NCBI RefSeq assembly: GCF_900156745.1
Contig: NZ_LT707065.1
Location: forward strand, 4,278,001-4,342,000
Direction: 5' to 3'
DNA: 64,000 nt
From: Achromobacter sp. MFA1 R4
GTDB taxonomy: Bacteria; Pseudomonadota; Gammaproteobacteria; Burkholderiales; Burkholderiaceae_B
The notes below the pieces were generated by a model. The model searched no databases, had not been told where the DNA came from, and was given only the letters and a program-made list of their open reading frames with translations. Shown here piece after piece: positions 1-64,000 of the stretch. The translations under genes and the position numbers were made by a program. Positions within the stretch are counted from its first letter, which is position 1; every line of letters starts with the position of its first letter.

Positions 1-1
1 C

Positions 2-1822
2 GCCTGGGGCGGCGAGTCCATCGCGATCTCGCAACTGGACGTGCCCGATGAATGGCTGGGCAAGCCGTTTCGCGTGACCACGCTGGGAGAAGGCCGCTAC
101 ACGCTGAGCGACAAGCTGACCGGCGCCACCTTCACCGGCACGGTCGGCAAGCCCGAGCGCTTCCTGCTGCCGGGCGGCGGGGCGATGGATGTGCACGTCG
201 ATGCGTTGTCGGGGCGGCCGGGCACCGAGTTCACGGTGTCGCGCAGTTCGCGCCTGGCGGCGATCGAGAACGTGCAGGCGCGCATGGGCATCTTCGAGCG
301 CGGCCGCGCCTCGGGCGTGATCGGCGTCACGCTGGAAGGCAACGATCCCGCGCTGACTACGGCGGTGCTCAACCAGATCGGCCAGGAATATGTCCAGCAG
401 AACGTGAACCGCAAGTCGGCGCAGGCCGAGAAGTCGCTGGCCTTTCTTGAGCAGCAGCTCCCGCAGCTCAAGTCCGAACTGGATGCCGCGGAAACCAAGT
501 ACAACGCGCTGCGCAACAAGCGCGGCACGATCGACCTGAGCGAAGAGGCCAAGCTGATCCTTGCGCAATCGGTGGACGCGCAGACCCGGGTGATGGAACT
601 GCGCCAGAAGCGCCAGGAACTCATCACGCGCTTTGCGCCGACGCACCCGAGCATCGTGGGCATCGATCGCCAGATCGCGTCCCTGACGGGCGACGTCAAC
701 CGCCTGGGCAACAACATCAGGCAGCTTCCGGACCTGGAGCAGGACGTGGTGCGCCTGGTGCGCGACGTGCGCGTGAACACCGAGCTCTACACCGCGCTGC
801 TCAACAACACCCAGCAGCTCAAGCTGATCCGCGCCGGCAAGGTGGGCAATGTGCGCATCCTGGACGCGGCCGTGCAGCCCGACAAGCCGGTCCGCCCCAA
901 GGCCGCGATCATCATCGGCGTGGCCACGGCCGCCGGGCTGATCTTCGCGATGCTGTGCGCGTTCGTGCGCAACGCGCTGTTCGGCGGCCTGTCCGAGCCG
1001 GAAGACGTCGAGCGCCATACGGGCCTGCCGGTGCTGGCCGCCATTCCGTACAGCGACGTGCAGGACAAGCTGTGGCGCCGCAGCCGGCGCAAGAACGCCA
1101 CCGTGCCGGCGCTGCTGGCCCAGAGCCAGGGCAACTCGCCGCCCATCGAAAGCCTGCGGTCCTTCCGCAACGTGCTGCAGGCGTCGCTGCGCCAGTCCAC
1201 CAACAACATGGTCATGTTCACCGGTCCGGTGGCGGGCGTGGGCAAGTCCTTCCTGTCCGCCAATTTCGCCTTCATCCAGGGCGGCGTGGGCAAGCGCGTG
1301 CTGCTGATCGATGCGGACTTCCGCAAGGGGCAGCTCAACCGCTACTTCGGCGTGCCGAAGGAGGACGGCCTGTTCGAAGTGCTGACCGGCACGATCCCGC
1401 TCAGCCGCGTCAGAAAGCACAGCGTGTCCGAGGGCGTGGACTTCATCGCCACGGGCGCCGTCACCTTCGATCCTTCCGAGCTGCTGGCCTCGCCGGTGTT
1501 CGGCGAGACCCTGCGCGAACTCGCGACGCAGTACGACATGGTGATCCTGGACACGGCGCCCGTGCTGTCGTCTCCGGACGCGGCCGTGGTGGGCACGCAT
1601 GCCGCCGCGGTCATGGTGGTGGTGCGGTCGGGCATGAACACGGTGGGCGAGATCCGCGAGACGGCCAAGCGCCTGATCCAGGCGGGCGCGCCGGTGGACG
1701 GCGTGCTGTTCAACGGTCTCAAGCTGCTGCCCGAGCGCTTCGGCTTCCGCTCCAAGTACGGTGGTTATCGATACTCCCGCGCGGCGTACTACGGCGATTT
1801 GAAACAGAACGGTCCCAAGTGA
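2..1822 (+). CDS. Exopolysaccharide tyrosine autokinase (Wzc/BceF-like), 5' partial
   Basis: The reading frame is open from base 2, so the start lies upstream of the window; the Met at 41 is internal. The protein is the C-terminal part of a polysaccharide co-polymerase fused to a bacterial tyrosine kinase, an inner-membrane protein controlling chain length and export. Visible in order: a periplasmic coiled-coil region rich in Gln, Glu and Arg (about 400-830), a hydrophobic membrane segment (about 905-965), then the cytoplasmic kinase with Walker A GPVAGVGKS (about 1225-1250), Walker A' LLIDADF (about 1300-1320), Walker B VILDTAP (about 1540-1562) and a C-terminal tyrosine cluster YGGYRYSRAAYYGD (about 1758-1800), the usual autophosphorylation tail. 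Sugar-phosphate genes follow directly, which fits the end of an exopolysaccharide cluster. Confidence 0.93.
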   Translation, partial: AWGGESIAISQLDVPDEWLGKPFRVTTLGEGRYTLSDKLTGATFTGTVGKPERFLLPGGGAMDVHVDALSGRPGTEFTVSRSSRLAAIENVQARMGIFERGRASGVIGVTLEGNDPALTTAVLNQIGQEYVQQNVNRKSAQAEKSLAFLEQQLPQLKSELDAAETKYNALRNKRGTIDLSEEAKLILAQSVDAQTRVMELRQKRQELITRFAPTHPSIVGIDRQIASLTGDVNRLGNNIRQLPDLEQDVVRLVRDVRVNTELYTALLNNTQQLKLIRAGKVGNVRILDAAVQPDKPVRPKAAIIIGVATAAGLIFAMLCAFVRNALFGGLSEPEDVERHTGLPVLAAIPYSDVQDKLWRRSRRKNATVPALLAQSQGNSPPIESLRSFRNVLQASLRQSTNNMVMFTGPVAGVGKSFLSANFAFIQGGVGKRVLLIDADFRKGQLNRYFGVPKEDGLFEVLTGTIPLSRVRKHSVSEGVDFIATGAVTFDPSELLASPVFGETLRELATQYDMVILDTAPVLSSPDAAVVGTHAAAVMVVVRSGMNTVGEIRETAKRLIQAGAPVDGVLFNGLKLLPERFGFRSKYGGYRYSRAAYYGDLKQNGPK

Positions 1823-1843
1823 ACGCCACCCGGAGAAACTGGC

Positions 1844-3241
1844 ATGCATGGAACTTTTGGGTGGGAAACGCCGCAAATCCTGGATGCGGTTTTCAAGGCT
1901 TATGACATACGCGGGACGGTGCCGGACGAATTGGATGCAAGGTTTGCCCACAGCCTGGGGATGGCGGTGGGCACCAAGGCCCGCGAGCAGGGGGCGCGGT
2001 CGATCGTGGTGGGCAGGGACGGCAGGCTGAGCAGCGTGGAGCTTTCCGCGGCGCTGCAGGCCGGGCTGCGCTCGGCCGGCATGCACGTCATCGACATCGG
2101 CATGGCGACCACCCCGATGGTGTATTTCACGACGCGGCTGATGGACACCGGCACCGGCATCGCGGTGACGGGCAGCCACAATCCCCCCGCGCACAACGGT
2201 TTCAAGATCGTGATGGAAGGCGGGTCGCTGTATGGCGAGGGCCTGACCGCCCTGCGCGACGCCATGCGCCTGCCGATCGAGGCGGCGGCCACGCCCGGCG
2301 GCCGCACGCAGATGCAGATCACGCCCTGCTACGCGGCGCGCCTGGTGGGCGACATCCGCATGGCCCGCCCCATGAAGATCGCCATCGACTGCGGCAGCGG
2401 CGTGGCGGGCGCGGTGGCGCCGGCGCTGTTCCGCGCGCTGGGCTGCGAAGTGACGGAGCTGTTCTGCGAGGTGGACGGTTCCTTCCCCGGGCACCATCCC
2501 GATCCCGCCGACCCGCACAACCTGCAGGACCTGATCTATTGCCTGCGTTATTCGGACTGCGAGGTCGGCCTGGCGTTCGACGGCGACGGCGACCGCCTCG
2601 GGGTGGTAACAAAATCGGGACAGATCATCTGGCCGGACCGCCAGCTCATCCTCTTTGCGCGCGACGTGCTGGCGCGCAACCCGGGCGCCGAGGTCATTTA
2701 TGACGTCAAGTGCAGCCGCCATGTGGCCCGCGCCATCACCGAGGCGGGCGGCAAGGCCATCATGTGGAAGACGGGACATTCCCTGATCAAGGCCAAGATG
2801 CGCGAGTCGGGAGCGCTACTTGCTGGGGAGATGAGCGGCCACATTTTCTTCAGGGAGCGCTGGTATGGCTTTGACGACGGCATCTATGCCGCCGCCCGCC
2901 TGCTGGAGATCCTGTCGTCGGCGCCGGACCCCTCGGCTTTGCTGGAAAGCTTGCCGCAGTCCTGCGCCACCCCCGAATTGAAACTGGAAACCACCGAAGG
3001 CGTCGAGCTGGTGCAGGCGCTGCGCGATCAAGGGGAATTCCCCGGTGCAGTGTCGATCAACGAGCTCGATGGAATCCGTGTGGACTACGCCGACGGCTTC
3101 GGCCTCGCGCGTCCGTCCAACACCACGCCGACGGTGGTACTCCGGTTCGAAGGAGACAACGTGGCCGCACTGGCTCGTATCGAGGAGGACTTCCGCAAGG
3201 CGTTCAAGCGCATTGCACCTCACATTCGTTTACCGTTCTAA
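1844..3241 (+). CDS. Phosphomannomutase/phosphoglucomutase
   Basis: 465-residue alpha-D-phosphohexomutase of the AlgC/ManB class, interconverting hexose 6-phosphate and 1-phosphate for nucleotide-sugar synthesis. The phosphoserine loop TGSHNPPAHNGFK puts the catalytic Ser near residue 111, and the Mg-binding loop DGDGDR is at about 246-251; GEMSGHIFF near residue 330 is the sugar-binding loop. Length is normal for the family. The start is chosen because a GGAG sits about 8 bases before the ATG. It lies 21 bases after the kinase stop and 13 bases before pgi, so it is probably cotranscribed with both. Whether mannose or glucose is the preferred substrate cannot be told from sequence. Confidence 0.93.
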   Translation: MHGTFGWETPQILDAVFKAYDIRGTVPDELDARFAHSLGMAVGTKAREQGARSIVVGRDGRLSSVELSAALQAGLRSAGMHVIDIGMATTPMVYFTTRLMDTGTGIAVTGSHNPPAHNGFKIVMEGGSLYGEGLTALRDAMRLPIEAAATPGGRTQMQITPCYAARLVGDIRMARPMKIAIDCGSGVAGAVAPALFRALGCEVTELFCEVDGSFPGHHPDPADPHNLQDLIYCLRYSDCEVGLAFDGDGDRLGVVTKSGQIIWPDRQLILFARDVLARNPGAEVIYDVKCSRHVARAITEAGGKAIMWKTGHSLIKAKMRESGALLAGEMSGHIFFRERWYGFDDGIYAAARLLEILSSAPDPSALLESLPQSCATPELKLETTEGVELVQALRDQGEFPGAVSINELDGIRVDYADGFGLARPSNTTPTVVLRFEGDNVAALARIEEDFRKAFKRIAPHIRLPF

Positions 3242-3254
3242 GGAGCATCACGCG

Positions 3255-4922
3255 ATGGGAAAGGCTCAACAGGCGATTGAGGCGTTAAGGGCAGACTCCG
3301 GGCTGGCGGACAGCCCGGAGTGGGTGGCTTTCGCGCAGGCCGCGCAAAGCGCCGAATTGGACGCCAGCGCGCTCAAGGTGATCGAAGCGGCAGGGTTGTG
3401 CGTGGACCTGACCATGCAGCGCCAGTCTGCGGCGCTGGACAGCGCCGGGCAGGCGCTGCTGCAGGCGCGTGGACTGGACGAGGCGCGACGCGCGCTGTTT
3501 GCCGGGGAGCCGGTCAACTGGACCGAAAACCGGGCGGCATGGCATACCGCGTTGCGGGCCGGACGCACGCGCGAACAGCCGGAAGGGCAGGACGCGGACT
3601 CCGTCTGCGAGTATTCGCGCATGACCGACTTCGTGCGGCGCGTGGACCAGACGGCCGATTTTTCCAACGTCCTGCACATCGGCATCGGCGGCAGCGACTG
3701 GGGGCCGCGCCTGGCGGTGCAGGCCTTTGGCGGACCGCTGCAGCGCCGCCAGATCCGCTTCGTGTCCAATATCTGCGGCCATGCCTTCCATGACGCGGTG
3801 GCCGGGCTGGACCCGCGCCGCACGCTGGTGGTCGTGTCGTCCAAATCGTTCACCACGTCCGAGACCCTGCACAACGCCCGCGCGGCCATCGCGTGGCTCA
3901 AGCAGGGCGGCGTGGCCGACGTGTCCGACCACCTGGCGGCGGTGACCGCCAACGCCCCGGCCGCCCGTGCGCTCGGCGTGCCGTCCAGCCAGGTCTTCAA
4001 GATGTGCGACTGGGTGGGCGGACGCTATTCCGTGTGGTCGGTCGCCGGCCTGTCGATTGCGCTCACCGTGGGCGCCGACGTGCTGATCGGCATGCGCGCC
4101 GGGGCCGAGGCCATGGACCAGCACTTCAAGCAGGCCCCGTTCGCCTCCAACGCGCCGGTGCAGCTGGCGCTGGCCGGGCTGGTCAATTGCAGCGTGCTGG
4201 GATTCAATTCGCTGAACGTCGCCGCCTACAGCGCGCGCCTGCTGCATCTGGTGACCTACCTGCAGCAGCTCGAGATGGAATCGCTGGGCAAGCGGGTCGC
4301 GGGCGATGGCGCCGCGGTCGGCGTGCCGACGGCGCCCATCATCTGGGGCATGCCGGGCACCGACGGGCAGCACACTTTCTTCCAGTGGCTGCACCAGAGC
4401 GAGGAAGGCGCGCCGGTGGACTTCATCGCCAGCCTGCAGGGCCACGCCGACAGTCCCGACGCGCACCGCATGCTGCTGGCCAACTGCCTGGCGCAGCGCC
4501 AGGCGCTGCTGCGCGGCAAGAGCCTGGAGCAGGCGCTGCTGGACGTGGCGCACATCGACGACCAGGAGCGCGCGCTCAGCCTGGCGCACCACATGGTGCA
4601 CCCGGGCGGACGGCCGTCTACCCTGATCGTCCTGCGCCAGCTCGATCCGCGCGGCCTGGGCGCGCTGCTGGCCCTTTACGAGCACAAGGTGTTCGTGCAG
4701 AGCGTGGTCTGGGGCATCAACCCGTTCGACCAATATGGCGTGGAACTGGGCAAGCGGCTGGCCAGCGGCATCGAGCGCGAACTGGCGGTGCCGGTGTCGG
4801 CGGGCGTGGTCGATTGGGGCCACGATGCGTCGACGTCGTACTGGATCGACCGCTACCGCAGCCACGCGCAGGCGCCGCGTCCCCGCCATGCGTGGGTGCC
4901 GGGCATGACGGCTCATCTCTGA
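3255..4922 (+). CDS. pgi: Glucose-6-phosphate isomerase
   Basis: 555-residue cytoplasmic isomerase for glucose 6-phosphate and fructose 6-phosphate. It shows the PGI signature DWVGGRYSVWS near residue 250, the GTDGQHTFFQ active-site segment near 370, and the C-terminal GVELGKRLA with the catalytic Lys near 500. The frame is open further upstream, but the ATG at 3255 is preceded by a good AAGGAG ribosome site in the gap after the mutase stop, so I start there. It sits between the phosphohexomutase and galE, which supports a role in feeding exopolysaccharide sugar nucleotides as well as central metabolism. Confidence 0.96.
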   Translation: MGKAQQAIEALRADSGLADSPEWVAFAQAAQSAELDASALKVIEAAGLCVDLTMQRQSAALDSAGQALLQARGLDEARRALFAGEPVNWTENRAAWHTALRAGRTREQPEGQDADSVCEYSRMTDFVRRVDQTADFSNVLHIGIGGSDWGPRLAVQAFGGPLQRRQIRFVSNICGHAFHDAVAGLDPRRTLVVVSSKSFTTSETLHNARAAIAWLKQGGVADVSDHLAAVTANAPAARALGVPSSQVFKMCDWVGGRYSVWSVAGLSIALTVGADVLIGMRAGAEAMDQHFKQAPFASNAPVQLALAGLVNCSVLGFNSLNVAAYSARLLHLVTYLQQLEMESLGKRVAGDGAAVGVPTAPIIWGMPGTDGQHTFFQWLHQSEEGAPVDFIASLQGHADSPDAHRMLLANCLAQRQALLRGKSLEQALLDVAHIDDQERALSLAHHMVHPGGRPSTLIVLRQLDPRGLGALLALYEHKVFVQSVVWGINPFDQYGVELGKRLASGIERELAVPVSAGVVDWGHDASTSYWIDRYRSHAQAPRPRHAWVPGMTAHL

Positions 4923-4934
4923 CGGAGCGCGGAC

Positions 4935-5987
4935 ATGCCGGACACGCACGTGCTGGTGACGGGCGGCGCAGGCTACATCGGCACGCATACCCTGGTGGCG
5001 ATGCTCGCGGCCGGCCTGCGGCCGCTGGTGCTGGACAACTTCAGCAACGGCAGCCGCGAGGCCGTGCGCCGCGTGGAGCAGCTTTGCGGCGCGCCCATCC
5101 CGTTGATCGAAGGCGACATCCGCACGCCGGGCCTGGTGGCCTCGGTGCTGGCGGATGCCGCGGCCCGGGGCAGGCCGGTGCAGTCCGTGCTGCACCTGGC
5201 CGGCTGCAAGGCGGTGGGCGAGTCGGTGGCGGACCCGCTCAAGTACTACGACAACAATGTGCAGGGGTCGCTCGTGCTGCTGAGCGCCATGCGCGAGGCC
5301 GGCGTGTCGCGGCTGGTGTTCAGCTCGTCGGCGACGGTCTATGGTGAACCGCAGTACCTGCCGTTCACCGAGGCCCATCCGCTGGCGCCGACCAACCCCT
5401 ATGGCCGGACCAAGCTGATCGTCGAGGACATGCTGCGCGACCTGTGCGTGGCCAGTCCCGCGTTCAGCGTCGTCACGCTGCGCTATTTCAATCCCATCGG
5501 CGCCCACCCCAGCGGCCTGATCGGTGAAAGTCCGCGCGACCTGCCCAACAATCTCTTTCCATTCATCACGCAGGTGGCGGTGGGACGGCAGCCCTTCCTG
5601 CGCGTGTTCGGCGACGACTACGACACCGTTGACGGCACCGGCGTGCGCGACTACCTGCACGTCATGGACCTGGCGCGCGGACACGTGCAGGCGTTGGCCT
5701 ATGCCGACGCCCATCCCGGCTTTGTCGCCGTCAACCTGGGCACGGGGCAGGGCACCAGCGTCCTGGAGCTGGTGCGCGCGTTTGAACGGGTCAACGGCTG
5801 CAAGATCCCGCTGCGCGTCCTGCCGCGGCGCGCGGGCGATGTCGAGCGCATGTGGGCCAACCCCGCGCTGGCGGCGTCGCTGCTGGGATGGCACAGCACC
5901 TACGACGTGGAATCCATGTGCGCGGACGGCTGGCGCTGGCAACAGGGCAACCCGCAGGGGTACGAGGTGGAACCGGCCGCCGCATGA
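4935..5987 (+). CDS. galE: UDP-glucose 4-epimerase
   Basis: 350-residue extended short-chain dehydrogenase interconverting UDP-glucose and UDP-galactose. The N-terminal NAD-binding motif is VTGGAGYIGTH (residues about 7-17). The catalytic Ser/Thr segment SSSATVYGE is near residue 130-138, and the YGRTK pair gives Tyr and Lys near 156 and 160. The conserved YFNPIGAHPSGLIGE substrate loop follows. Length matches GalE. It starts 13 bases after pgi behind a GGAG and closes the sugar-precursor run. A close relative with a different UDP-hexose substrate is possible but less likely. Confidence 0.94.
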   Translation: MPDTHVLVTGGAGYIGTHTLVAMLAAGLRPLVLDNFSNGSREAVRRVEQLCGAPIPLIEGDIRTPGLVASVLADAAARGRPVQSVLHLAGCKAVGESVADPLKYYDNNVQGSLVLLSAMREAGVSRLVFSSSATVYGEPQYLPFTEAHPLAPTNPYGRTKLIVEDMLRDLCVASPAFSVVTLRYFNPIGAHPSGLIGESPRDLPNNLFPFITQVAVGRQPFLRVFGDDYDTVDGTGVRDYLHVMDLARGHVQALAYADAHPGFVAVNLGTGQGTSVLELVRAFERVNGCKIPLRVLPRRAGDVERMWANPALAASLLGWHSTYDVESMCADGWRWQQGNPQGYEVEPAAA

Positions 5988-6142
5988 TGCGCACACCGAG
6001 CGCGCACGCCGCAAAACCCCAACGCCATATCGGATGACTTCCAGCCGATGCGCCGGAGCGGTTACAGTTGACGGAAATATTGCGAAGCAGCATTGCCCGG
6101 CGCACCGGCCGGGGGCTTCGCATCGTCAGCGAGGCAAACTCC

Positions 6143-6202
6143 ATGTTCGAGATCCATCCCTCCGTCCGATCCGCCGGCCCCCTTTCGGGAGCTCGGCCAT
6201 GA
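6143..6202 (+). CDS. Possible 19-residue leader peptide coupled to the serine acetyltransferase gene
   Basis: Inside the 211-base gap between galE and the acetyltransferase gene is a short frame, MFEIHPSVRSAGPLSGARP, with a GAGG about 9 bases before its ATG. Its stop overlaps the acetyltransferase start as ATGA (6199-6202). No run of Cys, Ser or Met codons is present that would suggest attenuation by amino-acid supply. It may be a translational-coupling leader or chance. The rest of the gap shows a TTGACG hexamer near 6070 but no convincing promoter or terminator. Confidence 0.3.
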   Translation: MFEIHPSVRSAGPLSGARP

Positions 6203-7146
6203 ACGGCCCCACCTACCTGCCCACCGCGCACTGGAACCTGGACAGCATCGTGTCCGGCCTGCGCGAGGCGCGCGTCGCCTGGCGCGGCCCGCGCGGACGC
6301 CTGCGCGACGACGCCGGCGCGCGTGAATTCCCGTCGCAGGAAAGCCTGCGCCAGATCGTCAAGAGTCTCTGTGGCGCCTTGTTCCCCATGCGATTGGGGC
6401 CCATCGACCTGCGCGAAGAGGTCGAGGACTTCTACGTGGGCCACACCATCGGCGCGGCGCTGGATGCCTTGCTGCACCAGGTCGGGCTGGAACTGCAGTA
6501 CGTGAACCGCGACGACCCCACCCTGCTGGCGCACACGCAGCAGCGCGCCATCGACATCGTGCGGCAGTTCGGCGCCGAGCTGCCCGCGCTGCGCGCGGCG
6601 CTCGACCTGGACGTGATGGCCGCCTACCAGGGCGATCCCGCGGCGCACAGCGTCGACGAAGTCCTGTTGTGCTATCCGGGCGTGGTGGCCATGATCCATC
6701 ACCGCCTCGCCAACGTCCTGTACCGCCTGGGCGTGCCGATGCTGGCGCGCATCGTGGCCGAGATCGCGCACGCGGATACCGGCATCGACATCCACCCTGG
6801 CGCCACCATCGGCCGCAGCTTCTTCATCGACCACGGCACCGGCGTGGTGATCGGAGAGACCGCCATCATCGGCGACCGCGTGCGGCTCTACCAGATGGTC
6901 ACGCTGGGCGCCAAGCGCTTTCCGCCCGGCGAAAACGGCGAACTCAAGAAGGGCCTGCCGCGCCACCCGCTGATCGAGGACGATGTGGTCATCTATGCGG
7001 GCGCGACGATCCTGGGCCGGGTGACCATCGGCAAGGGCTCGACCATCGGCGGCAACGTCTGGCTCACGCGCAGCGTGCCGCCGGGCAGCAACGTCACGCA
7101 GGCCAGCCTGGTCAGCGACATGCCGGATTGCGGCCTGGGCGGCTGA
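6199..7146 (+). CDS. cysE: Serine O-acetyltransferase (EpsC/CysE family)
   Basis: 315-residue enzyme that makes O-acetyl-L-serine from serine and acetyl-CoA, the carbon skeleton for cysteine. An alpha-helical N-terminal SAT region (residues 1-180) is followed by a left-handed beta-helix of hexapeptide repeats: DIHPGATIG near 197, DHGTGVVIGETAIIGD near 212, and VVIYAGATILGRVTIGKGSTIGG near 262. The catalytic-type His residues in DIHPG and DHGTG are present. It is longer than E. coli CysE and resembles the roughly 310-residue form common in Burkholderiales. The ATG at 6199 is chosen over upstream in-frame codons because homologous sequence begins there; ribosome entry may depend on the overlapping short frame. 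Confidence 0.9.
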   Translation: MNGPTYLPTAHWNLDSIVSGLREARVAWRGPRGRLRDDAGAREFPSQESLRQIVKSLCGALFPMRLGPIDLREEVEDFYVGHTIGAALDALLHQVGLELQYVNRDDPTLLAHTQQRAIDIVRQFGAELPALRAALDLDVMAAYQGDPAAHSVDEVLLCYPGVVAMIHHRLANVLYRLGVPMLARIVAEIAHADTGIDIHPGATIGRSFFIDHGTGVVIGETAIIGDRVRLYQMVTLGAKRFPPGENGELKKGLPRHPLIEDDVVIYAGATILGRVTIGKGSTIGGNVWLTRSVPPGSNVTQASLVSDMPDCGLGG

Positions 7147-7150
7147 ACAC

Positions 7151-7168
7151 CGCCCGCCGCGGCGGGCG
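7151..7168. repeat. 18-bp perfect palindrome after the acetyltransferase gene
   Basis: CGCCCGCCGCGGCGGGCG reads the same on both strands and starts 4 bases after the stop codon, 20 bases before the Sir2 start. It could form a GC hairpin in the transcript but has no U-tract, so it is not a clear terminator. Confidence 0.5.
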
Positions 7169-7187
7169 CAACGGGGAGAATCGAGGA

Positions 7188-8006
7188 TTGGATACCGCAC
7201 ATTCGGAGCTGGCCGCGCTGCGCGGCTTCATCGACCGCCACCCCCGGCTGTTCGTCCTGACCGGAGCAGGGGTCAGCACCGATTCCGGCATCCCCGATTA
7301 CCGGGACACGGACGGCGAGTGGAAGCGCCAGCAGCCCATGACGCTGCAGACCTTCATGGGCGGCGAGCTGGCCCGGTCGCGCTATTGGGCGCGCAGCATG
7401 GTGGGCTGGCGCCGTTTCGGGCAGGTGCGGCCCAATGCCTCGCACCTTGCGCTGGCGCGCCTGCAGGCCCGCGGCCATGTGTCCATCCTGGTGACGCAGA
7501 ACGTCGACGGCCTGCACGAGGCCGCCGGCAGCCACGACGTGGTGGATCTGCACGGGCGGCTGGACGCCGTGCGCTGCATGAATTGCGACTGGCGCGGCGG
7601 CCGCCACGACTGGCAGGACGCCCTGCATGCGCTGAACCCGGACTGGTTGAAGTTCGAGGCCAGCGATGCGCCCGATGGCGACGCCGATCTCGATGGCCAC
7701 GACTTTTCGCGCTTTGCCGTGCCGCCCTGTCCGCGCTGCGGCGGAATCGTCAAGCCGGATGTGGTGTTCTTCGGCGAAACCGTGCCGCGCGAGCGCGTGG
7801 ACCGGGCCAACGCGGGCCTGGAAGGCGCCGACGCCGTGCTGGTGGTGGGCTCGTCGCTGATGGTGTATTCGGGCTACCGTTTTGTGACCGCCGCCTCGCG
7901 CAGCGGGATTCCCATTGCCGCCATCAACCTGGGCCGCACCCGCGCCGACAGCCTCCTGACCCTCAAGGTGGAGCAGCCCTGCGCGCTGGCGCTGGAGTCG
8001 CTGTAG
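7188..8006 (+). CDS. Sir2-family NAD-dependent protein deacylase (class II sirtuin-like)
   Basis: 272-residue cytoplasmic enzyme expected to remove acyl groups from lysines using NAD. The motifs run in canonical order: GAGVSTDSGIPDYRD (NAD binding), TQNVDGLHEAAG, DLHGR with the catalytic His, two zinc CxxC pairs (MNCDW... with RCMNC, then CPRCGG), KPDVVFFGE and VVGSSLMVYSGYRF. The long stretch between the zinc pairs with ALNPDWL is typical of the SIRT4-like bacterial group. The TTG at 7188 is taken as the start because GAGGA lies just upstream and the protein then begins shortly before the fold; upstream in-frame codons are inside the previous gene. Confidence 0.88.
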   Translation: MDTAHSELAALRGFIDRHPRLFVLTGAGVSTDSGIPDYRDTDGEWKRQQPMTLQTFMGGELARSRYWARSMVGWRRFGQVRPNASHLALARLQARGHVSILVTQNVDGLHEAAGSHDVVDLHGRLDAVRCMNCDWRGGRHDWQDALHALNPDWLKFEASDAPDGDADLDGHDFSRFAVPPCPRCGGIVKPDVVFFGETVPRERVDRANAGLEGADAVLVVGSSLMVYSGYRFVTAASRSGIPIAAINLGRTRADSLLTLKVEQPCALALESL

Positions 8007-8109
8007 GGCGCCGGCGCCCGGCAGGGCGGGGCGGGAAGTTGTTGACCGGTCTAAGCAAGTGCTTGCCGGGCAACGTTTTTTTCGGCCGGTTACAGACCTT
8101 TCCATAGGG

Positions 8110-8145
8110 TTGTCCACAGGAACTGGGGATAACTCCTAGGGATAA
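8110..8145. promoter_or_regulatory. Cluster of three DnaA-box-like 9-mers
   Basis: TTGTCCACA (8110-8118, plus strand), TTATCCCCA (minus strand, 8124-8132) and TTATCCCTA (minus strand, 8137-8145) each differ from the DnaA box TTATNCACA by one or two bases and are spaced 13-14 bp apart. They lie in the AT-richer gap between the converging Sir2 and inositol-phosphatase genes. No origin genes are nearby. This may be a DnaA-titrating or regulatory cluster, or chance. Confidence 0.3.
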
Positions 8146-8190
8146 CCCCATATTTTGAGGGGTGGCCGATGCGGGTCTGTCAAGCCTTTG

Positions 8191-9045
8191 TCACGTTTCG
8201 ATGCCTTCCGATGCGTCCCCGAGCAGCGCCTTGCGCGCTGCGTGCCAGCTTCCTGCGTCCGGCGCGTACAGCAGTCCGCCGCTGCGATGGGTGGGCTTGT
8301 AGGGGGAGCCGTCGAAATGCGCGGCGTAGCCGCCCGCTTCCCGGTGCAGCAGCCAGCCGGCGGCGTGGTCCCATGCGGTGAGCTGGTTGTACAGCGAGAC
8401 ATGGCAGTGGCCCGCCGCGAGCATGCGGTACTCGTGCGCGGCGCACCGCAGGCTGGCCGTGCTGCCCAGGCGCGAGAGGTTGCCGTTGACGGTGGTGCGC
8501 AGCGGCTCGGGCAGGGCGCCGGTGGCGATGAACCCGTCCATGTCTTCGGGGGGCGCGGGAGGCGCGACGGTGAGGGGGACGCGCCGGCCGCCTTCGTATT
8601 CGAGCCAGGCGCCTTCGCCGCGCACGGCCAGCGCGCTGTCGCGGCTGACCGGGTCGTAGATCACGCCGGCGATCACGTCGCCGCGATGGCAGGCCGCGAT
8701 CATCATGCCAAAGAGCGGCAGGCCGGCGACGTAATTGCGCGTGCCGTCGATGGGATCGATGAGGAAGGCCAGGTCGGCGTCGACCAGCATGTTCAAGAGG
8801 GCGGGATTGCGCGCGGAGGCTTCCTCGCCGATCAGCACGGCGCCGGGATGCAGCTTGCCCAGGCGCGATGCGATCAGGCGTTCGGCGGCTTCGTCGGCGT
8901 CGGTGACCAGATCGCGCACGGAGCTTTTGCCGCGCACCGAGCCTTCGGGCAGGTTGCGAAAGCGGGGCATGACCTCGGTTTGCGCGGTTTCCGCCAGGAT
9001 GGCCGCCAGCTTGCGGGTGTCCTCAAGGGTGAAGGTTCTGCTCAT
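8191..9045 (-). CDS. Inositol-monophosphatase-family phosphatase
   Basis: 284-residue Mg-dependent phosphatase of the IMPase/FBPase/CysQ superfamily. The metal-binding motifs are present in order: VTDADEAAE, GEEAS (metal-ligand Glu), DPIDGTRNYVAG and the C-terminal AWDHAAGWLL. The substrate could be inositol phosphate, histidinol phosphate, PAP or another sugar phosphate; the sequence does not decide. The ATG at 9045 is the first good start. It reads away from the gabD end, separated by the large hairpin at 9105-9145. Confidence 0.85.
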   Translation of the reverse strand: MSRTFTLEDTRKLAAILAETAQTEVMPRFRNLPEGSVRGKSSVRDLVTDADEAAERLIASRLGKLHPGAVLIGEEASARNPALLNMLVDADLAFLIDPIDGTRNYVAGLPLFGMMIAACHRGDVIAGVIYDPVSRDSALAVRGEGAWLEYEGGRRVPLTVAPPAPPEDMDGFIATGALPEPLRTTVNGNLSRLGSTASLRCAAHEYRMLAAGHCHVSLYNQLTAWDHAAGWLLHREAGGYAAHFDGSPYKPTHRSGGLLYAPDAGSWHAARKALLGDASEGIET

Positions 9046-9104
9046 ACGGACTCGTCCAGGGAACGCGCAAATCTACCATGCCTGGAGCGTATCCGAATGA
9101 AGCA

Positions 9105-9145
9105 CGCGCGCGTATCGGCCACATGGCGTGGCCGATACGCGCGCG
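9105..9145. terminator. Hairpin with 18-bp perfect arms between gabD and the IMPase gene
   Basis: Arms 9105-9122 and 9128-9145 (starting CGCGCGCGTATCGGCCAC) are perfectly complementary around a 5-base loop ATGGC. The hairpin begins 8 bases beyond the gabD stop in the direction of gabD transcription. No T-tract follows, so it may act as an mRNA 3'-end stabiliser or a Rho-linked terminator rather than a classic intrinsic terminator. Confidence 0.6.
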
Positions 9146-9152
9146 CCGGACA

Positions 9153-10622
9153 TCATGCGCCCAGGTCGACGCAGAGGTACTTGATCTCCAGGTACTCTTC
9201 GATGCCGTACTTGGAGCCTTCGCGGCCCAGGCCCGATTGCTTCACGCCGCCGAAGGGCCCGACCTCGTTGGAGATGAGGCCGGTGTTGATGCCGACGATG
9301 CCATATTCCAGCGCCTCGGACACGCGCCAGATGCGGGCGTAGTCGCGGGTGAAGAAGTAGGCGGCCAGGCCGAAGATGGTGTCGTTGGCCATGCCGATGA
9401 CTTCGTCTTCGGCGTCAAAGCGGAACAGCGGCGCCACCGGGCCGAAGGTCTCTTCGCTGGCAAAGCGCATGGACTGGGTCACGTCGCGCACGACGGTGGG
9501 TTCGAAGAACGTGCCGCCCTTGGCGTGCGGCTTGCCGCCGGCGATGACCTTGGCGCCGTTGGCCGTGGCGTCGGCGATGTGCTCCTGCACCTTTTCCACG
9601 GCGTTGCGGTCGATCAGCGGGCCCTGCGTCACGCCATCTTCAAAGCCGTCGCCCACCTTCATGGCGTTGACCTTGGCGACCAGGCGCTTGGCGACTTCTT
9701 CGTAGACGCCGGCCTGCACGTAGATGCGGTTGGCGCACACGCAGGTCTGGCCGGCGTTGCGGTACTTCGAGGCGAGGATGCCGTCGACCGCCTTGTCTAG
9801 GTCGGCATCGTCGAACACGATGAAGGGCGCGTTGCCGCCCAGTTCCAGCGACAGCTTCTTGATGGTGGGGGCGCATTGCTCCATCAGCGTGCGGCCGACT
9901 TCGGTGGAGCCGGTGAAGCTCAGCTTGCGCACGACGTCGCTTTCGCACAGGGCCGCGCCGATGTCGCGCGAGCTGCCGGTGATGACGTGGAACACGCCGG
10001 CCGGCACGCCGGCTTCCTCGGCCAGCACGGCCAGCGCCAGCGCGGTCAGCGGCGTCTGCTGCGCGGGCTTGACCACCATGGTGCAGCCGGCGGCCAGCGC
10101 GGGGCCGACCTTGCGGGTGATCATGGCGGCGGGGAAGTTCCAGGGCGTGATCGCGGCGGTGACGCCGATGGGCTGCTTGAGCGCCATCAGGCGCTGGCCG
10201 GCCTTGGGGCTTTGTAGGATGTCGCCGTCGATGCGCTTGGCTTCTTCGGCGAACCACTCCAGGAACGAGGCGGCGTAGGCGATTTCGCCCGCGGCTTCGG
10301 TGACGGGCTTGCCCTGTTCGGACGTCATGATGGCGGCCAGGTCCTGCTGGTTTTGCATCATGAGCTGCGCCCACTTCAGCAGGATCGCGGCGCGCTCCTT
10401 GCCGGTCTTGGCGCTCCAGGCGGGCAGCGCGGCCTGGGCGCTGGCGATGGCCTGCTCGGTTTCCTTGCGGCCCAGCTTGGGCACCGACACGATGGTCTTG
10501 CCGGTGGAGGGGTTGTCCACGGGAATGGATGCGCCGCCGTTGGCGCCTACCCACTTGCCGTCGATGTAGCAGGCGTCGCGCAGCAGGTCGGGACGCGAGA
10601 GGGGATGGGTCAATGCTGTCAT
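9153..10622 (-). CDS. gabD: NAD(P)-dependent succinate-semialdehyde dehydrogenase
   Basis: 489-residue aldehyde dehydrogenase oxidising succinate semialdehyde to succinate, the second step of GABA degradation. Shows ITPWNFPAAMITRK (cofactor binding), FTGSTEVGRTLM, the general-base segment LELGGNAPFIVFDDAD, the catalytic Cys in NAGQTCVCANRIYV, and ETFGPVAPLFRF. Length and order match GabD. It is downstream of gabT on the same strand, 145 bases apart, and GAGACTCC before the ATG supplies the ribosome site. Confidence 0.95.
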   Translation of the reverse strand: MTALTHPLSRPDLLRDACYIDGKWVGANGGASIPVDNPSTGKTIVSVPKLGRKETEQAIASAQAALPAWSAKTGKERAAILLKWAQLMMQNQQDLAAIMTSEQGKPVTEAAGEIAYAASFLEWFAEEAKRIDGDILQSPKAGQRLMALKQPIGVTAAITPWNFPAAMITRKVGPALAAGCTMVVKPAQQTPLTALALAVLAEEAGVPAGVFHVITGSSRDIGAALCESDVVRKLSFTGSTEVGRTLMEQCAPTIKKLSLELGGNAPFIVFDDADLDKAVDGILASKYRNAGQTCVCANRIYVQAGVYEEVAKRLVAKVNAMKVGDGFEDGVTQGPLIDRNAVEKVQEHIADATANGAKVIAGGKPHAKGGTFFEPTVVRDVTQSMRFASEETFGPVAPLFRFDAEDEVIGMANDTIFGLAAYFFTRDYARIWRVSEALEYGIVGINTGLISNEVGPFGGVKQSGLGREGSKYGIEEYLEIKYLCVDLGA

Positions 10623-10738
10623 GTCGGGAGTCTCCTTGAAAGGCGCGGCGGGCCAAGCGACTGCGGGCGCGGCAGGCGTGCGGCCTGGTTATCAAGCCGC
10701 CTTGCCTGCTACGCCCGCAATCGTTGTTCCTGCCGGCC

Positions 10739-10754
10739 GAATAACCGGTTATTC
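10739..10754. promoter_or_regulatory. 16-bp perfect palindrome between gabT and gabD
   Basis: GAATAACCGGTTATTC is fully symmetric and sits 13 bases after the gabT stop and about 117 bases before the gabD start. It could be an operator or an mRNA processing hairpin that sets gabD level separately from gabT. Confidence 0.4.
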
Positions 10755-10767
10755 AGGGCCTGTCGCC

Positions 10768-12030
10768 TCAGGCGGCCAGCGCCTCGGACAGGATGTCCAG
10801 CGCGCGTGCGAACTGGGCGTCGGGAATGGTCAAGGGATACAGGAAGCGCAGGACGTTCCCATACACACCGCAGCTTAGCAAAATCAGGCCTTTCTCGATG
10901 GCGCGCTGTTGCACGCGCTTGACCGCTTCGGCATCGGGCTTGCCGGCCGCGTCGTTCAGTTCCAGCGCCACCATCGACCCCAGACCGCGCACGTCGGCGA
11001 TGCCGGGCACCTTGCCACGCAGGCCTTCCAGGTGCGCGCGCAGCTTGTCGCCCAGCTGGGTGGCGCGTTCGCACAGTTTTTCCTCGGCGATCACGTCCAG
11101 CACGGCATGCGCGGCGGCGACCGCCAGCGGGTTGCCGGCGTAGGTGCCGCCCAGGCCGCCCGCGGCGGGGCCGTCCATCACGTCGGCGCGGCCGACCACG
11201 CCGGAGATCGGCAGGCCGCCGCCCAGGCTCTTGGCCATGGTGATGAGGTCGGCCTGCACGCTGTGGTGTTCCATGGCGAACAGCTTGCCGGTGCGGCCAA
11301 AGCCCGTCTGGACTTCGTCGGCGATCAGCAGGATGCCGTGTTCATCGCAGACCTTGCGCAGCGCCGTCATCAGTTCGGGCGGCGTGATGTTGAAGCCGCC
11401 TTCGCCCTGCACGGGCTCGATGATGATGGCCGCGACGCGCTTGGGATCGATGTCCACCTTGAACAGCAGGTCCAGCGCCTTGAGCGAATCGGCCACGCTG
11501 ATGGACTGCGTGGCGTTGGGGAACGGCACGTGATAGATGTCGCCGGGCATGGGACCGAACGACAGCTTGTAGGGGGCGACCTTGCCGGTCAGCGCCATGC
11601 CCAGCATCGTGCGGCCATGGAAGGAGCCCGAGAAGGCGATGACGCCGGAGCGGCCCGTGGCCGACCGGGCGATCTTGACGGCGTTTTCGACGGCTTCGAC
11701 GCCGGTCGTGAAGAAGGCGGTCTTCTTCAGGCCGTCGATGGGGGCCAGGCGGTTGATGCGCTCGGCCAGCGAGATGTAGCCTTCATACGGCACGATCTGG
11801 TAGGCCGTGTGCGTGAAGTTGTCCAGTTGCGCGGCGACCGCGGCTTTGACCTTCGGGTGCAGGTGGCCGGTGTTCAGGACGGCGATGCCGCCCGCGAAAT
11901 CGATGTATTCCTTGCCCTCGGCGTCCCACAGCGTGGCGTTTTCCGCGCGCACGGCATAGAAGTCGCACATGACGCCAACGCCGCGCGGCGTGGCCAGGGA
12001 ACGGCGGGTATTCAGATCCTGATTCTTCAT
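10768..12030 (-). CDS. gabT: 4-aminobutyrate--2-oxoglutarate aminotransferase
   Basis: 420-residue class III PLP-dependent aminotransferase converting GABA and 2-oxoglutarate to succinate semialdehyde and glutamate. Shows the PLP-proximal LLIADEVQTGFGRTGKLFA, the Schiff-base Lys in ITMAKSLGGGLPISGV, and GGTYAGNPLAVAAAHAVLD. Length matches GabT. It is divergent from the MocR regulator with a 96-base control region and precedes gabD, so the three genes make a self-contained GABA-use unit. Confidence 0.94.
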   Translation of the reverse strand: MKNQDLNTRRSLATPRGVGVMCDFYAVRAENATLWDAEGKEYIDFAGGIAVLNTGHLHPKVKAAVAAQLDNFTHTAYQIVPYEGYISLAERINRLAPIDGLKKTAFFTTGVEAVENAVKIARSATGRSGVIAFSGSFHGRTMLGMALTGKVAPYKLSFGPMPGDIYHVPFPNATQSISVADSLKALDLLFKVDIDPKRVAAIIIEPVQGEGGFNITPPELMTALRKVCDEHGILLIADEVQTGFGRTGKLFAMEHHSVQADLITMAKSLGGGLPISGVVGRADVMDGPAAGGLGGTYAGNPLAVAAAHAVLDVIAEEKLCERATQLGDKLRAHLEGLRGKVPGIADVRGLGSMVALELNDAAGKPDAEAVKRVQQRAIEKGLILLSCGVYGNVLRFLYPLTIPDAQFARALDILSEALAA

Positions 12031-12096
12031 CTCGGTCTCGATGAGAGTGATGGGCGGTAAAGCACCTATTTAATGCTACGATGGCCCCACTTGTGG

Positions 12097-12125
12097 GAAC
12101 CACTTTGATAAATCAGGTAGAACCA
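12097..12125. promoter_or_regulatory. Candidate MocR/GabR operator: GAACCA direct repeats
   Basis: Two GAACCA copies at 12097-12102 and 12120-12125 are 23 bp apart, about two helical turns, as expected for MocR dimers, which bind direct repeats. An inverted repeat CCCAC-TT-GTGGG (12086-12097) abuts the first copy. The site lies between gabT and the regulator gene and reaches the proposed TTG start of the latter. Confidence 0.5.
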
Positions 12126-12126
12126 A

Positions 12127-13644
12127 TTGCGGTCCATCGTCGGTGATCTGCTGCTGCTGCGTCTGGCCGACGGCGCCAGCGAGCCCATGAACAAGCGGCT
12201 GTACCACGGCATCCGCGAAGCCATCCTGGATGGATCCATTGCCGCCGACTCGCGCCTGCCCGCCACGCGCGACCTCGCGGCCGAGCTGGGCATCGCCCGC
12301 AACACCGTCGTCCACGTCTACAGCCAGCTTCTGGCCGAAGGCTATACCCGCAGCCGGCAGGGCAACGGCACCTTCGTCAACGCGTCGGTGCCCGATTCCT
12401 ACCTGGCCAGCGGCCGGCGCGCGCGCCAGGCGCAGCAGGCGCAGGCGCGTCCGGCCCTGTCGCCGCGCGGCGCGGCCATCGTGGACGGCGCGTCGGCCTC
12501 GCCCTACCAGTGGGGCGCCTTCATGCCGGGCGTGCCCGACCTGACCGAGTTCCCGCACAAGAAGTTCGGCCGCATCCACAGCGCGCTGTGGCGCAATCCG
12601 TCGCCGGACCTGCTGACCTATTCGTATGGCGGCGGCCTGCCCGCGCTGCGCGAGGCCCTGGCGCAGCATCTGGCGCTGACGCGCTCGATCGACTGCGACC
12701 CCGAGCAGATCATCATCACCGAAGGCTCCCACCAGGCCATCGACCTGACCACCCGCATCCTGGGCGAGGCGGGCGAGACCGCGTGGGTCGAAGACCCCGG
12801 TTACTGGGGCGCGCGCACCATCCTGCAGGCCAACGGCCTGCGCACCGTGCACCTGCCGGTGGACGAAGAGGGCATGCGCCTGCCCGATACCCCCGGCACG
12901 CCGCCGCGCTTCATCTTCGTGACGCCGTCGCACCAGTACCCGCTGGGGCCCGTCATGTCGCTGACGCGCCGGCGCCAGTTGCTGGCGGTGGCGCGCCAGA
13001 GCGCAAGCTGGATCATCGAAGACGACTACGACAGCGAATTCCGCTTCTCGGGCCGGCCGATCGCCTCGCTGCTGGGCCTGGAGCCCGACGCCCCGGTGAT
13101 CTACATGGGCACCTTCAGCAAGACGCTGTACCCGGGCCTGCGCGTGGGTTACCTGGTGCTGCCCAAGGCCCTGACGGCGGCGTTCCAGGCCGCGCACGCG
13201 GAGCTGTACCGGGAAGGGCACCTGATGACGCACGCGGCGCTGGCGACCTTCATTTCCGAAGGCCATTACGCGGCCCACATCCGCCGCATGCGCATGCTGT
13301 ACGGGCGCCGCCGCGCCATGCTGGTCAACCTGATCGAACGGCGGCTGGGGTCGGACTGGCTGCACCGCGACGCCAGCATGGCTGGCCTGCACCTGGTGCT
13401 GACGCTGCCGCCGGACATGGACGACCTGCGCGTGGTGGAGGTGGCGCGCAGCAAGGGCGTGCTGACGCGGGCGCTGTCGCGCTACTACGTCAACGACGAG
13501 GGGCGGCGGCCGGGCCTGCTGCTGGGCTACGCCTGCGTCCCCGAGCACGACATCGCGCGCAAATTCGAGGTGCTGTTGGAAAGTCTGGCGGAAGTGGCGC
13601 GAAAGCCAGCGCTGGCCGCGGCGATGGGTGCGACCGGTGTCTGA
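12127..13644 (+). CDS. MocR/GabR-type PLP-dependent transcriptional regulator
   Basis: 505-residue fusion of an N-terminal GntR-type winged helix (residues about 20-85, RLPATRDLAAELGIARNTVVHVYSQL) and a C-terminal class I aminotransferase fold (about 120-490). The PLP-binding Lys is in YMGTFSKTLYPGLRVGY and the DDYDSEFRF segment gives the Asp that contacts the ring. Family members sense PLP with amino acids or GABA. Divergence from gabT makes gabTD the likely target. The first in-frame start is TTG at 12127, but a GAACCA half-site ends one base before it, so ATG at 12187 (MNKRLYHG) is a real alternative. The stop codon lies inside the dispersed GGTGTCTGAC repeat. Confidence 0.88.
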   Translation: MRSIVGDLLLLRLADGASEPMNKRLYHGIREAILDGSIAADSRLPATRDLAAELGIARNTVVHVYSQLLAEGYTRSRQGNGTFVNASVPDSYLASGRRARQAQQAQARPALSPRGAAIVDGASASPYQWGAFMPGVPDLTEFPHKKFGRIHSALWRNPSPDLLTYSYGGGLPALREALAQHLALTRSIDCDPEQIIITEGSHQAIDLTTRILGEAGETAWVEDPGYWGARTILQANGLRTVHLPVDEEGMRLPDTPGTPPRFIFVTPSHQYPLGPVMSLTRRRQLLAVARQSASWIIEDDYDSEFRFSGRPIASLLGLEPDAPVIYMGTFSKTLYPGLRVGYLVLPKALTAAFQAAHAELYREGHLMTHAALATFISEGHYAAHIRRMRMLYGRRRAMLVNLIERRLGSDWLHRDASMAGLHLVLTLPPDMDDLRVVEVARSKGVLTRALSRYYVNDEGRRPGLLLGYACVPEHDIARKFEVLLESLAEVARKPALAAAMGATGV

Positions 13645-13698
13645 CCCCCTTGTGGCACCGGCGTGGATTGAAGATGGGCTCTGCGGGTGTCAGACACC
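13636..13698. repeat. Two copies of the GGTGTC-N-GACACC palindrome at a convergent gene end
   Basis: GGTGTCTGACC (13636-13646, containing the regulator's TGA stop) is a half-degenerate copy, and GGTGTCAGACACC (13686-13698) is a perfect one. They bracket the gap between two converging genes. The same element recurs at 17980-18004 and 32134-32152. Confidence 0.7.
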
Positions 13699-13712
13699 TA
13701 CCTAATGCCCGG

Positions 13713-14627
13713 CTACACGCCTGGCAGCCGCAGCGCCGACGCGAAGGCCGCGGCGTTGCGCATGCCCTGGTCTTCGAAGTTGGTGTTGAACACGGCGTGC
13801 GCCTGGGCCGACTGTGACGCCAGCCGGGTGAACCGGGCCACCAGTTCGGCCAGCTCTTCTTCCGAGTATTCGTACTGGAATCGTCCCGACGACGCCGGAC
13901 CCGACGCGTTCCAGGTCGCCGCGTTGCGCCCGTGCAGCCGCAGCAGCGTCAGATCCGGATGCGTGCTTTCCCAGACGGCGGGCACGGTGTTGTCAAAGCC
14001 TTGCGGTGCGTCCACGACCGTATGCACCACGCCCAGGTCGCGTTCGAAGGCCAGCGTGTCCGCGGTGGCGGCGGGACTGTCGAACCAGCTGCGGTGCCGG
14101 AATTCCACGGAGACCAGATGCTCCTGCATGCGCCGCGCGCAGTCCGCCACGCGCGCCTTGCCGCGGGCATCGCGCCGGATCCAGGGCGGAAACTGGAAAT
14201 GCACCGCGCCCAGCTTGCCCGGCAGCCGCAGCGGCTCCAGCGCGAGCTGGTAGCGCCGCCAGAGTTCGTCACGCAGGTCGGGCGGCAGTTGGTCGTGGTA
14301 GAGCACCGGCTCCGGCCAGTCCGCCAGCTCGCGCCGGATGTCGCCGGGCAGGGCCGAAAGCGGCGTCTGGTGGCCGGTGAACAGCCGGAAGGCCTTGATG
14401 TTGAAGACAAAGTCGTCCGGCGTCCGGGTGGCCCACAGGTAGGCGTTTTCCGGCGTGGGCAGCGCGTAAAAGCTGGAATCGACCTCCGCCAGCGAAAAGC
14501 GCGACGCGTAAAAGCGCAGCCGCGCGTCGGCGCTGCGCGCCTCGGGGGGATAGAAGCGGCGCGAGGCCAGCAGGGTGGGGTCGGTCCAGGAGGCGGTGCC
14601 GGTCAGGATGCGGGGGAAATCAGCCAT
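13713..14627 (-). CDS. DUF72 (YecE-like) protein
   Basis: 304-residue TIM-barrel-like protein of the DUF72 family, function unknown. Recognisable from ILTGTASWTDPTLL at the N-terminus, the YASRFSLAEVDSSFYALP segment, FNIKAFRLFTGH, GAVHFQFPPW and VSVEFRHRSWFD. The ATG at 14627 is preferred to an upstream in-frame one at 14657 because the conserved part starts at once after it and the upstream one crowds the LexA box. It is divergent from a helicase, sharing an SOS-type operator, so DNA damage may induce it (inference). Confidence 0.85.
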   Translation of the reverse strand: MADFPRILTGTASWTDPTLLASRRFYPPEARSADARLRFYASRFSLAEVDSSFYALPTPENAYLWATRTPDDFVFNIKAFRLFTGHQTPLSALPGDIRRELADWPEPVLYHDQLPPDLRDELWRRYQLALEPLRLPGKLGAVHFQFPPWIRRDARGKARVADCARRMQEHLVSVEFRHRSWFDSPAATADTLAFERDLGVVHTVVDAPQGFDNTVPAVWESTHPDLTLLRLHGRNAATWNASGPASSGRFQYEYSEEELAELVARFTRLASQSAQAHAVFNTNFEDQGMRNAAAFASALRLPGV

Positions 14628-14662
14628 GGCGCCGGGGCGTATCAGACGAAAATCCAAAATTT

Positions 14663-14678
14663 CTGTATAAATATACAG
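14663..14678. promoter_or_regulatory. LexA (SOS) box
   Basis: CTGTATAAATATACAG matches the LexA consensus CTGT-N8-ACAG exactly, with an AT-rich centre that also provides a TATAAA -10-like hexamer. It is 65 bases before the helicase ATG and 35 bases before the DUF72 ATG, so it could repress both divergent genes. Confidence 0.85.
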
Positions 14679-14743
14679 TGTTCATCCGGAGCCAGACCCT
14701 GGCTCCTTCCTTTTTTGCGGCCGTAGCGCTGCGGCACCGCGAC

Positions 14744-16873
14744 ATGCCAGACCAAGCTCATCTCACCGAATCCTCCGACAACGAACGGCCCGCCGGCCGC
14801 CCGGCCGAACGTCCCGACCCGCTGGCCGACCTGAACCCCGCCCAGCGCGAGGCGGCCGAGTTCGGCGTGGCCGGCGCGCCGGGCGATGACGGCCCCTTGC
14901 TCGTGATCGCGGGGGCGGGGTCCGGCAAGACCAACACGCTGGCCCACCGCGTCGCGCACCTCATCCTGAACGGCGCGGATCCGCAGCGCATGCTGCTCCT
15001 GACCTTCTCGCGCCGCGCGGCGCTGGAAATGGAACGGCGCGTGGGCTCGGTGCTGCAGCGGGTGATGAACCTGCGGTCCTCGCAGCAGGCGCCGTCGCTG
15101 CCGTGGGCGGGCACCTTCCACGCGATCGGTGCGCGGCTGCTGCGCGATTGCGCGCAGCGCATCGGCCTGTCCGAGGCCTTCACCATCCACGACCGCGGCG
15201 ACGCCGAGGACCTGATGGGCATGGTGCGCCATGAACTGGGGCTGTCCTCCACCAAGTCGCGCTTTCCGCTCAAGGGCACGTGCCTGGCCATCTATTCGCG
15301 GGTGGTGAACAGCCAGACGCCGGTGGGCGACGTGCTCAAGACCGCCTTTCCGTGGTGCGCCCAATGGGAAGACGAACTGAAGACCCTGTTCCGCGCGTAC
15401 GTCGCGGCCAAGCAGGACCAGCAGGTGCTGGACTACGACGATCTGCTGCTCTATTGGTCCGAAATGATGTCGGACCCGGAAATCGCGGGCGACGTGGGCG
15501 CGCGCTTCGATCACGTCCTGGTGGACGAATACCAGGACACGAACCGCCTGCAGTCCGCCATCCTGCTGGCCATGAAGCCCGACGGCCGCGGCCTGACGGT
15601 GGTGGGCGACGATGCCCAGTCCATCTATTCCTTCCGCGCGGCCACGGTGCGCAACATCCTGGACTTTCCCAACCAGTTTCCCGCGCCCGCGCGCGTCATC
15701 ACGCTGGATCGCAACTATCGCTCCACCCAGCCCATCCTGACCGCGTCCAACGCCGTGATCGCGCAGGCGACCGAACGCTACGCCAAGGACCTGTGGACCG
15801 ACCGCAAATCCTCGCAGCTTCCCGAGCTGGTGACGGTCAGCGACGAAGCCGGGCAGGCGCGCTGGGTGGCCGACCAGGTGCTGGCCCAGCGCGAGGGCGG
15901 CGCCACGCTCAAGTCGCAGGCGGCGCTGTTTCGCACCGCCAGCCACAGCGCCGCGCTGGAACTGGAGCTGACCCGCCGCAACATCCCCTTCGTCAAGTTC
16001 GGCGGCTTGCGTTTCCTGGAAGCGGCGCACGTCAAGGACCTGCTGTCGATCCTGCGCTGGGCCGAGAACCCGCGCGGCCGCATGGCGGGCTTCCGGGTCG
16101 CGCAGCTGATGCCCGGCATCGGGCCGGCCACGGCCGGCAAGCTGATGGACGCGATGTCCGCGTCCGCCGAACCGCTGCGCACGCTGCGCGAATTCAAGCC
16201 GGGGGCGGCAGCCCAGGAAGAGTGGGGCGCGTTTGCCGACACGTACGCCGCGCTGTGCGACCCGACGTTGAAGTGGCCCGCCGACGTGGACCTGGCCTTG
16301 CGCTGGTACAGCGGCCAGCTCGAACGCCTGTACGACGATGCGCGGGTGCGCAAGACCGACCTGGACCAGCTCGTGCGCATCGCCTCGGGCTATCCGTCGC
16401 GCGAGCGCTTTCTGACCGAGCTGACGCTGGACCCGCCCGACGCCACCAGCGACGAATCCGGCGCACCGCTGCGCGACGAGGACTACATGATCCTGTCCAC
16501 CATCCATTCCGCCAAGGGCCAGGAATGGAAGGCGGTCTACGTGCTGAACGTGGTGGACGGCTGCATTCCGTCCGACATGAGCACCGGCACCGCCGACGAG
16601 ATCGAAGAAGAGCGCCGGCTGCTGTACGTGGCCATGACGCGGGCCAGGGAACGGCTGCAGCTGGTCGTGCCGCAGCGCTTCTACGTGCACCAGCAGACCG
16701 GCATGGGCGACCGCCACGTCTACGGGTCGCGCACGCGCTTCATCACCAACGCCATGCTGCCGCTCTTTGACCACCTGCCCAAGCTGCCCGACCTGCCCCC
16801 CGGGCGGGCCGAACCGCGCGAACCGCAGGCCCCGCGCATCGACGTGGCCAAACGGGTGCGCAACCTCTTCTGA
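14744..16873 (+). CDS. UvrD/Rep/PcrA-family superfamily 1 DNA helicase
   Basis: 709-residue ATP-dependent 3'-5' helicase for DNA repair or replication restart. The SF1A motifs occur in order: Q-motif LNPAQREAAEF, Walker A AGAGSGKTNTLAHR, LTFSRRAALEM, Walker B LVDEYQDTN, VVGDDAQSIYSFRAA, LDRNYRSTQPIL, STIHSAKGQEWKAVYV and LLYVAMTRARERL. It is longer than Rep and similar to UvrD; the spread between motifs is typical. The frame is open back to 14678, inside the LexA box, so I take the ATG at 14744. The perfect LexA box upstream indicates SOS induction. The exact orthology (UvrD, Rep or a third paralogue) is not settled. Confidence 0.9.
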   Translation: MPDQAHLTESSDNERPAGRPAERPDPLADLNPAQREAAEFGVAGAPGDDGPLLVIAGAGSGKTNTLAHRVAHLILNGADPQRMLLLTFSRRAALEMERRVGSVLQRVMNLRSSQQAPSLPWAGTFHAIGARLLRDCAQRIGLSEAFTIHDRGDAEDLMGMVRHELGLSSTKSRFPLKGTCLAIYSRVVNSQTPVGDVLKTAFPWCAQWEDELKTLFRAYVAAKQDQQVLDYDDLLLYWSEMMSDPEIAGDVGARFDHVLVDEYQDTNRLQSAILLAMKPDGRGLTVVGDDAQSIYSFRAATVRNILDFPNQFPAPARVITLDRNYRSTQPILTASNAVIAQATERYAKDLWTDRKSSQLPELVTVSDEAGQARWVADQVLAQREGGATLKSQAALFRTASHSAALELELTRRNIPFVKFGGLRFLEAAHVKDLLSILRWAENPRGRMAGFRVAQLMPGIGPATAGKLMDAMSASAEPLRTLREFKPGAAAQEEWGAFADTYAALCDPTLKWPADVDLALRWYSGQLERLYDDARVRKTDLDQLVRIASGYPSRERFLTELTLDPPDATSDESGAPLRDEDYMILSTIHSAKGQEWKAVYVLNVVDGCIPSDMSTGTADEIEEERRLLYVAMTRARERLQLVVPQRFYVHQQTGMGDRHVYGSRTRFITNAMLPLFDHLPKLPDLPPGRAEPREPQAPRIDVAKRVRNLF

Positions 16874-16957
16874 ACCCGCGGTCCGCGGGCGGGCTGGGCT
16901 ATCATCGGCCGATCAACACATGCTATGCGGCAGGGATCGATTTGTCCGAGGATGTCT

Positions 16958-17968
16958 ATGTCTATTGAAGAGCAGCCCGCCGACGCGCCCAAGGGCGAAG
17001 TGGTGGCGTCGATCGCCTACGTGAACGGACGGCGTGACCGCGAAGTTCCCATCGAACAAGCCGGCCAGTACGTCAGCCAGCGGCAGGGGCAGAGCATGCT
17101 GTGGATCGGCCTGCGCAATCCCCATCCGGACACGCTGGCCAAGGTGGCGCGCGAGCTGGGCGCCTGTGACAAGAACCAGGAAGAAATGCTGGAAGCGCAC
17201 CGGCGCCCGAAGATCATCGACTACGGCAACATGATCCTGATCGTCGCCGCCACGGTCGAGGTCGAGGCCGAGCGCCCCATCTTCGGCGAGACGCAGTTCC
17301 TCATCGGCGACGGCTTCCTGGTCACGGTGCGGCGCGGCGCGACCGCCGGCCACAGCCCCTTGCGCGAGCGCCTGGAGGCCTCGCCCGACCTGCTCAAGCG
17401 CGGCAGCGACTACGTGGCGTCCGAACTGCTGGACTGGCTGGTGGACCGCTATGTCGCGGCGGCGGTCAAGATCGAAAGCGTGGTCGAAGGCGCGGAGCAG
17501 AAGCTGCTGATCCGCGGCGCGAAGGACGCCGACATCCGCAGGCTGTACCGGCAGCGCCGGGACCTCCTGCGCATCCACACCGTCGTGTCGCCGCTGGCCG
17601 AGATCTGCCGCCGGCTGGCGCGCGTGGAGATGTCCGCCGTCGATGAACACGCGCGGCCTTATTTTGGCGAAGTGGCCGACCGCGTGCTGCGCGTGGACGA
17701 GCTGTTCAATTCGCTGCGCGAGTCGCTGGCCTTCGCATTCGAAGCCAGCCTGATGATCGGGCAGGCCGCGCAGAACGACACGACGCGCAAGCTGGCGTCC
17801 TGGGCCGCCATCCTGGCGGTGCCCACCGCCATCGCCGGCATCTACGGCATGAATTTCGAGTTCATGCCCGAACTGAAGTCGCCGTGGGGGTATCCCATCA
17901 CGCTGGGCGTGATCGCGTCGGTATGCTCGGTGCTGTATTGGCGGTTCCGGAAATCCGGCTGGCTTTGA
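16958..17968 (+). CDS. corA: CorA-family magnesium/divalent cation channel
   Basis: 336-residue inner-membrane Mg (Co, Ni) transporter. A large cytoplasmic N-terminal funnel with a long helical stalk leads to two C-terminal membrane helices separated by the pore motif YGMNFEFMPEL, and the protein ends soon after the second helix with WRFRKSGWL. GMN favours CorA over ZntB. Possible starts are 16925, 16952 and 16958; GAGG lies directly against 16952 but at proper distance from 16958, so the latter is used. It is 84 bases after the helicase and probably separately expressed; a GC hairpin CCCGCG-GTC-CGCGGG lies at 16875-16889. Confidence 0.9.
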   Translation: MSIEEQPADAPKGEVVASIAYVNGRRDREVPIEQAGQYVSQRQGQSMLWIGLRNPHPDTLAKVARELGACDKNQEEMLEAHRRPKIIDYGNMILIVAATVEVEAERPIFGETQFLIGDGFLVTVRRGATAGHSPLRERLEASPDLLKRGSDYVASELLDWLVDRYVAAAVKIESVVEGAEQKLLIRGAKDADIRRLYRQRRDLLRIHTVVSPLAEICRRLARVEMSAVDEHARPYFGEVADRVLRVDELFNSLRESLAFAFEASLMIGQAAQNDTTRKLASWAAILAVPTAIAGIYGMNFEFMPELKSPWGYPITLGVIASVCSVLYWRFRKSGWL

Positions 17969-17979
17969 GTCTCTCTCCC

Positions 17980-18004
17980 GGTGTCTGACCCGGTGTCTGA
18001 CGCC
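17980..18004. repeat. Tandem GGTGTCTGAC repeat elements after corA
   Basis: GGTGTCTGACC (17980-17990) and GGTGTCTGACGCC (17992-18004) are two adjacent copies of the dispersed palindromic element, 11 bases after the corA stop. Confidence 0.7.
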
Positions 18005-18081
18005 CCGAACGTCACGGTGCCCCCGATACCGCAGCCGGCTTGTGGCAAACTCCCTGCGTTCTTGAATATGGAGTCCGGCCG

Positions 18082-18750
18082 GTGCGTGGCAAACCTCCCT
18101 TTCGCGGCGGCGGCAAGCTGACCGCCCTCGTCGTTGCCCTGATCCTCGCGGCGGCCGGCGCCCTCATCAACTGGCTGCAGCCGCAGGATCCCGCTACGCA
18201 GCGCCCGGCCGGGCGCGCGCAGGCGCCCGCGTCCCCGGCGCCGGGCAAAGCCCCGGGCGCGGCGGCGGGCGGGGTGCCGCAGGGCAGCTATACGCTCACC
18301 GGCACGATCGTCAACGTGGCGGACGGCGATACCGTGACGCTGCGCGCGCCGGACGGCCAGCGGCGCATCCGCATGGACAGCATCGACGCGCCCGAAGAAG
18401 GCCACGGCGCCGACCAGCCCGGCCAGCCCGACGCCGAGGCCGCGCGCAAGCACCTGGCCAGCCTCGTGGCCGGCAAGACGCTCACCGCCCAATGCTATGA
18501 ACAGGACCAGTATGGCCGCGACGTCTGCGCGCTGATCCTGGAGGACGGCCGCTCCGCCAACCGGGTACAGGTCGAGGCCGGCTACGCCTGGGCCTACACG
18601 GCCCGCAAGGGTGATTATCTGCGCGACAAGGCCATGCCCGACCTGCAACGCCAGGCCAAGGCGGCCGGCCGCGGGCTGTGGGCGCGTCCGGACGCCACGC
18701 AGCCCTGGAAATGGCGCTATGACTGCTGGCGGCAGCGCCAATGCGGCTGA
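18082..18750 (+). CDS. Thermonuclease (SNase-like) domain protein with N-terminal membrane anchor
   Basis: 222-residue protein: a basic N-terminus, one hydrophobic segment (about residues 12-30, LTALVVALILAAAGALI), a Pro/Ala-rich linker, then a staphylococcal-nuclease OB-fold. The nuclease part shows VADGDTVTLRAPDGQRRIRM, DSIDAPE (catalytic Asp), GRDVCALI and the conserved ANRVQVEAGYAWAY. It is probably anchored in or secreted through the inner membrane and could degrade nucleic acid. GTG at 18082 is used as the start because GGAG lies 9 bases before it; another GTG at 18040 is possible. Confidence 0.85.
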   Translation: MRGKPPFRGGGKLTALVVALILAAAGALINWLQPQDPATQRPAGRAQAPASPAPGKAPGAAAGGVPQGSYTLTGTIVNVADGDTVTLRAPDGQRRIRMDSIDAPEEGHGADQPGQPDAEAARKHLASLVAGKTLTAQCYEQDQYGRDVCALILEDGRSANRVQVEAGYAWAYTARKGDYLRDKAMPDLQRQAKAAGRGLWARPDATQPWKWRYDCWRQRQCG

Positions 18751-18871
18751 AAGCGGCCAGCCGGGCCGTCGCCGCCAGCCAGTCGGGCGCCGGCCCTAGG
18801 TGGATGCCAGGGTACTGGCGGGGCCCCGCGTTTGCTATCCTCTGACGCTACGAAACGAACGGAAGGTTTCC

Positions 18872-21115
18872 ATGGGTGTAATGAAGCGGCTCTGGGCGTC
18901 GGCCATGCTGCTGTCGCTGTCGCTGGCGTTGGCGGGCTGCTCGCAGGAAAGCCCCATCAACAGCCCGTATCCATCCGGCGCAGAAAGCCAGAACACGCTT
19001 TATTCCGCGTTCGTCAAACGCTCTCCCAAGTACCTGGACCCGGCCAGCTCCTATTCCGGCGACGAAACCCCCTACACCTACAACATCTACGAGCCGCTCT
19101 ACGGGTATCACTACCTGAAGCGGCCGTATGAACTGGTGCCGCGCGCGGCGGCCTCGATCGACCCGCCGGTGTACCTGGACGCCCAGGGCAACACGCTGCC
19201 CGCGGACGCGCCCGGCGAGCAGATCGCGCAAAGCATCTACGACATCAAGATCCGGCCCGGCATCCGTTTCGCGCCGCATCCCGCCTTTGCCCGCAAGCCG
19301 GACGGCAGTTATGCGTACTACCCGCTGGCCCCCGGCGAACTGGACGACAAGTTCTACATTCCCGATTTCCCGCTGACGGGCACGCGCGAGCTGACGGCCG
19401 ACGATTACGTCTACGCCTTCCGCCGCCTTGCCAGCCCGCGCGTGGTGTCGCCCATCTATTCGCTCATGTCCGAGCACGTGCAGGGCCTGAAAGACTACGG
19501 CGACCGCCTGCGCAAGCGCGACCAGGAATTGCGGCGCGACATGCCCGGCGGCGCCGGCACGCCGCCGTGGCTGGATCTGCGCGAAGACGACGGCTTCAAA
19601 GGCGTGGAGGCCCTGGATCCGCACACGCTGCGCATCCGCGTCGATGGCAAGTACCCGCAGTTCAAGTACTGGCTGGCCATGACGTTCACCGCGCCCATCC
19701 CGTGGGAGGCCGACCGCTTCTACAGCCAGCCCGGCATGGCCGCGCACGACCTCTCGCTGAACACGTGGCCGGTGGGCACCGGGCCGTACATGCTGGTGGA
19801 GTCGCTGCAGAACCGCCGCCACGTGCTGGGCCGCAATCCCAACTACCACGGCGAACCCTATCCCTGCGAAGGCGAGCCCGGCGACCAGGCGGCGGGCCTG
19901 CTGGCCGATTGCGGCAAGCCCACGCCCTTCATCGACCGCGCGGAATTCAGCGTCGAAAAGGAAGCCATTCCGCTGACCGGCAAGTTCATGCAGGGCTACT
20001 ACGACGTGCCGCAGATCGAGCGCGGCGAATACGGCGTTGCCATGCTGGTGGCGGCCGGCGACAGCCAGGACAAGGCGCGCAAGTATCAAGAGCACGGCAT
20101 CAAGCTGCCCACCACGGTCGAGACCGCGAACTGGTACATGGGCTTTAACTGGCTGGACCCGGTGGTGGGCAAGGGCGACACGCCCGAGCAGCAGGCGCGC
20201 AACCGCAAGCTGCGCCAGGCCATCAGCATCGCCTTCGACTGGGAAGAATACGTGGCGGTGTTCGAAAACAGCCAGGCGTCCGTGGCCTACGGGCCGGTGC
20301 CGCCGGGCGTGCTGGGCTACCGCGAGCCGCCCGAGGGCATCAACCCGGTGGTCTATGACCTGGTCGACGGCAAGCCGGTGCGCAAGTCCATCGACGTTGC
20401 CAGGCGCCTGCTCGCCGAGGCCGGCTATCCCGACGGCCGCAATGCCGAGACAGGGGCGCCGCTGGTGCTGTATTTCGATTCCATGTCCGGCGGCGGGTCC
20501 AACCCGCAGTTCGACTGGATGCGCCGCCAGCTCGCCAAGATCGGCGTGCAGCTGGACGTGCGGGCCACCGACTACAACCGTTTCCAGGACAAGATGCTGC
20601 GCGGGTCCGCGCAGCTCTTCCTGTGGGGCTGGAACGCCGACTACCCCGACGCCGAGAACTTCCTCTTCCTGCTCTACGGCCCGAACGCCAAGGCCAAGGG
20701 CGGGGGCGAGAACGCCGCCAACTATTCCAGCCCGGAGTTCGACCGGCTGTTCGAGCAGATGAAATTCCTGGACGACGGCCCCGAAAAGGCCGCGCTGATC
20801 GCCGAGATGATCGCCATCGTGCAGCGCGACGCACCGTGGATGTTCGGCTACTTCCCGATGTCCGGCGGCGCCTACCAGCAGTGGGTCGGCAACGCCAAGC
20901 CCACGCAGATGGTGCGCAATACCCTGCAATACATGAAGATCGACCCGGCGCTGCGGCAGCAGAAGATCGACGAATGGAACTCGCCCATCTGGTGGCCCAT
21001 CGGCGTCTTCATCCTGCTGCTGGTGCTGGCGATCTGGCCTTCGTACGTGGCGCTCAAGCGGCGCGAGCGCCAGACGGCGTTCGTGCCGCCTGAACGCAAG
21101 GAGCATCAATCATGA
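18872..21115 (+). CDS. Peptide ABC transporter substrate-binding lipoprotein (family 5)
   Basis: 747-residue periplasmic binding protein of the DppA/OppA class. The N-terminal signal ends in a lipobox, LSLALAGC, so it should be lipid-anchored. Family 5 features include YNIYEPLYGYHYLKRPYELVP, LTADDYVYAFRRLASPRV, and the late LRQAISIAFDWEEYV and WGWNADYPDAENFLFLLYG. It is longer than DppA (about 535) and has an unusual C-terminal hydrophobic helix, PIGVFILLLVLAIWPSYVAL, followed by basic residues, giving a second membrane anchor. Its stop overlaps the permease start (ATGA), so it heads a four-gene importer operon. Peptide is the likely ligand but specificity is unknown. Confidence 0.9.
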   Translation: MGVMKRLWASAMLLSLSLALAGCSQESPINSPYPSGAESQNTLYSAFVKRSPKYLDPASSYSGDETPYTYNIYEPLYGYHYLKRPYELVPRAAASIDPPVYLDAQGNTLPADAPGEQIAQSIYDIKIRPGIRFAPHPAFARKPDGSYAYYPLAPGELDDKFYIPDFPLTGTRELTADDYVYAFRRLASPRVVSPIYSLMSEHVQGLKDYGDRLRKRDQELRRDMPGGAGTPPWLDLREDDGFKGVEALDPHTLRIRVDGKYPQFKYWLAMTFTAPIPWEADRFYSQPGMAAHDLSLNTWPVGTGPYMLVESLQNRRHVLGRNPNYHGEPYPCEGEPGDQAAGLLADCGKPTPFIDRAEFSVEKEAIPLTGKFMQGYYDVPQIERGEYGVAMLVAAGDSQDKARKYQEHGIKLPTTVETANWYMGFNWLDPVVGKGDTPEQQARNRKLRQAISIAFDWEEYVAVFENSQASVAYGPVPPGVLGYREPPEGINPVVYDLVDGKPVRKSIDVARRLLAEAGYPDGRNAETGAPLVLYFDSMSGGGSNPQFDWMRRQLAKIGVQLDVRATDYNRFQDKMLRGSAQLFLWGWNADYPDAENFLFLLYGPNAKAKGGGENAANYSSPEFDRLFEQMKFLDDGPEKAALIAEMIAIVQRDAPWMFGYFPMSGGAYQQWVGNAKPTQMVRNTLQYMKIDPALRQQKIDEWNSPIWWPIGVFILLLVLAIWPSYVALKRRERQTAFVPPERKEHQS

Positions 21116-22089
21116 TCGGCTATGTGATACGCCGGCTGTTGTATGGCGTGCTGATTCTGATCGGCGTCAATCTCTTTACCTTCATCCTGTTCTTCGCGGT
21201 CAACACGCCGGACGACATGGCGCGGCTGGCCATCGGCGGGCAGCGCGTCAGCCAGGACGCCGTCGAAAAATGGAAGGCTGAGCGCGGCTACGACAAGCCG
21301 CTCTTTTTCAACGCCCAGGCCCAGGGCGCGGGGCGGCTTACCGAGACCGTGTTCTACCAGCGCTCGGTGCCGCTGCTGGTCATGGACTTCGGCTCGTCCG
21401 ACGGCGGCCGCGACATCGGCCGCGAGATCAAGACGCGCATGGGGCCCAGCCTGGCGCTGGCCGTGCCCACGTTTTTCCTGGGGCTGTTCGCCAGCATCGT
21501 CTTTTCGCTCACGCTGGTGTATTTCCGGGCCACGCGGCTGGACTTCTGGGGCGTCGTGCTGTGCGTGATGCTGCTTTCGATATCAAGCCTGTTTTACATC
21601 ATCGCGGGCCAATGGGTCTTTGCCAAGCTGCTGCGGCTGGTGCCGTTCTCGGGCTACTCGGGCGGGCTGGATGTCGTCAAGTTCCTGGCGCTGCCGGTGC
21701 TGGTCGCGATCGTCTCGCGGCTGGGGCCCGAAGCGCGCTTCTACCGCACCCTGTTTCTTGAGGAAATCGGCAAGGACTACGTGCGCACCGCGCGGTCCAA
21801 GGGGCTGGCCGAGCGCGTCGTGCTGTTTCGCCACGTGCTGCGCAACGCCATGCTGCCCATCCTGACCAGCACGGTGGCCGCGCTGCCGCTGCTGTTCATG
21901 GGCAGCCTGATCGCGGAGTCCTTCTTCGGCATTCCGGGGCTGGGCAGCTACACCATCGACGCCATCAACGCGCAAGACTTCTCCATCGTGCGCGCCATGG
22001 TGTTCCTGGGCGCGGCGCTCTACATCGTGGGGCTGATCCTGGCCGACATTTCCTACACGCTGGCCGACCCCCGCGTGCGTTTCGAGTAG
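21112..22089 (+). CDS. Peptide ABC transporter permease (DppB/YejB-like)
   Basis: 325-residue inner-membrane permease with about six membrane helices, beginning MIGYVIRRLLYGVLILIGVNLFTFILFF, the classic start of this subfamily. The cytoplasmic EAA loop reads RTARSKGLAERVVLFRHVLRNAMLPI and contacts the ATPase. It overlaps the binding-protein gene by 4 bases and precedes the second permease by 5 bases, which indicates translational coupling. Confidence 0.92.
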   Translation: MIGYVIRRLLYGVLILIGVNLFTFILFFAVNTPDDMARLAIGGQRVSQDAVEKWKAERGYDKPLFFNAQAQGAGRLTETVFYQRSVPLLVMDFGSSDGGRDIGREIKTRMGPSLALAVPTFFLGLFASIVFSLTLVYFRATRLDFWGVVLCVMLLSISSLFYIIAGQWVFAKLLRLVPFSGYSGGLDVVKFLALPVLVAIVSRLGPEARFYRTLFLEEIGKDYVRTARSKGLAERVVLFRHVLRNAMLPILTSTVAALPLLFMGSLIAESFFGIPGLGSYTIDAINAQDFSIVRAMVFLGAALYIVGLILADISYTLADPRVRFE

Positions 22090-22094
22090 CCGCC

Positions 22095-23602
22095 ATGCCC
22101 AAGTTCGTCTTCCTCTGGACCGATATCGCGCTGTGGCTGATGGTGGCGGGCGCGCTGGCTTACATCTGGCGCGTGCGCCGCAGCGCCAACCTGCGCGCCA
22201 CCTGGGCGCGCGTGGCCCGCGACACGCCCGCCATGTGCTCGGCCGTCATCCTGGTCGCCTTTTCGGTGGTCGGCCTGCTGGACTCGGTGCACTATCGCCC
22301 GCTGCTGCCGCCCGCGCCGGGCGCGGCGGCCGACGCCCCGCCGGTCTACGCGCCGGCCGTGCAATCCGCGCTGGACGGCCTGCTGGCCGGCACGGTGCTG
22401 ACCCGGCCCGAGAAAACCTATTCCGAACCGCTGGCCGCCCACCAGTTCACCAAAGAGACCATGCTGGTGAACGACAAGCCAGTGCGCGATTTTCCGCGCC
22501 TGCGCGGCGCCGCCCTGCACCTGACCGATCCCGGCCAGGAGCGCGCCGGCGACATCGCCATGCGGCTGGGGTGGGGGCTGGCCGCCGGGCTGGGGGTCGC
22601 GCTGGCGGGCGCGGTCCTGCTGTTCGCGTGCCTGACGCGCGCCACCGGCTCGGCCTCCCATGCGGCCGAGGAACTGCTCGCCGGCCGCGCCGACATCCCC
22701 TGGCGCGCCATGACGATCACTTTCGCCCTGCTGTGCCTGGCCGTGGGCGCGCTGGCCGGCCTGTCCAGTGGTTATCACGCGCTGGGCACCGACCGCATCG
22801 GCAACGACGTGCTGTGGCAGGCGCTCAAAAGCATCCGCACGGCGCTGGTCATCGGCAGCCTCACCACGCTGGCGATGCTGCCGCCGGCCATCGTCTTCGG
22901 CATCGCGGCCGGCTATTTCAAGGGCAAGGTCGACGACGCCATCCAGTACCTGTACACCACCATCACCTCGATCCCCGGCGTGCTGCTGGTGGCCGCCTGC
23001 GCGTTGATGATGCAGGTGTACATCGACAACCATTCGGACCTCTTCGACACCTCCGCCGCCCGCGCCGACCTGCGCCTGTTCCTGCTGTGCATGATCCTCG
23101 GGCTGACGGGCTGGGCGGGCCTGTGCCGCCTGCTGCGCGCTGAAACCCTCAAGCTGCGCGAGCTGGAATACGTGCAGGCCGCGCGCGCCTTCGGCGTCTC
23201 GCACTGGCGCATCATGACGCGCCACCTGCTGCCCAACGTGGCCCACCTGGTGCTGATCACCGTGGTGCTGGAATTCTCGGGCCTCGTCCTGTACGAGGCC
23301 GTGCTGTCGTACCTGGGCATCGGCGTGGATCCCAGCATGAATTCCTTCGGCTCGATGATCGACGGCGCGCGCCTGGAAATGTCGCGCGACCCCATGATCT
23401 GGTGGAACCTGATGACCGCTTTCATCTTCATGCTGGCGCTGGTGCTGGCCGCCAACCTGTTCGCGGACGCGGTGCGCGACGCGTTCGATCCGCGCACCCG
23501 GCGATTCAAGCCCAGCCGCCTGGCGCGCCTGGGCTTCATGGGCCGCCGTCCGGGCACGATGCTGGCGGCGGACGCGCGCGCCTCCAAGACCGGGGAGGCG
23601 CC

Positions 23603-23606
<4 letters not shown>
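22095..23606 (+). CDS. Peptide ABC transporter permease, extended form (DppC/YejE-like)
   Basis: 503-residue permease, about 200 residues longer than DppC. The C-terminal half (from about residue 235) is a normal permease with the EAA loop EYVQAARAFGVSHWRIMTRHLLPN and the LSYLGIGVDPSMNSFGSMI segment. The N-terminal half adds membrane segments near residues 8-24, 50-65 and 155-180 with a large periplasmic loop between. A long form is also known for YejE. It overlaps the ATPase gene by 4 bases (ATGA). Confidence 0.9.
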
Positions 23607-25294
<1,688 letters not shown>

Positions 25295-25403
25295 ACGCAG
25301 TTTTCAGACCGCTTCCGGTAGCCGCCCGGGCGCGCAGGCCCCGGCGGGCTGCCTGGGCGGCGCAGGATCTTGTATTCTGCGTACAGAACCTCATATTCCT
25401 GCC

Positions 25404-25862
25404 ATGGCCCTCAAAGTTTTTGACCTTCAGTGCGACCACAGCCACGTCTTCGAAGGCTGGTTCTCGTCGCACGACGACTACGACGCGCAACAGGCGCGTG
25501 GCCTCGTCACGTGCCCGGTCTGCGGGTCGGCCAGCATTACCAAGCGCCTGTCCGCGCCCCGCCTGAACGTGGCCCACCTGCACGCGCCGGCAGCCCAGCC
25601 GCCCGCGCCCGCCGGCGGATCCGACGCCGAAAAAATGGCGGCCCTGCAAGCCGCCGTCATGCGCCAGGTGCGCGCCCTGGTGCGCAACACCGAAAACGTC
25701 GGCCCCCGCTTCGCCGAGGAAGCCCGTCGCATCCACGAAGGCGACGCCGACGACCGCCCCATCCGTGGCACCGCCACCCGCGAAGAACGCGAATCCCTGG
25801 CCGAAGACGGCATCGACGTCATGGCCGTGCCGGACTTCCTGGACGACGAACGCCTGCAGTAA
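25404..25862 (+). CDS. DUF1178 family zinc-ribbon-like protein
   Basis: 152-residue protein of unknown function. The N-terminus, FDLQCDHSHVFEGWFSSHDDYDAQQ followed by CPVCGS, is typical of DUF1178 and could bind zinc through Cys residues; a Pro/Ala-rich linker and an acidic C-terminal half with RFAEEARRIHEG and REERESLAEDGI follow. These conserved sections identify the family but not a function. A TATTCT near 25371 may be its -10. It ends 143 bases before the AbiE-like unit and has the GC bias of the host genes. Confidence 0.85.
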   Translation: MALKVFDLQCDHSHVFEGWFSSHDDYDAQQARGLVTCPVCGSASITKRLSAPRLNVAHLHAPAAQPPAPAGGSDAEKMAALQAAVMRQVRALVRNTENVGPRFAEEARRIHEGDADDRPIRGTATREERESLAEDGIDVMAVPDFLDDERLQ

Positions 25863-25923
25863 GGGGCCGGCTGCGGGAGGCGTGGGACCGGCTTATGCAG
25901 TGATTTTGGCTTTTTCGCTGTGC

Positions 25924-25960
25924 AGCGAATATATGTATTTCGCCGAATATTCGCTATATT
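25924..25960 (+). promoter_or_regulatory. Promoter and palindromic operator of the AbiE-like unit
   Basis: Perfect 9-bp arms AGCGAATAT (25924-25932) and ATATTCGCT (25947-25955) face each other, and a 10-bp palindrome CGAATATTCG (25944-25953) is nested in the right half. A TATATT hexamer (25955-25960) that could be the -10 overlaps the end, 46 bases before the ATG. Binding here would block transcription, as expected for autoregulation by the winged-helix first gene. No good -35 is visible. Confidence 0.6.
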
Positions 25961-26005
25961 CTCCCGACATTCCTGATTTTCGCCCAGTTGAGAACAGCGG
26001 CCCTC

Positions 26006-27085
26006 ATGTCGAAAACTACCGTGCCGGAACAGGCGTTGATCGGACAGCTCCTGGAGTCACTCCAGGCGTTGCCTGACGTGCGCGTGGCGTCGACCCGGGC
26101 AGCACCTGGGGTGCAGGGCGCCAACCCTGTCGATGCCAGGATCGATCTGCGGGTCGCGGGCAAGTCGGTCGTTCTGCTGGTCGAGGTCAAGAAGTCCGTC
26201 TATCCCCGGGATGCGCGTCAATGGCTGTGGCAATTGAGGTCGCTACAGCCGGGCCAAAACGCCGATGTCCAGCCTCTGCTGGTGGCGGAGTCGCTTTCAA
26301 GCGGGGCGAAAGAACTGCTCAGAAGCGAGCGGGTCGGCTACTTCGATAGCGGCGGAAGCCTGTTCCTGCCGGCCGCGGGTGCCTTCATCTACATCGACAG
26401 GCCGGCGCCGAAGGTGCTGGACAAGTCGGTCCGGTCGCTGTTCTCGTCGCGGCGTGCCCAGGTCTTGCACGCCCTCCTGGACGATCACGATAAATGGTTT
26501 GGCGTTAACGACGTGGCTGGTCGTGCGCAGGTGGCGCCATCTACCGCCTCGGACGTGTTAAGTCAGCTGGAGCGGTTCGATTGGCTGGAGTCGCGTGGGC
26601 AAGGGCCCAATAAGACGCGCCATCTCCGCGAACCGGCTGCGTTGCTCGATGCGTGGGCAAAACAGGTCGCCACGCAGCCGGCGCCGGCGCAGCGCCGGTA
26701 TTTTGTGCCCGCTCTGAAGTCCGAGGCGTTGATCGAACGGCTCGCTCAGTCTTGCGATGCGCATCAGGTGGATTACGCGGTGAGCTACGAAGCGGCTGCG
26801 CAGCGCTATGCGCCGTTCTTGTCCGGTATTTCCCAGGTGCGCGTTCGACTGCAGCCCGGACCTGGCGCCGAGTTGGCAATGGCCGAGTTGGGCGCGCGTG
26901 TCGTCAATGAAGGCGCTAACCTCGCGGTCGTCGATTCGACCTCGGCCGGAGCGCTGCTTTTCCGGCGACACGTTGGCGATGTCTGGCTGGCCAGTCCGGT
27001 CCAGGTGTATCTCGATCTGCTGCAGGCAGAAGGCCGCGCCAAGGAAATGGCCCAGCACCTGCGCCAGGAGAGGATCGGTTTCTGA
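26006..27085 (+). CDS. AbiEi-like antitoxin/regulator with N-terminal nuclease-like region and winged helix
   Basis: 359-residue protein, probably the antitoxin and repressor of a type IV (AbiE-like) pair. Residues about 40-130 look like a restriction-endonuclease-like fold: DARIDLRV then LLVEVKK gives D...E60-x-K62, followed by GYFDSGGSLFL. Residues about 148-210 form a winged helix (LHALLDD...FGVNDVAGRAQVAPSTASDVLSQLERFDWLESRG). The C-terminal part ends with WLASPVQVYLDLLQAEGRAKEMAQHLR, the pattern I associate with AbiEi-type C-termini. Whether the E-x-K is catalytic is unknown. A TTG at 25988 is an alternative start. It overlaps the next gene by one base (TGATG). Codon use is less GC-biased than in the flanking genes, suggesting horizontal acquisition. 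Confidence 0.7.
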   Translation: MSKTTVPEQALIGQLLESLQALPDVRVASTRAAPGVQGANPVDARIDLRVAGKSVVLLVEVKKSVYPRDARQWLWQLRSLQPGQNADVQPLLVAESLSSGAKELLRSERVGYFDSGGSLFLPAAGAFIYIDRPAPKVLDKSVRSLFSSRRAQVLHALLDDHDKWFGVNDVAGRAQVAPSTASDVLSQLERFDWLESRGQGPNKTRHLREPAALLDAWAKQVATQPAPAQRRYFVPALKSEALIERLAQSCDAHQVDYAVSYEAAAQRYAPFLSGISQVRVRLQPGPGAELAMAELGARVVNEGANLAVVDSTSAGALLFRRHVGDVWLASPVQVYLDLLQAEGRAKEMAQHLRQERIGF

Positions 27086-27993
27086 TGGCAAAGCCCGCGA
27101 CGTTGGATGGCTATAGCGACCAGTACACGACGGACTGCGAACGTCTCCTCGTGACGTTGCTGCGGGGACTGGGACCGTGGAAAGATTCGATCTATCTGAT
27201 CGGGGGGCTGACGCCGCGATATCTCGTTGCGGCTCGTCCCCCGGTTGTGCCTGCGCACGCTGGAACGCTGGACGTGGACCTCGTGATCGACCTGCAGATC
27301 CTGGCCGACACCGATGCGTATCACACACTCGAAGACAACCTGAAGAAGATGGGCTTCGAGCGAGCCGAGAACGCCGCCGGTGCAAAGTTGTCCTGGCGGT
27401 GGCAGACCCGCACTGAACATGGCGCGCTGATGGTGTTGGAGTTGCTGGCGGACGCGCCGGAGATCGCCGGCGGCAAGGTACAGCCATTGCCGACCGATGG
27501 CACGATCTCTGCATTGAATATTCCCTATTTGTCCATTGTTTTCGACCTTCATCAAGTCACCGAGATTCAGGCCGAACTATTGGGCGGCAATGGAATCGCC
27601 ACAGAACGGATCAAGCATGCGAACCTGGTGAGCTTTACCTGTCTGAAGGTGTTTGCATTCGATCAGCGCTTCGAACGCAAGGATGCCCACGATCTGGTCT
27701 ATTGCATCGAGCATGCGTCCGAAGGACTGGATGCCGTGGCTGCGGCGTTTCACAAGGAGCGCGAGGGCAGGCATAGGGGCGTTGTGGAGGCCTCTTTGGC
27801 GATCCTGCGCAGTCGCTTCGCGAGCGATGCGACCGCCGAAGGCTATCGCAAGGACGGTCCCGTGTCGGTCGCTAAGTTCGAGCTGGGTGAGGGCGACGAG
27901 CCAGAGCAGCGCGAGGCAAGGATGTTGCGGCAGCGGCAGGCCAGCGACGTGATCGAACGGCTTCTTTCTCGAATCGGCCCGGCACTCACTTAG
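27085..27993 (+). CDS. AbiEii/AbiGii-like nucleotidyltransferase, predicted toxin
   Basis: 302-residue protein with a minimal nucleotidyltransferase fold. IGG (G40-G41) is followed by TLDVDLVIDL, giving the two metal-binding Asp (D63, D65), and ELLAD near 119-123 may supply the third acidic residue. The helical part contains KVFAFDQRFERKDAHDL (K188 to about residue 204), matching the K...R..KD..DL signature of AbiEii-type toxins. Relatives in the AbiEii/MenT group add nucleotides to RNA, blocking growth. The start overlaps the upstream stop as TGATG. A window of it (27541-27600) is 32/60 G+C, against 39/60 in a window of the neighbouring DUF1178 gene. It ends 20 bases before a bidirectional terminator. 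Confidence 0.72.
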   Translation: MAKPATLDGYSDQYTTDCERLLVTLLRGLGPWKDSIYLIGGLTPRYLVAARPPVVPAHAGTLDVDLVIDLQILADTDAYHTLEDNLKKMGFERAENAAGAKLSWRWQTRTEHGALMVLELLADAPEIAGGKVQPLPTDGTISALNIPYLSIVFDLHQVTEIQAELLGGNGIATERIKHANLVSFTCLKVFAFDQRFERKDAHDLVYCIEHASEGLDAVAAAFHKEREGRHRGVVEASLAILRSRFASDATAEGYRKDGPVSVAKFELGEGDEPEQREARMLRQRQASDVIERLLSRIGPALT

Positions 27994-28012
27994 CGTGGCC
28001 GTCCGCCGGCCG

Positions 28013-28046
28013 AAAAAAAAGCCAGACCGCAAGGTCTGGCTTTTTT
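28013..28046. terminator. Bidirectional intrinsic terminator
   Basis: A-tract 28013-28020, stem GCCAGACC (28021-28028), loop GCAA, stem GGTCTGGC (28033-28040), T-tract 28041-28046. Works for the AbiE-like unit on the plus strand and efp on the minus strand. Confidence 0.95.
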
Positions 28047-28059
28047 GCGCTGGGCCGGA

Positions 28060-28620
28060 TCAGTTGTTGACGCGGCTGCGGTATTCGTTCGTGCGGGTGT
28101 CGATTTCGATCTTGTCGCCGATGGCGCAGAACAGCGGCACGTTCAGTTCGTAGCCGGTGTTGATCTTGGCCGGCTTGGTCACCTTGCCCGAGGTGTCGCC
28201 ACGGACGGCGGGTTCGGTGTAGGTGATTTCGCGAACGATGGTGGTGGGCAGTTCAACCGAGATGGCGCGGCCGTCGTAGAAGACCACTTCCACGGGCATC
28301 GCTTCTTCCAGGTAGTTCAGGGCGTCGCCCATGCTTTCGGCTTCGATTTCGTACTGGTTGTACTCTTCGTCCATGAAGACGTACATCGGGTCGCCGAAGT
28401 AGGAATACGTGCATTCCTTGCGATCCAGTTGGACGACTTCGAACTTTTCGTCAGCCTTGTAGACCGATTCGCTGGCCGAGGCGGTCAGCAGGTTCTTGAA
28501 CTTCAGCTTGACGACGGCCGCGTTGCGGCCCGACTTGTTGTATTCGGCCTTCTGGACCACGAGGGGATCCTTGCCGACCATGACCACGTTGCCGACTCGC
28601 AATTCCTGAGCGGTTTTCAT
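28060..28620 (-). CDS. efp: Elongation factor P
   Basis: 186-residue tRNA-mimicking factor that rescues ribosomes stalled at polyproline. The KOW-like domain I has the loop YNKSGRNAA with Arg at position 32, the arginine-rhamnosylated type, not the Lys34 type modified by EpmA. OB domains follow, with the C-terminal [17 protein letters not shown]. The frame is open to 28686, but homologous sequence begins with [11 protein letters not shown] at 28620 behind a GGAG. The modifying enzyme gene earP lies immediately upstream on the same strand. Confidence 0.97.
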
Positions 28621-28748
28621 CGATAAAACTCCGGGGGTGATGGGTGCGCTCGCCGTGCTAGCAAAAGCCGCAATGGACTTGTGCACACCCCGGGAGGCGT
28701 CATAGTTGAGGCCCGACAGATTCAGGGCAACTCGGAAAACTCTCTATT

Positions 28749-29861
28749 CTAGCGTTTCTTGGCTAACTCTGTGCAAAAAACGGCCAGATTTTCGGCCAGG
28801 CCGGGCAGCGCCGATTGGCAGGCGTCCCACTGGCGGGCGGCGTCGAGCCAGGCCTGCCACGCCGCCGGCGCCAGCGCGTCGGCGCAGGCGGCGGCGGTGC
28901 GGCCGGGCTGGGGCTGGTTCCAGGCCCGGATCAGCGCATGCGCCGGTTCCGGGGCCGGATAGCGGGCGAGCCAGGCGTCCAGCTTCTCCAGGTGGACGTT
29001 TTCTTCCTGGGGATAGATCTGCCAGACCAGCGGACGCGCGGCCCAGGCCGCGCGGACGAAGGAGTCTTCGCCGCGCACGAAATTGAGGTCGGCGCACCAC
29101 AGCAGCCGGTCGTAGTCCGGCTGGGCGATGAAGGGCAGGCGGACCACGCGGGGCGCGCCGGGCGCCCCGCAGGCCGACTCCAGGGCCGGGGCCACGCCCT
29201 GCGGGACCAGCAGGACGGTCGGACGCGGGTCGGCCGCCAGGGCCTGGGCCAGTTCGGCGGCCGGGGCGGAGGGGTAGCAAAACAGGGACACGGTGCGGGC
29301 GCCCGCCTGCCGCAGGGCGAGCGCATCTTCCGGCACGCCCACCGCGCGCAGGAAGCTGTCCTGAAGCGGAGCCGACGCCTGCAATGCATCGCGTTCGGCC
29401 GACAGCCCGGGCTCGCGCAGCAGGCCGCCGGTGGCGGCCGTGAAGCCAGGAAAGAAGAAATGCTTTACCAGGCCGTCCGGCCGCTGCGACGGGAGCCCGT
29501 GGCAGCTTTCGACCCAGGATTCGGCGCTCAGGTATTCCAGGTTGATCCAGACCGGGTGGGTGCGGCGCATCGACGCGATGAAGGTCGCGGGCGGATCGCA
29601 GGCGAAGGCTTCGATCACCACGTCGCGTGCGCAGAGCGCCGGATCGGGCGCGTCGGTCCAATGCAGGACGTCCACGCCGGCCAGCCGCTGGCGGGGCGCC
29701 GTGGGGGCCAGGCCGGGCTGGATGTGCGCAAAGCTTTCAAGGTCATCGACCCACAGGCGGACGTCCCAGCCGCGGTCGCGCGCAAGCTGGCGCGCCAGGC
29801 GCCAGCACACGCCGACGTCGCCGTAGTTGTCGACGACGCGGCAGAAGATGTCCGCTTGCAT
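28749..29861 (-). CDS. earP: EF-P arginine rhamnosyltransferase
   Basis: 370-residue GT-B-fold inverting glycosyltransferase that transfers L-rhamnose from dTDP-rhamnose to Arg32 of EF-P. The N-terminus IFCRVVDNYGDVGVCWRLARQL carries the two functional Asp (D11, D15 here, equivalent to D13 and D17 in characterised EarP), and the nucleotide-sugar site NFVRGEDSFVRAAWAARPLVWQIYPQEENVH holds the conserved Glu. Length is normal. It lies 6 bases after the DUF2863 gene and 128 bases before efp, so enzyme and substrate are probably coexpressed. Confidence 0.96.
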   Translation of the reverse strand: MQADIFCRVVDNYGDVGVCWRLARQLARDRGWDVRLWVDDLESFAHIQPGLAPTAPRQRLAGVDVLHWTDAPDPALCARDVVIEAFACDPPATFIASMRRTHPVWINLEYLSAESWVESCHGLPSQRPDGLVKHFFFPGFTAATGGLLREPGLSAERDALQASAPLQDSFLRAVGVPEDALALRQAGARTVSLFCYPSAPAAELAQALAADPRPTVLLVPQGVAPALESACGAPGAPRVVRLPFIAQPDYDRLLWCADLNFVRGEDSFVRAAWAARPLVWQIYPQEENVHLEKLDAWLARYPAPEPAHALIRAWNQPQPGRTAAACADALAPAAWQAWLDAARQWDACQSALPGLAENLAVFCTELAKKR

Positions 29862-29867
29862 GGCCGC

Positions 29868-31070
29868 TCAGTGGAACTGCGCGGGGGCCGCTTCGGCGTC
29901 CTCGGGCAATTCGGCATGCACCAGTTCGCCCAGGGGATTCGGGAAGTAGGGCGCGCCGCAGTCTTCGCAGTACTCGGGCGGCAGCACCCCGGGGATGCGG
30001 CGCACGTCGGTGACGCCGTATTCCTTGAGCAGGGCCGCGATCTCGTCGACCACGTCCGGCTGACCTTCGTCCATGACCACGTCTTCCTCGCGACCGTACA
30101 GGGGCCAGACGCAGCCGTAGTACACGTCGTTGCTGTTGCGCGCCGTGAAGCCGATGCGGTATTCGTCGATACGGCCTTCGCCGCAGCCGGCCACGACGGC
30201 CCGCAATTGCGAGGCTTCCAGGTTGACGGCGCCCTCCAGCCAGCTGACCGCCGCGCGCAGCGACAGCGGACGCACCTGGCGATCGGCTTCGCGGTTGCTG
30301 ACGTAGTAGGCGTCGGGCAGCAGGGTTTCGAAGCCGCAGCCGGGAAGCAGGGCGGCCAGGGTGGGCTGCGCCTGGGCGGCCCATTGCGCGAGGCAGGCGT
30401 CGCGGCTTGCCTCGGCGTCGCCCAGGTGTTCCTGCCAGCGGAAGATCGGTGCGCCTTCGGCCACGGCCACGGCGCCGACGATGTAGCGCGTGTCGGCCAG
30501 CATGTTGGCGGTCTCGGTGTCCGTGTTGAGCGCCGGCTTGGTGGTTTCTGCCCCCAGTGCCTGCGACCCCAGGCGCTGGAGCCATTGCCAGGTCTCGGAG
30601 AACGTGCGCGGCATCTGGTCCACGCTGACCAGCACGGGCATCAGCGCGGTGCGGGCCGTGCTGGAAAGGACGTGTCCATGCAGTTGCGCCAGCAGGGCTT
30701 GCTGGGCGCTGGCGGAAATGGGGCCGGTGGGAATGGCGTAGCGGGTCCAGGCGACGATGGGCGCGACGATCAGCAGCACGTCGTAACGGACGCCGTTTTT
30801 TTCGATCTTCATCGATTCGGACAAGGTTTCGGCCTGTTCGATCAAGACCTCGTAGGCGCCCACGTCGCTTTGGGCAAGGTGGTCCAGCGCCGCTTCGAGC
30901 GGGGCATCCTGGCTTGCCTTGAGCAGCTTCGGAATCGCTTCGCCAAGCTGGGTCTCCCAGAACACGTCTTCGACACGGCTGCCCGAGCGGTTCAACGCCT
31001 GGGCAAGCGCGACCAGACGAGTGGCCTCACGGGTCATGCGGGGAGCGGATTGGCTGCGGGATCGGGCCAT
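29868..31070 (-). CDS. DUF2863 family protein
   Basis: 400-residue protein of unknown function. I recognise the family by MARSRSQSAPRMTREATRLVALAQALNRSGSRVED at the N-terminus and the acidic C-terminus. A CEDCGAPYFPNPLGELVHAEL segment near the end carries a CxxC that could bind zinc or be redox-active, though only one such pair is clear. No signal peptide or membrane helix is evident, so it is probably cytoplasmic. An in-frame start exists at 31244, but ATG 31070 begins the conserved part. Its stop is 6 bases before earP, which suggests one transcript with earP and efp. Residues around 130-180 include DVLLIVAPIVAWTRYAIPTG. Confidence 0.75.
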   Translation of the reverse strand: MARSRSQSAPRMTREATRLVALAQALNRSGSRVEDVFWETQLGEAIPKLLKASQDAPLEAALDHLAQSDVGAYEVLIEQAETLSESMKIEKNGVRYDVLLIVAPIVAWTRYAIPTGPISASAQQALLAQLHGHVLSSTARTALMPVLVSVDQMPRTFSETWQWLQRLGSQALGAETTKPALNTDTETANMLADTRYIVGAVAVAEGAPIFRWQEHLGDAEASRDACLAQWAAQAQPTLAALLPGCGFETLLPDAYYVSNREADRQVRPLSLRAAVSWLEGAVNLEASQLRAVVAGCGEGRIDEYRIGFTARNSNDVYYGCVWPLYGREEDVVMDEGQPDVVDEIAALLKEYGVTDVRRIPGVLPPEYCEDCGAPYFPNPLGELVHAELPEDAEAAPAQFH

Positions 31071-31327
31071 AACTTTCGGGGAACGTCCATTCAGTGTGTA
31101 ACGACGTAGTTTAACGCCCGGCACCTGCGGCGGGGCGGCCGCCCTTCCCTTGGCGGGTGGCTGCGGTCTTGCCGGCTGGGTCGCCTCAACCGCGCGGCGG
31201 CCGCTTCGCGCCTGATTGGTGCTGCATTGATGCTGTGTTGGCAACAGATTATCTCCGTGCCGGGGGTTTATTGCTGGATTGAATCGGCCGAAAATGAGGG
31301 CATCGATACATTCCTGGAGGCACCGCC

Positions 31328-32101
31328 ATGCGCTGGCCTACGCTTTTCGTTTCCCATGGTTCTCCCATGTTGGCCGTCGAACCCGGCAAGACCGGCCCCG
31401 CGCTCGCGGACTGGAGCGCCGCGCAGGGCCGCAAGCCCCGCGCCATCCTGGTGATCTCGCCGCACTGGATGGGCGAGGGCCTGGCGCTGTCCACCCGCGA
31501 CCAGCAAGTCGCCTGGCACGATTTTGGCGGCTTTCCGCCCGAACTCTACACCCTGCAATACGCCGCGCCGGGCTCGCCGGAACTGGCCGCGCGCGTGCAG
31601 GCCCTGCTGTCGCAGTCCGGCATCGCGGCGGACCGGGATCCGCGGCGTCCGCTCGACCACGGCGCGTGGGTGCCGCTGCGATACCTGTATCCGGACGTGG
31701 ACGTGCCCGTCGTGCAGCTTTCGCTGGACATGGGCCGCGATGCGGCCGGGCAGTTGGAACTGGGCCGCGCGCTCGCGCCGCTGCGCGACGAAGACATCCT
31801 CATCATCGGGTCGGGATCGCTGACGCACAACCTGCGCCACATCCGCATGCCGCAGAACGCGCCGGCGGTGGACTACGTGCCGGGCTTTCAGGCGTGGTAT
31901 GCCGAGAAGCTGGCCGGGCATGACGTGCCCGCGCTGCTGGACTGGCAGGCGCAGGCGCCGGGTGCCCTGCAGGCGCATCCGCACGACGACCACCTGATGC
32001 CGCTGTACGTGGCGCTGGGGGCGGGCGGGCCGGTGGCCACGCGACTGAACGATGAAGTGTCTTACGGCGCGCTGGCGATGGACGCGTATCAGTTCGATTG
32101 A
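31328..32101 (+). CDS. DODA-type extradiol ring-cleavage dioxygenase (LigB/YgiD family)
   Basis: 257-residue class III extradiol dioxygenase. Metal-ligand and active-site His occur in SHGSPM (His 10), SPHWMG (about 46), LDHGAWVPLRYLYP (about 110) and the C-terminal HPHDDHLMPLYVALGAG. E. coli YgiD acts on L-DOPA; the substrate here is unknown and catechol-like. A CTGGAGG ribosome site precedes the ATG. The 257-base gap upstream to the DUF2863 gene holds divergent promoters that I cannot resolve further. Downstream it converges on acnA across the GGTGTCTGACACC palindrome. Confidence 0.88.
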   Translation: MRWPTLFVSHGSPMLAVEPGKTGPALADWSAAQGRKPRAILVISPHWMGEGLALSTRDQQVAWHDFGGFPPELYTLQYAAPGSPELAARVQALLSQSGIAADRDPRRPLDHGAWVPLRYLYPDVDVPVVQLSLDMGRDAAGQLELGRALAPLRDEDILIIGSGSLTHNLRHIRMPQNAPAVDYVPGFQAWYAEKLAGHDVPALLDWQAQAPGALQAHPHDDHLMPLYVALGAGGPVATRLNDEVSYGALAMDAYQFD

Positions 32102-32133
32102 TCGGGCGCCGGGCGTCGAAGGGGTGTCGTCCG

Positions 32134-32152
32134 ATGGGTGTCTGACACCCAT
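32134..32152. repeat. Best copy of the dispersed GGTGTC-T-GACACC palindrome
   Basis: ATGGGTGTCTGACACCCAT has perfect 9-bp arms around a central T. It lies between the converging dioxygenase and acnA genes, 33 bases after the dioxygenase stop. Confidence 0.75.
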
Positions 32153-32162
32153 GCCATCAATG

Positions 32163-32195
32163 AAAAACGCCCCGGAACCGCAAGGTCCCGGGGCG
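32163..32195 (-). terminator. Intrinsic terminator of acnA
   Basis: On the minus strand a GC stem (32184-32195 with 32168-32179, one mismatch, loop around 32180-32183) is followed by a T-tract (the A-run at 32163-32167 on the plus strand). Confidence 0.85.
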
Positions 32196-32222
32196 CTTGT
32201 ACTTCGCTGCAACCGTCGAGGA

Positions 32223-34928
32223 TCAGGCCGCGAGCAACTGGCGCAGCACGAAGGGCAGGATGCCGCCGTGCTGGTAGTAATCGACCTCGATCGGCGTGTC
32301 GATGCGCAGCAGCACGGTCACGTCCTGTTTGGAGCCGTCCTTGCGCGTGATCGTCAGCGTCACGTCCTGCATCGGCTTGATGCCGTTTTCCAGGCCGGAG
32401 ATGTCGTACGTTTCTTCGCCGGTGATGCCCAGCGACTGGACGCTGTCGCCGCCCTTGAACTGCAGGGGCAGCACGCCCATGCCCACCAGGTTGCTGCGGT
32501 GGATGCGCTCGAAGCTGCGGGCGATGACGGCCTTGACGCCCAGCAGCTGGGTGCCCTTGGCGGCCCAGTCGCGCGAGGAGCCGGTGCCGTACTCTTCACC
32601 GCCGAACACGACGGTGGGAGTGCCGGCAGCCACGTACTTCATGGCCGCGTCGTAGATCGACATCTGTTCGCCGGTGGGCTGGAACAGGGTCTCGCCGCCT
32701 TCGAAGCGGCTGCCGTCGGGCAGCGACGGGATCATGAGGTTCTTGATGCGCACGTTGGCGAAGGTGCCGCGCATCATGATTTCATGGTTGCCGCGACGCG
32801 AACCGTAGCTGTTGAAGTCGGCCTTCATGACGCCGTGCTCCTTGAGCCACTTGCCCGCGGGCGAGGTTTCCTTGATGGAACCGGCCGGCGAAATGTGGTC
32901 GGTGGTGACCGAGTCGCCGAAGACGCCCAGCGCGCGCGCGCCCTTGACCGTGGGCATCGCGCCCGGCGTCATGCCGAAGCCTTCGAAGAAGGGCGGTTCG
33001 GCGATGTACGTGGAATCGGGCCAGTTGTAGGTGTCGCCCGTGACGCCCTTGATGTTTTCCCAGAGCTTGCCGGGGTTGCTCTTGACCTGGCCGTAGTTGG
33101 CCTCGAAGGCTTCGGGATCCAGCGCGTACTTCAGCAGGGCGTTGATTTCCTCGGTGGTCGGCCAGATGTTGCCCAGCCACACGTCGCCGTTCTTGCCGCG
33201 GCCGACCGGTTCGGTCATCAGGTCGCGCGTGACGGTGCCGGCCAGCGCATAGGCCACGACCAGCGGCGGCGAGGCCAGGAAGTTGGCCTTGATGTTCGGA
33301 TGGATGCGGGCCTCGAAGTTGCGGTTGCCCGACAGCACGGCCGAGCAGATCAGGTCGTTGCTGGTGATGGCTTCGTTCAGGTCCGGGGTGAGGTCGCCCG
33401 CGTTGCCGATGCAGGTCGTGCAGCCATAGGCCGCCACGTCGAAGCCCAGCTTTTCCAGGTACGGCAGCAGGCCGGTCTTGGTCAGGTACTCGGTGACCAC
33501 GCGGGAGCCAGGCGCCAGCGAGGTCTTGATGTGCTTGGGCACGGTCAGGCCGGCTTCCACGGCCTTCTTGGCCAAGAGGCCGGCCGCCAGCAGGACGCTG
33601 GGGTTGGACGTGTTGGTGCAGGACGTGATGGCGGCGATCAGGATGTCGCCGTTCTTGATCTTGGTGCCGGCGCTGGTGGTGAAGGTCTGGTCCAGCTTTT
33701 CGGCGGGCTGGTTGAAGCCGTTTTCCGCAACCGGCTTGGAGAACAGGTCGATGAAGGTGTTCTTGACGTTGCCGATTTCGATGCGGTCCTGCGGGCGCTT
33801 CGGGCCGGCCAGCGAGGGCGCGACGGTGGACAGGTCCAGCGTCAGCAGCTTGGTGAAATTGATGTCCTGCGCCGAGGGAATGCCGAACATTCTCTGTGCC
33901 TTGAAGTAGGCTTCGAAGGCGGCGATTTCCTCTTCGGTGCGGCCGGTGCCGCGGAAGTAGTCGATGGTGCGTTCGTCGACCGGGAAAAAGCCCATGGTCG
34001 CGCCATACTCCGGCGCCATGTTGCCGATGGTGGCGCGTTCGGCCACGGTCAGGCTGGCGGTGCCTTCGCCGCAGAATTCGACGAACTTGCCCACGACCTT
34101 TTCACGGCGCAGCATTTCGGTGATGGTCAGCACCAGGTCGGTGGCGGTGACGCCGCCGCGCAACTGGCCCTTGAGCTCGACACCCACCACGTCGGGCGTC
34201 AGGAAGTAGACGGGCTGGCCCAGCATGCCGGCTTCGGCTTCGATGCCGCCCACGCCCCAGCCGACCACGCCGATGCCGTTGATCATGGTGGTGTGGCTGT
34301 CGGTGCCCACCAGCGAGTCCGGGTAGTAGACGTTGTTCTGCTTGTCCTGGTGCACGCCGCGCGCCAGGTATTCCAGGTTGACCTGGTGAACGATGCCGAA
34401 GCCCGGGGGCACGACGCCGAAGGTGTCGAACGCCTGCATGCCCCACTTCATGAACTGGTAGCGCTCCTGGTTGCGCTTGAACTCCAGCTTCATGTTCAGG
34501 TCCAGCGCGTTCTTGGTGCCAAAGTAGTCGATCATGACCGAGTGGTCCACCACCAGGTCCACCGGCACCAGGGGCTCGATGCTCTTGGGGCTCTTGCCCA
34601 TCTTGTCGGCCACGGAACGCATGGCGGCGATGTCGGCCAGCAGCGGCACACCGGTGAAATCCTGCAGCACGACCCGGGCGACCACAAAGGGAATTTCATC
34701 TTCGCGCTTGGCGTTGGCCTGCCAGTTGGCGAGCTGCCGGACGTGTTCTTCAGTGACCTTCTTGCCGTCGCAGTTGCGCAGCACGGACTCCAGCACGATG
34801 CGGATGGAGACCGGCAGCCGCTGCACGTCGATGCCGAGCGATTTGCCCAGCGCCGGCAGCGAGTAGTACTGACAGGACTTGTTGCCGATCTTGAAATTCT
34901 TGAGTGTGTCTAGGGTGTTGTGCGGCAT
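32223..34928 (-). CDS. acnA: Aconitate hydratase A
   Basis: 901-residue [4Fe-4S] dehydratase isomerising citrate and isocitrate in the TCA cycle. Cluster Cys lie in [18 protein letters not shown] and in [37 protein letters not shown] and the C-terminal swivel domain with [42 protein letters not shown] are standard. Size matches the IRP/AcnA class. In E. coli AcnA is the oxidation-resistant, stationary-phase form, but here expression may instead follow the palindrome at 35035-35059 that it shares with acnB. Confidence 0.97.
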
Positions 34929-35034
34929 GATGGACTCCGTGGTTTTGCCCAGCTGAAGGCGGCATTTTCAAGCGTTTCGGCGCGTTTGTCATTGTCTCAG
35001 GGACAAGTTTGCCGAGGGGCTATATCTTGGTTTG

Positions 35035-35059
35035 TGTCTTATATCTTATATAAGACTTG
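35035..35059. promoter_or_regulatory. Palindromic element upstream of acnA, identical to one upstream of acnB
   Basis: A 25-base sequence with core TCTTATATAAGA (perfect 12-bp palindrome) preceded by an overlapping TCTTATAT copy. The same 25 bases occur at 43222-43246. It lies 107 bases before the acnA start. It is probably an operator for a shared regulator, by its symmetry possibly of the GntR type (inference). Confidence 0.75.
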
Positions 35060-35177
35060 TCTGGCGCGTCAAAAGTTCCGGCCCGTGGTTTCGCGCCGGC
35101 CAGGCCCGGATATGGCGAAGCCCCTACTTTGGCGGACGCGCGCAAAGCCTGCAATACCCCGTGTCCGCAATCGGGGC

Positions 35178-36086
35178 TCAGGCCAGGCGCGCGGGAAGTT
35201 CCGCCGCCGCATATTCCAGGAAGCGCCGCAGCGCCAGCGGCTCGCCGCCGCGCGCCGGCATGACGGCGTAGATGCGCGCGGGCGGCGCGACCCAGGCGGG
35301 CAGGACCTGCACGAGTTCGCCCGAGTCCAATTGGGCGGCGCACAGGTAGCGGGGCACCAGCGCCACGCCCAGGCCCGCGCAGGCCATCGCCCGCAGGGCG
35401 TCCATGTTGCTGCTCAGGCACCGCGGCTGGAATTCCACCGTTTCGGTTTCGCCCGACGGCCCCGTGAAGCGCCACGTCCGCGGGCCGTCCTGCGTGGCGT
35501 GGGCCAAGAGGGGCAGGGCGGCCAGGTCGCGCGGATGCCGGATTCCGGCCTTCGCCATGGCGGGGGCGCAGACCAGCACCAGGGCAACCGGCGCGATCTC
35601 GTGCGCGTTCAGCCGGGAGTCGGTCAGCGACGATGCCTGGGCGCGGAACGCAAGGTCGTAGCCTTCGCCCACCAGATCGATGATCTGGTCGCGCGTGTCC
35701 AGCAGGACGCGCACGTTGGGATTCGCCTGGCAAAAGCGCGCCACCAGGTTGCCCACCAAGGTGACCGCCAGGGGCGAGGGGGCGGTGATGCGCAGAAAAC
35801 CGGCAGGCGCGTCGCCCACGGTCGCAGCCAGGTCATAGACGGTGCGCGCTTCCCGGGCCAGGGCCTGCGCATGGGCGTAGACCTGCTCGCCCATCGGCGT
35901 CAGCGAGACGCGGCGCGTGTTGCGCTGGAGCAGCCGCAGTCCCAGCCGGGTTTCCAGGTCCGCAACCCGGCGGCTGAGCTTGGAACGTTGCATATTCAAC
36001 ACACGTGCGGCCGCGGAAAAGCCGCCTTTTTCGACGACTTCATTGAATAAAAGCAGGTCATCGACGCGGTGAATGTAGGTAGGCAT
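35178..36086 (-). CDS. LysR-family transcriptional regulator
   Basis: 302-residue regulator: N-terminal winged helix (residues about 8-65, FNEVVEKGGFSAAARVLNMQRSKLSRRVADLETRLGLRLLQRNTRRV) and a LysR substrate-binding domain (about 95-295). It belongs to the subgroup with RRVSLTPMGEQVYAHAQAL. The ATG at 36086 begins the standard HTH-proximal sequence; an in-frame extension to 36206 would run through the operator and is rejected. Divergent transcription from a pirin gene with a 10-bp-arm palindrome between them suggests that the pirin gene is the target. Confidence 0.92.
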   Translation of the reverse strand: MPTYIHRVDDLLLFNEVVEKGGFSAAARVLNMQRSKLSRRVADLETRLGLRLLQRNTRRVSLTPMGEQVYAHAQALAREARTVYDLAATVGDAPAGFLRITAPSPLAVTLVGNLVARFCQANPNVRVLLDTRDQIIDLVGEGYDLAFRAQASSLTDSRLNAHEIAPVALVLVCAPAMAKAGIRHPRDLAALPLLAHATQDGPRTWRFTGPSGETETVEFQPRCLSSNMDALRAMACAGLGVALVPRYLCAAQLDSGELVQVLPAWVAPPARIYAVMPARGGEPLALRRFLEYAAAELPARLA

Positions 36087-36124
36087 ACAGCGTTTTAATA
36101 GGGAAAACGGGGCTGGATTGTGGC

Positions 36125-36149
36125 AATTGTCCTGACGGACAGGACAATT
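36125..36149. promoter_or_regulatory. LysR-type operator between regulator and pirin genes
   Basis: Perfect 10-bp arms AATTGTCCTG (36125-36134) and CAGGACAATT (36140-36149) separated by 5 bases, centred 51 bases from the LysR start. A related half-site CTGTCCGATTGTG follows at about 36170-36182. The layout fits a LysR recognition plus activation site. Confidence 0.75.
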
Positions 36150-36233
36150 ATTCCTGAAATCAGCCTCTACTGTCCGATTGTGGGAGCGCATAAGCTGTGG
36201 CCGCATTCAGCCATTACTCAGGTAGCGTTTTTT

Positions 36234-37172
36234 TTGACTCTTAAGCTCAGCGCCGTTGTCCCCGGCGCCATCAAGTCCCAGGGCGACTCGTGCGAGATCC
36301 GGCAGTTTCGCCATACCGATTTTTCGACGAGCGTGTCGCCGGTCGTGCTGGTGGATCATTTCGTCATGACGGGGCCGGCGTTCGGCCCGCACTCGCATGC
36401 GGGCATCAGCGCGGCAACGCTGCTGCTCGATGACAGCACGGGCGTTCTGCAGAACCTGGAGGGCGCCGCGGACAGCCGCGACATCCGCGCGGGCGATTTG
36501 TACTGGGCGCAGACGGGGCGCGGCCTCGTGCATGCGCAGCGTCCCGTGGGAGAAGCCAGGCTGCACGGTCTGCAGATTTTCATGGACCTGCCTGGCGATC
36601 TGAAATCGCAGGCGCCCTCGACCTCGCTCCTGCGCACCGCGGAGATTCCCGTGATCCAGAGCCCTTCGGGGCGCATACGCGTGGTGTCGGGCCAGCACGG
36701 GGAAAGCGAGTCGCCGCTGCGAACGCCCGCGCCGCTGCTGATCCTGGACGGCCAATTGCGCCCCGGGGCGACCACGCTGGTGCCGTTGCAGCCAGGCTGG
36801 AACGCCTGGATCACCGCGATCCACGGCGATCTGGGCGTTCGCGCCAGGCATTGCCGCCGGGGCGCGAGTCCCTTGCCCAAGGTGGCGGGCGGCGATCCGG
36901 ACTTCGCGGTAGTCCGGACGGGCTGGGCTGTGGCCGCCACTGCACAGCCGGACGGCGAAGAAGGGGTGCTGCTGCTGATGGCGGGATGCGCGCCTTCGCA
37001 CTTCGTGCTGATCGCTGGCCCGGCGGTCGACCTTCCCGCCGCGGGCCAGGGCATGCCGGCGCAGCAGGGACTGGGGTCGCTGGAGCAGGCGTTGGCGGCT
37101 TACCAGGCCGAAGAGGCGCAAGCGCAAGCCGAGATCCAGGCCGAGCTGGAGCGCGAGGACGCGGCGGCCTAG
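36234..37172 (+). CDS. Pirin-family protein (cupin)
   Basis: About 312 residues. The N-terminal cupin has FGPHSHAGISAATLLLDD, the metal-binding His pair of pirins, followed by the GDLYWAQTGRGLVHAQRP motif and a second, C-terminal barrel ending in a Glu/Ala-rich helix. Pirins bind Fe(II) and include redox sensors and quercetinases; the function here is unknown. Start is uncertain: the frame is open from GTG 36120, inside the operator, with GTG 36180 and TTG 36234 as alternatives; I use TTG 36234 because homology begins soon after and the others overlap the LysR site. It is divergent from and probably regulated by the LysR gene. Confidence 0.75.
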   Translation: MTLKLSAVVPGAIKSQGDSCEIRQFRHTDFSTSVSPVVLVDHFVMTGPAFGPHSHAGISAATLLLDDSTGVLQNLEGAADSRDIRAGDLYWAQTGRGLVHAQRPVGEARLHGLQIFMDLPGDLKSQAPSTSLLRTAEIPVIQSPSGRIRVVSGQHGESESPLRTPAPLLILDGQLRPGATTLVPLQPGWNAWITAIHGDLGVRARHCRRGASPLPKVAGGDPDFAVVRTGWAVAATAQPDGEEGVLLLMAGCAPSHFVLIAGPAVDLPAAGQGMPAQQGLGSLEQALAAYQAEEAQAQAEIQAELEREDAAA

Positions 37173-37261
37173 CGGTTCGGGCGGCGGGCGCCGCATCAGC
37201 CCGCCGGGGCATTCTGTTGTCGTGCCGCAACGGGCGAGGGCTGTTTCTTCATAAAAGAATC

Positions 37262-37280
37262 AATGAGAACGATTCTCTTT
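37262..37280 (+). promoter_or_regulatory. Fur box upstream of the TonB-dependent receptor
   Basis: AATGAGAACGATTCTCTTT differs from the classical betaproteobacterial Fur site AATGAGAATCATTCTCATT at three positions. It lies about 150 bases before the receptor ATG, so iron should repress the receptor. Confidence 0.75.
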
Positions 37281-37428
37281 TGGTAACATCTGTTGCGTTA
37301 GACCTCAAGACCCCAGGGCGAACGGGCTTTGTTGGTGCCGGTTCTTCCGGACGCCACGTCGGTTCAGCGCGGGATTTTGCGGATCTGCCCCGCAACGCGG
37401 ATCCTCTCCGCCCTACCAGCATCCCGTT

Positions 37429-39645
37429 ATGAAAATTCGAACTCTTGCATGCATGGCAGCCGCGCTGCCGTGCTTCGGCGCCGTCCACGCCCAGACCGCC
37501 CCCCAGACCCCTTCCGCCACTACCGCCAGCCCGGTGACCTCGATGGACGCCATCCGCGTCGAGGCCAGCGCGGATGCGTCGGCCGGTGGCCTGTCGGCGC
37601 CCTTCGCGGGCGGGCAGGTGGCGCGCGGCGGCCGTGTCGGCATTCTGGGCACGGAAGATTTCATGGACACGCCGTTCAGCGTCACCAGCTATACGAACGA
37701 ACTGATCCAGGACCGTCAGGCCAAGAGCGTGGGGGATGTGCTGCAGAACGATGCGGGCGTGCGCGTGGCGCGCGGCTTCGGCAATTTCCAGGAGTCGTAC
37801 TTCATCCGCGGCTTCATCCTGAGCTCCGACGATGTGGCCTACAACGGCCTGTACAGCCTGCTGCCGCGCCAGTACATCGCCACCGAGCTGTTCGAGCGCG
37901 TGGAAGTGCTGCGCGGCGCGACGGCGTTCCTGACGGGCGCGACGCCTGGCGGCGGCGGTATTGGCGGTGTGATCAACCTGGTGCCCAAGCGCGCGCCCAA
38001 CGAACCGCTGACCCGCGTGACCACGGGTGTGTCGAGCGGCGGCCAGTTCCTGTTGTCCACGGACATCGCCCGCCGCTTCGGCCCGGACGACAGCACCGGG
38101 ATTCGCCTGAACGCAGCGCAGCGCAGCGGCGACACGGGCATCGACGATGAGCATTCCCGCACCAGCGTGGTGTCGCTGGGACTGGATTGGCGGTCAGCGG
38201 ATACGCGCCTGTCCGCCGACATCGGCTGGCAGGAAAACAAGCTCAAGCGCCCGCGGCCGAACGTGACCCTGGGCGCGGGCGTCACGACGGTGCCCGACGC
38301 CCCGGATGCCAGCTCCAATTACGCGCAGCCCTGGTCCTATTCCAATGAGCGCGACGTCTTCGGCACCGTGCGCGCCGAACACGATTTCAGCGACAGGCTG
38401 ACGGTATATGGCGCCTTCGGCATGCGCCGCAGCGATGAAGCCAACTCGTTGGGCAACATCACGCTCACCAATGGCAGCACCGGCGACGGGACCTTCTACC
38501 GCTTCGACAACACGCGCGAAGACAGCGTCAACACCGGTGAACTGGGCCTGCGCGCCAAGGCGCAGACCGGCCCCGTGGGCCACGAGATCGTCGTGTCCGC
38601 CTCCTTCTTCGACCTGAAGAAGAAGAACGCGTACGTGATGGACTTTCGCAACACGTTCCCCACGAACATCTACGATCCTATTTCCTACGACAAGCCTGCC
38701 TTCAGCGCTTCCGCGCTGCGCGGCAACGACCTGGACAACCCCGCGCTGCAGGGCCGCACGCGCCTGAGCAGCTACGCCATCGGCGACACGATGTCCTTCC
38801 TGGACGACAAGGTGCTGTTCACGGCCGGTATCCGCCATCAACGCATGTCGCAGCGCGACTACGCGTACAACACCGGCAATGAAAGCGGCGCCTACGACGC
38901 CAGCCACAACTCGCCGGCGTTTGGCCTGGTGGTCAAGGTCGCGCCCAGCGTTTCGCTGTACGCCAACTACATCGAAGCCCTGGTCGCCGGTCCGACCGCG
39001 CCCGCGACTGCAGGCGGCAAGCCGGTGCCCAACGTGGGCCAGAGCCTGCCGCCCTTCGTGTCCAAGCAGAAGGAAGTCGGCGTGAAGTTTGAGCGGGAAG
39101 GCCTGGGCGCCGGCCTGGCGTACTTCTCGACGGACAAGCCGCGCGCGGCCTACAACGCCAACAATGAGCTGACCAATTCGGGCAAGGACCGCCACCAAGG
39201 CGTGGAACTGACCGTGTTCGGCGAGCCCGTGCGCAGCGTGCGCCTGCTGGGCGGCCTGACGTGGCTGGACGCCAAGCAGGTTTCGACCGGCACGGCCTCG
39301 CTGGACGGCAACCGCGTCATCGGCGTGCCGCGCTTCCAGGCGAACATGGGCGTGGAATGGGATATCCCGGGCGTGGAAGGCCTGGCGATCGACGGCCGCG
39401 TGGTCTACACGGGCTCGTCCTATGCGAACGACGCCAACACGCTCAAGGTTCCCGGCTGGACCCGCTTTGACGCCGGCCTGCGCTACATGATGGACGTGGA
39501 CGGCCACGTCGTGACCCTGCGTGCCCGCGTGGACAACATCGCCAACCGCAACTACTGGTCGTCGGTGGGCGGTTATCCGGGCAACGGCTACCTCGTCCTG
39601 GGTGGCCCGCGCACGTTCTCGCTCTCGGCCAGCATGGACTTCTGA
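37429..39645 (+). CDS. TonB-dependent siderophore receptor
   Basis: 738-residue outer-membrane receptor importing a ferric siderophore with energy from TonB-ExbBD. A Sec signal (MKIRTLACMAAALPCFGAVHAQ) is followed by a plug domain with FMDTPFSVTSYTNELIQDRQAKSVGDVLQNDAGVRVARG and SYFIRGF, then a beta-barrel ending in FSLSASMDF, the terminal Phe needed for outer-membrane assembly. The mature N-terminus is short, so there is no STN signalling domain and no FecI/FecR-type regulation is expected. A Fur box lies upstream and an intrinsic terminator directly downstream. The siderophore is not identifiable. Confidence 0.93.
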   Translation: MKIRTLACMAAALPCFGAVHAQTAPQTPSATTASPVTSMDAIRVEASADASAGGLSAPFAGGQVARGGRVGILGTEDFMDTPFSVTSYTNELIQDRQAKSVGDVLQNDAGVRVARGFGNFQESYFIRGFILSSDDVAYNGLYSLLPRQYIATELFERVEVLRGATAFLTGATPGGGGIGGVINLVPKRAPNEPLTRVTTGVSSGGQFLLSTDIARRFGPDDSTGIRLNAAQRSGDTGIDDEHSRTSVVSLGLDWRSADTRLSADIGWQENKLKRPRPNVTLGAGVTTVPDAPDASSNYAQPWSYSNERDVFGTVRAEHDFSDRLTVYGAFGMRRSDEANSLGNITLTNGSTGDGTFYRFDNTREDSVNTGELGLRAKAQTGPVGHEIVVSASFFDLKKKNAYVMDFRNTFPTNIYDPISYDKPAFSASALRGNDLDNPALQGRTRLSSYAIGDTMSFLDDKVLFTAGIRHQRMSQRDYAYNTGNESGAYDASHNSPAFGLVVKVAPSVSLYANYIEALVAGPTAPATAGGKPVPNVGQSLPPFVSKQKEVGVKFEREGLGAGLAYFSTDKPRAAYNANNELTNSGKDRHQGVELTVFGEPVRSVRLLGGLTWLDAKQVSTGTASLDGNRVIGVPRFQANMGVEWDIPGVEGLAIDGRVVYTGSSYANDANTLKVPGWTRFDAGLRYMMDVDGHVVTLRARVDNIANRNYWSSVGGYPGNGYLVLGGPRTFSLSASMDF

Positions 39646-39684
39646 TCGATGCGGGCCTGGCCCGCACGCATCATCGCTTCACCG

Positions 39685-39711
39685 ATCCCGGCCCCGCGCC
39701 GGGATTTTTTT
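39685..39711 (+). terminator. Intrinsic terminator of the siderophore receptor gene
   Basis: Stem ATCCCGGC (39685-39692), loop CCCGC, stem GCCGGGAT (39698-39705), then a run of seven T (39705-39711). It lies 40 bases past the stop. Confidence 0.95.
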
Positions 39712-39738
39712 GCGTCGTCAGCGGGTGAGCGGCGCGCC

Positions 39739-40335
39739 TCACCACAACCACCCCCCGCGCGACAGGCTGGCTTCGCAGCTCTTGTACTGCGCCGTGAACT
39801 TCTCGGCGCGCGCCTGCACCTTTTGCGACACGGTCTTCAACCACGCTTTGCGGTCGTAGCTGCGGTTGCGGTAGCCGGTCCAGCCTTCGTGGTAGTTCAG
39901 GTACTGCCCGTAGGCGTCCCATTTCGAGATGCCGTTGATGCGCTGCGTCTTGCTCATGTACCAGCCCATGAAGTCCAGCGCGTCGGCAAAGTTGTCGCGG
40001 CTGGACGTCCACCCGCCCGCTTCGCGCTTGTAGTCGGCCCAGGTTTCATCCTTGGCCTGCGCATACCCATACGCCGAGCTCACGCGGCCCCACGGGATGA
40101 TGCCCAGGAAGTAATAGCGCGGCGGCAGCGCGTCATGCTTGAAGGAGGACTCCTGATACATCATGGCGATGGGCACCGGCACCGGCGCGCCCCATTTCTT
40201 CTGCACGTTCAGCGCCGCATCGTGCCATTCCGGCTTTTCGCGGAAGATGGCGCAGATATTGTCGGGGTTCGAAGGCGGCGCGGTGGCGCAGCCGGCTAGC
40301 GTCAGCAACAGCGTCGGCGGCAATAGCCGGATCAT
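39739..40335 (-). CDS. Lytic-transglycosylase-like (SLT-domain) lipoprotein
   Basis: 198-residue lipoprotein: signal MIRLLPPTLLLTLAGC with lipobox LAGC, then a soluble lysozyme-like domain. IAMMYQESSFK holds the catalytic-type Glu near residue 62, and SSAYGYAQAKDETW and NYHEGWTGYRNR are conserved substrate-cleft segments. It probably cuts peptidoglycan glycan strands from the outer-membrane side. The promoter region (40336-40482) contains a GAAACGTTTC palindrome (40430-40439) but no regulator is assignable. Confidence 0.82.
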   Translation of the reverse strand: MIRLLPPTLLLTLAGCATAPPSNPDNICAIFREKPEWHDAALNVQKKWGAPVPVPIAMMYQESSFKHDALPPRYYFLGIIPWGRVSSAYGYAQAKDETWADYKREAGGWTSSRDNFADALDFMGWYMSKTQRINGISKWDAYGQYLNYHEGWTGYRNRSYDRKAWLKTVSQKVQARAEKFTAQYKSCEASLSRGGWLW

Positions 40336-40482
40336 TGGCAGGCTTCCTCCAGGAAAAAATGCGCCAGGGCTTCCCCGGCCGTGGCGGCCGGGTCGCGGCC
40401 GAGTCGCGGCCGCGTGGGAGGATTGTATTGAAACGTTTCGTTATACAGGCCGCGCGCCGACCCTAAATCGCCGGACAGAGGC

Positions 40483-40517
40483 AAAAAAAACGGCCCCGGG
40501 CGTTTGCACCGGGGCCG
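40483..40517 (-). terminator. Intrinsic terminator of acnB
   Basis: Stem CGGCCCCGG (40491-40499) with CCGGGGCCG (40509-40517), 9-base loop; on the minus strand it is followed by eight T (A-run 40483-40490). Confidence 0.92.
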
Positions 40518-40552
40518 TCGTCAGGCCGTCAGGCCTGCGATGCGCGCAGCGA

Positions 40553-43144
40553 TCAGACTTCGATCACGTCGGCAACATCCTTGTAGTCGGCGATCTTGTC
40601 GAAGTTCAGGTACTGGTAGATCTGGTCGCCGCTCTTGTTGATGACGCCCATGTCGGCCATGTACTCGTCCTTGGTCGGGATGCGGCCAAGCTTGGAGCAG
40701 ATGGCGGCCAGTTCCGCCGAACCCAGGTACACGTTGGTGTTCTTGCCCAGGCGGTTCGGGAAGTTGCGGGTGCTGGTCGACATGACGGTGGCGCCTTCAC
40801 GCACCTGCGCCTGGTTGCCCATGCACAGCGAGCAGCCCGGCATTTCCGTGCGGGCGCCGGCGGTGCCGAAGACACCGTAGTGGCCTTCCTCGGTCAGTTG
40901 CGTGGCGTCCATCTTGGTCGGGGGAGCGACCCACAGCTTGACCGGGATGTCGCGCTTGCCTTCGAGCAGCTTGGAGGCGGCGCGGAAGTGGCCGATGTTG
41001 GTCATGCAGCTGCCGATGAACACTTCATCGATTTTGGCGCCGGCGACTTCCGACAGCGTCTTGACGTCGTCGGGGTCGTTCGGGCAGGCGACGATGGGTT
41101 CGTGCACGTCGGCCAGGTCGATCTCGATGACGGCGGCGTACTCGGCGTCGGCGTCCGGCTCCAGCAGCTTGGGATCAGCCAGCCAGGCTTCCATGGCCTT
41201 GATGCGGCGGCCCAGCGTGCGCTCGTCTTCGTAGCCGTTGGCGATCATCCACTTGAGCATCACGATGTTGCTGTTGATGTACTCGATGATCGGTTCCTTG
41301 TTCAGGCGCACCGAGCAGCCGGCGGCCGAACGTTCGGCGGAAGCGTCCGACAGTTCAAAGGCTTGTTCGACCTTCAGGTCGGGCAGGCCTTCGATTTCCA
41401 GGATGCGGCCGGAGAAGATGTTCTTCTTGCCCTGCTTGGCAACGGTCAGCAGGCCTTGCTTGATGGCGTACAGCGGAATGGCGTTGACCAGGTCGCGCAG
41501 GGTGACGCCGGGTTGCAGCTTGCCCTTGAAGCGGACCAGCACCGATTCCGGCATGTCCAGCGGCATGACGCCGGTGGCGGCGGCAAACGCCACCAGGCCC
41601 GAGCCGGCGGGGAAGGAGATGCCGATGGGGAAGCGGGTGTGCGAGTCGCCGCCGGTGCCAACGGTGTCGGGCAGCAGCATGCGGTTCAGCCACGAGTGGA
41701 TCACGCCGTCGCCCGGGCGCAGGGATACGCCGCCGCGGGTGCTGATGAACTCGGGCAGCGTGTGGTGCGTCTTGACGTCCACGGGCTTGGGGTAGGCGGC
41801 GGTGTGGCAGAACGACTGCATCACCAGGTCGGCCGAGAAGCCCAGGCAGGCCAGATCCTTGAGTTCGTCGCGGGTCATGGGGCCGGTGGTGTCCTGGCTC
41901 CCGACCGAGGTCATCTTCGGTTCGCAGTAGGTGCCCGGGCGGATGCCGCGGCCTTCCGGCAGGCCGCAGGCGCGGCCGACCATCTTCTGGGCCAGCGTGA
42001 AGCCGCGGCCGGAGTCGACCGGATCCTTGGGCAGGCGGAACAGCGTGGACGGCGCCAGGCCGAGGGCCTCGCGCGCCTTGGCGGTCAGGCCGCGGCCGAT
42101 GATCAGCGGAATGCGGCCGCCGGCGCGCACTTCGTCGAACAGCACGTCGGACTTGACTTCGAATTCGGCGATGACTTCACCGTTCTTGAGCGCCTTGCCT
42201 TCATAGGGACGCAGCTCGACCACGTCGCCCATTTCCATCTTGGACACGTCGAGTTCGATCGGCAGGGCGCCGGCGTCTTCCATGGTGTTGTAGAAGATCG
42301 GGGCGATCTTGTTGCCCAGGCACACGCCGCCAAAGCGCTTGTTCGGGACGAAGGGGATGTCTTCGCCGGTGAACCACAGCACCGAGTTGGTGGCCGACTT
42401 GCGCGACGAACCCGTGCCGACCACGTCGCCCACGTAGGCGACCAGGTGGCCCTTTTCCTTCAGGGATTCGATGAACTTGACCGGGCCGCGCTTGCCGTCT
42501 TCTTCGGGTTCGAACGCGGCGCCGTCGCGCTTGTTCTTGAGCATCGCCAGCGCGTGCATGGGGATGTCGGGACGGGTGGTGGCGTCGGGCGCGGGCGACA
42601 GGTCGTCGGTGTTGGTTTCACCGGGGACCTTGAAGACCGTGATGGTCAGGCTTTCCGGCAGTTCCGGACGGCTGGTGAACCATTCGGCGTCGGCCCAGCT
42701 TTGCAGCACGGACTTGGCGTTGGCGTTGCCCTTGTCAGCCTTTTCCTTGACGTCGTGGAAGGCGTCGAACATCAGCAGGGTCTTCTTGAGCGCATCGGCG
42801 GCGATGGTGCCGATTTCCGCATCGTCCAGCAGTTCGACCAGCGGGCCAATGTTGTAGCCGCCGAGCATCGTGCCCAGCAGTTCCGTCGCCTTGGCACGGC
42901 TGATCAGCGCACAAGCTTCCTTGCCCAGGGCCACGGCGGCCAGGTAGGAAGCCTTGACCTTGGCGGCGTCATCCACGCCGGCCGGCACGCGATGCGTCAG
43001 CAGCTCGACCAGGTTCTGTTCTTCGCCGGCGGGCGGGTTCTTCAGCAGTTCGATCAGTTCGGCGGTTTGTTTGGCCGTAAGGGGCAGCGGGGGGATCCCC
43101 AGAGCCGCGCGTTCGGCAACGTGTTGGCGGTAAGTATCCAGCAT
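40553..43144 (-). CDS. acnB: Aconitate hydratase B
   Basis: 863-residue [4Fe-4S] aconitase of the AcnB class, with the N-terminal HEAT-like domain ([30 protein letters not shown]) and the swivel domain before the catalytic core, the order opposite to AcnA. Cluster Cys lie in [17 protein letters not shown] and [32 protein letters not shown] is the substrate loop. The frame is open to 43216, but the ATG at 43144 begins the known N-terminus. It probably carries the main TCA flux; the same palindrome as in front of acnA lies 78 bases upstream. Confidence 0.97.
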
Positions 43145-43221
43145 GTGAGGCCTGCTCAAAGTCGGGTTGGAAGAAGGGTTGTCGGCCGGAATTGTAGAAG
43201 CAAGTGGGGGCGGCAAGCAAA

Positions 43222-43246
43222 TGTCTTATATCTTATATAAGACTTG
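43222..43246. promoter_or_regulatory. Palindromic element upstream of acnB, identical to one upstream of acnA
   Basis: The second copy of the 25-base element with core TCTTATATAAGA, in the same orientation relative to acnB as the first copy is to acnA, 78 bases before the acnB ATG. The gap 43145-43364 contains nothing else I can name. Confidence 0.75.
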
Positions 43247-43364
43247 CTCGTTGCCGCTGTTGCTCGGGGGCGACGGCGCGGCCGGCGGGGCGCCGCGCAA
43301 AACGGCGGCCGCGCGGGCCGCCGGGGGATCAGGGCCTCCTGACCGGTTGGGGGCGGCCGGCCGC

Positions 43365-44267
43365 TCAGGGCGTGCTGGCGTCGTAGACCACGCCCACGCG
43401 GGCGAAATTGCCCCCGTACTGCTTGACGTCGACCTCGAAGGGCGCGCTGTCGCCGGGCGGCAGGCGTGGCAGCCGCAGCTCCTTGAACGTGGCGCCCGTG
43501 ATCTGGTCCTGGGCGTCGTACAGGCTGACCCACACGCGCACGGTTTCGACGTCGTCGGCGCTGTCGTTGCGAACCCGGCCGTGGACGGTCACGTACTTGT
43601 AACGGAAGCGGTAGCTGAAGTTCAGCGTGCCGGTGCCGATGCCGGCCTCGGTGTTTTCCACCGTCACGGCAAGCGCGGGCCTGGGGCCGGGCAGGGCGGC
43701 GCGTTTGGCCGGCAGCCAGTTCGTCTTGACTTCCGAATAGCGTTCCACGCGTCCGGTCAGCGCCACCGGCACGCGCTCGCCGGGGTACAGGTGGGTGGGC
43801 AGGGACCAGGACTGGCGCAGGTCGAGCTGGCGCGACCCGTCGAACACCGCGATTTCGGCGCGGGGCGACAGGGCAACGTACCGGTCGCTGGTGTTGACCA
43901 GTTCCGCATACAGGACGGGACGCTCGATTTCGTCAAGCAGCCGGCGCGGCGCCGACAGCTTGAGCGCGCCGGCGTCGAACAGGGCGAAATCCGGGTCCAG
44001 CAGCTCTTCGGTGGTCAGGCGCACGTGGTCGATGACGCGCGTATTGGCGGGGCTGACGCGCACGATGCGGGTGGCGGGCGGCTCGGCCGCCGGCGGCGCG
44101 GCGCTGGCCGTGACCGCGGCCCCGGACGGCTGGCGCGCGGGCCCGAGGGCCGTGTACTTCCAGGCGGCGTATCCGCCGGCGGCAAACAGGATCAGCGCCA
44201 GGCCGGCCAGGGCGGGCCGCGCCAGGCGCCGGGGCGTGCCGGGGGCAGCGTTCTGGTCAGCTTTCAC
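43365..44267 (-). CDS. Membrane-anchored protein of unknown function
   Basis: About 300 residues: one N-terminal hydrophobic helix (ARPALAGLALILFAAGGYAAWKY), a Pro/Ala-rich stretch, then beta-rich extracytoplasmic sequence with NTSDRYVALSPRAEIAVFDGSRQ and RVRNDSADDVETVRVWVSLYDAQDQITG, resembling FxLYD-type immunoglobulin-like domains. The GTG at 44267 overlaps the upstream gene by 11 bases, and that start is preferred over an in-frame ATG at 44303 further inside it. Its similar C-terminal pattern to the upstream protein suggests the two arose by duplication or act as a pair at the cell surface. Confidence 0.65.
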   Translation of the reverse strand: MKADQNAAPGTPRRLARPALAGLALILFAAGGYAAWKYTALGPARQPSGAAVTASAAPPAAEPPATRIVRVSPANTRVIDHVRLTTEELLDPDFALFDAGALKLSAPRRLLDEIERPVLYAELVNTSDRYVALSPRAEIAVFDGSRQLDLRQSWSLPTHLYPGERVPVALTGRVERYSEVKTNWLPAKRAALPGPRPALAVTVENTEAGIGTGTLNFSYRFRYKYVTVHGRVRNDSADDVETVRVWVSLYDAQDQITGATFKELRLPRLPPGDSAPFEVDVKQYGGNFARVGVVYDASTP

Positions 44268-45135
44268 TTTGCACCATGTAGTCGTAGGAGGCCACCTCGC
44301 CATCGCGCAGCATCTCGCAGCGCACGTCGAAGGACGTCAGCGCGTCCGGGGCCAGGGGGCTGGCCGTGGCGTAGCCGTTGCCCGTGCCGATCAGGCTGCC
44401 GTCGGCGCCGTACAGCATCACGGTGATCTGCGTGCTGCCGGCCGGGCTGGACCCCCGGTTGCGAATCAGGCCGACCAGACGGTAAGTGCCGTCATTGCGG
44501 ACCAGTTGCACCTTGCTGGCGGCCACGTCATTGTTCCTGCCGCGGGCGGGCGACGGCGTGCCGACCTGCAGGTCGTAGCGGCTGAACGCCTTGGCGGGCG
44601 CGGATATCGTCAGGGGGGTGTATTCGCCCGGCTCCAGCGAGCGGGCGGGCGCCGAGCCGGATACCGTCGCCAGCGACAGGTCGCCCTGGAAGAACGACGC
44701 CGTGACGCGCGGCACGTCGATCTTGCGGCCGGTCTCGTTGCGCACGATCATGACCAGTTGCGTGCGGCCGCGCGCCTTGATTTCCTGGACGTCGGTCAGC
44801 TTGACCCGCGCGGCGTCGATGGGCGGTTCCGCGCTGCGGCCGGGCGAGGGCGACGGGCGCGAGCCCAGCAACCCGACGGCCAGGGGAACCAGGACGCCGG
44901 CCACGATCGCCACCGAGATCGCCGCGACCGCGATGGGCTTCATGGGCGCGGAAGGCGGCTTCTGGATGTTGCGCAGGATCTTTTCCAGCCGCTGCGCGAC
45001 GTTGTCTTCGACCAGCGTGACCGCGTGGCAGTGGCTGCACTGGTATTCGTTGGTGTCCAGCTTGGTGAACTGGGCGCTGCCGCAGGTGGAGCAGGTCAGC
45101 GTCACCGTGTTGATCGTGGTCTGTTTGGGCGTCAT
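44257..45135 (-). CDS. Zinc-ribbon membrane protein of unknown function
   Basis: 292 residues. Residues about 15-36 form a cytoplasmic zinc ribbon (CSTCGS...CSHCH), followed by one membrane helix (about 68-92, IAVAAISVAIVAGVLVPLAVGLL) and a C-terminal extracytoplasmic part with two beta-rich repeats, VMIVRNETGRKIDVPRVTASFF and VGLIRNRGSSPAGSTQITVMLY, again FxLYD-like. It might sense or pass a signal across the membrane, but I cannot assign a function. It heads a two-gene unit with the gene at 43365, overlapping by 11 bases. Confidence 0.65.
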   Translation of the reverse strand: MTPKQTTINTVTLTCSTCGSAQFTKLDTNEYQCSHCHAVTLVEDNVAQRLEKILRNIQKPPSAPMKPIAVAAISVAIVAGVLVPLAVGLLGSRPSPSPGRSAEPPIDAARVKLTDVQEIKARGRTQLVMIVRNETGRKIDVPRVTASFFQGDLSLATVSGSAPARSLEPGEYTPLTISAPAKAFSRYDLQVGTPSPARGRNNDVAASKVQLVRNDGTYRLVGLIRNRGSSPAGSTQITVMLYGADGSLIGTGNGYATASPLAPDALTSFDVRCEMLRDGEVASYDYMVQSES

Positions 45136-45347
45136 TCTCGCGGGGCGGGCGTGCGGTCCCCAGGCGCGGGCCGGGATGGCGCGGCGGGGGCGGGCATGTC
45201 GGGCTAGCCGGGCGGCAAGGATAGCGGCGTCCCGATGTGGAGGCGGTGCGGGAGCGCATCAGCTTGTGACCAAATGTGTGCAATCGCCCCGTCCGTGCAA
45301 CCCCGATGCGGGGGCAAGGGGGCGTTTCGGTTGGCCCCCGCGGCCAG

Positions 45348-45356
45348 TGCTATGAT
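45348..45356 (+). promoter_or_regulatory. Extended -10 promoter for the TauE/SafE gene
   Basis: TGCTATGAT contains TGN plus TATGAT (5 of 6 matches). It is about 115 bases before the ATG. No good -35 is present, as is common for extended -10 promoters. Confidence 0.45.
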
Positions 45357-45372
45357 GCCCGGCGTCAAAAAT

Positions 45373-45396
45373 CCGTTAACCCGTTAACCCGTTACC
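45373..45396. repeat. Three tandem CCGTTAAC octamers
   Basis: CCGTTAAC, CCGTTAAC and CCGTTACC in direct succession, starting 17 bases after the TATGAT hexamer. They would lie in the 5' leader near the transcription start. Possible repeat-type operator or slippage site. Confidence 0.55.
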
Positions 45397-45470
45397 ACGC
45401 CGTCTCCCGTCGATCCGCTCACTGCCGCCCTGGCGCGCAGCCGGGCAGAGCCGAGGTCTGGCTCCCCCGC

Positions 45471-46235
45471 ATGAGCATCTATCAACATCTGCTGTTTCTG
45501 GCTTGCGTGGCGCTTGCCACCTATGCGCAGACGATGACCGGCTTTGCGTTCGGCCTGGTGCTGCTGGGCCTGTCGGGCGTGTTCCAGCTTGCCACCGTGT
45601 CCGAAGTGGCCAACGTGGTCAGCGTGCTGTCGCTGGCAAATGCCGCCGTGACGCTGCTGCGCGCCCGGCCGCAGGTGAACTGGTCCTTGCTGACGCCCGC
45701 CGCGATCAGCAGCCTGGCGGGTGTCGGGGTGGGCGTGGCCGCGTTGACATGGATCAGCGGGTCCATGGCGGTGCTGCTGCAGTTGCTCCTGGGCATCACC
45801 ATCCTGGCGTGCGCCATTTTGCTCGTGGCCCGCACCCAGCCGCTGGCGCAGCTTTCCTCCCGCGCTTCCAGCGTGTTCTTCGGCGGCGTGTCGGGGGTGC
45901 TGGGCGGCCTTTTTTCCAGCGCCGGCCCGCCCATGGTCTATCACCTGTACCGCCAGCCGCTGCCGCTGGCCACCATCCGCAACAGCCTGCTCATCCTGTT
46001 CTCGCTCAACGCCACGGTGCGCCTGGCGCTGGTGACGGGGCAGGGGGCTTTCACGGCGTCGTCGTTCTGGCTGAGCCTGCAGGCGCTGCCGATCGTCATC
46101 GGGGTGACGTGGTTTGCGCGGCGCTACAGCACCGAGAATTCGATGAAGACCGTCAAGCGCATGGTGTTCGTGCTGCTGCTGGCCGCCGGCCTGGGCCTGA
46201 TCGTGCCGGCGTCGAGGATCTTGACGGCGGGCTAG
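45471..46235 (+). CDS. TauE/SafE-family anion permease
   Basis: 254-residue inner-membrane protein with about seven to eight helices. The N-terminal CVALATYAQTMTGFAFGLVLLGLS and the internal VFFGGVSGVLGGLFSSAGPPMVYHLY are the two Gly-rich repeat halves typical of TauE/SafE exporters, which move sulfite, sulfoacetate or related organic anions. The substrate is unknown. The frame is open further upstream, but the ATG at 45471 begins the first helix. Confidence 0.85.
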   Translation: MSIYQHLLFLACVALATYAQTMTGFAFGLVLLGLSGVFQLATVSEVANVVSVLSLANAAVTLLRARPQVNWSLLTPAAISSLAGVGVGVAALTWISGSMAVLLQLLLGITILACAILLVARTQPLAQLSSRASSVFFGGVSGVLGGLFSSAGPPMVYHLYRQPLPLATIRNSLLILFSLNATVRLALVTGQGAFTASSFWLSLQALPIVIGVTWFARRYSTENSMKTVKRMVFVLLLAAGLGLIVPASRILTAG

Positions 46236-46288
46236 GTGCGGCGCAGCCCGGCGGGACGCGCAAAGGCGTGCGCCGCCGGCCTTCATGC

Positions 46289-46324
46289 AGGCAACACGCC
46301 AGGCAACACGCCAGGCAACACCCC
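46289..46324. repeat. Three tandem 12-base repeats
   Basis: AGGCAACACGCC, AGGCAACACGCC and AGGCAACACCCC, in the short gap between converging TauE/SafE and CBS genes, ending just before the CBS stop. Copy number may vary between strains. Confidence 0.65.
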
Positions 46325-46325
46325 G

Positions 46326-46766
46326 TCAGCCGCGTTCGCCCGTGATGTAGCGCTCGAGTTCGTGGATGATGAATTTCTGCTCGCTCATCACGTCCTTGAC
46401 CAGGTCGCCAATGGACAGCAGGCCGATGAGCTTGTCGTTCTCGATGACCGGCAGGTGGCGAAAGTGCCGTTCGGTCATCATGGCCATGCAGTGTTCCCGC
46501 GTATCCGAGGGGCTGACGTAATACACCGAGTCGGTCATGATGTCGCGCACCTTGGTCGTGCGCGATGACCGGTCCTGCAGCACGATCTTGCGCGCGTAAT
46601 CGCGTTCGGTCAGCATGCCCAGCACCACCTCGCCTTCCACCACCACCACCGCCCCGATGCTGCGGTCGGCCATCGTCTTGACGGCGTCGAACACCGACGA
46701 GTCCGGCGACACCGTCACGACGGCGTGATTGGCTTTTTCCCTGAGAAGCTCAGCAACTGTCTTCAC
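46326..46766 (-). CDS. Two-CBS-domain protein
   Basis: 146-residue protein consisting of a tandem CBS (Bateman) module: VSPDSSVFDAVKTMADRSIGAVVVVEGEVVLGMLTERDYARK and, after MTDSVYYVSPSDTREHCMAMMTERHFRHLPVIENDKLIGLLSIGDLVKD, a short helix. Such modules bind adenosine nucleotides (AMP, ATP, SAM) as sensors. No catalytic partner domain is fused. The gap upstream (46767-46895) is without clear features. Confidence 0.85.
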   Translation of the reverse strand: MKTVAELLREKANHAVVTVSPDSSVFDAVKTMADRSIGAVVVVEGEVVLGMLTERDYARKIVLQDRSSRTTKVRDIMTDSVYYVSPSDTREHCMAMMTERHFRHLPVIENDKLIGLLSIGDLVKDVMSEQKFIIHELERYITGERG

Positions 46767-46895
46767 GATGTGCTCCCGAATCGGTGACGAGGTTCTAACG
46801 TCCGCCCTGGCGCCGGACCGGAAATCCGGCCGGTTGCCGCCGCGTGACCATGCTCCATCCTAAGCCTGCCCGCGGCATTGCCGCAAGCGGGGCGG

Positions 46896-47801
46896 CTATT
46901 TCGGGTTTTTGTCGCGAAACGCCAGCCCGGCCATCTCGCGCAGATTGCGCGTGGCGCTGCGCTCGGTGGCGGGATTCCAGGCCAGCGAAATGCCGATGGA
47001 TGCCCCGGCGGGGAAGTCGGCGAGCGCCTTGTAGACCACGCCGGTGCCGGGATGGCGCCGGCCCCCCGCGGGCACCAGCGCTACGCCCAGTCCGCTTTCG
47101 ACCAGGCTCAGCAGGGTCTGCACCTGCACCGCCTCCTGCGTGATGCGCGGGGTGAAGCCACGCAACTGGCAGGCATTGATCGCCGCCATGCGCAGTCCCG
47201 CGGCTTCGGTGGCCGTGTACATGATGAACGGCTCCTGCGCCAGGTCGGTCAGGCGCACGCGGCTGCGCCGCGCCAGCGGGTGCGCCTTGGGCACGGCGAG
47301 CGCGAAGGTCTCGGTCGTCAGCGGCGACAGCCGCACGCTCGATCCCATCGCCACCGGCACGCGCACGATGCCGACTTCCAGCGTGTCTTCCTCCAGCTCC
47401 TGCATGATGCGGATCGATGTGGCCTCGCGCAGCACCACCGTGACGCCCGGATAGCGTTCGCGAAAGCGCGGCAGGATGCGCGGCAGCACGTCGTGCGTGG
47501 CCGACCCCACGAATCCGATGCGCACCGTGCCGCCTTCGCCTGCCGCCCCGGCGCGGGCGGCAAGCCGGAACTGCTCAGCGTGGAAGAGGGCGCGGCGCGC
47601 CTCATCGAGCGCGGCCAGCCCGGCCTCCGTGAGCTTGACGCCCTGGCGGCCGCGCACGAACAGCGCGGCGCCCACCTGCGCTTCGAGCTTGCGGATCGAC
47701 ACCGACAGCGGCGGCTGCGACATGTGCAGTTTTTCCGCGGCGCGATGGAAGTTCAGCGTTTCGGCAAGGACGAGGAACTGCTGGAGATGGCGCAAATCCA
47801 T
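46896..47801 (-). CDS. LysR-family transcriptional regulator of the CoA-transferase module
   Basis: 301-residue regulator with an N-terminal helix-turn-helix (MDLRHLQQFLVLAETLNFHRAAEKLHMSQPPLSVSIRKLEAQVGAALFVR) and a LysR co-inducer-binding domain. It is close in pattern to regulators of aromatic and organic-acid catabolism of the CatR/BenM type (ATHDVLPRILPRFRERYPGV). It follows the CoA-transferase gene by 61 bases on the same strand, so it may be expressed with the module it controls. The ATG at 47801 begins the standard HTH; the longer in-frame sequence is rejected. Confidence 0.9.
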   Translation of the reverse strand: MDLRHLQQFLVLAETLNFHRAAEKLHMSQPPLSVSIRKLEAQVGAALFVRGRQGVKLTEAGLAALDEARRALFHAEQFRLAARAGAAGEGGTVRIGFVGSATHDVLPRILPRFRERYPGVTVVLREATSIRIMQELEEDTLEVGIVRVPVAMGSSVRLSPLTTETFALAVPKAHPLARRSRVRLTDLAQEPFIMYTATEAAGLRMAAINACQLRGFTPRITQEAVQVQTLLSLVESGLGVALVPAGGRRHPGTGVVYKALADFPAGASIGISLAWNPATERSATRNLREMAGLAFRDKNPK

Positions 47802-47862
47802 GGCGGAAGTCCAGGCGGGGAAGACGCCGCATGATACGGCGGGGCGGCGGATCCCGATCGGG

Positions 47863-49134
47863 TCAGGCGATGGCGCCTTGCGCGCGCAGGCGGTCCAGCG
47901 CGGCGTCGTCCAGCGCCAGCACGCGCGCCAGCACCGCGTCGGTGTGTTCGCCCAGGCGCGGCGGCGCGGCTGGTTCGCGCGGCGGCGTGCCGAGCAGGCG
48001 CAGGGGCGAGCGCAGCAGGCGCAGCGTGCCATGGCGGGCGTCCGGCGTGTCGGCCACCAGCCCGCGCGCGGCGATCTCGGGCGCATCCAGCGCCTCGCCC
48101 ACGCTGCGCACCGCGCCGGCGGGAATGCCGGCCGCGCGCACGGTCCGCAGCCAATGCGCGGTGTCCTCGCCGGCGAAGATGCGCTCCAGTTCGGGGATCA
48201 GCCGCTCGCGGTTCAGCACGCGCGCGCGGCTGGTGGCATAGGCCGGATCGTCGCGCCATTCCGGCCGGCCGACCAGATCGCAAAGCCGGGCGAACTGCGC
48301 ATCGTTGCCCACCGCCAGGGCGAACGAGCCGTCGCGGGTCGCGAAGATCTGGTAGGGCACGACCGTGGGGTGCGCGTTGCCCAGCCGGCGCGGCGCGTGG
48401 CCCGCCGCCAGATAGCCCGCGCCGACGTTGGCCAGCACGGACACCGCGCCGTCCAGCAGCGCCAGGTCGATGTGCTGCCCGCGCCCGCTGCGCGCACGCG
48501 CCAGCAGGGCGGCCAGGATCGCCTGCACGCCATTCATGCCGGTGACGAGATCCGTGATGGCCACGCCCAGCTTCATCGGCGCGCCGCCCGGCTCGCCGGT
48601 GATCGACATCAGTCCGCTTTCGGCCTGGATCACGAAGTCGTAACCCGGCTCGTCCGCGCGCGGTCCGGTCCTGCCGTAGCCGCTGATCGAGCAATACACG
48701 AGGCCCGGGTTGAGCGCCGACAGGTCTTCATAGCCCAGGCCAAAGGCGTCCAGGGCGCCGAGCCGGTAGTTCTCGACGAGCACGTCGGCTTCGCGCGCCA
48801 GCTCGCGCACGAGGCGCTGGCCTTCCGGGTGCTTCAGGTTGACGGCGATCGACGCCTTGCTGCGGTTGGCGCACATGAAGTAGGTGGATTCGCCGTCGAC
48901 GTCGGGCGGCGACCAGCCGCGCGTGTCGTCGCCCTGGCCGGGCGCTTCGATCTTCCAGATTTCCGCGCCCAGGTCGGCCAGCGTCTGGGTGCACCAGGGA
49001 CCGGCCAGCACGCGGCTCAGGTCCAGCACGCGGACGCCGGACAGCGGCAGGTCACCGCGCGGGTCCTGGCTCAGGTCCGCGCCGATGTTCAGGCCCATTT
49101 CGTCGCGCATCTCGTCACCGATCTCCGCCCTCAT
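47863..49134 (-). CDS. CaiB/BaiF-type (family III) CoA transferase
   Basis: 423-residue enzyme that moves CoA between a donor thioester and an organic acid. It shows SGVRVLDLSRVLAGPWCTQTLADLGAEIWKIE, FMCANRSKASIAVNLKHPEGQ, the catalytic-Asp segment EPGYDFVIQAESGLM, and the C-terminal PAYATSRARVLNRERL. Its ATG overlaps the stop of the short dehydrogenase by 4 bases. A longer frame runs upstream but this overlap and the conserved start support 49134. It probably activates the substrate that the two dehydrogenases then oxidise. Confidence 0.9.
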   Translation of the reverse strand: MRAEIGDEMRDEMGLNIGADLSQDPRGDLPLSGVRVLDLSRVLAGPWCTQTLADLGAEIWKIEAPGQGDDTRGWSPPDVDGESTYFMCANRSKASIAVNLKHPEGQRLVRELAREADVLVENYRLGALDAFGLGYEDLSALNPGLVYCSISGYGRTGPRADEPGYDFVIQAESGLMSITGEPGGAPMKLGVAITDLVTGMNGVQAILAALLARARSGRGQHIDLALLDGAVSVLANVGAGYLAAGHAPRRLGNAHPTVVPYQIFATRDGSFALAVGNDAQFARLCDLVGRPEWRDDPAYATSRARVLNRERLIPELERIFAGEDTAHWLRTVRAAGIPAGAVRSVGEALDAPEIAARGLVADTPDARHGTLRLLRSPLRLLGTPPREPAAPPRLGEHTDAVLARVLALDDAALDRLRAQGAIA

Positions 49135-50135
49135 TGCGCTTCCTTGGCGGTCAGCGCCGTGCGCAGGTAGGTCAGCGCGTCCGCGTTGCTGGCCAGGACA
49201 TCGGCGCCGATGCGTTCGTGCCAATGGGATTCCGATCCGGCCGCAAGACGCCATGCACGCAACCGGCGCGTGTAAAGCTGCAAGTCGTATTCCTCGGTGA
49301 CGCCGATGGCGCCGTGCACGGCGTGCGCGATGTCGGCGACCGGCGGCACGGCCTGGCTGGCGCGGGCCTTGCCCAGCGCGGCGAGCAGGGGGCGCGGCAG
49401 GCCGTCCTCGCCCTGGAAGGCCAACTGCGCCGCCATGCGCGCGGCCCACACCTGTTCGGCCATGACGCTGATCTGTTGCTGCACCGCCTGGAAGCGTCCG
49501 ATGGGCTTGCCGAACTGGGCGCGCTGGTTGGCGTAGTCCAGCGTCATCGTCAGCACCCGGTCCATGGCGCCGGCGATGAGGCCCGCGCAGGCGGCCGCCG
49601 CCAGCGTGTCCAGCGGCGCGGCGCCGTCGATGCGCTCGGCATCGGCCCGCGCCCAGGAAACCTGCGCGTCCAGGCTGCCGTGCACCCCGTCGGGCTCCGC
49701 GCGCGCCGCCTGCATGGGCAGCAGCCAGGCCTGGCCATCGATGCCGGCCAGCACGTAATCGGCGCAGCGTGCCCAGGGCACGCTGAGGCCGGCGATGCGC
49801 TGGCCGTCGATCGCGAGGCCGTGCGGGGCGAGCGCGATGGCGCCCGACGCCTGCGGCCGCCGCGCGCGGGCGAGCCAGGCGCGGGCCAGCAGGGTGTGGG
49901 CGATGGGGTAGGGGCACAGGTGCCGGCCGGCCGCCAGCACGATGGGCAGGGCGTCGGCCAGGCCCAGTCCGGCGCCGCCCTGTTCCTCAGGCACCAGCGC
50001 ATCCGCGAAGCCGGCGTCCTCGCAGGCCTGCCAGGCGGCGGTCTGCGGCCGGCCCTGCTCGGCGCCGCGGATCACGTCCGGCGTGCAGGTCTGGGCGAAG
50101 AGGCGTTCGGCGGCGTCGCCAAAGATGTTGTCCAT
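49131..50135 (-). CDS. Acyl-CoA dehydrogenase, short subunit
   Basis: 334 residues, shorter than the usual 380-400. It keeps the C-terminal helical domain (DYANQRAQFGKPIGRFQAVQQQISVMAEQVW) and an HGAIGVTEEYDLQLYTRRLRAW segment that could supply the catalytic Glu, but the FAD/substrate beta domain is abbreviated. The adjacent gene encodes a full-length dehydrogenase, 11 bases apart, so a heteromeric alpha-beta enzyme of the kind found in steroid and side-chain catabolism is plausible. The stop overlaps the CoA-transferase start. Confidence 0.85.
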   Translation of the reverse strand: MDNIFGDAAERLFAQTCTPDVIRGAEQGRPQTAAWQACEDAGFADALVPEEQGGAGLGLADALPIVLAAGRHLCPYPIAHTLLARAWLARARRPQASGAIALAPHGLAIDGQRIAGLSVPWARCADYVLAGIDGQAWLLPMQAARAEPDGVHGSLDAQVSWARADAERIDGAAPLDTLAAAACAGLIAGAMDRVLTMTLDYANQRAQFGKPIGRFQAVQQQISVMAEQVWAARMAAQLAFQGEDGLPRPLLAALGKARASQAVPPVADIAHAVHGAIGVTEEYDLQLYTRRLRAWRLAAGSESHWHERIGADVLASNADALTYLRTALTAKEAQ

Positions 50136-50146
50136 GACGGTCGTCC

Positions 50147-51295
50147 TTATCGAAGGCCAAGGCCGCGGGCGATGATGCCGCGCAGGATTTCACGGGTGCC
50201 CCCGCGCAGCGAGAACGTCGGCGCCACCTGGTCCAGGTATGCCAGCGTGCGCAAGAGCGGCAAGGGTACGGGCCGCTGCGGATGCCGCCCCAGCGTATCG
50301 CCGATGAGGCGGGGGATGGCCTGTTCCAGTTCGGTGCCCAGGTCCTTCACCAGCGAGGCTTCCGTGGCGGGGCTGAGGCCGGCCGCCAGCTTGCCCGCCA
50401 CCGCCAGCGACATGGCGCGCAGCACCGCCATCTGCGACAGGATGCTGCCCAGCGCGGCGCGGTCGGCGGCGTCGGCCTCGGCCTCGCGGCAGTGCGCCAG
50501 CCAGCATTCCAGCAGCGCGATGCTGGAGTACAGGCGCTCGGGTCCGCTGCGTTCAAAGGCCAGCTCCGCATTGACCTGCGCCCAGCCCGCGCCTTCCTCG
50601 CCGATGAGCGCATCGGGGGCCAGCGCGACATCGTCGAAAAAGACTTCGGAAAAATGCGCGTCGCCCGCCAGGTCCTCGATCGGGCGCACCGACACGCCGG
50701 GCAGCGACAGGTCCACGATGACCTGCGACAGGCCCTGGTGCCGGTCGTCGGCGGTGCCCGACGTGCGCACGAGCGCGATCATGTAGTGGGAGCGGTGCGC
50801 GTTGGTGGTCCAGATCTTGCTGCCGTTCAGGCGCCAGCCGCCGGACACGGACGTGGCCCGCGTGCGGATGCTGGCCAGGTCCGAGCCGGAGCCCGGTTCG
50901 CTCATGCCGATGCAGAAGAACGCCTGCGCGGCGCAGATGCGCGGCAGGTAGAAATCCTTTTGCGCGGGCGTGCCGTATTTCAGGATGAGCGGCGCGCTCT
51001 GGCGGTCGGCGATCCAGTGGGCGGACACGGGGGCGCCCGCGCCCAGCAGTTCCTCGGACAGCACGAAGCGCGCGAAGTGGCCGCGCGCCGCGCCGCCGTA
51101 TTCGCGCGGCAGCGTCAGGCCCAGCCAGCCGCGCTCGGCAAGCTGGCGGCTGAAGCCCGCGTCGAAGCCCATCCAGGAGCGGGCGCGTTCGTCGGGTTCC
51201 AGGCCGTCCAGCGTATCGGCCAGGAAGGCGCGCACCTCGGCGCGCAAGGCTTCGTCCTCGGGGGGAATGGCGGTGAGTTCCAGCGTATCGATCAT
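50147..51295 (-). CDS. Acyl-CoA dehydrogenase, full-length subunit
   Basis: 382-residue FAD-dependent enzyme introducing the alpha-beta double bond in an acyl-CoA. It has the flavin-binding FCIGMSEPGSGSDLASIRTRAT and KIWTTNAHRSHYMIALVRT segments and the C-terminal FSLRGGTREILRGIIARGLGL. The ATG at 51295 has GGAG six bases upstream and is preferred to TTG 51316. It is the first gene of the minus-strand module, divergent from the binding-protein gene at 51567. Confidence 0.87.
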   Translation of the reverse strand: MIDTLELTAIPPEDEALRAEVRAFLADTLDGLEPDERARSWMGFDAGFSRQLAERGWLGLTLPREYGGAARGHFARFVLSEELLGAGAPVSAHWIADRQSAPLILKYGTPAQKDFYLPRICAAQAFFCIGMSEPGSGSDLASIRTRATSVSGGWRLNGSKIWTTNAHRSHYMIALVRTSGTADDRHQGLSQVIVDLSLPGVSVRPIEDLAGDAHFSEVFFDDVALAPDALIGEEGAGWAQVNAELAFERSGPERLYSSIALLECWLAHCREAEADAADRAALGSILSQMAVLRAMSLAVAGKLAAGLSPATEASLVKDLGTELEQAIPRLIGDTLGRHPQRPVPLPLLRTLAYLDQVAPTFSLRGGTREILRGIIARGLGLR

Positions 51296-51391
51296 CGGGC
51301 GCTCCGGGTCGGACAAAGGCGCCGCGACAGGCGCCGGGGCTCACTATCCGGGAGCGCGCTGAAAGCTGTCCAATATTATTTTTTGGATTTG

Positions 51392-51410
51392 CGATATGCG
51401 TTTCGTATCG
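51392..51410. promoter_or_regulatory. Possible operator in the divergent promoter region
   Basis: CGATATGCGTTTCGTATCG has CGATA/TATCG outer arms. It lies in the 271-base region (51296-51566) between the two divergent catabolic operons, near an AT-rich stretch (about 51371-51390) that likely holds promoters. Confidence 0.4.
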
Positions 51411-51566
51411 ACGCCCGCGCCCAGGGGCGCGGCGGGGCGCCGATACGGCAGGGATATCACCCGCGCAAAAATTAATATTAGACGTCACCTGCCTGCGTGC
51501 CTACGCTTCATGCCACGCCCTGCCGCGCCCCGCGCGGACCGGGCGGCACACAACAAAGGAGACAGC

Positions 51567-52535
51567 ATGAACAAGGTGATACGCCTGGCGGCGCTGGCAG
51601 GCGCCGTGTGGCTGGCGCAGCCCGCAACAGTGGCGCAGGCCGCCTACCCCGACAAGCCGATCCGGCTGATCGTGTCGTTCCCGCCGGGCAGCGGGACGGA
51701 CAGCAACGCGCGCTACGTGGCCAGGAAGATGGAGGAAAAGCTGGGCGTGGCGGTCACGGTGGAGAACCGGCCCGGCGGCAACAGCTTCATCGCCGCGCAG
51801 GCCGTGGCCACGGCGCCGGCCGACGGCTACACGCTGCTGCTGGCCAGCAATTCGCCGGTGGCCACGAACGCCGCCATGTACAAGAACCTGCCCTACGACC
51901 CGGTCAAGGATTTCGCGCCCGTGGCGCGGCTGGGCTATGGCGCGATGGCGCTGGCGGTGAAGTCCGACGCGCCCTACCAGTCGGTGAAGGACCTGGTCGA
52001 GGCCGCCCGCCAGCGGCCGGGGGTGTTGAACTATGGCAGCGGCAGCGCCTCGTACCAGATCGCCACGGAGCTGTTCCTGTCGATGGGCGGCGTCAAGGCC
52101 AACCACGTGCCGTATCGGGGTGCTGCGCCCGCGCTGACCGACCTGGCGGGCGGGCAGGTGGATTTCGTGTTCGCGGACTATGGCGCCGTGATCCCCTTCG
52201 TGCAGAGCGGGCGCATGCGGCTGCTGGCCGTCACCGGGGACAGCCGGCTGAAAAGTTCGCCCGACACGCCGACCTTGCAGGAATCGGGCTTTCCGGGCTA
52301 CTACATGGTGAACTGGACGGCCGCCTTCGCGCCGGCCCAAACGCCCGCGCCCATCATCGATACGCTGGCCGACACCTTGCTGGATATCTATCGCACCCCC
52401 GACGCCGCCGAGTTCCTGGCGCGCACCAACTGGGAGGTGTTTCCGGTGGGCCCGAAGGAGCTGGGCGAGTTCCAGCGCCAGGAGATCCGCAAATGGGACG
52501 AGGCCGCCCAGCGCGCCGGCATCCCGAAACAGTGA
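51567..52535 (+). CDS. Bug-family (TctC-like) periplasmic solute-binding protein
   Basis: 322 residues: Sec signal (about 1-27, ending AQA-AYP), then the Bug fold starting YPDKPIRLIVSFPPGSGTDSNARYVA, with VENRPGGNSFIAAQAVA and YDPVKDFAPVARL, all family hallmarks. These proteins bind carboxylates for tripartite transport, but no TctA or TctB gene is nearby, so it must share a permease. It opens the plus-strand part of the catabolic region and is followed 26 bases later by an enoyl-CoA hydratase gene. Confidence 0.9.
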   Translation: MNKVIRLAALAGAVWLAQPATVAQAAYPDKPIRLIVSFPPGSGTDSNARYVARKMEEKLGVAVTVENRPGGNSFIAAQAVATAPADGYTLLLASNSPVATNAAMYKNLPYDPVKDFAPVARLGYGAMALAVKSDAPYQSVKDLVEAARQRPGVLNYGSGSASYQIATELFLSMGGVKANHVPYRGAAPALTDLAGGQVDFVFADYGAVIPFVQSGRMRLLAVTGDSRLKSSPDTPTLQESGFPGYYMVNWTAAFAPAQTPAPIIDTLADTLLDIYRTPDAAEFLARTNWEVFPVGPKELGEFQRQEIRKWDEAAQRAGIPKQ

Positions 52536-52561
52536 TTGTTGCGATTGAAGAAGGAGCAGGC

Positions 52562-53362
52562 ATGGCAGAGTTGGTACAGGTTGAACAGAGCGCCGACGGG
52601 GTGGTCACCCTGACCTTGAATGATCCGGCGACCCGCAACGCGCTCACGGGCAGCGCCATGGTCGATGAACTGCTGGCCGAATTCGCGCGCATCGAACGTG
52701 ATGACTCGGTGCGCGTGCTGATCATCACCGCCGCGGGCAGCGTGTTTTCGTCGGGCGGGAACGTCAAGGACATGCAGCGGCAAATCGGCCCCGAGGTGGG
52801 CAGCGCGGCGCTGCGCCAGGAATACCGTCACGGCATCCAGCGCCTGCCGCTGGCGCTGTACGCGCTGGAGGTGCCGACCATCGCCGCGGTGAATGGCCCG
52901 GCCATCGGCGCGGGCTGCGACCTGGCGTGCATGTGCGATGTGCGCATCGCGGCGCAGGAGGCCACGTTTGCGGAAAGCTTCGTCAAGCTGGGCATCGTGC
53001 CGGGCGACGGCGGCGCCTGGTTCTTGCCGCGGCTGATCGGGCAGGCGCGCGCGGCGGAGATGTCCTTTACCGGCGACGCGATCGATGCGGCCACGGCGCT
53101 GCAATGGGGGCTTGTATCGCGCGTGGTGCCGTCAGGCGAGCTGCTGCCCGCCGCGCATGCGCTGGCGGCGCGCATGGCGGCCAATTCGCCGGACGCGGTG
53201 CGGCTGACCAAGCGGCTGCTGCGCGAAAGCCAGCATGTGCGGCTGGACACCTTGCTGGAACTGTCGGCGGCCTATCAGGCGCTGGCCCACAAGACGCAGG
53301 CGCACGCCGACGCCGTGGACCAGTTCATCGCGCGCCGCGCCGCGCGCAAGCCGCAAGGATGA
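52562..53362 (+). CDS. Enoyl-CoA hydratase/isomerase (crotonase) family protein
   Basis: 266-residue crotonase-fold enzyme. The oxyanion-hole segments are visible: VFSSGGNVKDM (first) and PAIGAGCDLACMCDVRIA (second), followed by FAESFVKLGIVPGDGGAWFLPRLIG with an acidic residue in the catalytic position. It probably hydrates the 2-enoyl-CoA made by the dehydrogenases. A GGAG precedes the ATG. Substrate is unknown. Confidence 0.88.
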   Translation: MAELVQVEQSADGVVTLTLNDPATRNALTGSAMVDELLAEFARIERDDSVRVLIITAAGSVFSSGGNVKDMQRQIGPEVGSAALRQEYRHGIQRLPLALYALEVPTIAAVNGPAIGAGCDLACMCDVRIAAQEATFAESFVKLGIVPGDGGAWFLPRLIGQARAAEMSFTGDAIDAATALQWGLVSRVVPSGELLPAAHALAARMAANSPDAVRLTKRLLRESQHVRLDTLLELSAAYQALAHKTQAHADAVDQFIARRAARKPQG

Positions 53363-53393
53363 GGCCGGCGCGCAAGGGGCGGGCAGTATGATG

Positions 53394-53414
53394 GAATGCA
53401 CGTCATCGAATGCA
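53394..53414. promoter_or_regulatory. Direct repeats GAATGCA upstream of the thiolase gene
   Basis: GAATGCA at 53394-53400 and 53408-53414, 14 bp apart, with the second inside an AATGCATT palindrome. AATGCAT also occurs at 55529-55535 in the IclR-crotonase divergent region. Possible shared IclR site; weak evidence. Confidence 0.3.
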
Positions 53415-53451
53415 TTGCACCATACGAAACGCACCACAAGGAGGAAACACC

Positions 53452-54633
53452 ATGAATGAAGTCATCGTTGCTTCGGCCGTCCGCACCGCCATCGGCGATT
53501 TCGGGGGCGCGCTCAAAGACGTGCCGCCCTGCGATCTGGGCGCCACCGTCATCAAGGCCGCGCTCGAGCGCGCGGGCGTCTCGGGCGATGAGGTGGGCCA
53601 CGTCGCCGTCGGCCACGTCATCAACACCGAGCCGCGCGACATGTACCTGTCGCGCGTGGCCGCCATGAATGCCGGCATCTCCAAGGAAACCCCCGCCTTC
53701 AACGTCAACCGCCTGTGCGGCTCGGGGCTGCAGGCCATCGTGTCCGCGGCGCAGACGATCATGCTGGGCGACGCCGAGATCGCGGTGGGCGCGGGCGCCG
53801 AAAGCATGAGCCGCGCGCCGTACATCGCGCCGGCCCAGCGCTGGGGCGCGCGGATGGGCGACAGCGTCATGCTGGACATGATGACTGGCGCGCTGTCCGA
53901 TCCGTTCGGCAAGATGCACATGGGCGTCACGGCCGAGAACGTGGCGGCGCGTTTCGGCATCAATCGCCAGGACCAGGACGCCATGGCCGCCGAATCGCAT
54001 CGCCGTGCCGCCGCGGCGATCGACGCGGGCCACTTCCGCGACCAGATCGTGCCGGTCAAGATCAAGTCGCGCAAGGGCGAGATCGTGTTCGACACCGACG
54101 AGCACGTGCGCCGCGACGTCACGGTCGACACCCTGGCCACCCTCAAGCCCGTGTTCCAGAAGGAAAACGGCTCGGTCACGGCAGGCAACGCCTCCGGGCT
54201 GAACGACGGCGCGGGCGCGCTGGTCCTGATGAACGCGTCGGTGGCGGCCAAGCGCGGCGTCAAGCCGCTGGCGCGCCTGGTGGCTTACGCGCATGCGGGC
54301 GTGGATCCCGACATCATGGGCATCGGCCCCGTGCCGGCCACGCAGGCCGCGCTCAAGCGGGCCGGCCTGACCGTCGACCAGCTTGACGTCATCGAAGCCA
54401 ACGAGGCATTCGCCGCGCAGGCGTGCGCCGTGTCGCGTGAACTGAAGCTGGATCCGGCCAAGGTGAACCCCAACGGCAGCGGCATCGGCCTGGGCCATCC
54501 GATCGGCGCCACCGGCGCCATCATTGCCACCAAGGCCCTGCACGAGCTGCAGCGCGTGGGCGGGCGCTATGCGCTGGTGACCATGTGCATCGGCGGCGGC
54601 CAGGGCATCGCCGCGATCTTCGAGCGGATCTGA
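53452..54633 (+). CDS. Acetyl-CoA C-acyltransferase (thiolase)
   Basis: 393-residue biosynthetic/degradative thiolase that would cleave a 3-ketoacyl-CoA. Nucleophile Cys is in [13 protein letters not shown] (about residue 88), the His in [18 protein letters not shown], and the C-terminal Cys in [12 protein letters not shown]. Length is standard. ATG 53452 has AAGGAGG upstream, so the earlier in-frame codons are not used. It is the only thiolase seen in the region. Confidence 0.92.
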
Positions 54634-54652
54634 TCCGCCCGGCGCGCATCGG

Positions 54653-54692
54653 CCCGCGAGGTCCCGGCAACGCCGGGGGCTCGCGGGTTTTT
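54653..54692. terminator. Intrinsic terminator between thiolase and IclR genes
   Basis: Outer stem CCCGCGAG (54653-54660) with CTCGCGGG (54680-54687), inner stem CCCGGC/GCCGGG, then TTTTT (54688-54692) for the plus strand. It ends at the IclR stop of the converging gene. Confidence 0.88.
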
Positions 54693-55471
54693 CATTGGGC
54701 GTCCTGGCCCAGGTAGTCCTTGGCCCAGGCCTGGCATTCGGCGTGCAGCAAGGCGCCCATCTGCGCCCGCCGCGGGGCGTCGAGCCGGCTGCTGATCGCG
54801 CCGAAACTGAACGCGACCCAGGTCAGCTCCGACACCGGAAACGCCACGCCCACGCCAGACACACCCGGCGTGATGGTGTCCACGATCTCCGAGTAGCCTG
54901 CGCTGCGGGTCTGCCGCACCGCCTTCATCAGCGCCGGGCTGGAGACGCGGATGTGTGCGTAGCTGGCCGCATGCCGTGCGTAGAGCGCGGCGATCTCTTC
55001 ATCCGGCAGGGCCGCCATCAGCGCCAGCCCGCCCGCGCCCACGCCGAGCAGCCGGCGCTCGCCCTGGTCGATGGTAAAGACCTTGACCGGGAACGATCCG
55101 GCCTCGCGCAGCAGGCACAGCGCGTAATCGCCCTGGCGGATCACGAGGAACACGGTATCGCCGGAAAGACGCGCGAGTTTTTGCGCGAACGGACGCAGGG
55201 CGTCCAGCAGCGGCGTGCGCCGCAAGGCGGCAAATCCCAATTGCATCGAATCCACGCCCAGCCGATAACGGCGGGTGGCGCGGTCGCGTTCCGCGAACTG
55301 CTCTTCCAGAAGGCAGCTCAGCAGGCGGTGGGCGGTGGAGCGTTCCAGGCCGGTGGCCGCCATGACGCCCTGCAGATCGATGCCGTCTTCCTGGTGCTGC
55401 GCCAGCACACGCAACAGGCCAAGCGCGCGCCGCATGCTCTGGGTTCCGGCGGTCGGTGATGGGTTGTTCAT
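54692..55471 (-). CDS. IclR-family transcriptional regulator
   Basis: 259-residue regulator: N-terminal winged helix (about residues 12-70, GLLRVLAQHQEDGIDLQGVMAATGLERSTAHRLLSCLLEEQF) and a C-terminal effector-binding GAF-like domain (about 85-250, with VFLVIRQGDYALCLLREAG). It lies between the thiolase and the second crotonase gene and is divergent from the latter, so it probably controls the plus-strand catabolic operon. The divergent spacer 55472-55583 is AT-rich. Confidence 0.92.
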   Translation of the reverse strand: MNNPSPTAGTQSMRRALGLLRVLAQHQEDGIDLQGVMAATGLERSTAHRLLSCLLEEQFAERDRATRRYRLGVDSMQLGFAALRRTPLLDALRPFAQKLARLSGDTVFLVIRQGDYALCLLREAGSFPVKVFTIDQGERRLLGVGAGGLALMAALPDEEIAALYARHAASYAHIRVSSPALMKAVRQTRSAGYSEIVDTITPGVSGVGVAFPVSELTWVAFSFGAISSRLDAPRRAQMGALLHAECQAWAKDYLGQDAQ

Positions 55472-55583
55472 ATTGTGGGAAAAAGTCCATGAATATTTTG
55501 TAGTTTAGGATTTGAGGTGCGTTAATTCAATGCATGGGATCGCGCCGCATTCGATGGCGCGGCATGACAAGGACGAGGAGACC

Positions 55584-56462
55584 ATGCAATACGCCACCCT
55601 GGCCGTCGAACGGCACGACGCGGTATGCCGCATCAGCCTGGCCCGCGAATCCGCGCGCAACGCGCAGAGCCAGCAGATGCTGGACGAATTGGACGACGCG
55701 CTGTCGCGGGCGGAGCAGGACGACGCCGTGCGGGTCGTCGTCCTGGCCGGCCGCGGCGCGCATTTTTCGGCCGGTCACGATTTAAAGGAAGCGCAGGCCA
55801 AACGGGCCGACTTCACGGTCGAAGAACGCTGGGAGTACGAATCCCGCCGCTATTACGGCTACTGCCTGCGCATATGGGATTTCCCCAAACCCACCGTGGC
55901 GCAGGTGCAGGGCGCCTGCGTGGCGGGCGGCTTCATGATCGCCAACATGTGCGACCTGGTGGTGTGTTCGGACACCGCGTACTTCTCCGATCCGGTGGGC
56001 CACACGCTGGCTGCCGCCGCCACGGAAGTGCTGATCCATCCGTGGGTGATGGGGCTGCGCAAGGCCAAGGAAATGCTCTACACCGGCGAAAAGGTCGATG
56101 CGCAGGAGGCCTTGCGCATCGGCATGGTGAACCGGGTCGTGCCCGAGTCGGAGCTTGACGCCGCGACGCTGGCGCTGGCGCAGCGCATCGCGCAGGCGCC
56201 GCCTTTCGGGCTGCGTCTGATCAAGCGGTCGCTCAATCGCACCGCCGACGCGCAGGGCTTTCGCACGGCGCTGTCGGCGCACTTCGACACGCATCAGTTG
56301 TCTCACCTGAGCGAAGAATTCCAGGCGGTTCGCCAGCGCGGCCTGGCGCAGGCGATTCAACGGAACAAGGATCTGCCCGCACGGGATGCGGGCGCGCCGC
56401 TCGCCGAGGAGGCGCCAGGCGACGCGAGCCCGGCCGGTGGCAACAAGGGCGAGCCCGCATGA
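55584..56462 (+). CDS. Enoyl-CoA hydratase family protein
   Basis: 292-residue crotonase-fold enzyme with GAHFSAGHDLKEAQAKRADF (oxyanion hole), VQGACVAGGFMIANMCDLVV and DTAYFSDPVG. The C-terminal tail is Ala/Gly-rich. GAGGAG lies just before ATG 55584. It overlaps the next gene by 4 bases, so it is translationally coupled to the acyl-CoA synthetase. It is the first gene of the second catabolic module. Confidence 0.88.
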   Translation: MQYATLAVERHDAVCRISLARESARNAQSQQMLDELDDALSRAEQDDAVRVVVLAGRGAHFSAGHDLKEAQAKRADFTVEERWEYESRRYYGYCLRIWDFPKPTVAQVQGACVAGGFMIANMCDLVVCSDTAYFSDPVGHTLAAAATEVLIHPWVMGLRKAKEMLYTGEKVDAQEALRIGMVNRVVPESELDAATLALAQRIAQAPPFGLRLIKRSLNRTADAQGFRTALSAHFDTHQLSHLSEEFQAVRQRGLAQAIQRNKDLPARDAGAPLAEEAPGDASPAGGNKGEPA

Positions 56463-58543
56463 TCGCCCGCCTCGATCCTTTGCTGAACCCCCGCTCGATC
56501 GCCATGATCGGCGCCAGTTCCAACCCGGGCCGCATCGGCGGCATGCCATTGGACCTGCTGACCCGATTCGGCTTCAAGGGCGGCATCTATCCGGTCAATC
56601 CGAAGTACCAGGAAGTCTTCGGCCTGCGTTGCTGGCCCGACATCGAAGCCGTGCCCGACGCGGTGGATCTGGCGGTGCTGGCGATTGGCGCGGCCGACGT
56701 GACGCCCATGCTGCGGCGCTGCCACGCCAAGGGCATCCGCGCGGCCATCGTCTACGCCGCCGGCTTTGCCGAGGCCGGTGGCGAGGGCGCGCGCCTGCAG
56801 GACGAGCTGGAGGCCTTCGTGGCGGAAAGCGGCATGGCGGTGGCGGGGCCCAACTGCATGGGCTTTGCAAACCTGAACACGCAGGCCCACACCGCATTCG
56901 CCTCCGTCTTCAAGACCGCGCCTGCTCAGGCGGGGCCGGGGTCGGTCAGCCTGCTCACCCAGAGCGGCAACGTGTGCGCGGCGGTATATGCCATCGCCCG
57001 CCGGTTGGGGCTGCCGTTCTCCCACTTCATCAACACGGGCAACGAAGCCTGCATCGACTTTTCGCAATACCTGGAATACCTGGCGGCCGATCCGCAGACG
57101 CAGATCGTGCTGGGCTATATCGAACAACTGCGCGACGGCGACCGCTTCGTGCGCGCCTGCCGCGAGCTGGAGCGCCAGGGCAAGCTGCTGATCGCATTGA
57201 AGGCCGGGGCCACGGACAAGGGGGCGCAGGCCGTGCAGTCCCACACGTCGGCGCTGGCCGGCGACCGCCGGGTGTACGCGGCGGCTTTCCGCCAACTGAA
57301 TGTCATCGAGGCCCACGATTTTGCGCAGATGGCGCACCTGGCCAGCCTGGCGACCCTGCGGCACCGCACGGCCGGCAAGCGCGTGGCGGTGCTGACGATG
57401 TCCGGCGCCCTGGGGGCGATCCTGGCGGACAAGTTCATCGGCGCCGGGCTGGCGCTGCCGGACCTGCCGCCCGATCTGCAGGACATTCTGCGCGGCGGCA
57501 TTCCCGATTACGGCATGGTCGGCAATCCGGTGGACGTGACCGGCAATGTGGTCAACGATCCGGCCTTTGTGCGCACCGTGCTGCAGGCGCTGGCCACGTC
57601 CGCCGCCATTGACGCCGTCGTGGTGTACGCGCCCGGCTACATGCTGGACCGCATGGCCGATGCCTTGGCCGAGGCCTCGCGCCAGCATCGGCGACTTTTC
57701 GTCGCGATCGATACCGGCCTGGCGCAAAGCCGCGCCGCGCTGCGCGAGGCCGAGGTGGCGGTGTTCGAGGATCTGGGCCAGGCGGTCGAGGCGTTGGCGC
57801 CTTATCTGTTGTGGTGCGCCGCGCGCGGGGAAAAACGGCAGGCGGCCCTGCCCGCCATTAAGGCCGCGTCCGCGCCCGGCCTGCCGTGCAACGAAGCGCA
57901 GGCGCGTGCCTATGTGGCCGCCTGCGGCCTGCCCGAGGCCGCGGCCGACGTGGCGCGCAGCGCGGACGAGGCCGTGCGCGCCGCGCGCCACGCCGGATAT
58001 CCGGTGGCGCTGAAGGTCCTGAGCCCCGACATCGCCCACAAGACCGAAGCGGGCGGCGTGGCGCTGAATCTGGCGGACGAGCAGGCGGTGCGCGGCGCGT
58101 ATGCCCAGGTGACCGAGGCCGCGTCGCGCGCGCAGCCCGATGCGCGCATCGACGGCGTGCTGGTGCAGAGGATGGAACGCGGCGTCGCGGAGATCATCGT
58201 CGGCGCCACGCGCGACCCCGTCTTCGGCCCCGTGTTGACGGTGGGCCTGGGCGGCGTGCTGACCGAGATCTACCAGGACACCAGCCACCGCCTCTTGCCG
58301 GTGGACGAGGACATCGCCTTGGAGATGTTGCGGGAGCTCAAGGCGTTCGCGCTGCTGGATGGGTTCCGGGGCAAGCCCCGGGGCGATCTGGCGGCGGCCT
58401 GCAGAAGCATCGTGGCCGTCGGCAACGCCTTGCTCGCCGCGCCGGCGCAGGTGTCGCAGATAGAAGTGAATCCATTGCTGATCAAAGAGGCGGGGCAGGG
58501 CGTCGCGGTGCTGGACGCGCTGATCCTGCCCGCAACCCCGTAG
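56459..58543 (+). CDS. ADP-forming acyl-CoA synthetase (acetate--CoA ligase family)
   Basis: 694-residue fused alpha-beta enzyme that makes an acyl-CoA with ATP to ADP. In order: CoA-binding domain (about 1-135, RSIAMIGASSNPGRIGG), succinyl-CoA-synthetase-like domains with the phospho-His region QSHTSALAGDRRVYAAAF near residue 260, and a C-terminal ATP-grasp domain (about 470-690, KVLSPDIAHKTEAGGVALNL and VGLGGVLTEIYQDTSHRLLPV). It supplies the CoA-activation step of the second module, in place of the CoA transferase in the first. Substrate unknown. Confidence 0.9.
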   Translation: MIARLDPLLNPRSIAMIGASSNPGRIGGMPLDLLTRFGFKGGIYPVNPKYQEVFGLRCWPDIEAVPDAVDLAVLAIGAADVTPMLRRCHAKGIRAAIVYAAGFAEAGGEGARLQDELEAFVAESGMAVAGPNCMGFANLNTQAHTAFASVFKTAPAQAGPGSVSLLTQSGNVCAAVYAIARRLGLPFSHFINTGNEACIDFSQYLEYLAADPQTQIVLGYIEQLRDGDRFVRACRELERQGKLLIALKAGATDKGAQAVQSHTSALAGDRRVYAAAFRQLNVIEAHDFAQMAHLASLATLRHRTAGKRVAVLTMSGALGAILADKFIGAGLALPDLPPDLQDILRGGIPDYGMVGNPVDVTGNVVNDPAFVRTVLQALATSAAIDAVVVYAPGYMLDRMADALAEASRQHRRLFVAIDTGLAQSRAALREAEVAVFEDLGQAVEALAPYLLWCAARGEKRQAALPAIKAASAPGLPCNEAQARAYVAACGLPEAAADVARSADEAVRAARHAGYPVALKVLSPDIAHKTEAGGVALNLADEQAVRGAYAQVTEAASRAQPDARIDGVLVQRMERGVAEIIVGATRDPVFGPVLTVGLGGVLTEIYQDTSHRLLPVDEDIALEMLRELKAFALLDGFRGKPRGDLAAACRSIVAVGNALLAAPAQVSQIEVNPLLIKEAGQGVAVLDALILPATP

Positions 58544-58575
58544 CGCGACCGCGCAAATCCCAGGAGGAGACAAGC

Positions 58576-59544
58576 ATGATCAAGACAATACTGGCCGGCG
58601 TCGCACTGGCCTGCTTTGGCGCCACGGGCGCTGCCCAGGCCCAGGACAATTATCCGAGCCGCCCCGTGCGTATCGTGGTGCCGTTTTCGCCGGGCGGCGC
58701 GACCGACATCATGAGCCGTCTGCTGGCGGAAAAGCTGAGCGGCAAGCTCGGGCAGCCGGTGATCGTGGAGAACAAGCCAGGGGGCGGCACCATGATCGCG
58801 TCGGACTACGTGTCGCGCGCCGAGCCGGATGGCTACACCTTGCTGATGGCCGCGTCGTCGCTGGGCATCGCGCCCAGCATCTACCCCAAAGTGAATTACG
58901 ACCCGATCAAGGATTTCGCGCCCGTCACGCAGGTGGCGTCCGTGGTGCACGTGCTGGGCGTGCATCCGTCGGTGCCGGCCAAGAACGTGGGCGAGCTGAT
59001 CGCCTATCTGAAGGCCAATCCGGGCAAGGTGAGCTATGGCTCGGTGGGCACGGGCAGCTCCACGCATCTGGAAGCCGAACTCTTTAACAGCATGGCCGGC
59101 GTGCAGATGGCGCACATCCCCTATAAGGGCAGCGCGCCGGCGCTGAACGACCTGGTGGCGGGGCGCCTGCAGGTGATGTTCGACGCGTGGGCGTCGTCCG
59201 GGCCCTTCGTCAAGGACGGCAAGCTGCGCGCCCTGGCGGTCACGACGGCCCAGCCTTCGGCGTCGGTGCCCGAACTGCCCACGGTGGCCTCCTCCGGCTT
59301 GCCGGGCTATTCGGCCATGCCGTGGCTGGGCCTGGTGGCGCCGGCGCGTACGCCGCAGCCCGTGATCGACAAGCTCTACCAGAACCTTGCGCAGATCCTG
59401 CAGCAGCCGGAGGTGAAGGCGCAGTTCGTGGGCCTGGGGCTGGACATCATTGGCAGCGATCCGAAAGCCTTCGGCGCCTTCCTCCGGCAGGACGTGGCGA
59501 CGTGGGCCAAGGTGGCGCGCGATTCAAATATCCGCCTGGAGTGA
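58576..59544 (+). CDS. Bug-family (TctC-like) periplasmic solute-binding protein
   Basis: 322 residues, the same length as the copy at 51567. Sec signal MIKTILAGVALACFGATGAAQA, then NYPSRPVRIVVPFSPGGATDIMSRLLAEKL, VENKPGGGTMIASDYVS and YDPIKDFAPVTQVA. It has no TctA/TctB partner nearby. It shares motifs but not close identity with the other copy, so it may bind a related acid. AGGAGG lies 8 bases before the ATG. Confidence 0.92.
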   Translation: MIKTILAGVALACFGATGAAQAQDNYPSRPVRIVVPFSPGGATDIMSRLLAEKLSGKLGQPVIVENKPGGGTMIASDYVSRAEPDGYTLLMAASSLGIAPSIYPKVNYDPIKDFAPVTQVASVVHVLGVHPSVPAKNVGELIAYLKANPGKVSYGSVGTGSSTHLEAELFNSMAGVQMAHIPYKGSAPALNDLVAGRLQVMFDAWASSGPFVKDGKLRALAVTTAQPSASVPELPTVASSGLPGYSAMPWLGLVAPARTPQPVIDKLYQNLAQILQQPEVKAQFVGLGLDIIGSDPKAFGAFLRQDVATWAKVARDSNIRLE

Positions 59545-59548
59545 GCGC

Positions 59549-60790
59549 ATGACGATGCAGCAAACGTTCGCGCCGGCGGATGCAGGGCGGGCCAGTACGC
59601 AGCAGGATGGCGGGGCGCAGGAAGATCAGGCCTTCCGCCTGGACCTGCGCCGCTGGCTCGAAACGGCCTACGCCGATTTCGCACGCGCCTGGCCGGGCGG
59701 CGCCGATCCGCGCAACCTGGACTACCGGCGCGCCTGGGAAGACACGCTGTGCGCCCATGGCTGGTCCGGGTTGGGCTGGCCCGAGGCCTACGGCGGCAAG
59801 GCGCTGCCGCTGTCGCGCCAGGCCGTCTTTCACGAAGAGCACGCGCGTTGCGGCGCGCCGCTGGGCGTGAACCTGATCGGCCACGGCATCCTGGCGCCCA
59901 CCTTGCTGCATTTCGGCAGCGAGGCGCAGAAGCGGCGCTTTCTGCCGGGCATTCTTTCGAACCGCGAGGTGTGGTGCCAGGGGTATTCCGAGCCGGGCGC
60001 GGGCTCGGACCTGGCCGCCGTGCGCACACGGGCCGAGCCGGCGCCGGGCGGCTTTCGCCTGAACGGCCACAAGATCTGGACGTCCTTCGCGGACCGGGCC
60101 CAGTGGTGCTTCGTGCTGGCGCGTACCGACCCCGATGCGGCCCGGCACAAGGGCCTGAGTTTCCTGTTGGTGGACATGCGCAGCCCCGGCGTGCGGGTCG
60201 AGCCCATCCGGCAGATCACGGGCGAGGCCGAATTCTGCGAGGTGTTCTTCGAGGACGTGTTCGTGCCCTCGGACGCGCTGCTGGGGGAACTGAACCAGGG
60301 TTGGCGGATCGCGATGGCGGCCGCCAGCTTCGAGCGCGGCACGTACTTCATCCCGCGCCTGGTGCGCTTCGCGCAGGAATTGCGCCAGGTGCGCGAGCTT
60401 GCGCTGCGCCCGGACGCGCGCGGCCGCGTGCCGGCGGCGTCGGCCTCGGTGCGCCACCGCTGGGCGCGCCTGGCGGCGGACAGCCATGTGCTGGCGCTCA
60501 AGTCGCAGCGCGCGCTGGCGGGCGCGATGCGGGGCGATCCGCCTGGTCCCGAAGGATCGTCGACCAAGATCCACTGGAGCGAGGCGCACCAGCGCCTGCT
60601 TGAACTGTCCCTGCAATTGCTGGGCGAGGACGCCTGCCTGGGGCCGGATGCGGCCGAGGCGGGCGCGGCGGGCGCGGCGCAACTCACGCACGCCTATCTC
60701 TGGTCGCGCGCCGAAACCATCCTGGCCGGCACCTCCGAAATCCAGCGCAACATCATTGCCGAGCAGATGCTCGGCCTGCCCAAGGCCTGA
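59549..60790 (+). CDS. Acyl-CoA dehydrogenase, full-length subunit
   Basis: 413-residue dehydrogenase with FAD-contact segments WCQGYSEPGAGSDLAAVRTRAE and HKIWTSFADRAQWCFVLART, and the C-terminal AETILAGTSEIQRNIIAEQMLGLPK. It begins 4 bases after the binding-protein stop; that GTGAGCGC spacer is a weak ribosome site, and coupling to the upstream gene is likely. It is paired with the short dehydrogenase that follows 6 bases later. Confidence 0.88.
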   Translation: MTMQQTFAPADAGRASTQQDGGAQEDQAFRLDLRRWLETAYADFARAWPGGADPRNLDYRRAWEDTLCAHGWSGLGWPEAYGGKALPLSRQAVFHEEHARCGAPLGVNLIGHGILAPTLLHFGSEAQKRRFLPGILSNREVWCQGYSEPGAGSDLAAVRTRAEPAPGGFRLNGHKIWTSFADRAQWCFVLARTDPDAARHKGLSFLLVDMRSPGVRVEPIRQITGEAEFCEVFFEDVFVPSDALLGELNQGWRIAMAAASFERGTYFIPRLVRFAQELRQVRELALRPDARGRVPAASASVRHRWARLAADSHVLALKSQRALAGAMRGDPPGPEGSSTKIHWSEAHQRLLELSLQLLGEDACLGPDAAEAGAAGAAQLTHAYLWSRAETILAGTSEIQRNIIAEQMLGLPKA

Positions 60791-60796
60791 CGTCCC

Positions 60797-61816
60797 ATGA
60801 ATCTGCACCTCAGCGAAGACCAGCGCATGTTGCGCGATGCCGCCCAGCGCTTTCTTTCGCAGCGCCACCCGGCCGCCGTGGCGCGCGCCGCAGCGCGTCA
60901 CGACGCGCCGGCGCGCCAGGCGCTGTGGCGCGAACTGGCCGATCAGGGCTGGCCCGCCTTGCTGGCGCCGCAAGCGCACGGCGGACTTGGCCTGGGCATG
61001 CAAGAGGCCTGGATCGTCGCCGAGGAGGCGGGCCGGCATCTGCTGAGCCTGCCGCTGGCGGCCAACATGGCGCGGCTGCCGACCCTGTGCGAAGCGGGCG
61101 GCGGGGTGGCGCGGTGGGCCGATCCCATGATGGCGGGCGAAACCTGGTACGCCGATGCCGACCTGCGCCCGGACGGCTCGGCCTTCATCGAGGGCGCGGG
61201 CGGCGACGTGCGTGCGCTGGCCGTGCGCGCGCAGGCCTCCACCGTCCTGCGGGTAGAACTGCTGGCGCCGGTTGCCGGTGCGGCAGGCCTGGATCCGACC
61301 ATGCCCGTCGCGATGGCGGCCCATCCCGAGATCGTGGAAAGCGTGGAAGTGACGGTCGATCCAGGGACGTGGGATCTGATGCGCACGCGGCTGCGCCTGC
61401 TGCGCTCGGCCGAGATGCTGGGCGCGGCGTCCGCGGCGCTGGACATGGCCGCGGCGTATGCGCGTGAACGCCAGCAGTTCGGCCGCGCCATCGGCGCCAA
61501 TCAGGCCATCAAGCACCGTCTGGCCGAAGATTGGATGGGCCTGGACGATGCGCGCCTGGCAGGCTGGGCGGCGGCGGCCTCGATGGATGCGCGCGCGCCG
61601 TCCGCGCCGCGCGATGTCCTGTTTGCGCCGCTGCTGGCGGTGCAGGCCAGCCAGCGCGCCGCCCAGAACGCGATCCAGGCGCACGGCGCGCTGGGCGTGA
61701 CCTGGGAGTGCGACGCGCACCTGTACCTCAAGCGCGTCCTGCGCCTGTCGGCCAGCCTGGAAGCCGACGTGTCCGGCCCGGACCTGCTGGAGCGCATCTG
61801 GGAAACCGCGGCGTAG
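60797..61816 (+). CDS. Acyl-CoA dehydrogenase, short subunit
   Basis: 339 residues, again shorter than normal and next to a full-length copy, as at 49131. It has YARERQQFGRAIGANQAIKHRLAEDWM and QAHGALGVTWECDAHLYLKRVLRLSASLEA, in which a Glu stands where the other short subunit has TEEYDL. The middle beta domain is reduced. It ends the catabolic operon. A heteromeric enzyme with the preceding gene is likely. Confidence 0.85.
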   Translation: MNLHLSEDQRMLRDAAQRFLSQRHPAAVARAAARHDAPARQALWRELADQGWPALLAPQAHGGLGLGMQEAWIVAEEAGRHLLSLPLAANMARLPTLCEAGGGVARWADPMMAGETWYADADLRPDGSAFIEGAGGDVRALAVRAQASTVLRVELLAPVAGAAGLDPTMPVAMAAHPEIVESVEVTVDPGTWDLMRTRLRLLRSAEMLGAASAALDMAAAYARERQQFGRAIGANQAIKHRLAEDWMGLDDARLAGWAAAASMDARAPSAPRDVLFAPLLAVQASQRAAQNAIQAHGALGVTWECDAHLYLKRVLRLSASLEADVSGPDLLERIWETAA

Positions 61817-61840
61817 CCGCCGGCCCCGGGGCGGCGGGCC

Positions 61841-61846
61841 TACAAT
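61841..61846 (+). promoter_or_regulatory. -10 hexamer implying a leaderless transcript
   Basis: TACAAT (5 of 6 consensus) ends 7 bases before the ATG of the next gene and no ribosome-binding sequence lies between, so transcription would begin at or next to the start codon. Confidence 0.4.
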
Positions 61847-61853
61847 CGCGCCC

Positions 61854-62624
61854 ATGCATAAATCCAACTTTCCCTCCGAACTCGACCAGCCCACGCTTTC
61901 CGAAGTCGACGGCGTGCGCTATCTGCACTTCAACACCGAATGGGTGCAGGGCGCGATGCACATCAAGCGCCCGGCCGACCTGGTGCTGGAGTACACCGCC
62001 CAGATGATGGCCTGGCTGCTGTTCCTGGAACCGCCCAAGGAAGAGGCCATCGGCATGCTGGGCCTGGGCGCCGGATCGCTCGCGCGCTTTTGCGCCAAGC
62101 ACACGCGCGGCCCGCTGCTGGCGGTGGAATGGAATCCCCGCGTGACGGCCGCCTGCCACATGTTCTTCCGCCTGCCCGGCGCGAACCGGCTGCAGGTCGA
62201 GCACACCGACGCTGGCGCGTGGGTGGCCGATCCGCTCAACGCCGGCCGTTGCCCGGTGCTGATGGTCGACCTGTACGACGCCGCCGCTGAAGGACCGGTG
62301 CGCGACAGCGTGAAGTTCTACCGCGACTGCCGCCGCGTGCTGGGCGAGGTCGGCATCCTGGCCGTGAACCTGTTCGGCCGTCATGAAAGCTTTGGCAAGA
62401 ACATCGACAACCTGTCCAAGGCCTTCGAGGACCGCATCGTGCTGCTGCCCGAGGTCGAAGCCGGCAACCAGATCGTCCTTGCCTTTTCCGGCCCGCGCTT
62501 GGCGATCACGCCGGCCGAACTGCTGGCCCGCGCGGAGGTGGTGGAGAGCAAGTACGGGCTGCCGGCCCGCCGGTGGGCGCGCTCACTGACGCGCCACGCG
62601 GTCGACGGGGTTCTGCATTTCTAG
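61854..62624 (+). CDS. Spermidine-synthase-like methyltransferase-fold protein
   Basis: 256-residue Rossmann-fold protein related to polyamine aminopropyltransferases. Motif I is MLGLGAGSLARF, then LLAVEWNPRVTAAC (acidic residue for the nucleoside), and VLMVDLYDAAAEGP holds an acidic post-I motif. It lacks the N-terminal beta-barrel of true spermidine synthases and has LYDAA in place of the usual DSTDP, so aminopropyl transfer is unlikely to be its reaction; methyl transfer is possible. It converges on the toxin gene and has a TACAAT -10 right before the ATG. Confidence 0.8.
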   Translation: MHKSNFPSELDQPTLSEVDGVRYLHFNTEWVQGAMHIKRPADLVLEYTAQMMAWLLFLEPPKEEAIGMLGLGAGSLARFCAKHTRGPLLAVEWNPRVTAACHMFFRLPGANRLQVEHTDAGAWVADPLNAGRCPVLMVDLYDAAAEGPVRDSVKFYRDCRRVLGEVGILAVNLFGRHESFGKNIDNLSKAFEDRIVLLPEVEAGNQIVLAFSGPRLAITPAELLARAEVVESKYGLPARRWARSLTRHAVDGVLHF

Positions 62625-62630
62625 AGGATT

Positions 62631-62957
62631 TCAGGGGCGCAGGGTCCTGAGCGGCCGCCGGGCAAGCTTGATCTTGAAGTCCTGGCGACTGTCGCAGATA
62701 AGGTGGACGTACACCTTGTCTCCCACGACTTCGTAGATAACCCGATTTTTGACGGCAATTATTTGCAGGAAGTGGGTCGCAGGCAGCTCCGGGAGTGGAT
62801 GCCCCGCTTGCGGGAACTGTTCGAGATTCAGAATCGCCGTCTTGATCTTGGCATAGGAATCCAACCACACCGCATGGGAAAAGTGCTTTCTGACGTAGTG
62901 GCGGATTTCGTGCAGATCATCGGCGGCCGATTGCAGAAAGACCACCGTCCGGCTCAT
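62631..62957 (-). CDS. RelE/ParE-family toxin
   Basis: 108-residue toxin of a type II system: FLQSAADDLHEIRHYVRKHF at the N-terminus, FPQAGHPLPEL and NRVIYEVVGDKVYVHLI in the C-terminal half, the usual ParE fold (two helices then a beta-sheet). ParE poisons DNA gyrase, RelE cuts ribosomal mRNA; the pattern slightly favours ParE. It overlaps the antitoxin gene by 4 bases and follows it on the minus strand. Confidence 0.9.
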   Translation of the reverse strand: MSRTVVFLQSAADDLHEIRHYVRKHFSHAVWLDSYAKIKTAILNLEQFPQAGHPLPELPATHFLQIIAVKNRVIYEVVGDKVYVHLICDSRQDFKIKLARRPLRTLRP

Positions 62958-63235
62958 TCCGCATCATCCCGGTCCAACGTTTCAATCTGCGCGAACACGT
63001 CCGTCGCCGGCCTGACGCGTCCTTCTTCGATGTCTTTACGGCCGCCCGCCAGCAGTTGAAGCAGCGCCATGGCCTGCTCCTGCTCTTCGAAGCTCTGCAC
63101 GTCCATGACGACGAGCTTGGCCTCTCCGTTCTGGGTGATGAGCAGCGGCTCCCGGGTCGCGGTCAATGTGGTCACAATTTCAGCCGCGTGACTCTTGAGG
63201 TAGGAGATAGGCTTCACTTGGGTGGAGTATTTCAT
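62954..63235 (-). CDS. Phd/YefM-family antitoxin
   Basis: 93-residue antitoxin. The N-terminal half (KPISYLKSHAAEIVTTLTATREPLLITQNGEAKLVVMDVQSFEEQEQ) is the DNA-binding Phd fold, and the acidic C-terminal tail should wrap the toxin. GGAG lies 7 bases before ATG. It is transcribed first, and the inverted repeat at 63266-63292 is the likely autoregulatory site. Confidence 0.92.
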   Translation of the reverse strand: MKYSTQVKPISYLKSHAAEIVTTLTATREPLLITQNGEAKLVVMDVQSFEEQEQAMALLQLLAGGRKDIEEGRVRPATDVFAQIETLDRDDAE

Positions 63236-63265
63236 GGACTGGACTCCGGCATGTTAGGCGAGATC

Positions 63266-63292
63266 GGACTGAGTTTAGTCTTAATTCAGTCC
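63266..63292. promoter_or_regulatory. Inverted repeat upstream of the antitoxin gene
   Basis: GGACTGA (63266-63272) and TCAGTCC (63286-63292) are exact inverted repeats, 13 bases apart, 31 bases before the antitoxin ATG. Probably the Phd-toxin complex operator. Confidence 0.6.
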
Positions 63293-63424
63293 TACTTCCG
63301 CCCGATTTTCAGTATCACGGGTTCTGGGTTGGCGTCTTAATCCCGGATTGTCAGCTTCCTGTTAGGGAAGGTACCGAGGCGCCCGGGGTTTACCTTTCTT
63401 CCTGCCCAGGTCTATCATGGCCTT

Positions 63425-63440
63425 ATTCATAATTATGAAT
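63425..63440. promoter_or_regulatory. 16-bp perfect palindrome upstream of the GntR gene
   Basis: ATTCATAATTATGAAT is perfectly symmetric and ends 26 bases before the regulator ATG; likely its autoregulatory operator. The rest of the gap from 63236 holds the antitoxin operator and no gene. Confidence 0.7.
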
Positions 63441-63466
63441 TACGGCGTCACCCGCGCCGTCAACCC

Positions 63467-64000
63467 ATGAGCATGAGCCATCCCATCGTCCGGCAAGCCT
63501 TGTACCTGGAAGTCGCGGACCGCCTGCGCGGCATGATTCATGCGCGCGCGCTCCGAAACGGCGAATGGATCGACGAATTGCGGCTGGCCGGCGAAATGGG
63601 CATTTCGCGCACGCCCTTGCGTGAGGCCCTGAAGGTGCTGGCCACCGAAGGCCTGGTCCGGCTGGAACCGCGGCGCGGTTGCTTCGTCAATGAGCTGTCC
63701 TTGCAGGATCTGGAAGACATCTTCCCGCTGATGGCCATGCTGGAAGGGCGCTGCGCCTTCGAAGCGGCGCGCAAGGCCAGCGACGCGCAGCTTGCCGAGC
63801 TGGAGCCGCTGCATGCCGCGCTGGCGGGTCACGCCAAGGCGGGGCGCATCGACGCTTACTACAAGACCAATTACCTGATCCACGAGGCCGTGCAGGCCCT
63901 CGCCGGCAACCAATGGCTGTCCGACATGGTGGGCAACCTGCGCAAGGTCCTGAGCCTGTCGCGCCATCGCAGCCTGTCGCGGCCCGGCCGCATCGACCAA
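63467..64000 (+). CDS. GntR-family (FadR/FCD type) transcriptional regulator, 3' partial
   Basis: The frame is open from ATG 63467 to the window end (178 codons, no stop). It begins MSMSHPIVRQALYLEVADR. The N-terminal winged helix has the typical DELRLAGEMGISRTPLREALKVLATEGLVRLEPRRGCFV, followed by the start of an FCD ligand-binding domain (EDIFPLMAMLEGRCAFEAARKAS...). Normal length would be about 220-240 residues. A perfect palindrome lies just upstream. Its target genes are outside the window. Confidence 0.9.
   Translation, partial: MSMSHPIVRQALYLEVADRLRGMIHARALRNGEWIDELRLAGEMGISRTPLREALKVLATEGLVRLEPRRGCFVNELSLQDLEDIFPLMAMLEGRCAFEAARKASDAQLAELEPLHAALAGHAKAGRIDAYYKTNYLIHEAVQALAGNQWLSDMVGNLRKVLSLSRHRSLSRPGRIDQ

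Follow-up and report, generated by a model that had tools for sequence, protein, structure and literature searches.

Between a zinc-ribbon gene, which we take to be of the DUF1178-like family, and the gene for elongation factor P (EF-P), the chromosome of Achromobacter sp. MFA1 R4 carries two overlapping genes that raise two questions: what kind of module do they form, and what is the role of the nuclease-like domain at the start of the first? A sequence-only reading of the window (the whole stretch of 64,000 nucleotides that was analysed) had proposed an AbiE-like defence or toxin-antitoxin unit with a nuclease-like antitoxin. Here, the architecture of the pair, its predicted folds, the conservation of its operator and gene overlap, its patchy distribution and the defence genes in the neighbourhood of its relatives were computed. 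By its profile matches and predicted folds, the pair falls into the COG4861-type arm of toxin-antitoxin systems of the AbiE/MenAT kind, and we consider it probable that it is a horizontally acquired module of this type, most likely serving in abortive-infection defence.

Layout of the locus

The two ORFs (26006-27085, 359 aa, and 27085-27993, 302 aa) meet in the junction TGATG, with the lengths and overlap that had been read from the sequence. The regulator comes first and an overlapping nucleotidyltransferase (NTase) second, which is the two-gene operon expected of AbiE, and the overlap probably couples translation of the two genes. The features of the pair and its right flank are as follows.

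26006..27085, plus strand: AbiEi-type (PF09952) antitoxin, 359 aa; PF09952 26.3 bits, cut-off 21
26006..26410, plus strand: N-terminal PD-(D/E)xK-fold domain in the predicted model, residues 1-135, with D43, E60 and K62
26423..26671, plus strand: winged helix-turn-helix domain, residues about 140-222, from profile and fold matches
26711..27082, plus strand: C-terminal AbiEi domain with nucleotidyltransferase-like fold, residues 236-359, from fold matches
27083..27087, plus strand: TGATG stop/start overlap; TGATG or TAATG in 64 of the 75 related loci with enough downstream DNA
27085..27993, plus strand: AbiEii/MenT-type nucleotidyltransferase, predicted toxin, 302 aa, with GG40-41, T61-x-D63-x-D65, K188 and K199-D200
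28013..28045 (about), no strand: terminator-like inverted repeat; pair-less sister genomes have a similar one

The DUF1178-like gene on the left ends at 25862, while EF-P on the right (28060-28620) is encoded on the strand opposite to the pair. The pair has a GC content of 62.4%, compared to a mean of 67.8% (sd 2.2) over 124 two-kb windows, only two of which are lower, in line with the lower GC noted earlier. The claim of a terminator stood in part: the inverted repeat at about 28013-28045 exists, although it is absent from the terminator list of the consensus scan, but since a similar repeat separates both flanking genes in pair-less sister genomes, it belongs to the resident EF-P locus and not to the module.

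Architecture of the antitoxin and its partner

In its AlphaFold2 model (pLDDT 85.7, pTM 0.62) the antitoxin is predicted to consist of three domains: an N-terminal PD-(D/E)xK fold, a winged helix and an NTase-like AbiEi C-terminus. Among 65 aligned members of the antitoxin family, PF09952 was matched by 58 and HTH_IclR, for the winged helix, by 59 (both at E<=0.1). In the structure search the winged helix model returned numerous MarR/ArsR folds, and the C-terminal model matched AbiEi itself, MenT1 and adenylyltransferases. Adenylyltransferases and a fungal NTase are also given as AbiEi matches in the available part of Beck et al. 2020 (PMC7319586), and the same ones were matched here. The winged-helix antitoxin with an AbiEi-type C-terminus proposed from the sequence was therefore upheld, by PF09952 above its cut-off and by the fold matches; this is also the domain combination of AbiE antitoxins. 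Sequence searches against solved structures with the antitoxin family found chiefly winged-helix proteins, and 1511 of the 8000 scored proteins were homologues of protein 1 at E<=1e-3. A profile-profile comparison of both proteins gave nothing for a common descent of antitoxin C-terminus and toxin (probability 0.2), so the NTase-like fold common to the two is drawn from structure matches only.

The second protein contains GG40-41...D63-V-D65 and K188...ERKDAHDL as originally described, and its model matches MenT1 and MenT3 across most of its length; motifs and MenT-fold model together bear out the nucleotidyltransferase partner. T61 precedes D63 by two residues, as T39 precedes D41 in MenT1, and is invariant among relatives (35/35 and 121/121). 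According to the available text of PMC11375011, the threonine of T-x-D is the auto-phosphorylation position of MenT1, where T39 is not essential for antitoxicity, and phosphorylation was not found for MenT4 with its AbiEi-like antitoxin. At the profile level the window NTase matched no Pfam family even at E<=10 (PF08843 included), no NCBIfam family of its kind, and PADLOC AbiEii weakly (E 0.017); the PADLOC matches of both window proteins were weak and were left out of their naming. PF08843 (AbiEii) was matched by three of 35 NTase relatives at E<=0.1, and the motifs and the MenT fold were found. Solved-structure sequence searches with the toxin family gave nothing meaningful, whereas 2286 of 7837 scored proteins were homologues of protein 2 at E<=1e-3.

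The N-terminal nuclease-fold domain

The restriction-endonuclease-like N-terminus was borne out by structure prediction. The predicted model of the domain contains the alpha-beta-beta-beta-alpha-beta core of the PD-(D/E)xK superfamily, and EndoMS/NucS chains were its sole Foldseek matches with E under 0.001. E60 and K62 are present as had been written, and with D43 they supply the window copy with the D...(D/E)xK active site; judging from the hairpin symmetry in the model, D43 would lie opposite E60, with K62 two residues further. D47, considered as an alternative catalytic aspartate for its presumed resemblance to NucS motifs, was rejected, as it is D in just 53 of 121 close relatives compared to 110 of 121 for D43. 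Membership of the NucS family itself was not found: NCBIfam NucS scored the window antitoxin at E 0.16 and 11 bits against a cut-off of 216, and was matched by three of 65 relatives at E<=1. That the domain is the unusual part of the pair holds for its nuclease-like fold, but the fold is also present in the aligned relatives and is no peculiarity of this copy.

Close relatives have the triad D43/E60/K62 intact in 94 of 121 cases, members of the structure alignment in 49 of 65 and diverse members in 16 of 25, counting D in place of E as intact and including the window protein each time. K to R is the sole change in ten of the 27 close relatives with an incomplete triad. P67-R68, on the other hand, is kept in 121/121, 65/65 and 24/25 of the same sets, and A94 and S98 in all members of the three alignments, across phyla. 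Residues 1-65 are the least alignable part of the protein. At first the nuclease motif had seemed degenerate beyond the close clade, a view that the 25-member diverse alignment softened.

With a triad that is often incomplete beside nearly invariant P67-R68, A94 and S98, it is unlikely that the relatives have cutting as their common core function. A structural or sensing role fits this pattern better than an obligatory nuclease does, although copies with an intact triad, including that of the window, may be active. Since the lysine is lost too often for essential cutting and the triad kept too often for a useless relic, ligand binding or sensing, with catalysis optional, is the role we favour, as a guess from conservation.

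Operator and promoter

Upstream of the first gene, the following features were found.

25914..25929, no strand: operator box 1, TTCGCTG-TG-CAGCGAA, matching the box common to relatives
25943..25954, no strand: middle palindrome CCGAATATTCGC, its centre 27 bp from that of box 1, at the same position in the relatives' consensus
25955..25960, plus strand: likely -10 element TATATT, aligning with the relatives' TA.aaT
25968..25983, no strand: expected place of operator box 2, unrecognisable at +54 (11 mismatches of 14)

The relatives' box has the consensus TTYRCTG-NN-CAGYRAA with the core CTG-NN-CAG. With at most two mismatches allowed, two boxes were present in 62 of 76 unique upstream regions (80 related loci plus the window, duplicates merged), one in ten and none in four, compared to no case of two boxes and 40 of one box in 1520 shuffled controls. 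The spacing is exactly 54 bp in 61 of the 62 two-box regions, and the middle palindrome, with the consensus cgAATATTCG, lies 27 bp from either box and adjoins TA.aaT. Of its 12 positions, 8.7 are on average self-complementary, compared to 1.8 in a control stretch next to it (59 unique blocks). As for the four box-less regions, L025, L088 and L090 had been taken at a wrong start and L085 is a gene fragment; with improved starts, CTG-NN-CAG flanked by different arms appears in L088 and L090. The exact box is kept in two Chloroflexi relatives (36-38% identity), while some of the more distant relatives have CTG-NN-CAG with other arms and several of the more distant plasmid and genus loci have no recognisable box.

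The 9-bp-arm palindrome proposed at 25924-25955 exists, but it is made up of the right half of box 1 and the middle palindrome, box 1 and the middle palindrome being the better-supported features. TATATT is proposed as -10 element from its alignment, as the consensus scan listed no sigma-70 promoter upstream of the pair. The inverted repeats over the promoter that characterise AbiE are thus present as a putative operator, with box 2 missing in the window copy. A poor candidate for it (five mismatches) occurs at 25979 with a spacing of 65, 11 bp or about one helical turn beyond the expected place. The absence of box 2 suggests that autorepression of the window copy may be impaired, and that this copy may be under relaxed control.

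The exact box TTCGCTGNNCAGCGAA occurs once in the 6.2-Mb genome. A genome-wide search gave, besides this exact place, three places with one mismatch, and none in a backward control; as these numbers are close to chance by a rough estimate, no regulon is claimed. Antitoxin residues 177, 179 and 183, in the recognition helix (window 26534-26554), differ between loci whose boxes are mainly of the CG type and the other loci (17 vs 35). This hint of protein-DNA co-evolution is a lead, the relatedness of the loci not being controlled for.

Distribution and mobility

A homologue was found in ten of 43 genomes of the genus, none above 37% identity apart from the window's own, and in all ten loci an NTase relative adjoins, split into two ORFs in one of them (L008). 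EF-P was located in 41 genus genomes, of which 30 loci were fetched; one is the window's own and the other 29 were compared. EF-P and the DUF1178-like gene are separated by up to 150 bp in 25 of these, by 379-509 bp in two and by 1346 bp in one, and in one the DUF1178-like gene was not found within the fetched stretch. As 27 of these 29 sister loci have nothing in the gap, the pair is identified as an insertion. The presence of the pair is thus patchy in the genus and far from universal at this locus, and horizontal acquisition, as proposed from the sequence, was upheld by computation. The two sister loci with the 1346-bp distance and without the DUF1178-like gene carry other ORFs at this place (L131:2108-3312 and L135:2365-3557), by eye PadR-regulator-like with a second one, and MarR-like with UvrA-like, respectively; given also the two gaps of 379-509 bp, this is possibly a small insertion hot spot.

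Across the phylum, PF09952 was found in six of 398 genomes, the window's own included, while the antitoxin profile matched 35 of 398, in all but three places via the winged helix alone. Among 72,556 plasmid records, relatives of protein 1 occur in 76, of which 35 are predicted to be conjugative, and relatives of protein 2 in 61. Of eleven plasmid regions, nine have a second gene annotated directly downstream, one is unannotated there, and one (Pseudomonas sp. HS-18) has none listed. None of 50,697 phage records had a relative, and of 43 pattern matches in viral contigs none was confirmed as one.

For the related loci, the best 80 of 130 were used. The first-gene ORF was present in 78 of these 80, with a full-length NTase directly downstream in 68 of the 78, which, together with the frequent stop/start overlap, supports the AbiE-like pairing that had been claimed. 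In the other ten, no single frame contains a full NTase; three of these loci lie at a contig end. In L063 (7074-7172) and L076 (7095-7163) the first-gene ORF is present, the NTase match stops after 33 and 23 positions and the contig continues; from their sequence, these are perhaps solitary antitoxins. Pairs that are 98-100% identical occur in records titled Paraburkholderia, Variovorax, Lysobacteraceae and Stenotrophomonas (the second and third being metagenome bins), which points to recent transfer.

Defence genes near related loci

Of the 80 related loci, 20 have relatives of Qat, Gabija or Hachiman genes in the flanking DNA (up to 6 kb on either side), with relatives of QatA in twelve, GajA in three and HamA in five, whereas the other 60 had none of the three systems searched. 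Five defence genes named by PADLOC served as queries; on control DNA (the window and the EF-P loci) they gave one weak helicase match, this control being smaller (171 kb vs 896 kb) and from one genus. The counts treat near-identical loci separately (L037, L039, L041, L043 and L082, with pairs 98-100% identical) and include short matches in L011 and L055 (39 and 50 aa), while a weak GajB-only match in L078 was excluded. A Delftia plasmid carries qatABC downstream of the pair in its public annotation. Four loci have a Cas4-like ORF immediately before the pair (L081:5038-5832, similar in L016, L017 and L038); the one tested, in L081, matched PADLOC Cas4 at E 1.9e-5.

Proposed mechanism and alternative explanations

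For toxicity, RNA target, neutralisation chemistry and trigger, we infer the following course. The free NTase of gene 2 would add nucleotides to cellular RNA, by analogy with MenT perhaps at the tRNA acceptor end, and growth would stop. The antitoxin of gene 1, probably dimeric, would repress the shared promoter through its winged helix at the multi-site operator, while its NTase-like C-terminal domain would silence the toxin, plausibly via auto-phosphorylation of T61 beside the DxD site. Engagement of DNA, or of another phage- or damage-derived ligand, by the NucS-like N-terminal domain would then release the toxin. The antitoxin might in this way be a DNA guard, whose NucS-like (pseudo-)nuclease inspects mismatched, branched or phage replication DNA and upon engagement frees operator and toxin and turns the RNA-modifying NTase on; we hold this idea to be unlikely, but if true, COG4861-type AbiE modules would switch on abortive infection by sensing DNA, the antitoxin itself containing the trigger.

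Other roles of the N-terminal domain turn on the same conservation data. As an active nuclease it would make the antitoxin an effector as well, cutting invading or damaged DNA with the NTase as one arm of the response. The intact triad of the window copy and of most close and diverse relatives, and a fold shared with a real nuclease, NucS/EndoMS, speak for this; yet residue 62 is not K in nine of 25 diverse relatives that otherwise keep P67-R68 (24/25) and S98 (25/25), some sister-species members have lost D, E or K, and PF01939 (NucS_C) has no match in the whole genome at E<=0.001, so that we regard an effector nuclease as distinctly unlikely. The opposite extreme, a fold relic that merely dimerises or serves as scaffold and senses nothing, would suit the incomplete triad of between one quarter and one third of the relatives and the poorly alignable residues 1-65, a number of plasmid-borne relatives aligning from 66-67 onward. 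It seems somewhat unlikely to us, given that P67-R68, A94 and S98 are kept across phyla and the triad in more relatives than expected for a pure relic.

The module as a whole could also be an addiction or maintenance system of plasmids and islands instead of phage defence. The 76 plasmid records with a protein 1 relative, nearly half of them predicted conjugative, agree with this, as does the stabilisation of a plasmid by AbiE, reported in the available text of PMC3985639. Against it stand the Qat, Gabija and Hachiman relatives near a quarter of the related loci and the chromosomal position of the pair here, where no integrase was noticed by eye among the neighbouring ORFs in the window; maintenance is nevertheless a real possibility, if short of a probable one. 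Finally, the pair might be no toxin-antitoxin system at all, its winged-helix protein being the repressor of a housekeeping-like NTase. Conservation of the NTase is far stronger than that of the regulator, unlike the case of many toxins: in the 119 relatives listed (window's own excluded), identities are 82-91% for the NTase and 64-75%, with one at 96%, for the regulator. In view of the patchy distribution, the mobility and a MenT fold with its catalytic residues kept, we consider this explanation very improbable.

Comparison with known systems

The literature consulted describes the kind of module to which the pair belongs. AbiE has been ranked fourth in abundance among phage-defence systems (PMC11375011, available part). 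Dy et al. 2014 named an AbiE relative in the COG4861-COG4849 pair (PMC3985639), the COG4861 proteins include Rv0837c of M. tuberculosis (PMC7319586), and a table of PMC7251935 equates PF09952 with COG4861, all as given in the available parts of these papers. The suggestion of an underdescribed system holds in part: the pairing was catalogued in 2014, but no description of a nuclease-fold domain on AbiEi/COG4861-type antitoxins was found in the accessible literature, which was searched largely without subscription papers. Within the literature searched, the three-domain antitoxin and the rigid operator appear undescribed.

Closest by description are the COG4861-COG4849 pairs (AbiEi_2 PF09952 with a DUF1814 NTase, including Rv0837c-Rv0836c, MenAT2), which have a PF09952 C-terminus and an NTase directly downstream, as here, and are predicted toxin-antitoxin systems of the AbiE kind in the available text of PMC3985639 and PMC3968373; the window antitoxin is likened to them by PF09952. 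The accessible text on these pairs mentions neither a nuclease-fold N-terminus nor a boxed operator, both of which are present here. AbiE of Streptococcus agalactiae (AbiEi COG5340/AbiEii COG2253) resembles the pair in its two-gene operon, the inverted repeats over its promoter, an antitoxin with a winged helix and NTase-like C-terminus, and an NTase toxin. Its AbiEi, however, is described in the text available as a two-domain protein without a nuclease-fold domain that binds 23-3-23 bp repeats, whereas here the antitoxin has three predicted domains and the boxes stand 54 bp apart around a middle palindrome; AbiEii profiles match the window NTase weakly. MenAT1 and MenAT3 share the MenT fold with the window toxin, and MenT1 also the T-x-D auto-phosphorylation position, but their antitoxins are of other families. 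NucS/EndoMS resembles the N-terminal domain in fold and in D...E-x-K, and differs in partner domains and operon, with no family-level sequence match. In the parts of the literature consulted, the trigger of AbiE is not stated and the COG4861 arm is little covered; the conserved nuclease-fold domain of the antitoxin makes the question of the trigger accessible to testing, and modules of this type can be searched for in genomes, and verified, by their rigid operator.
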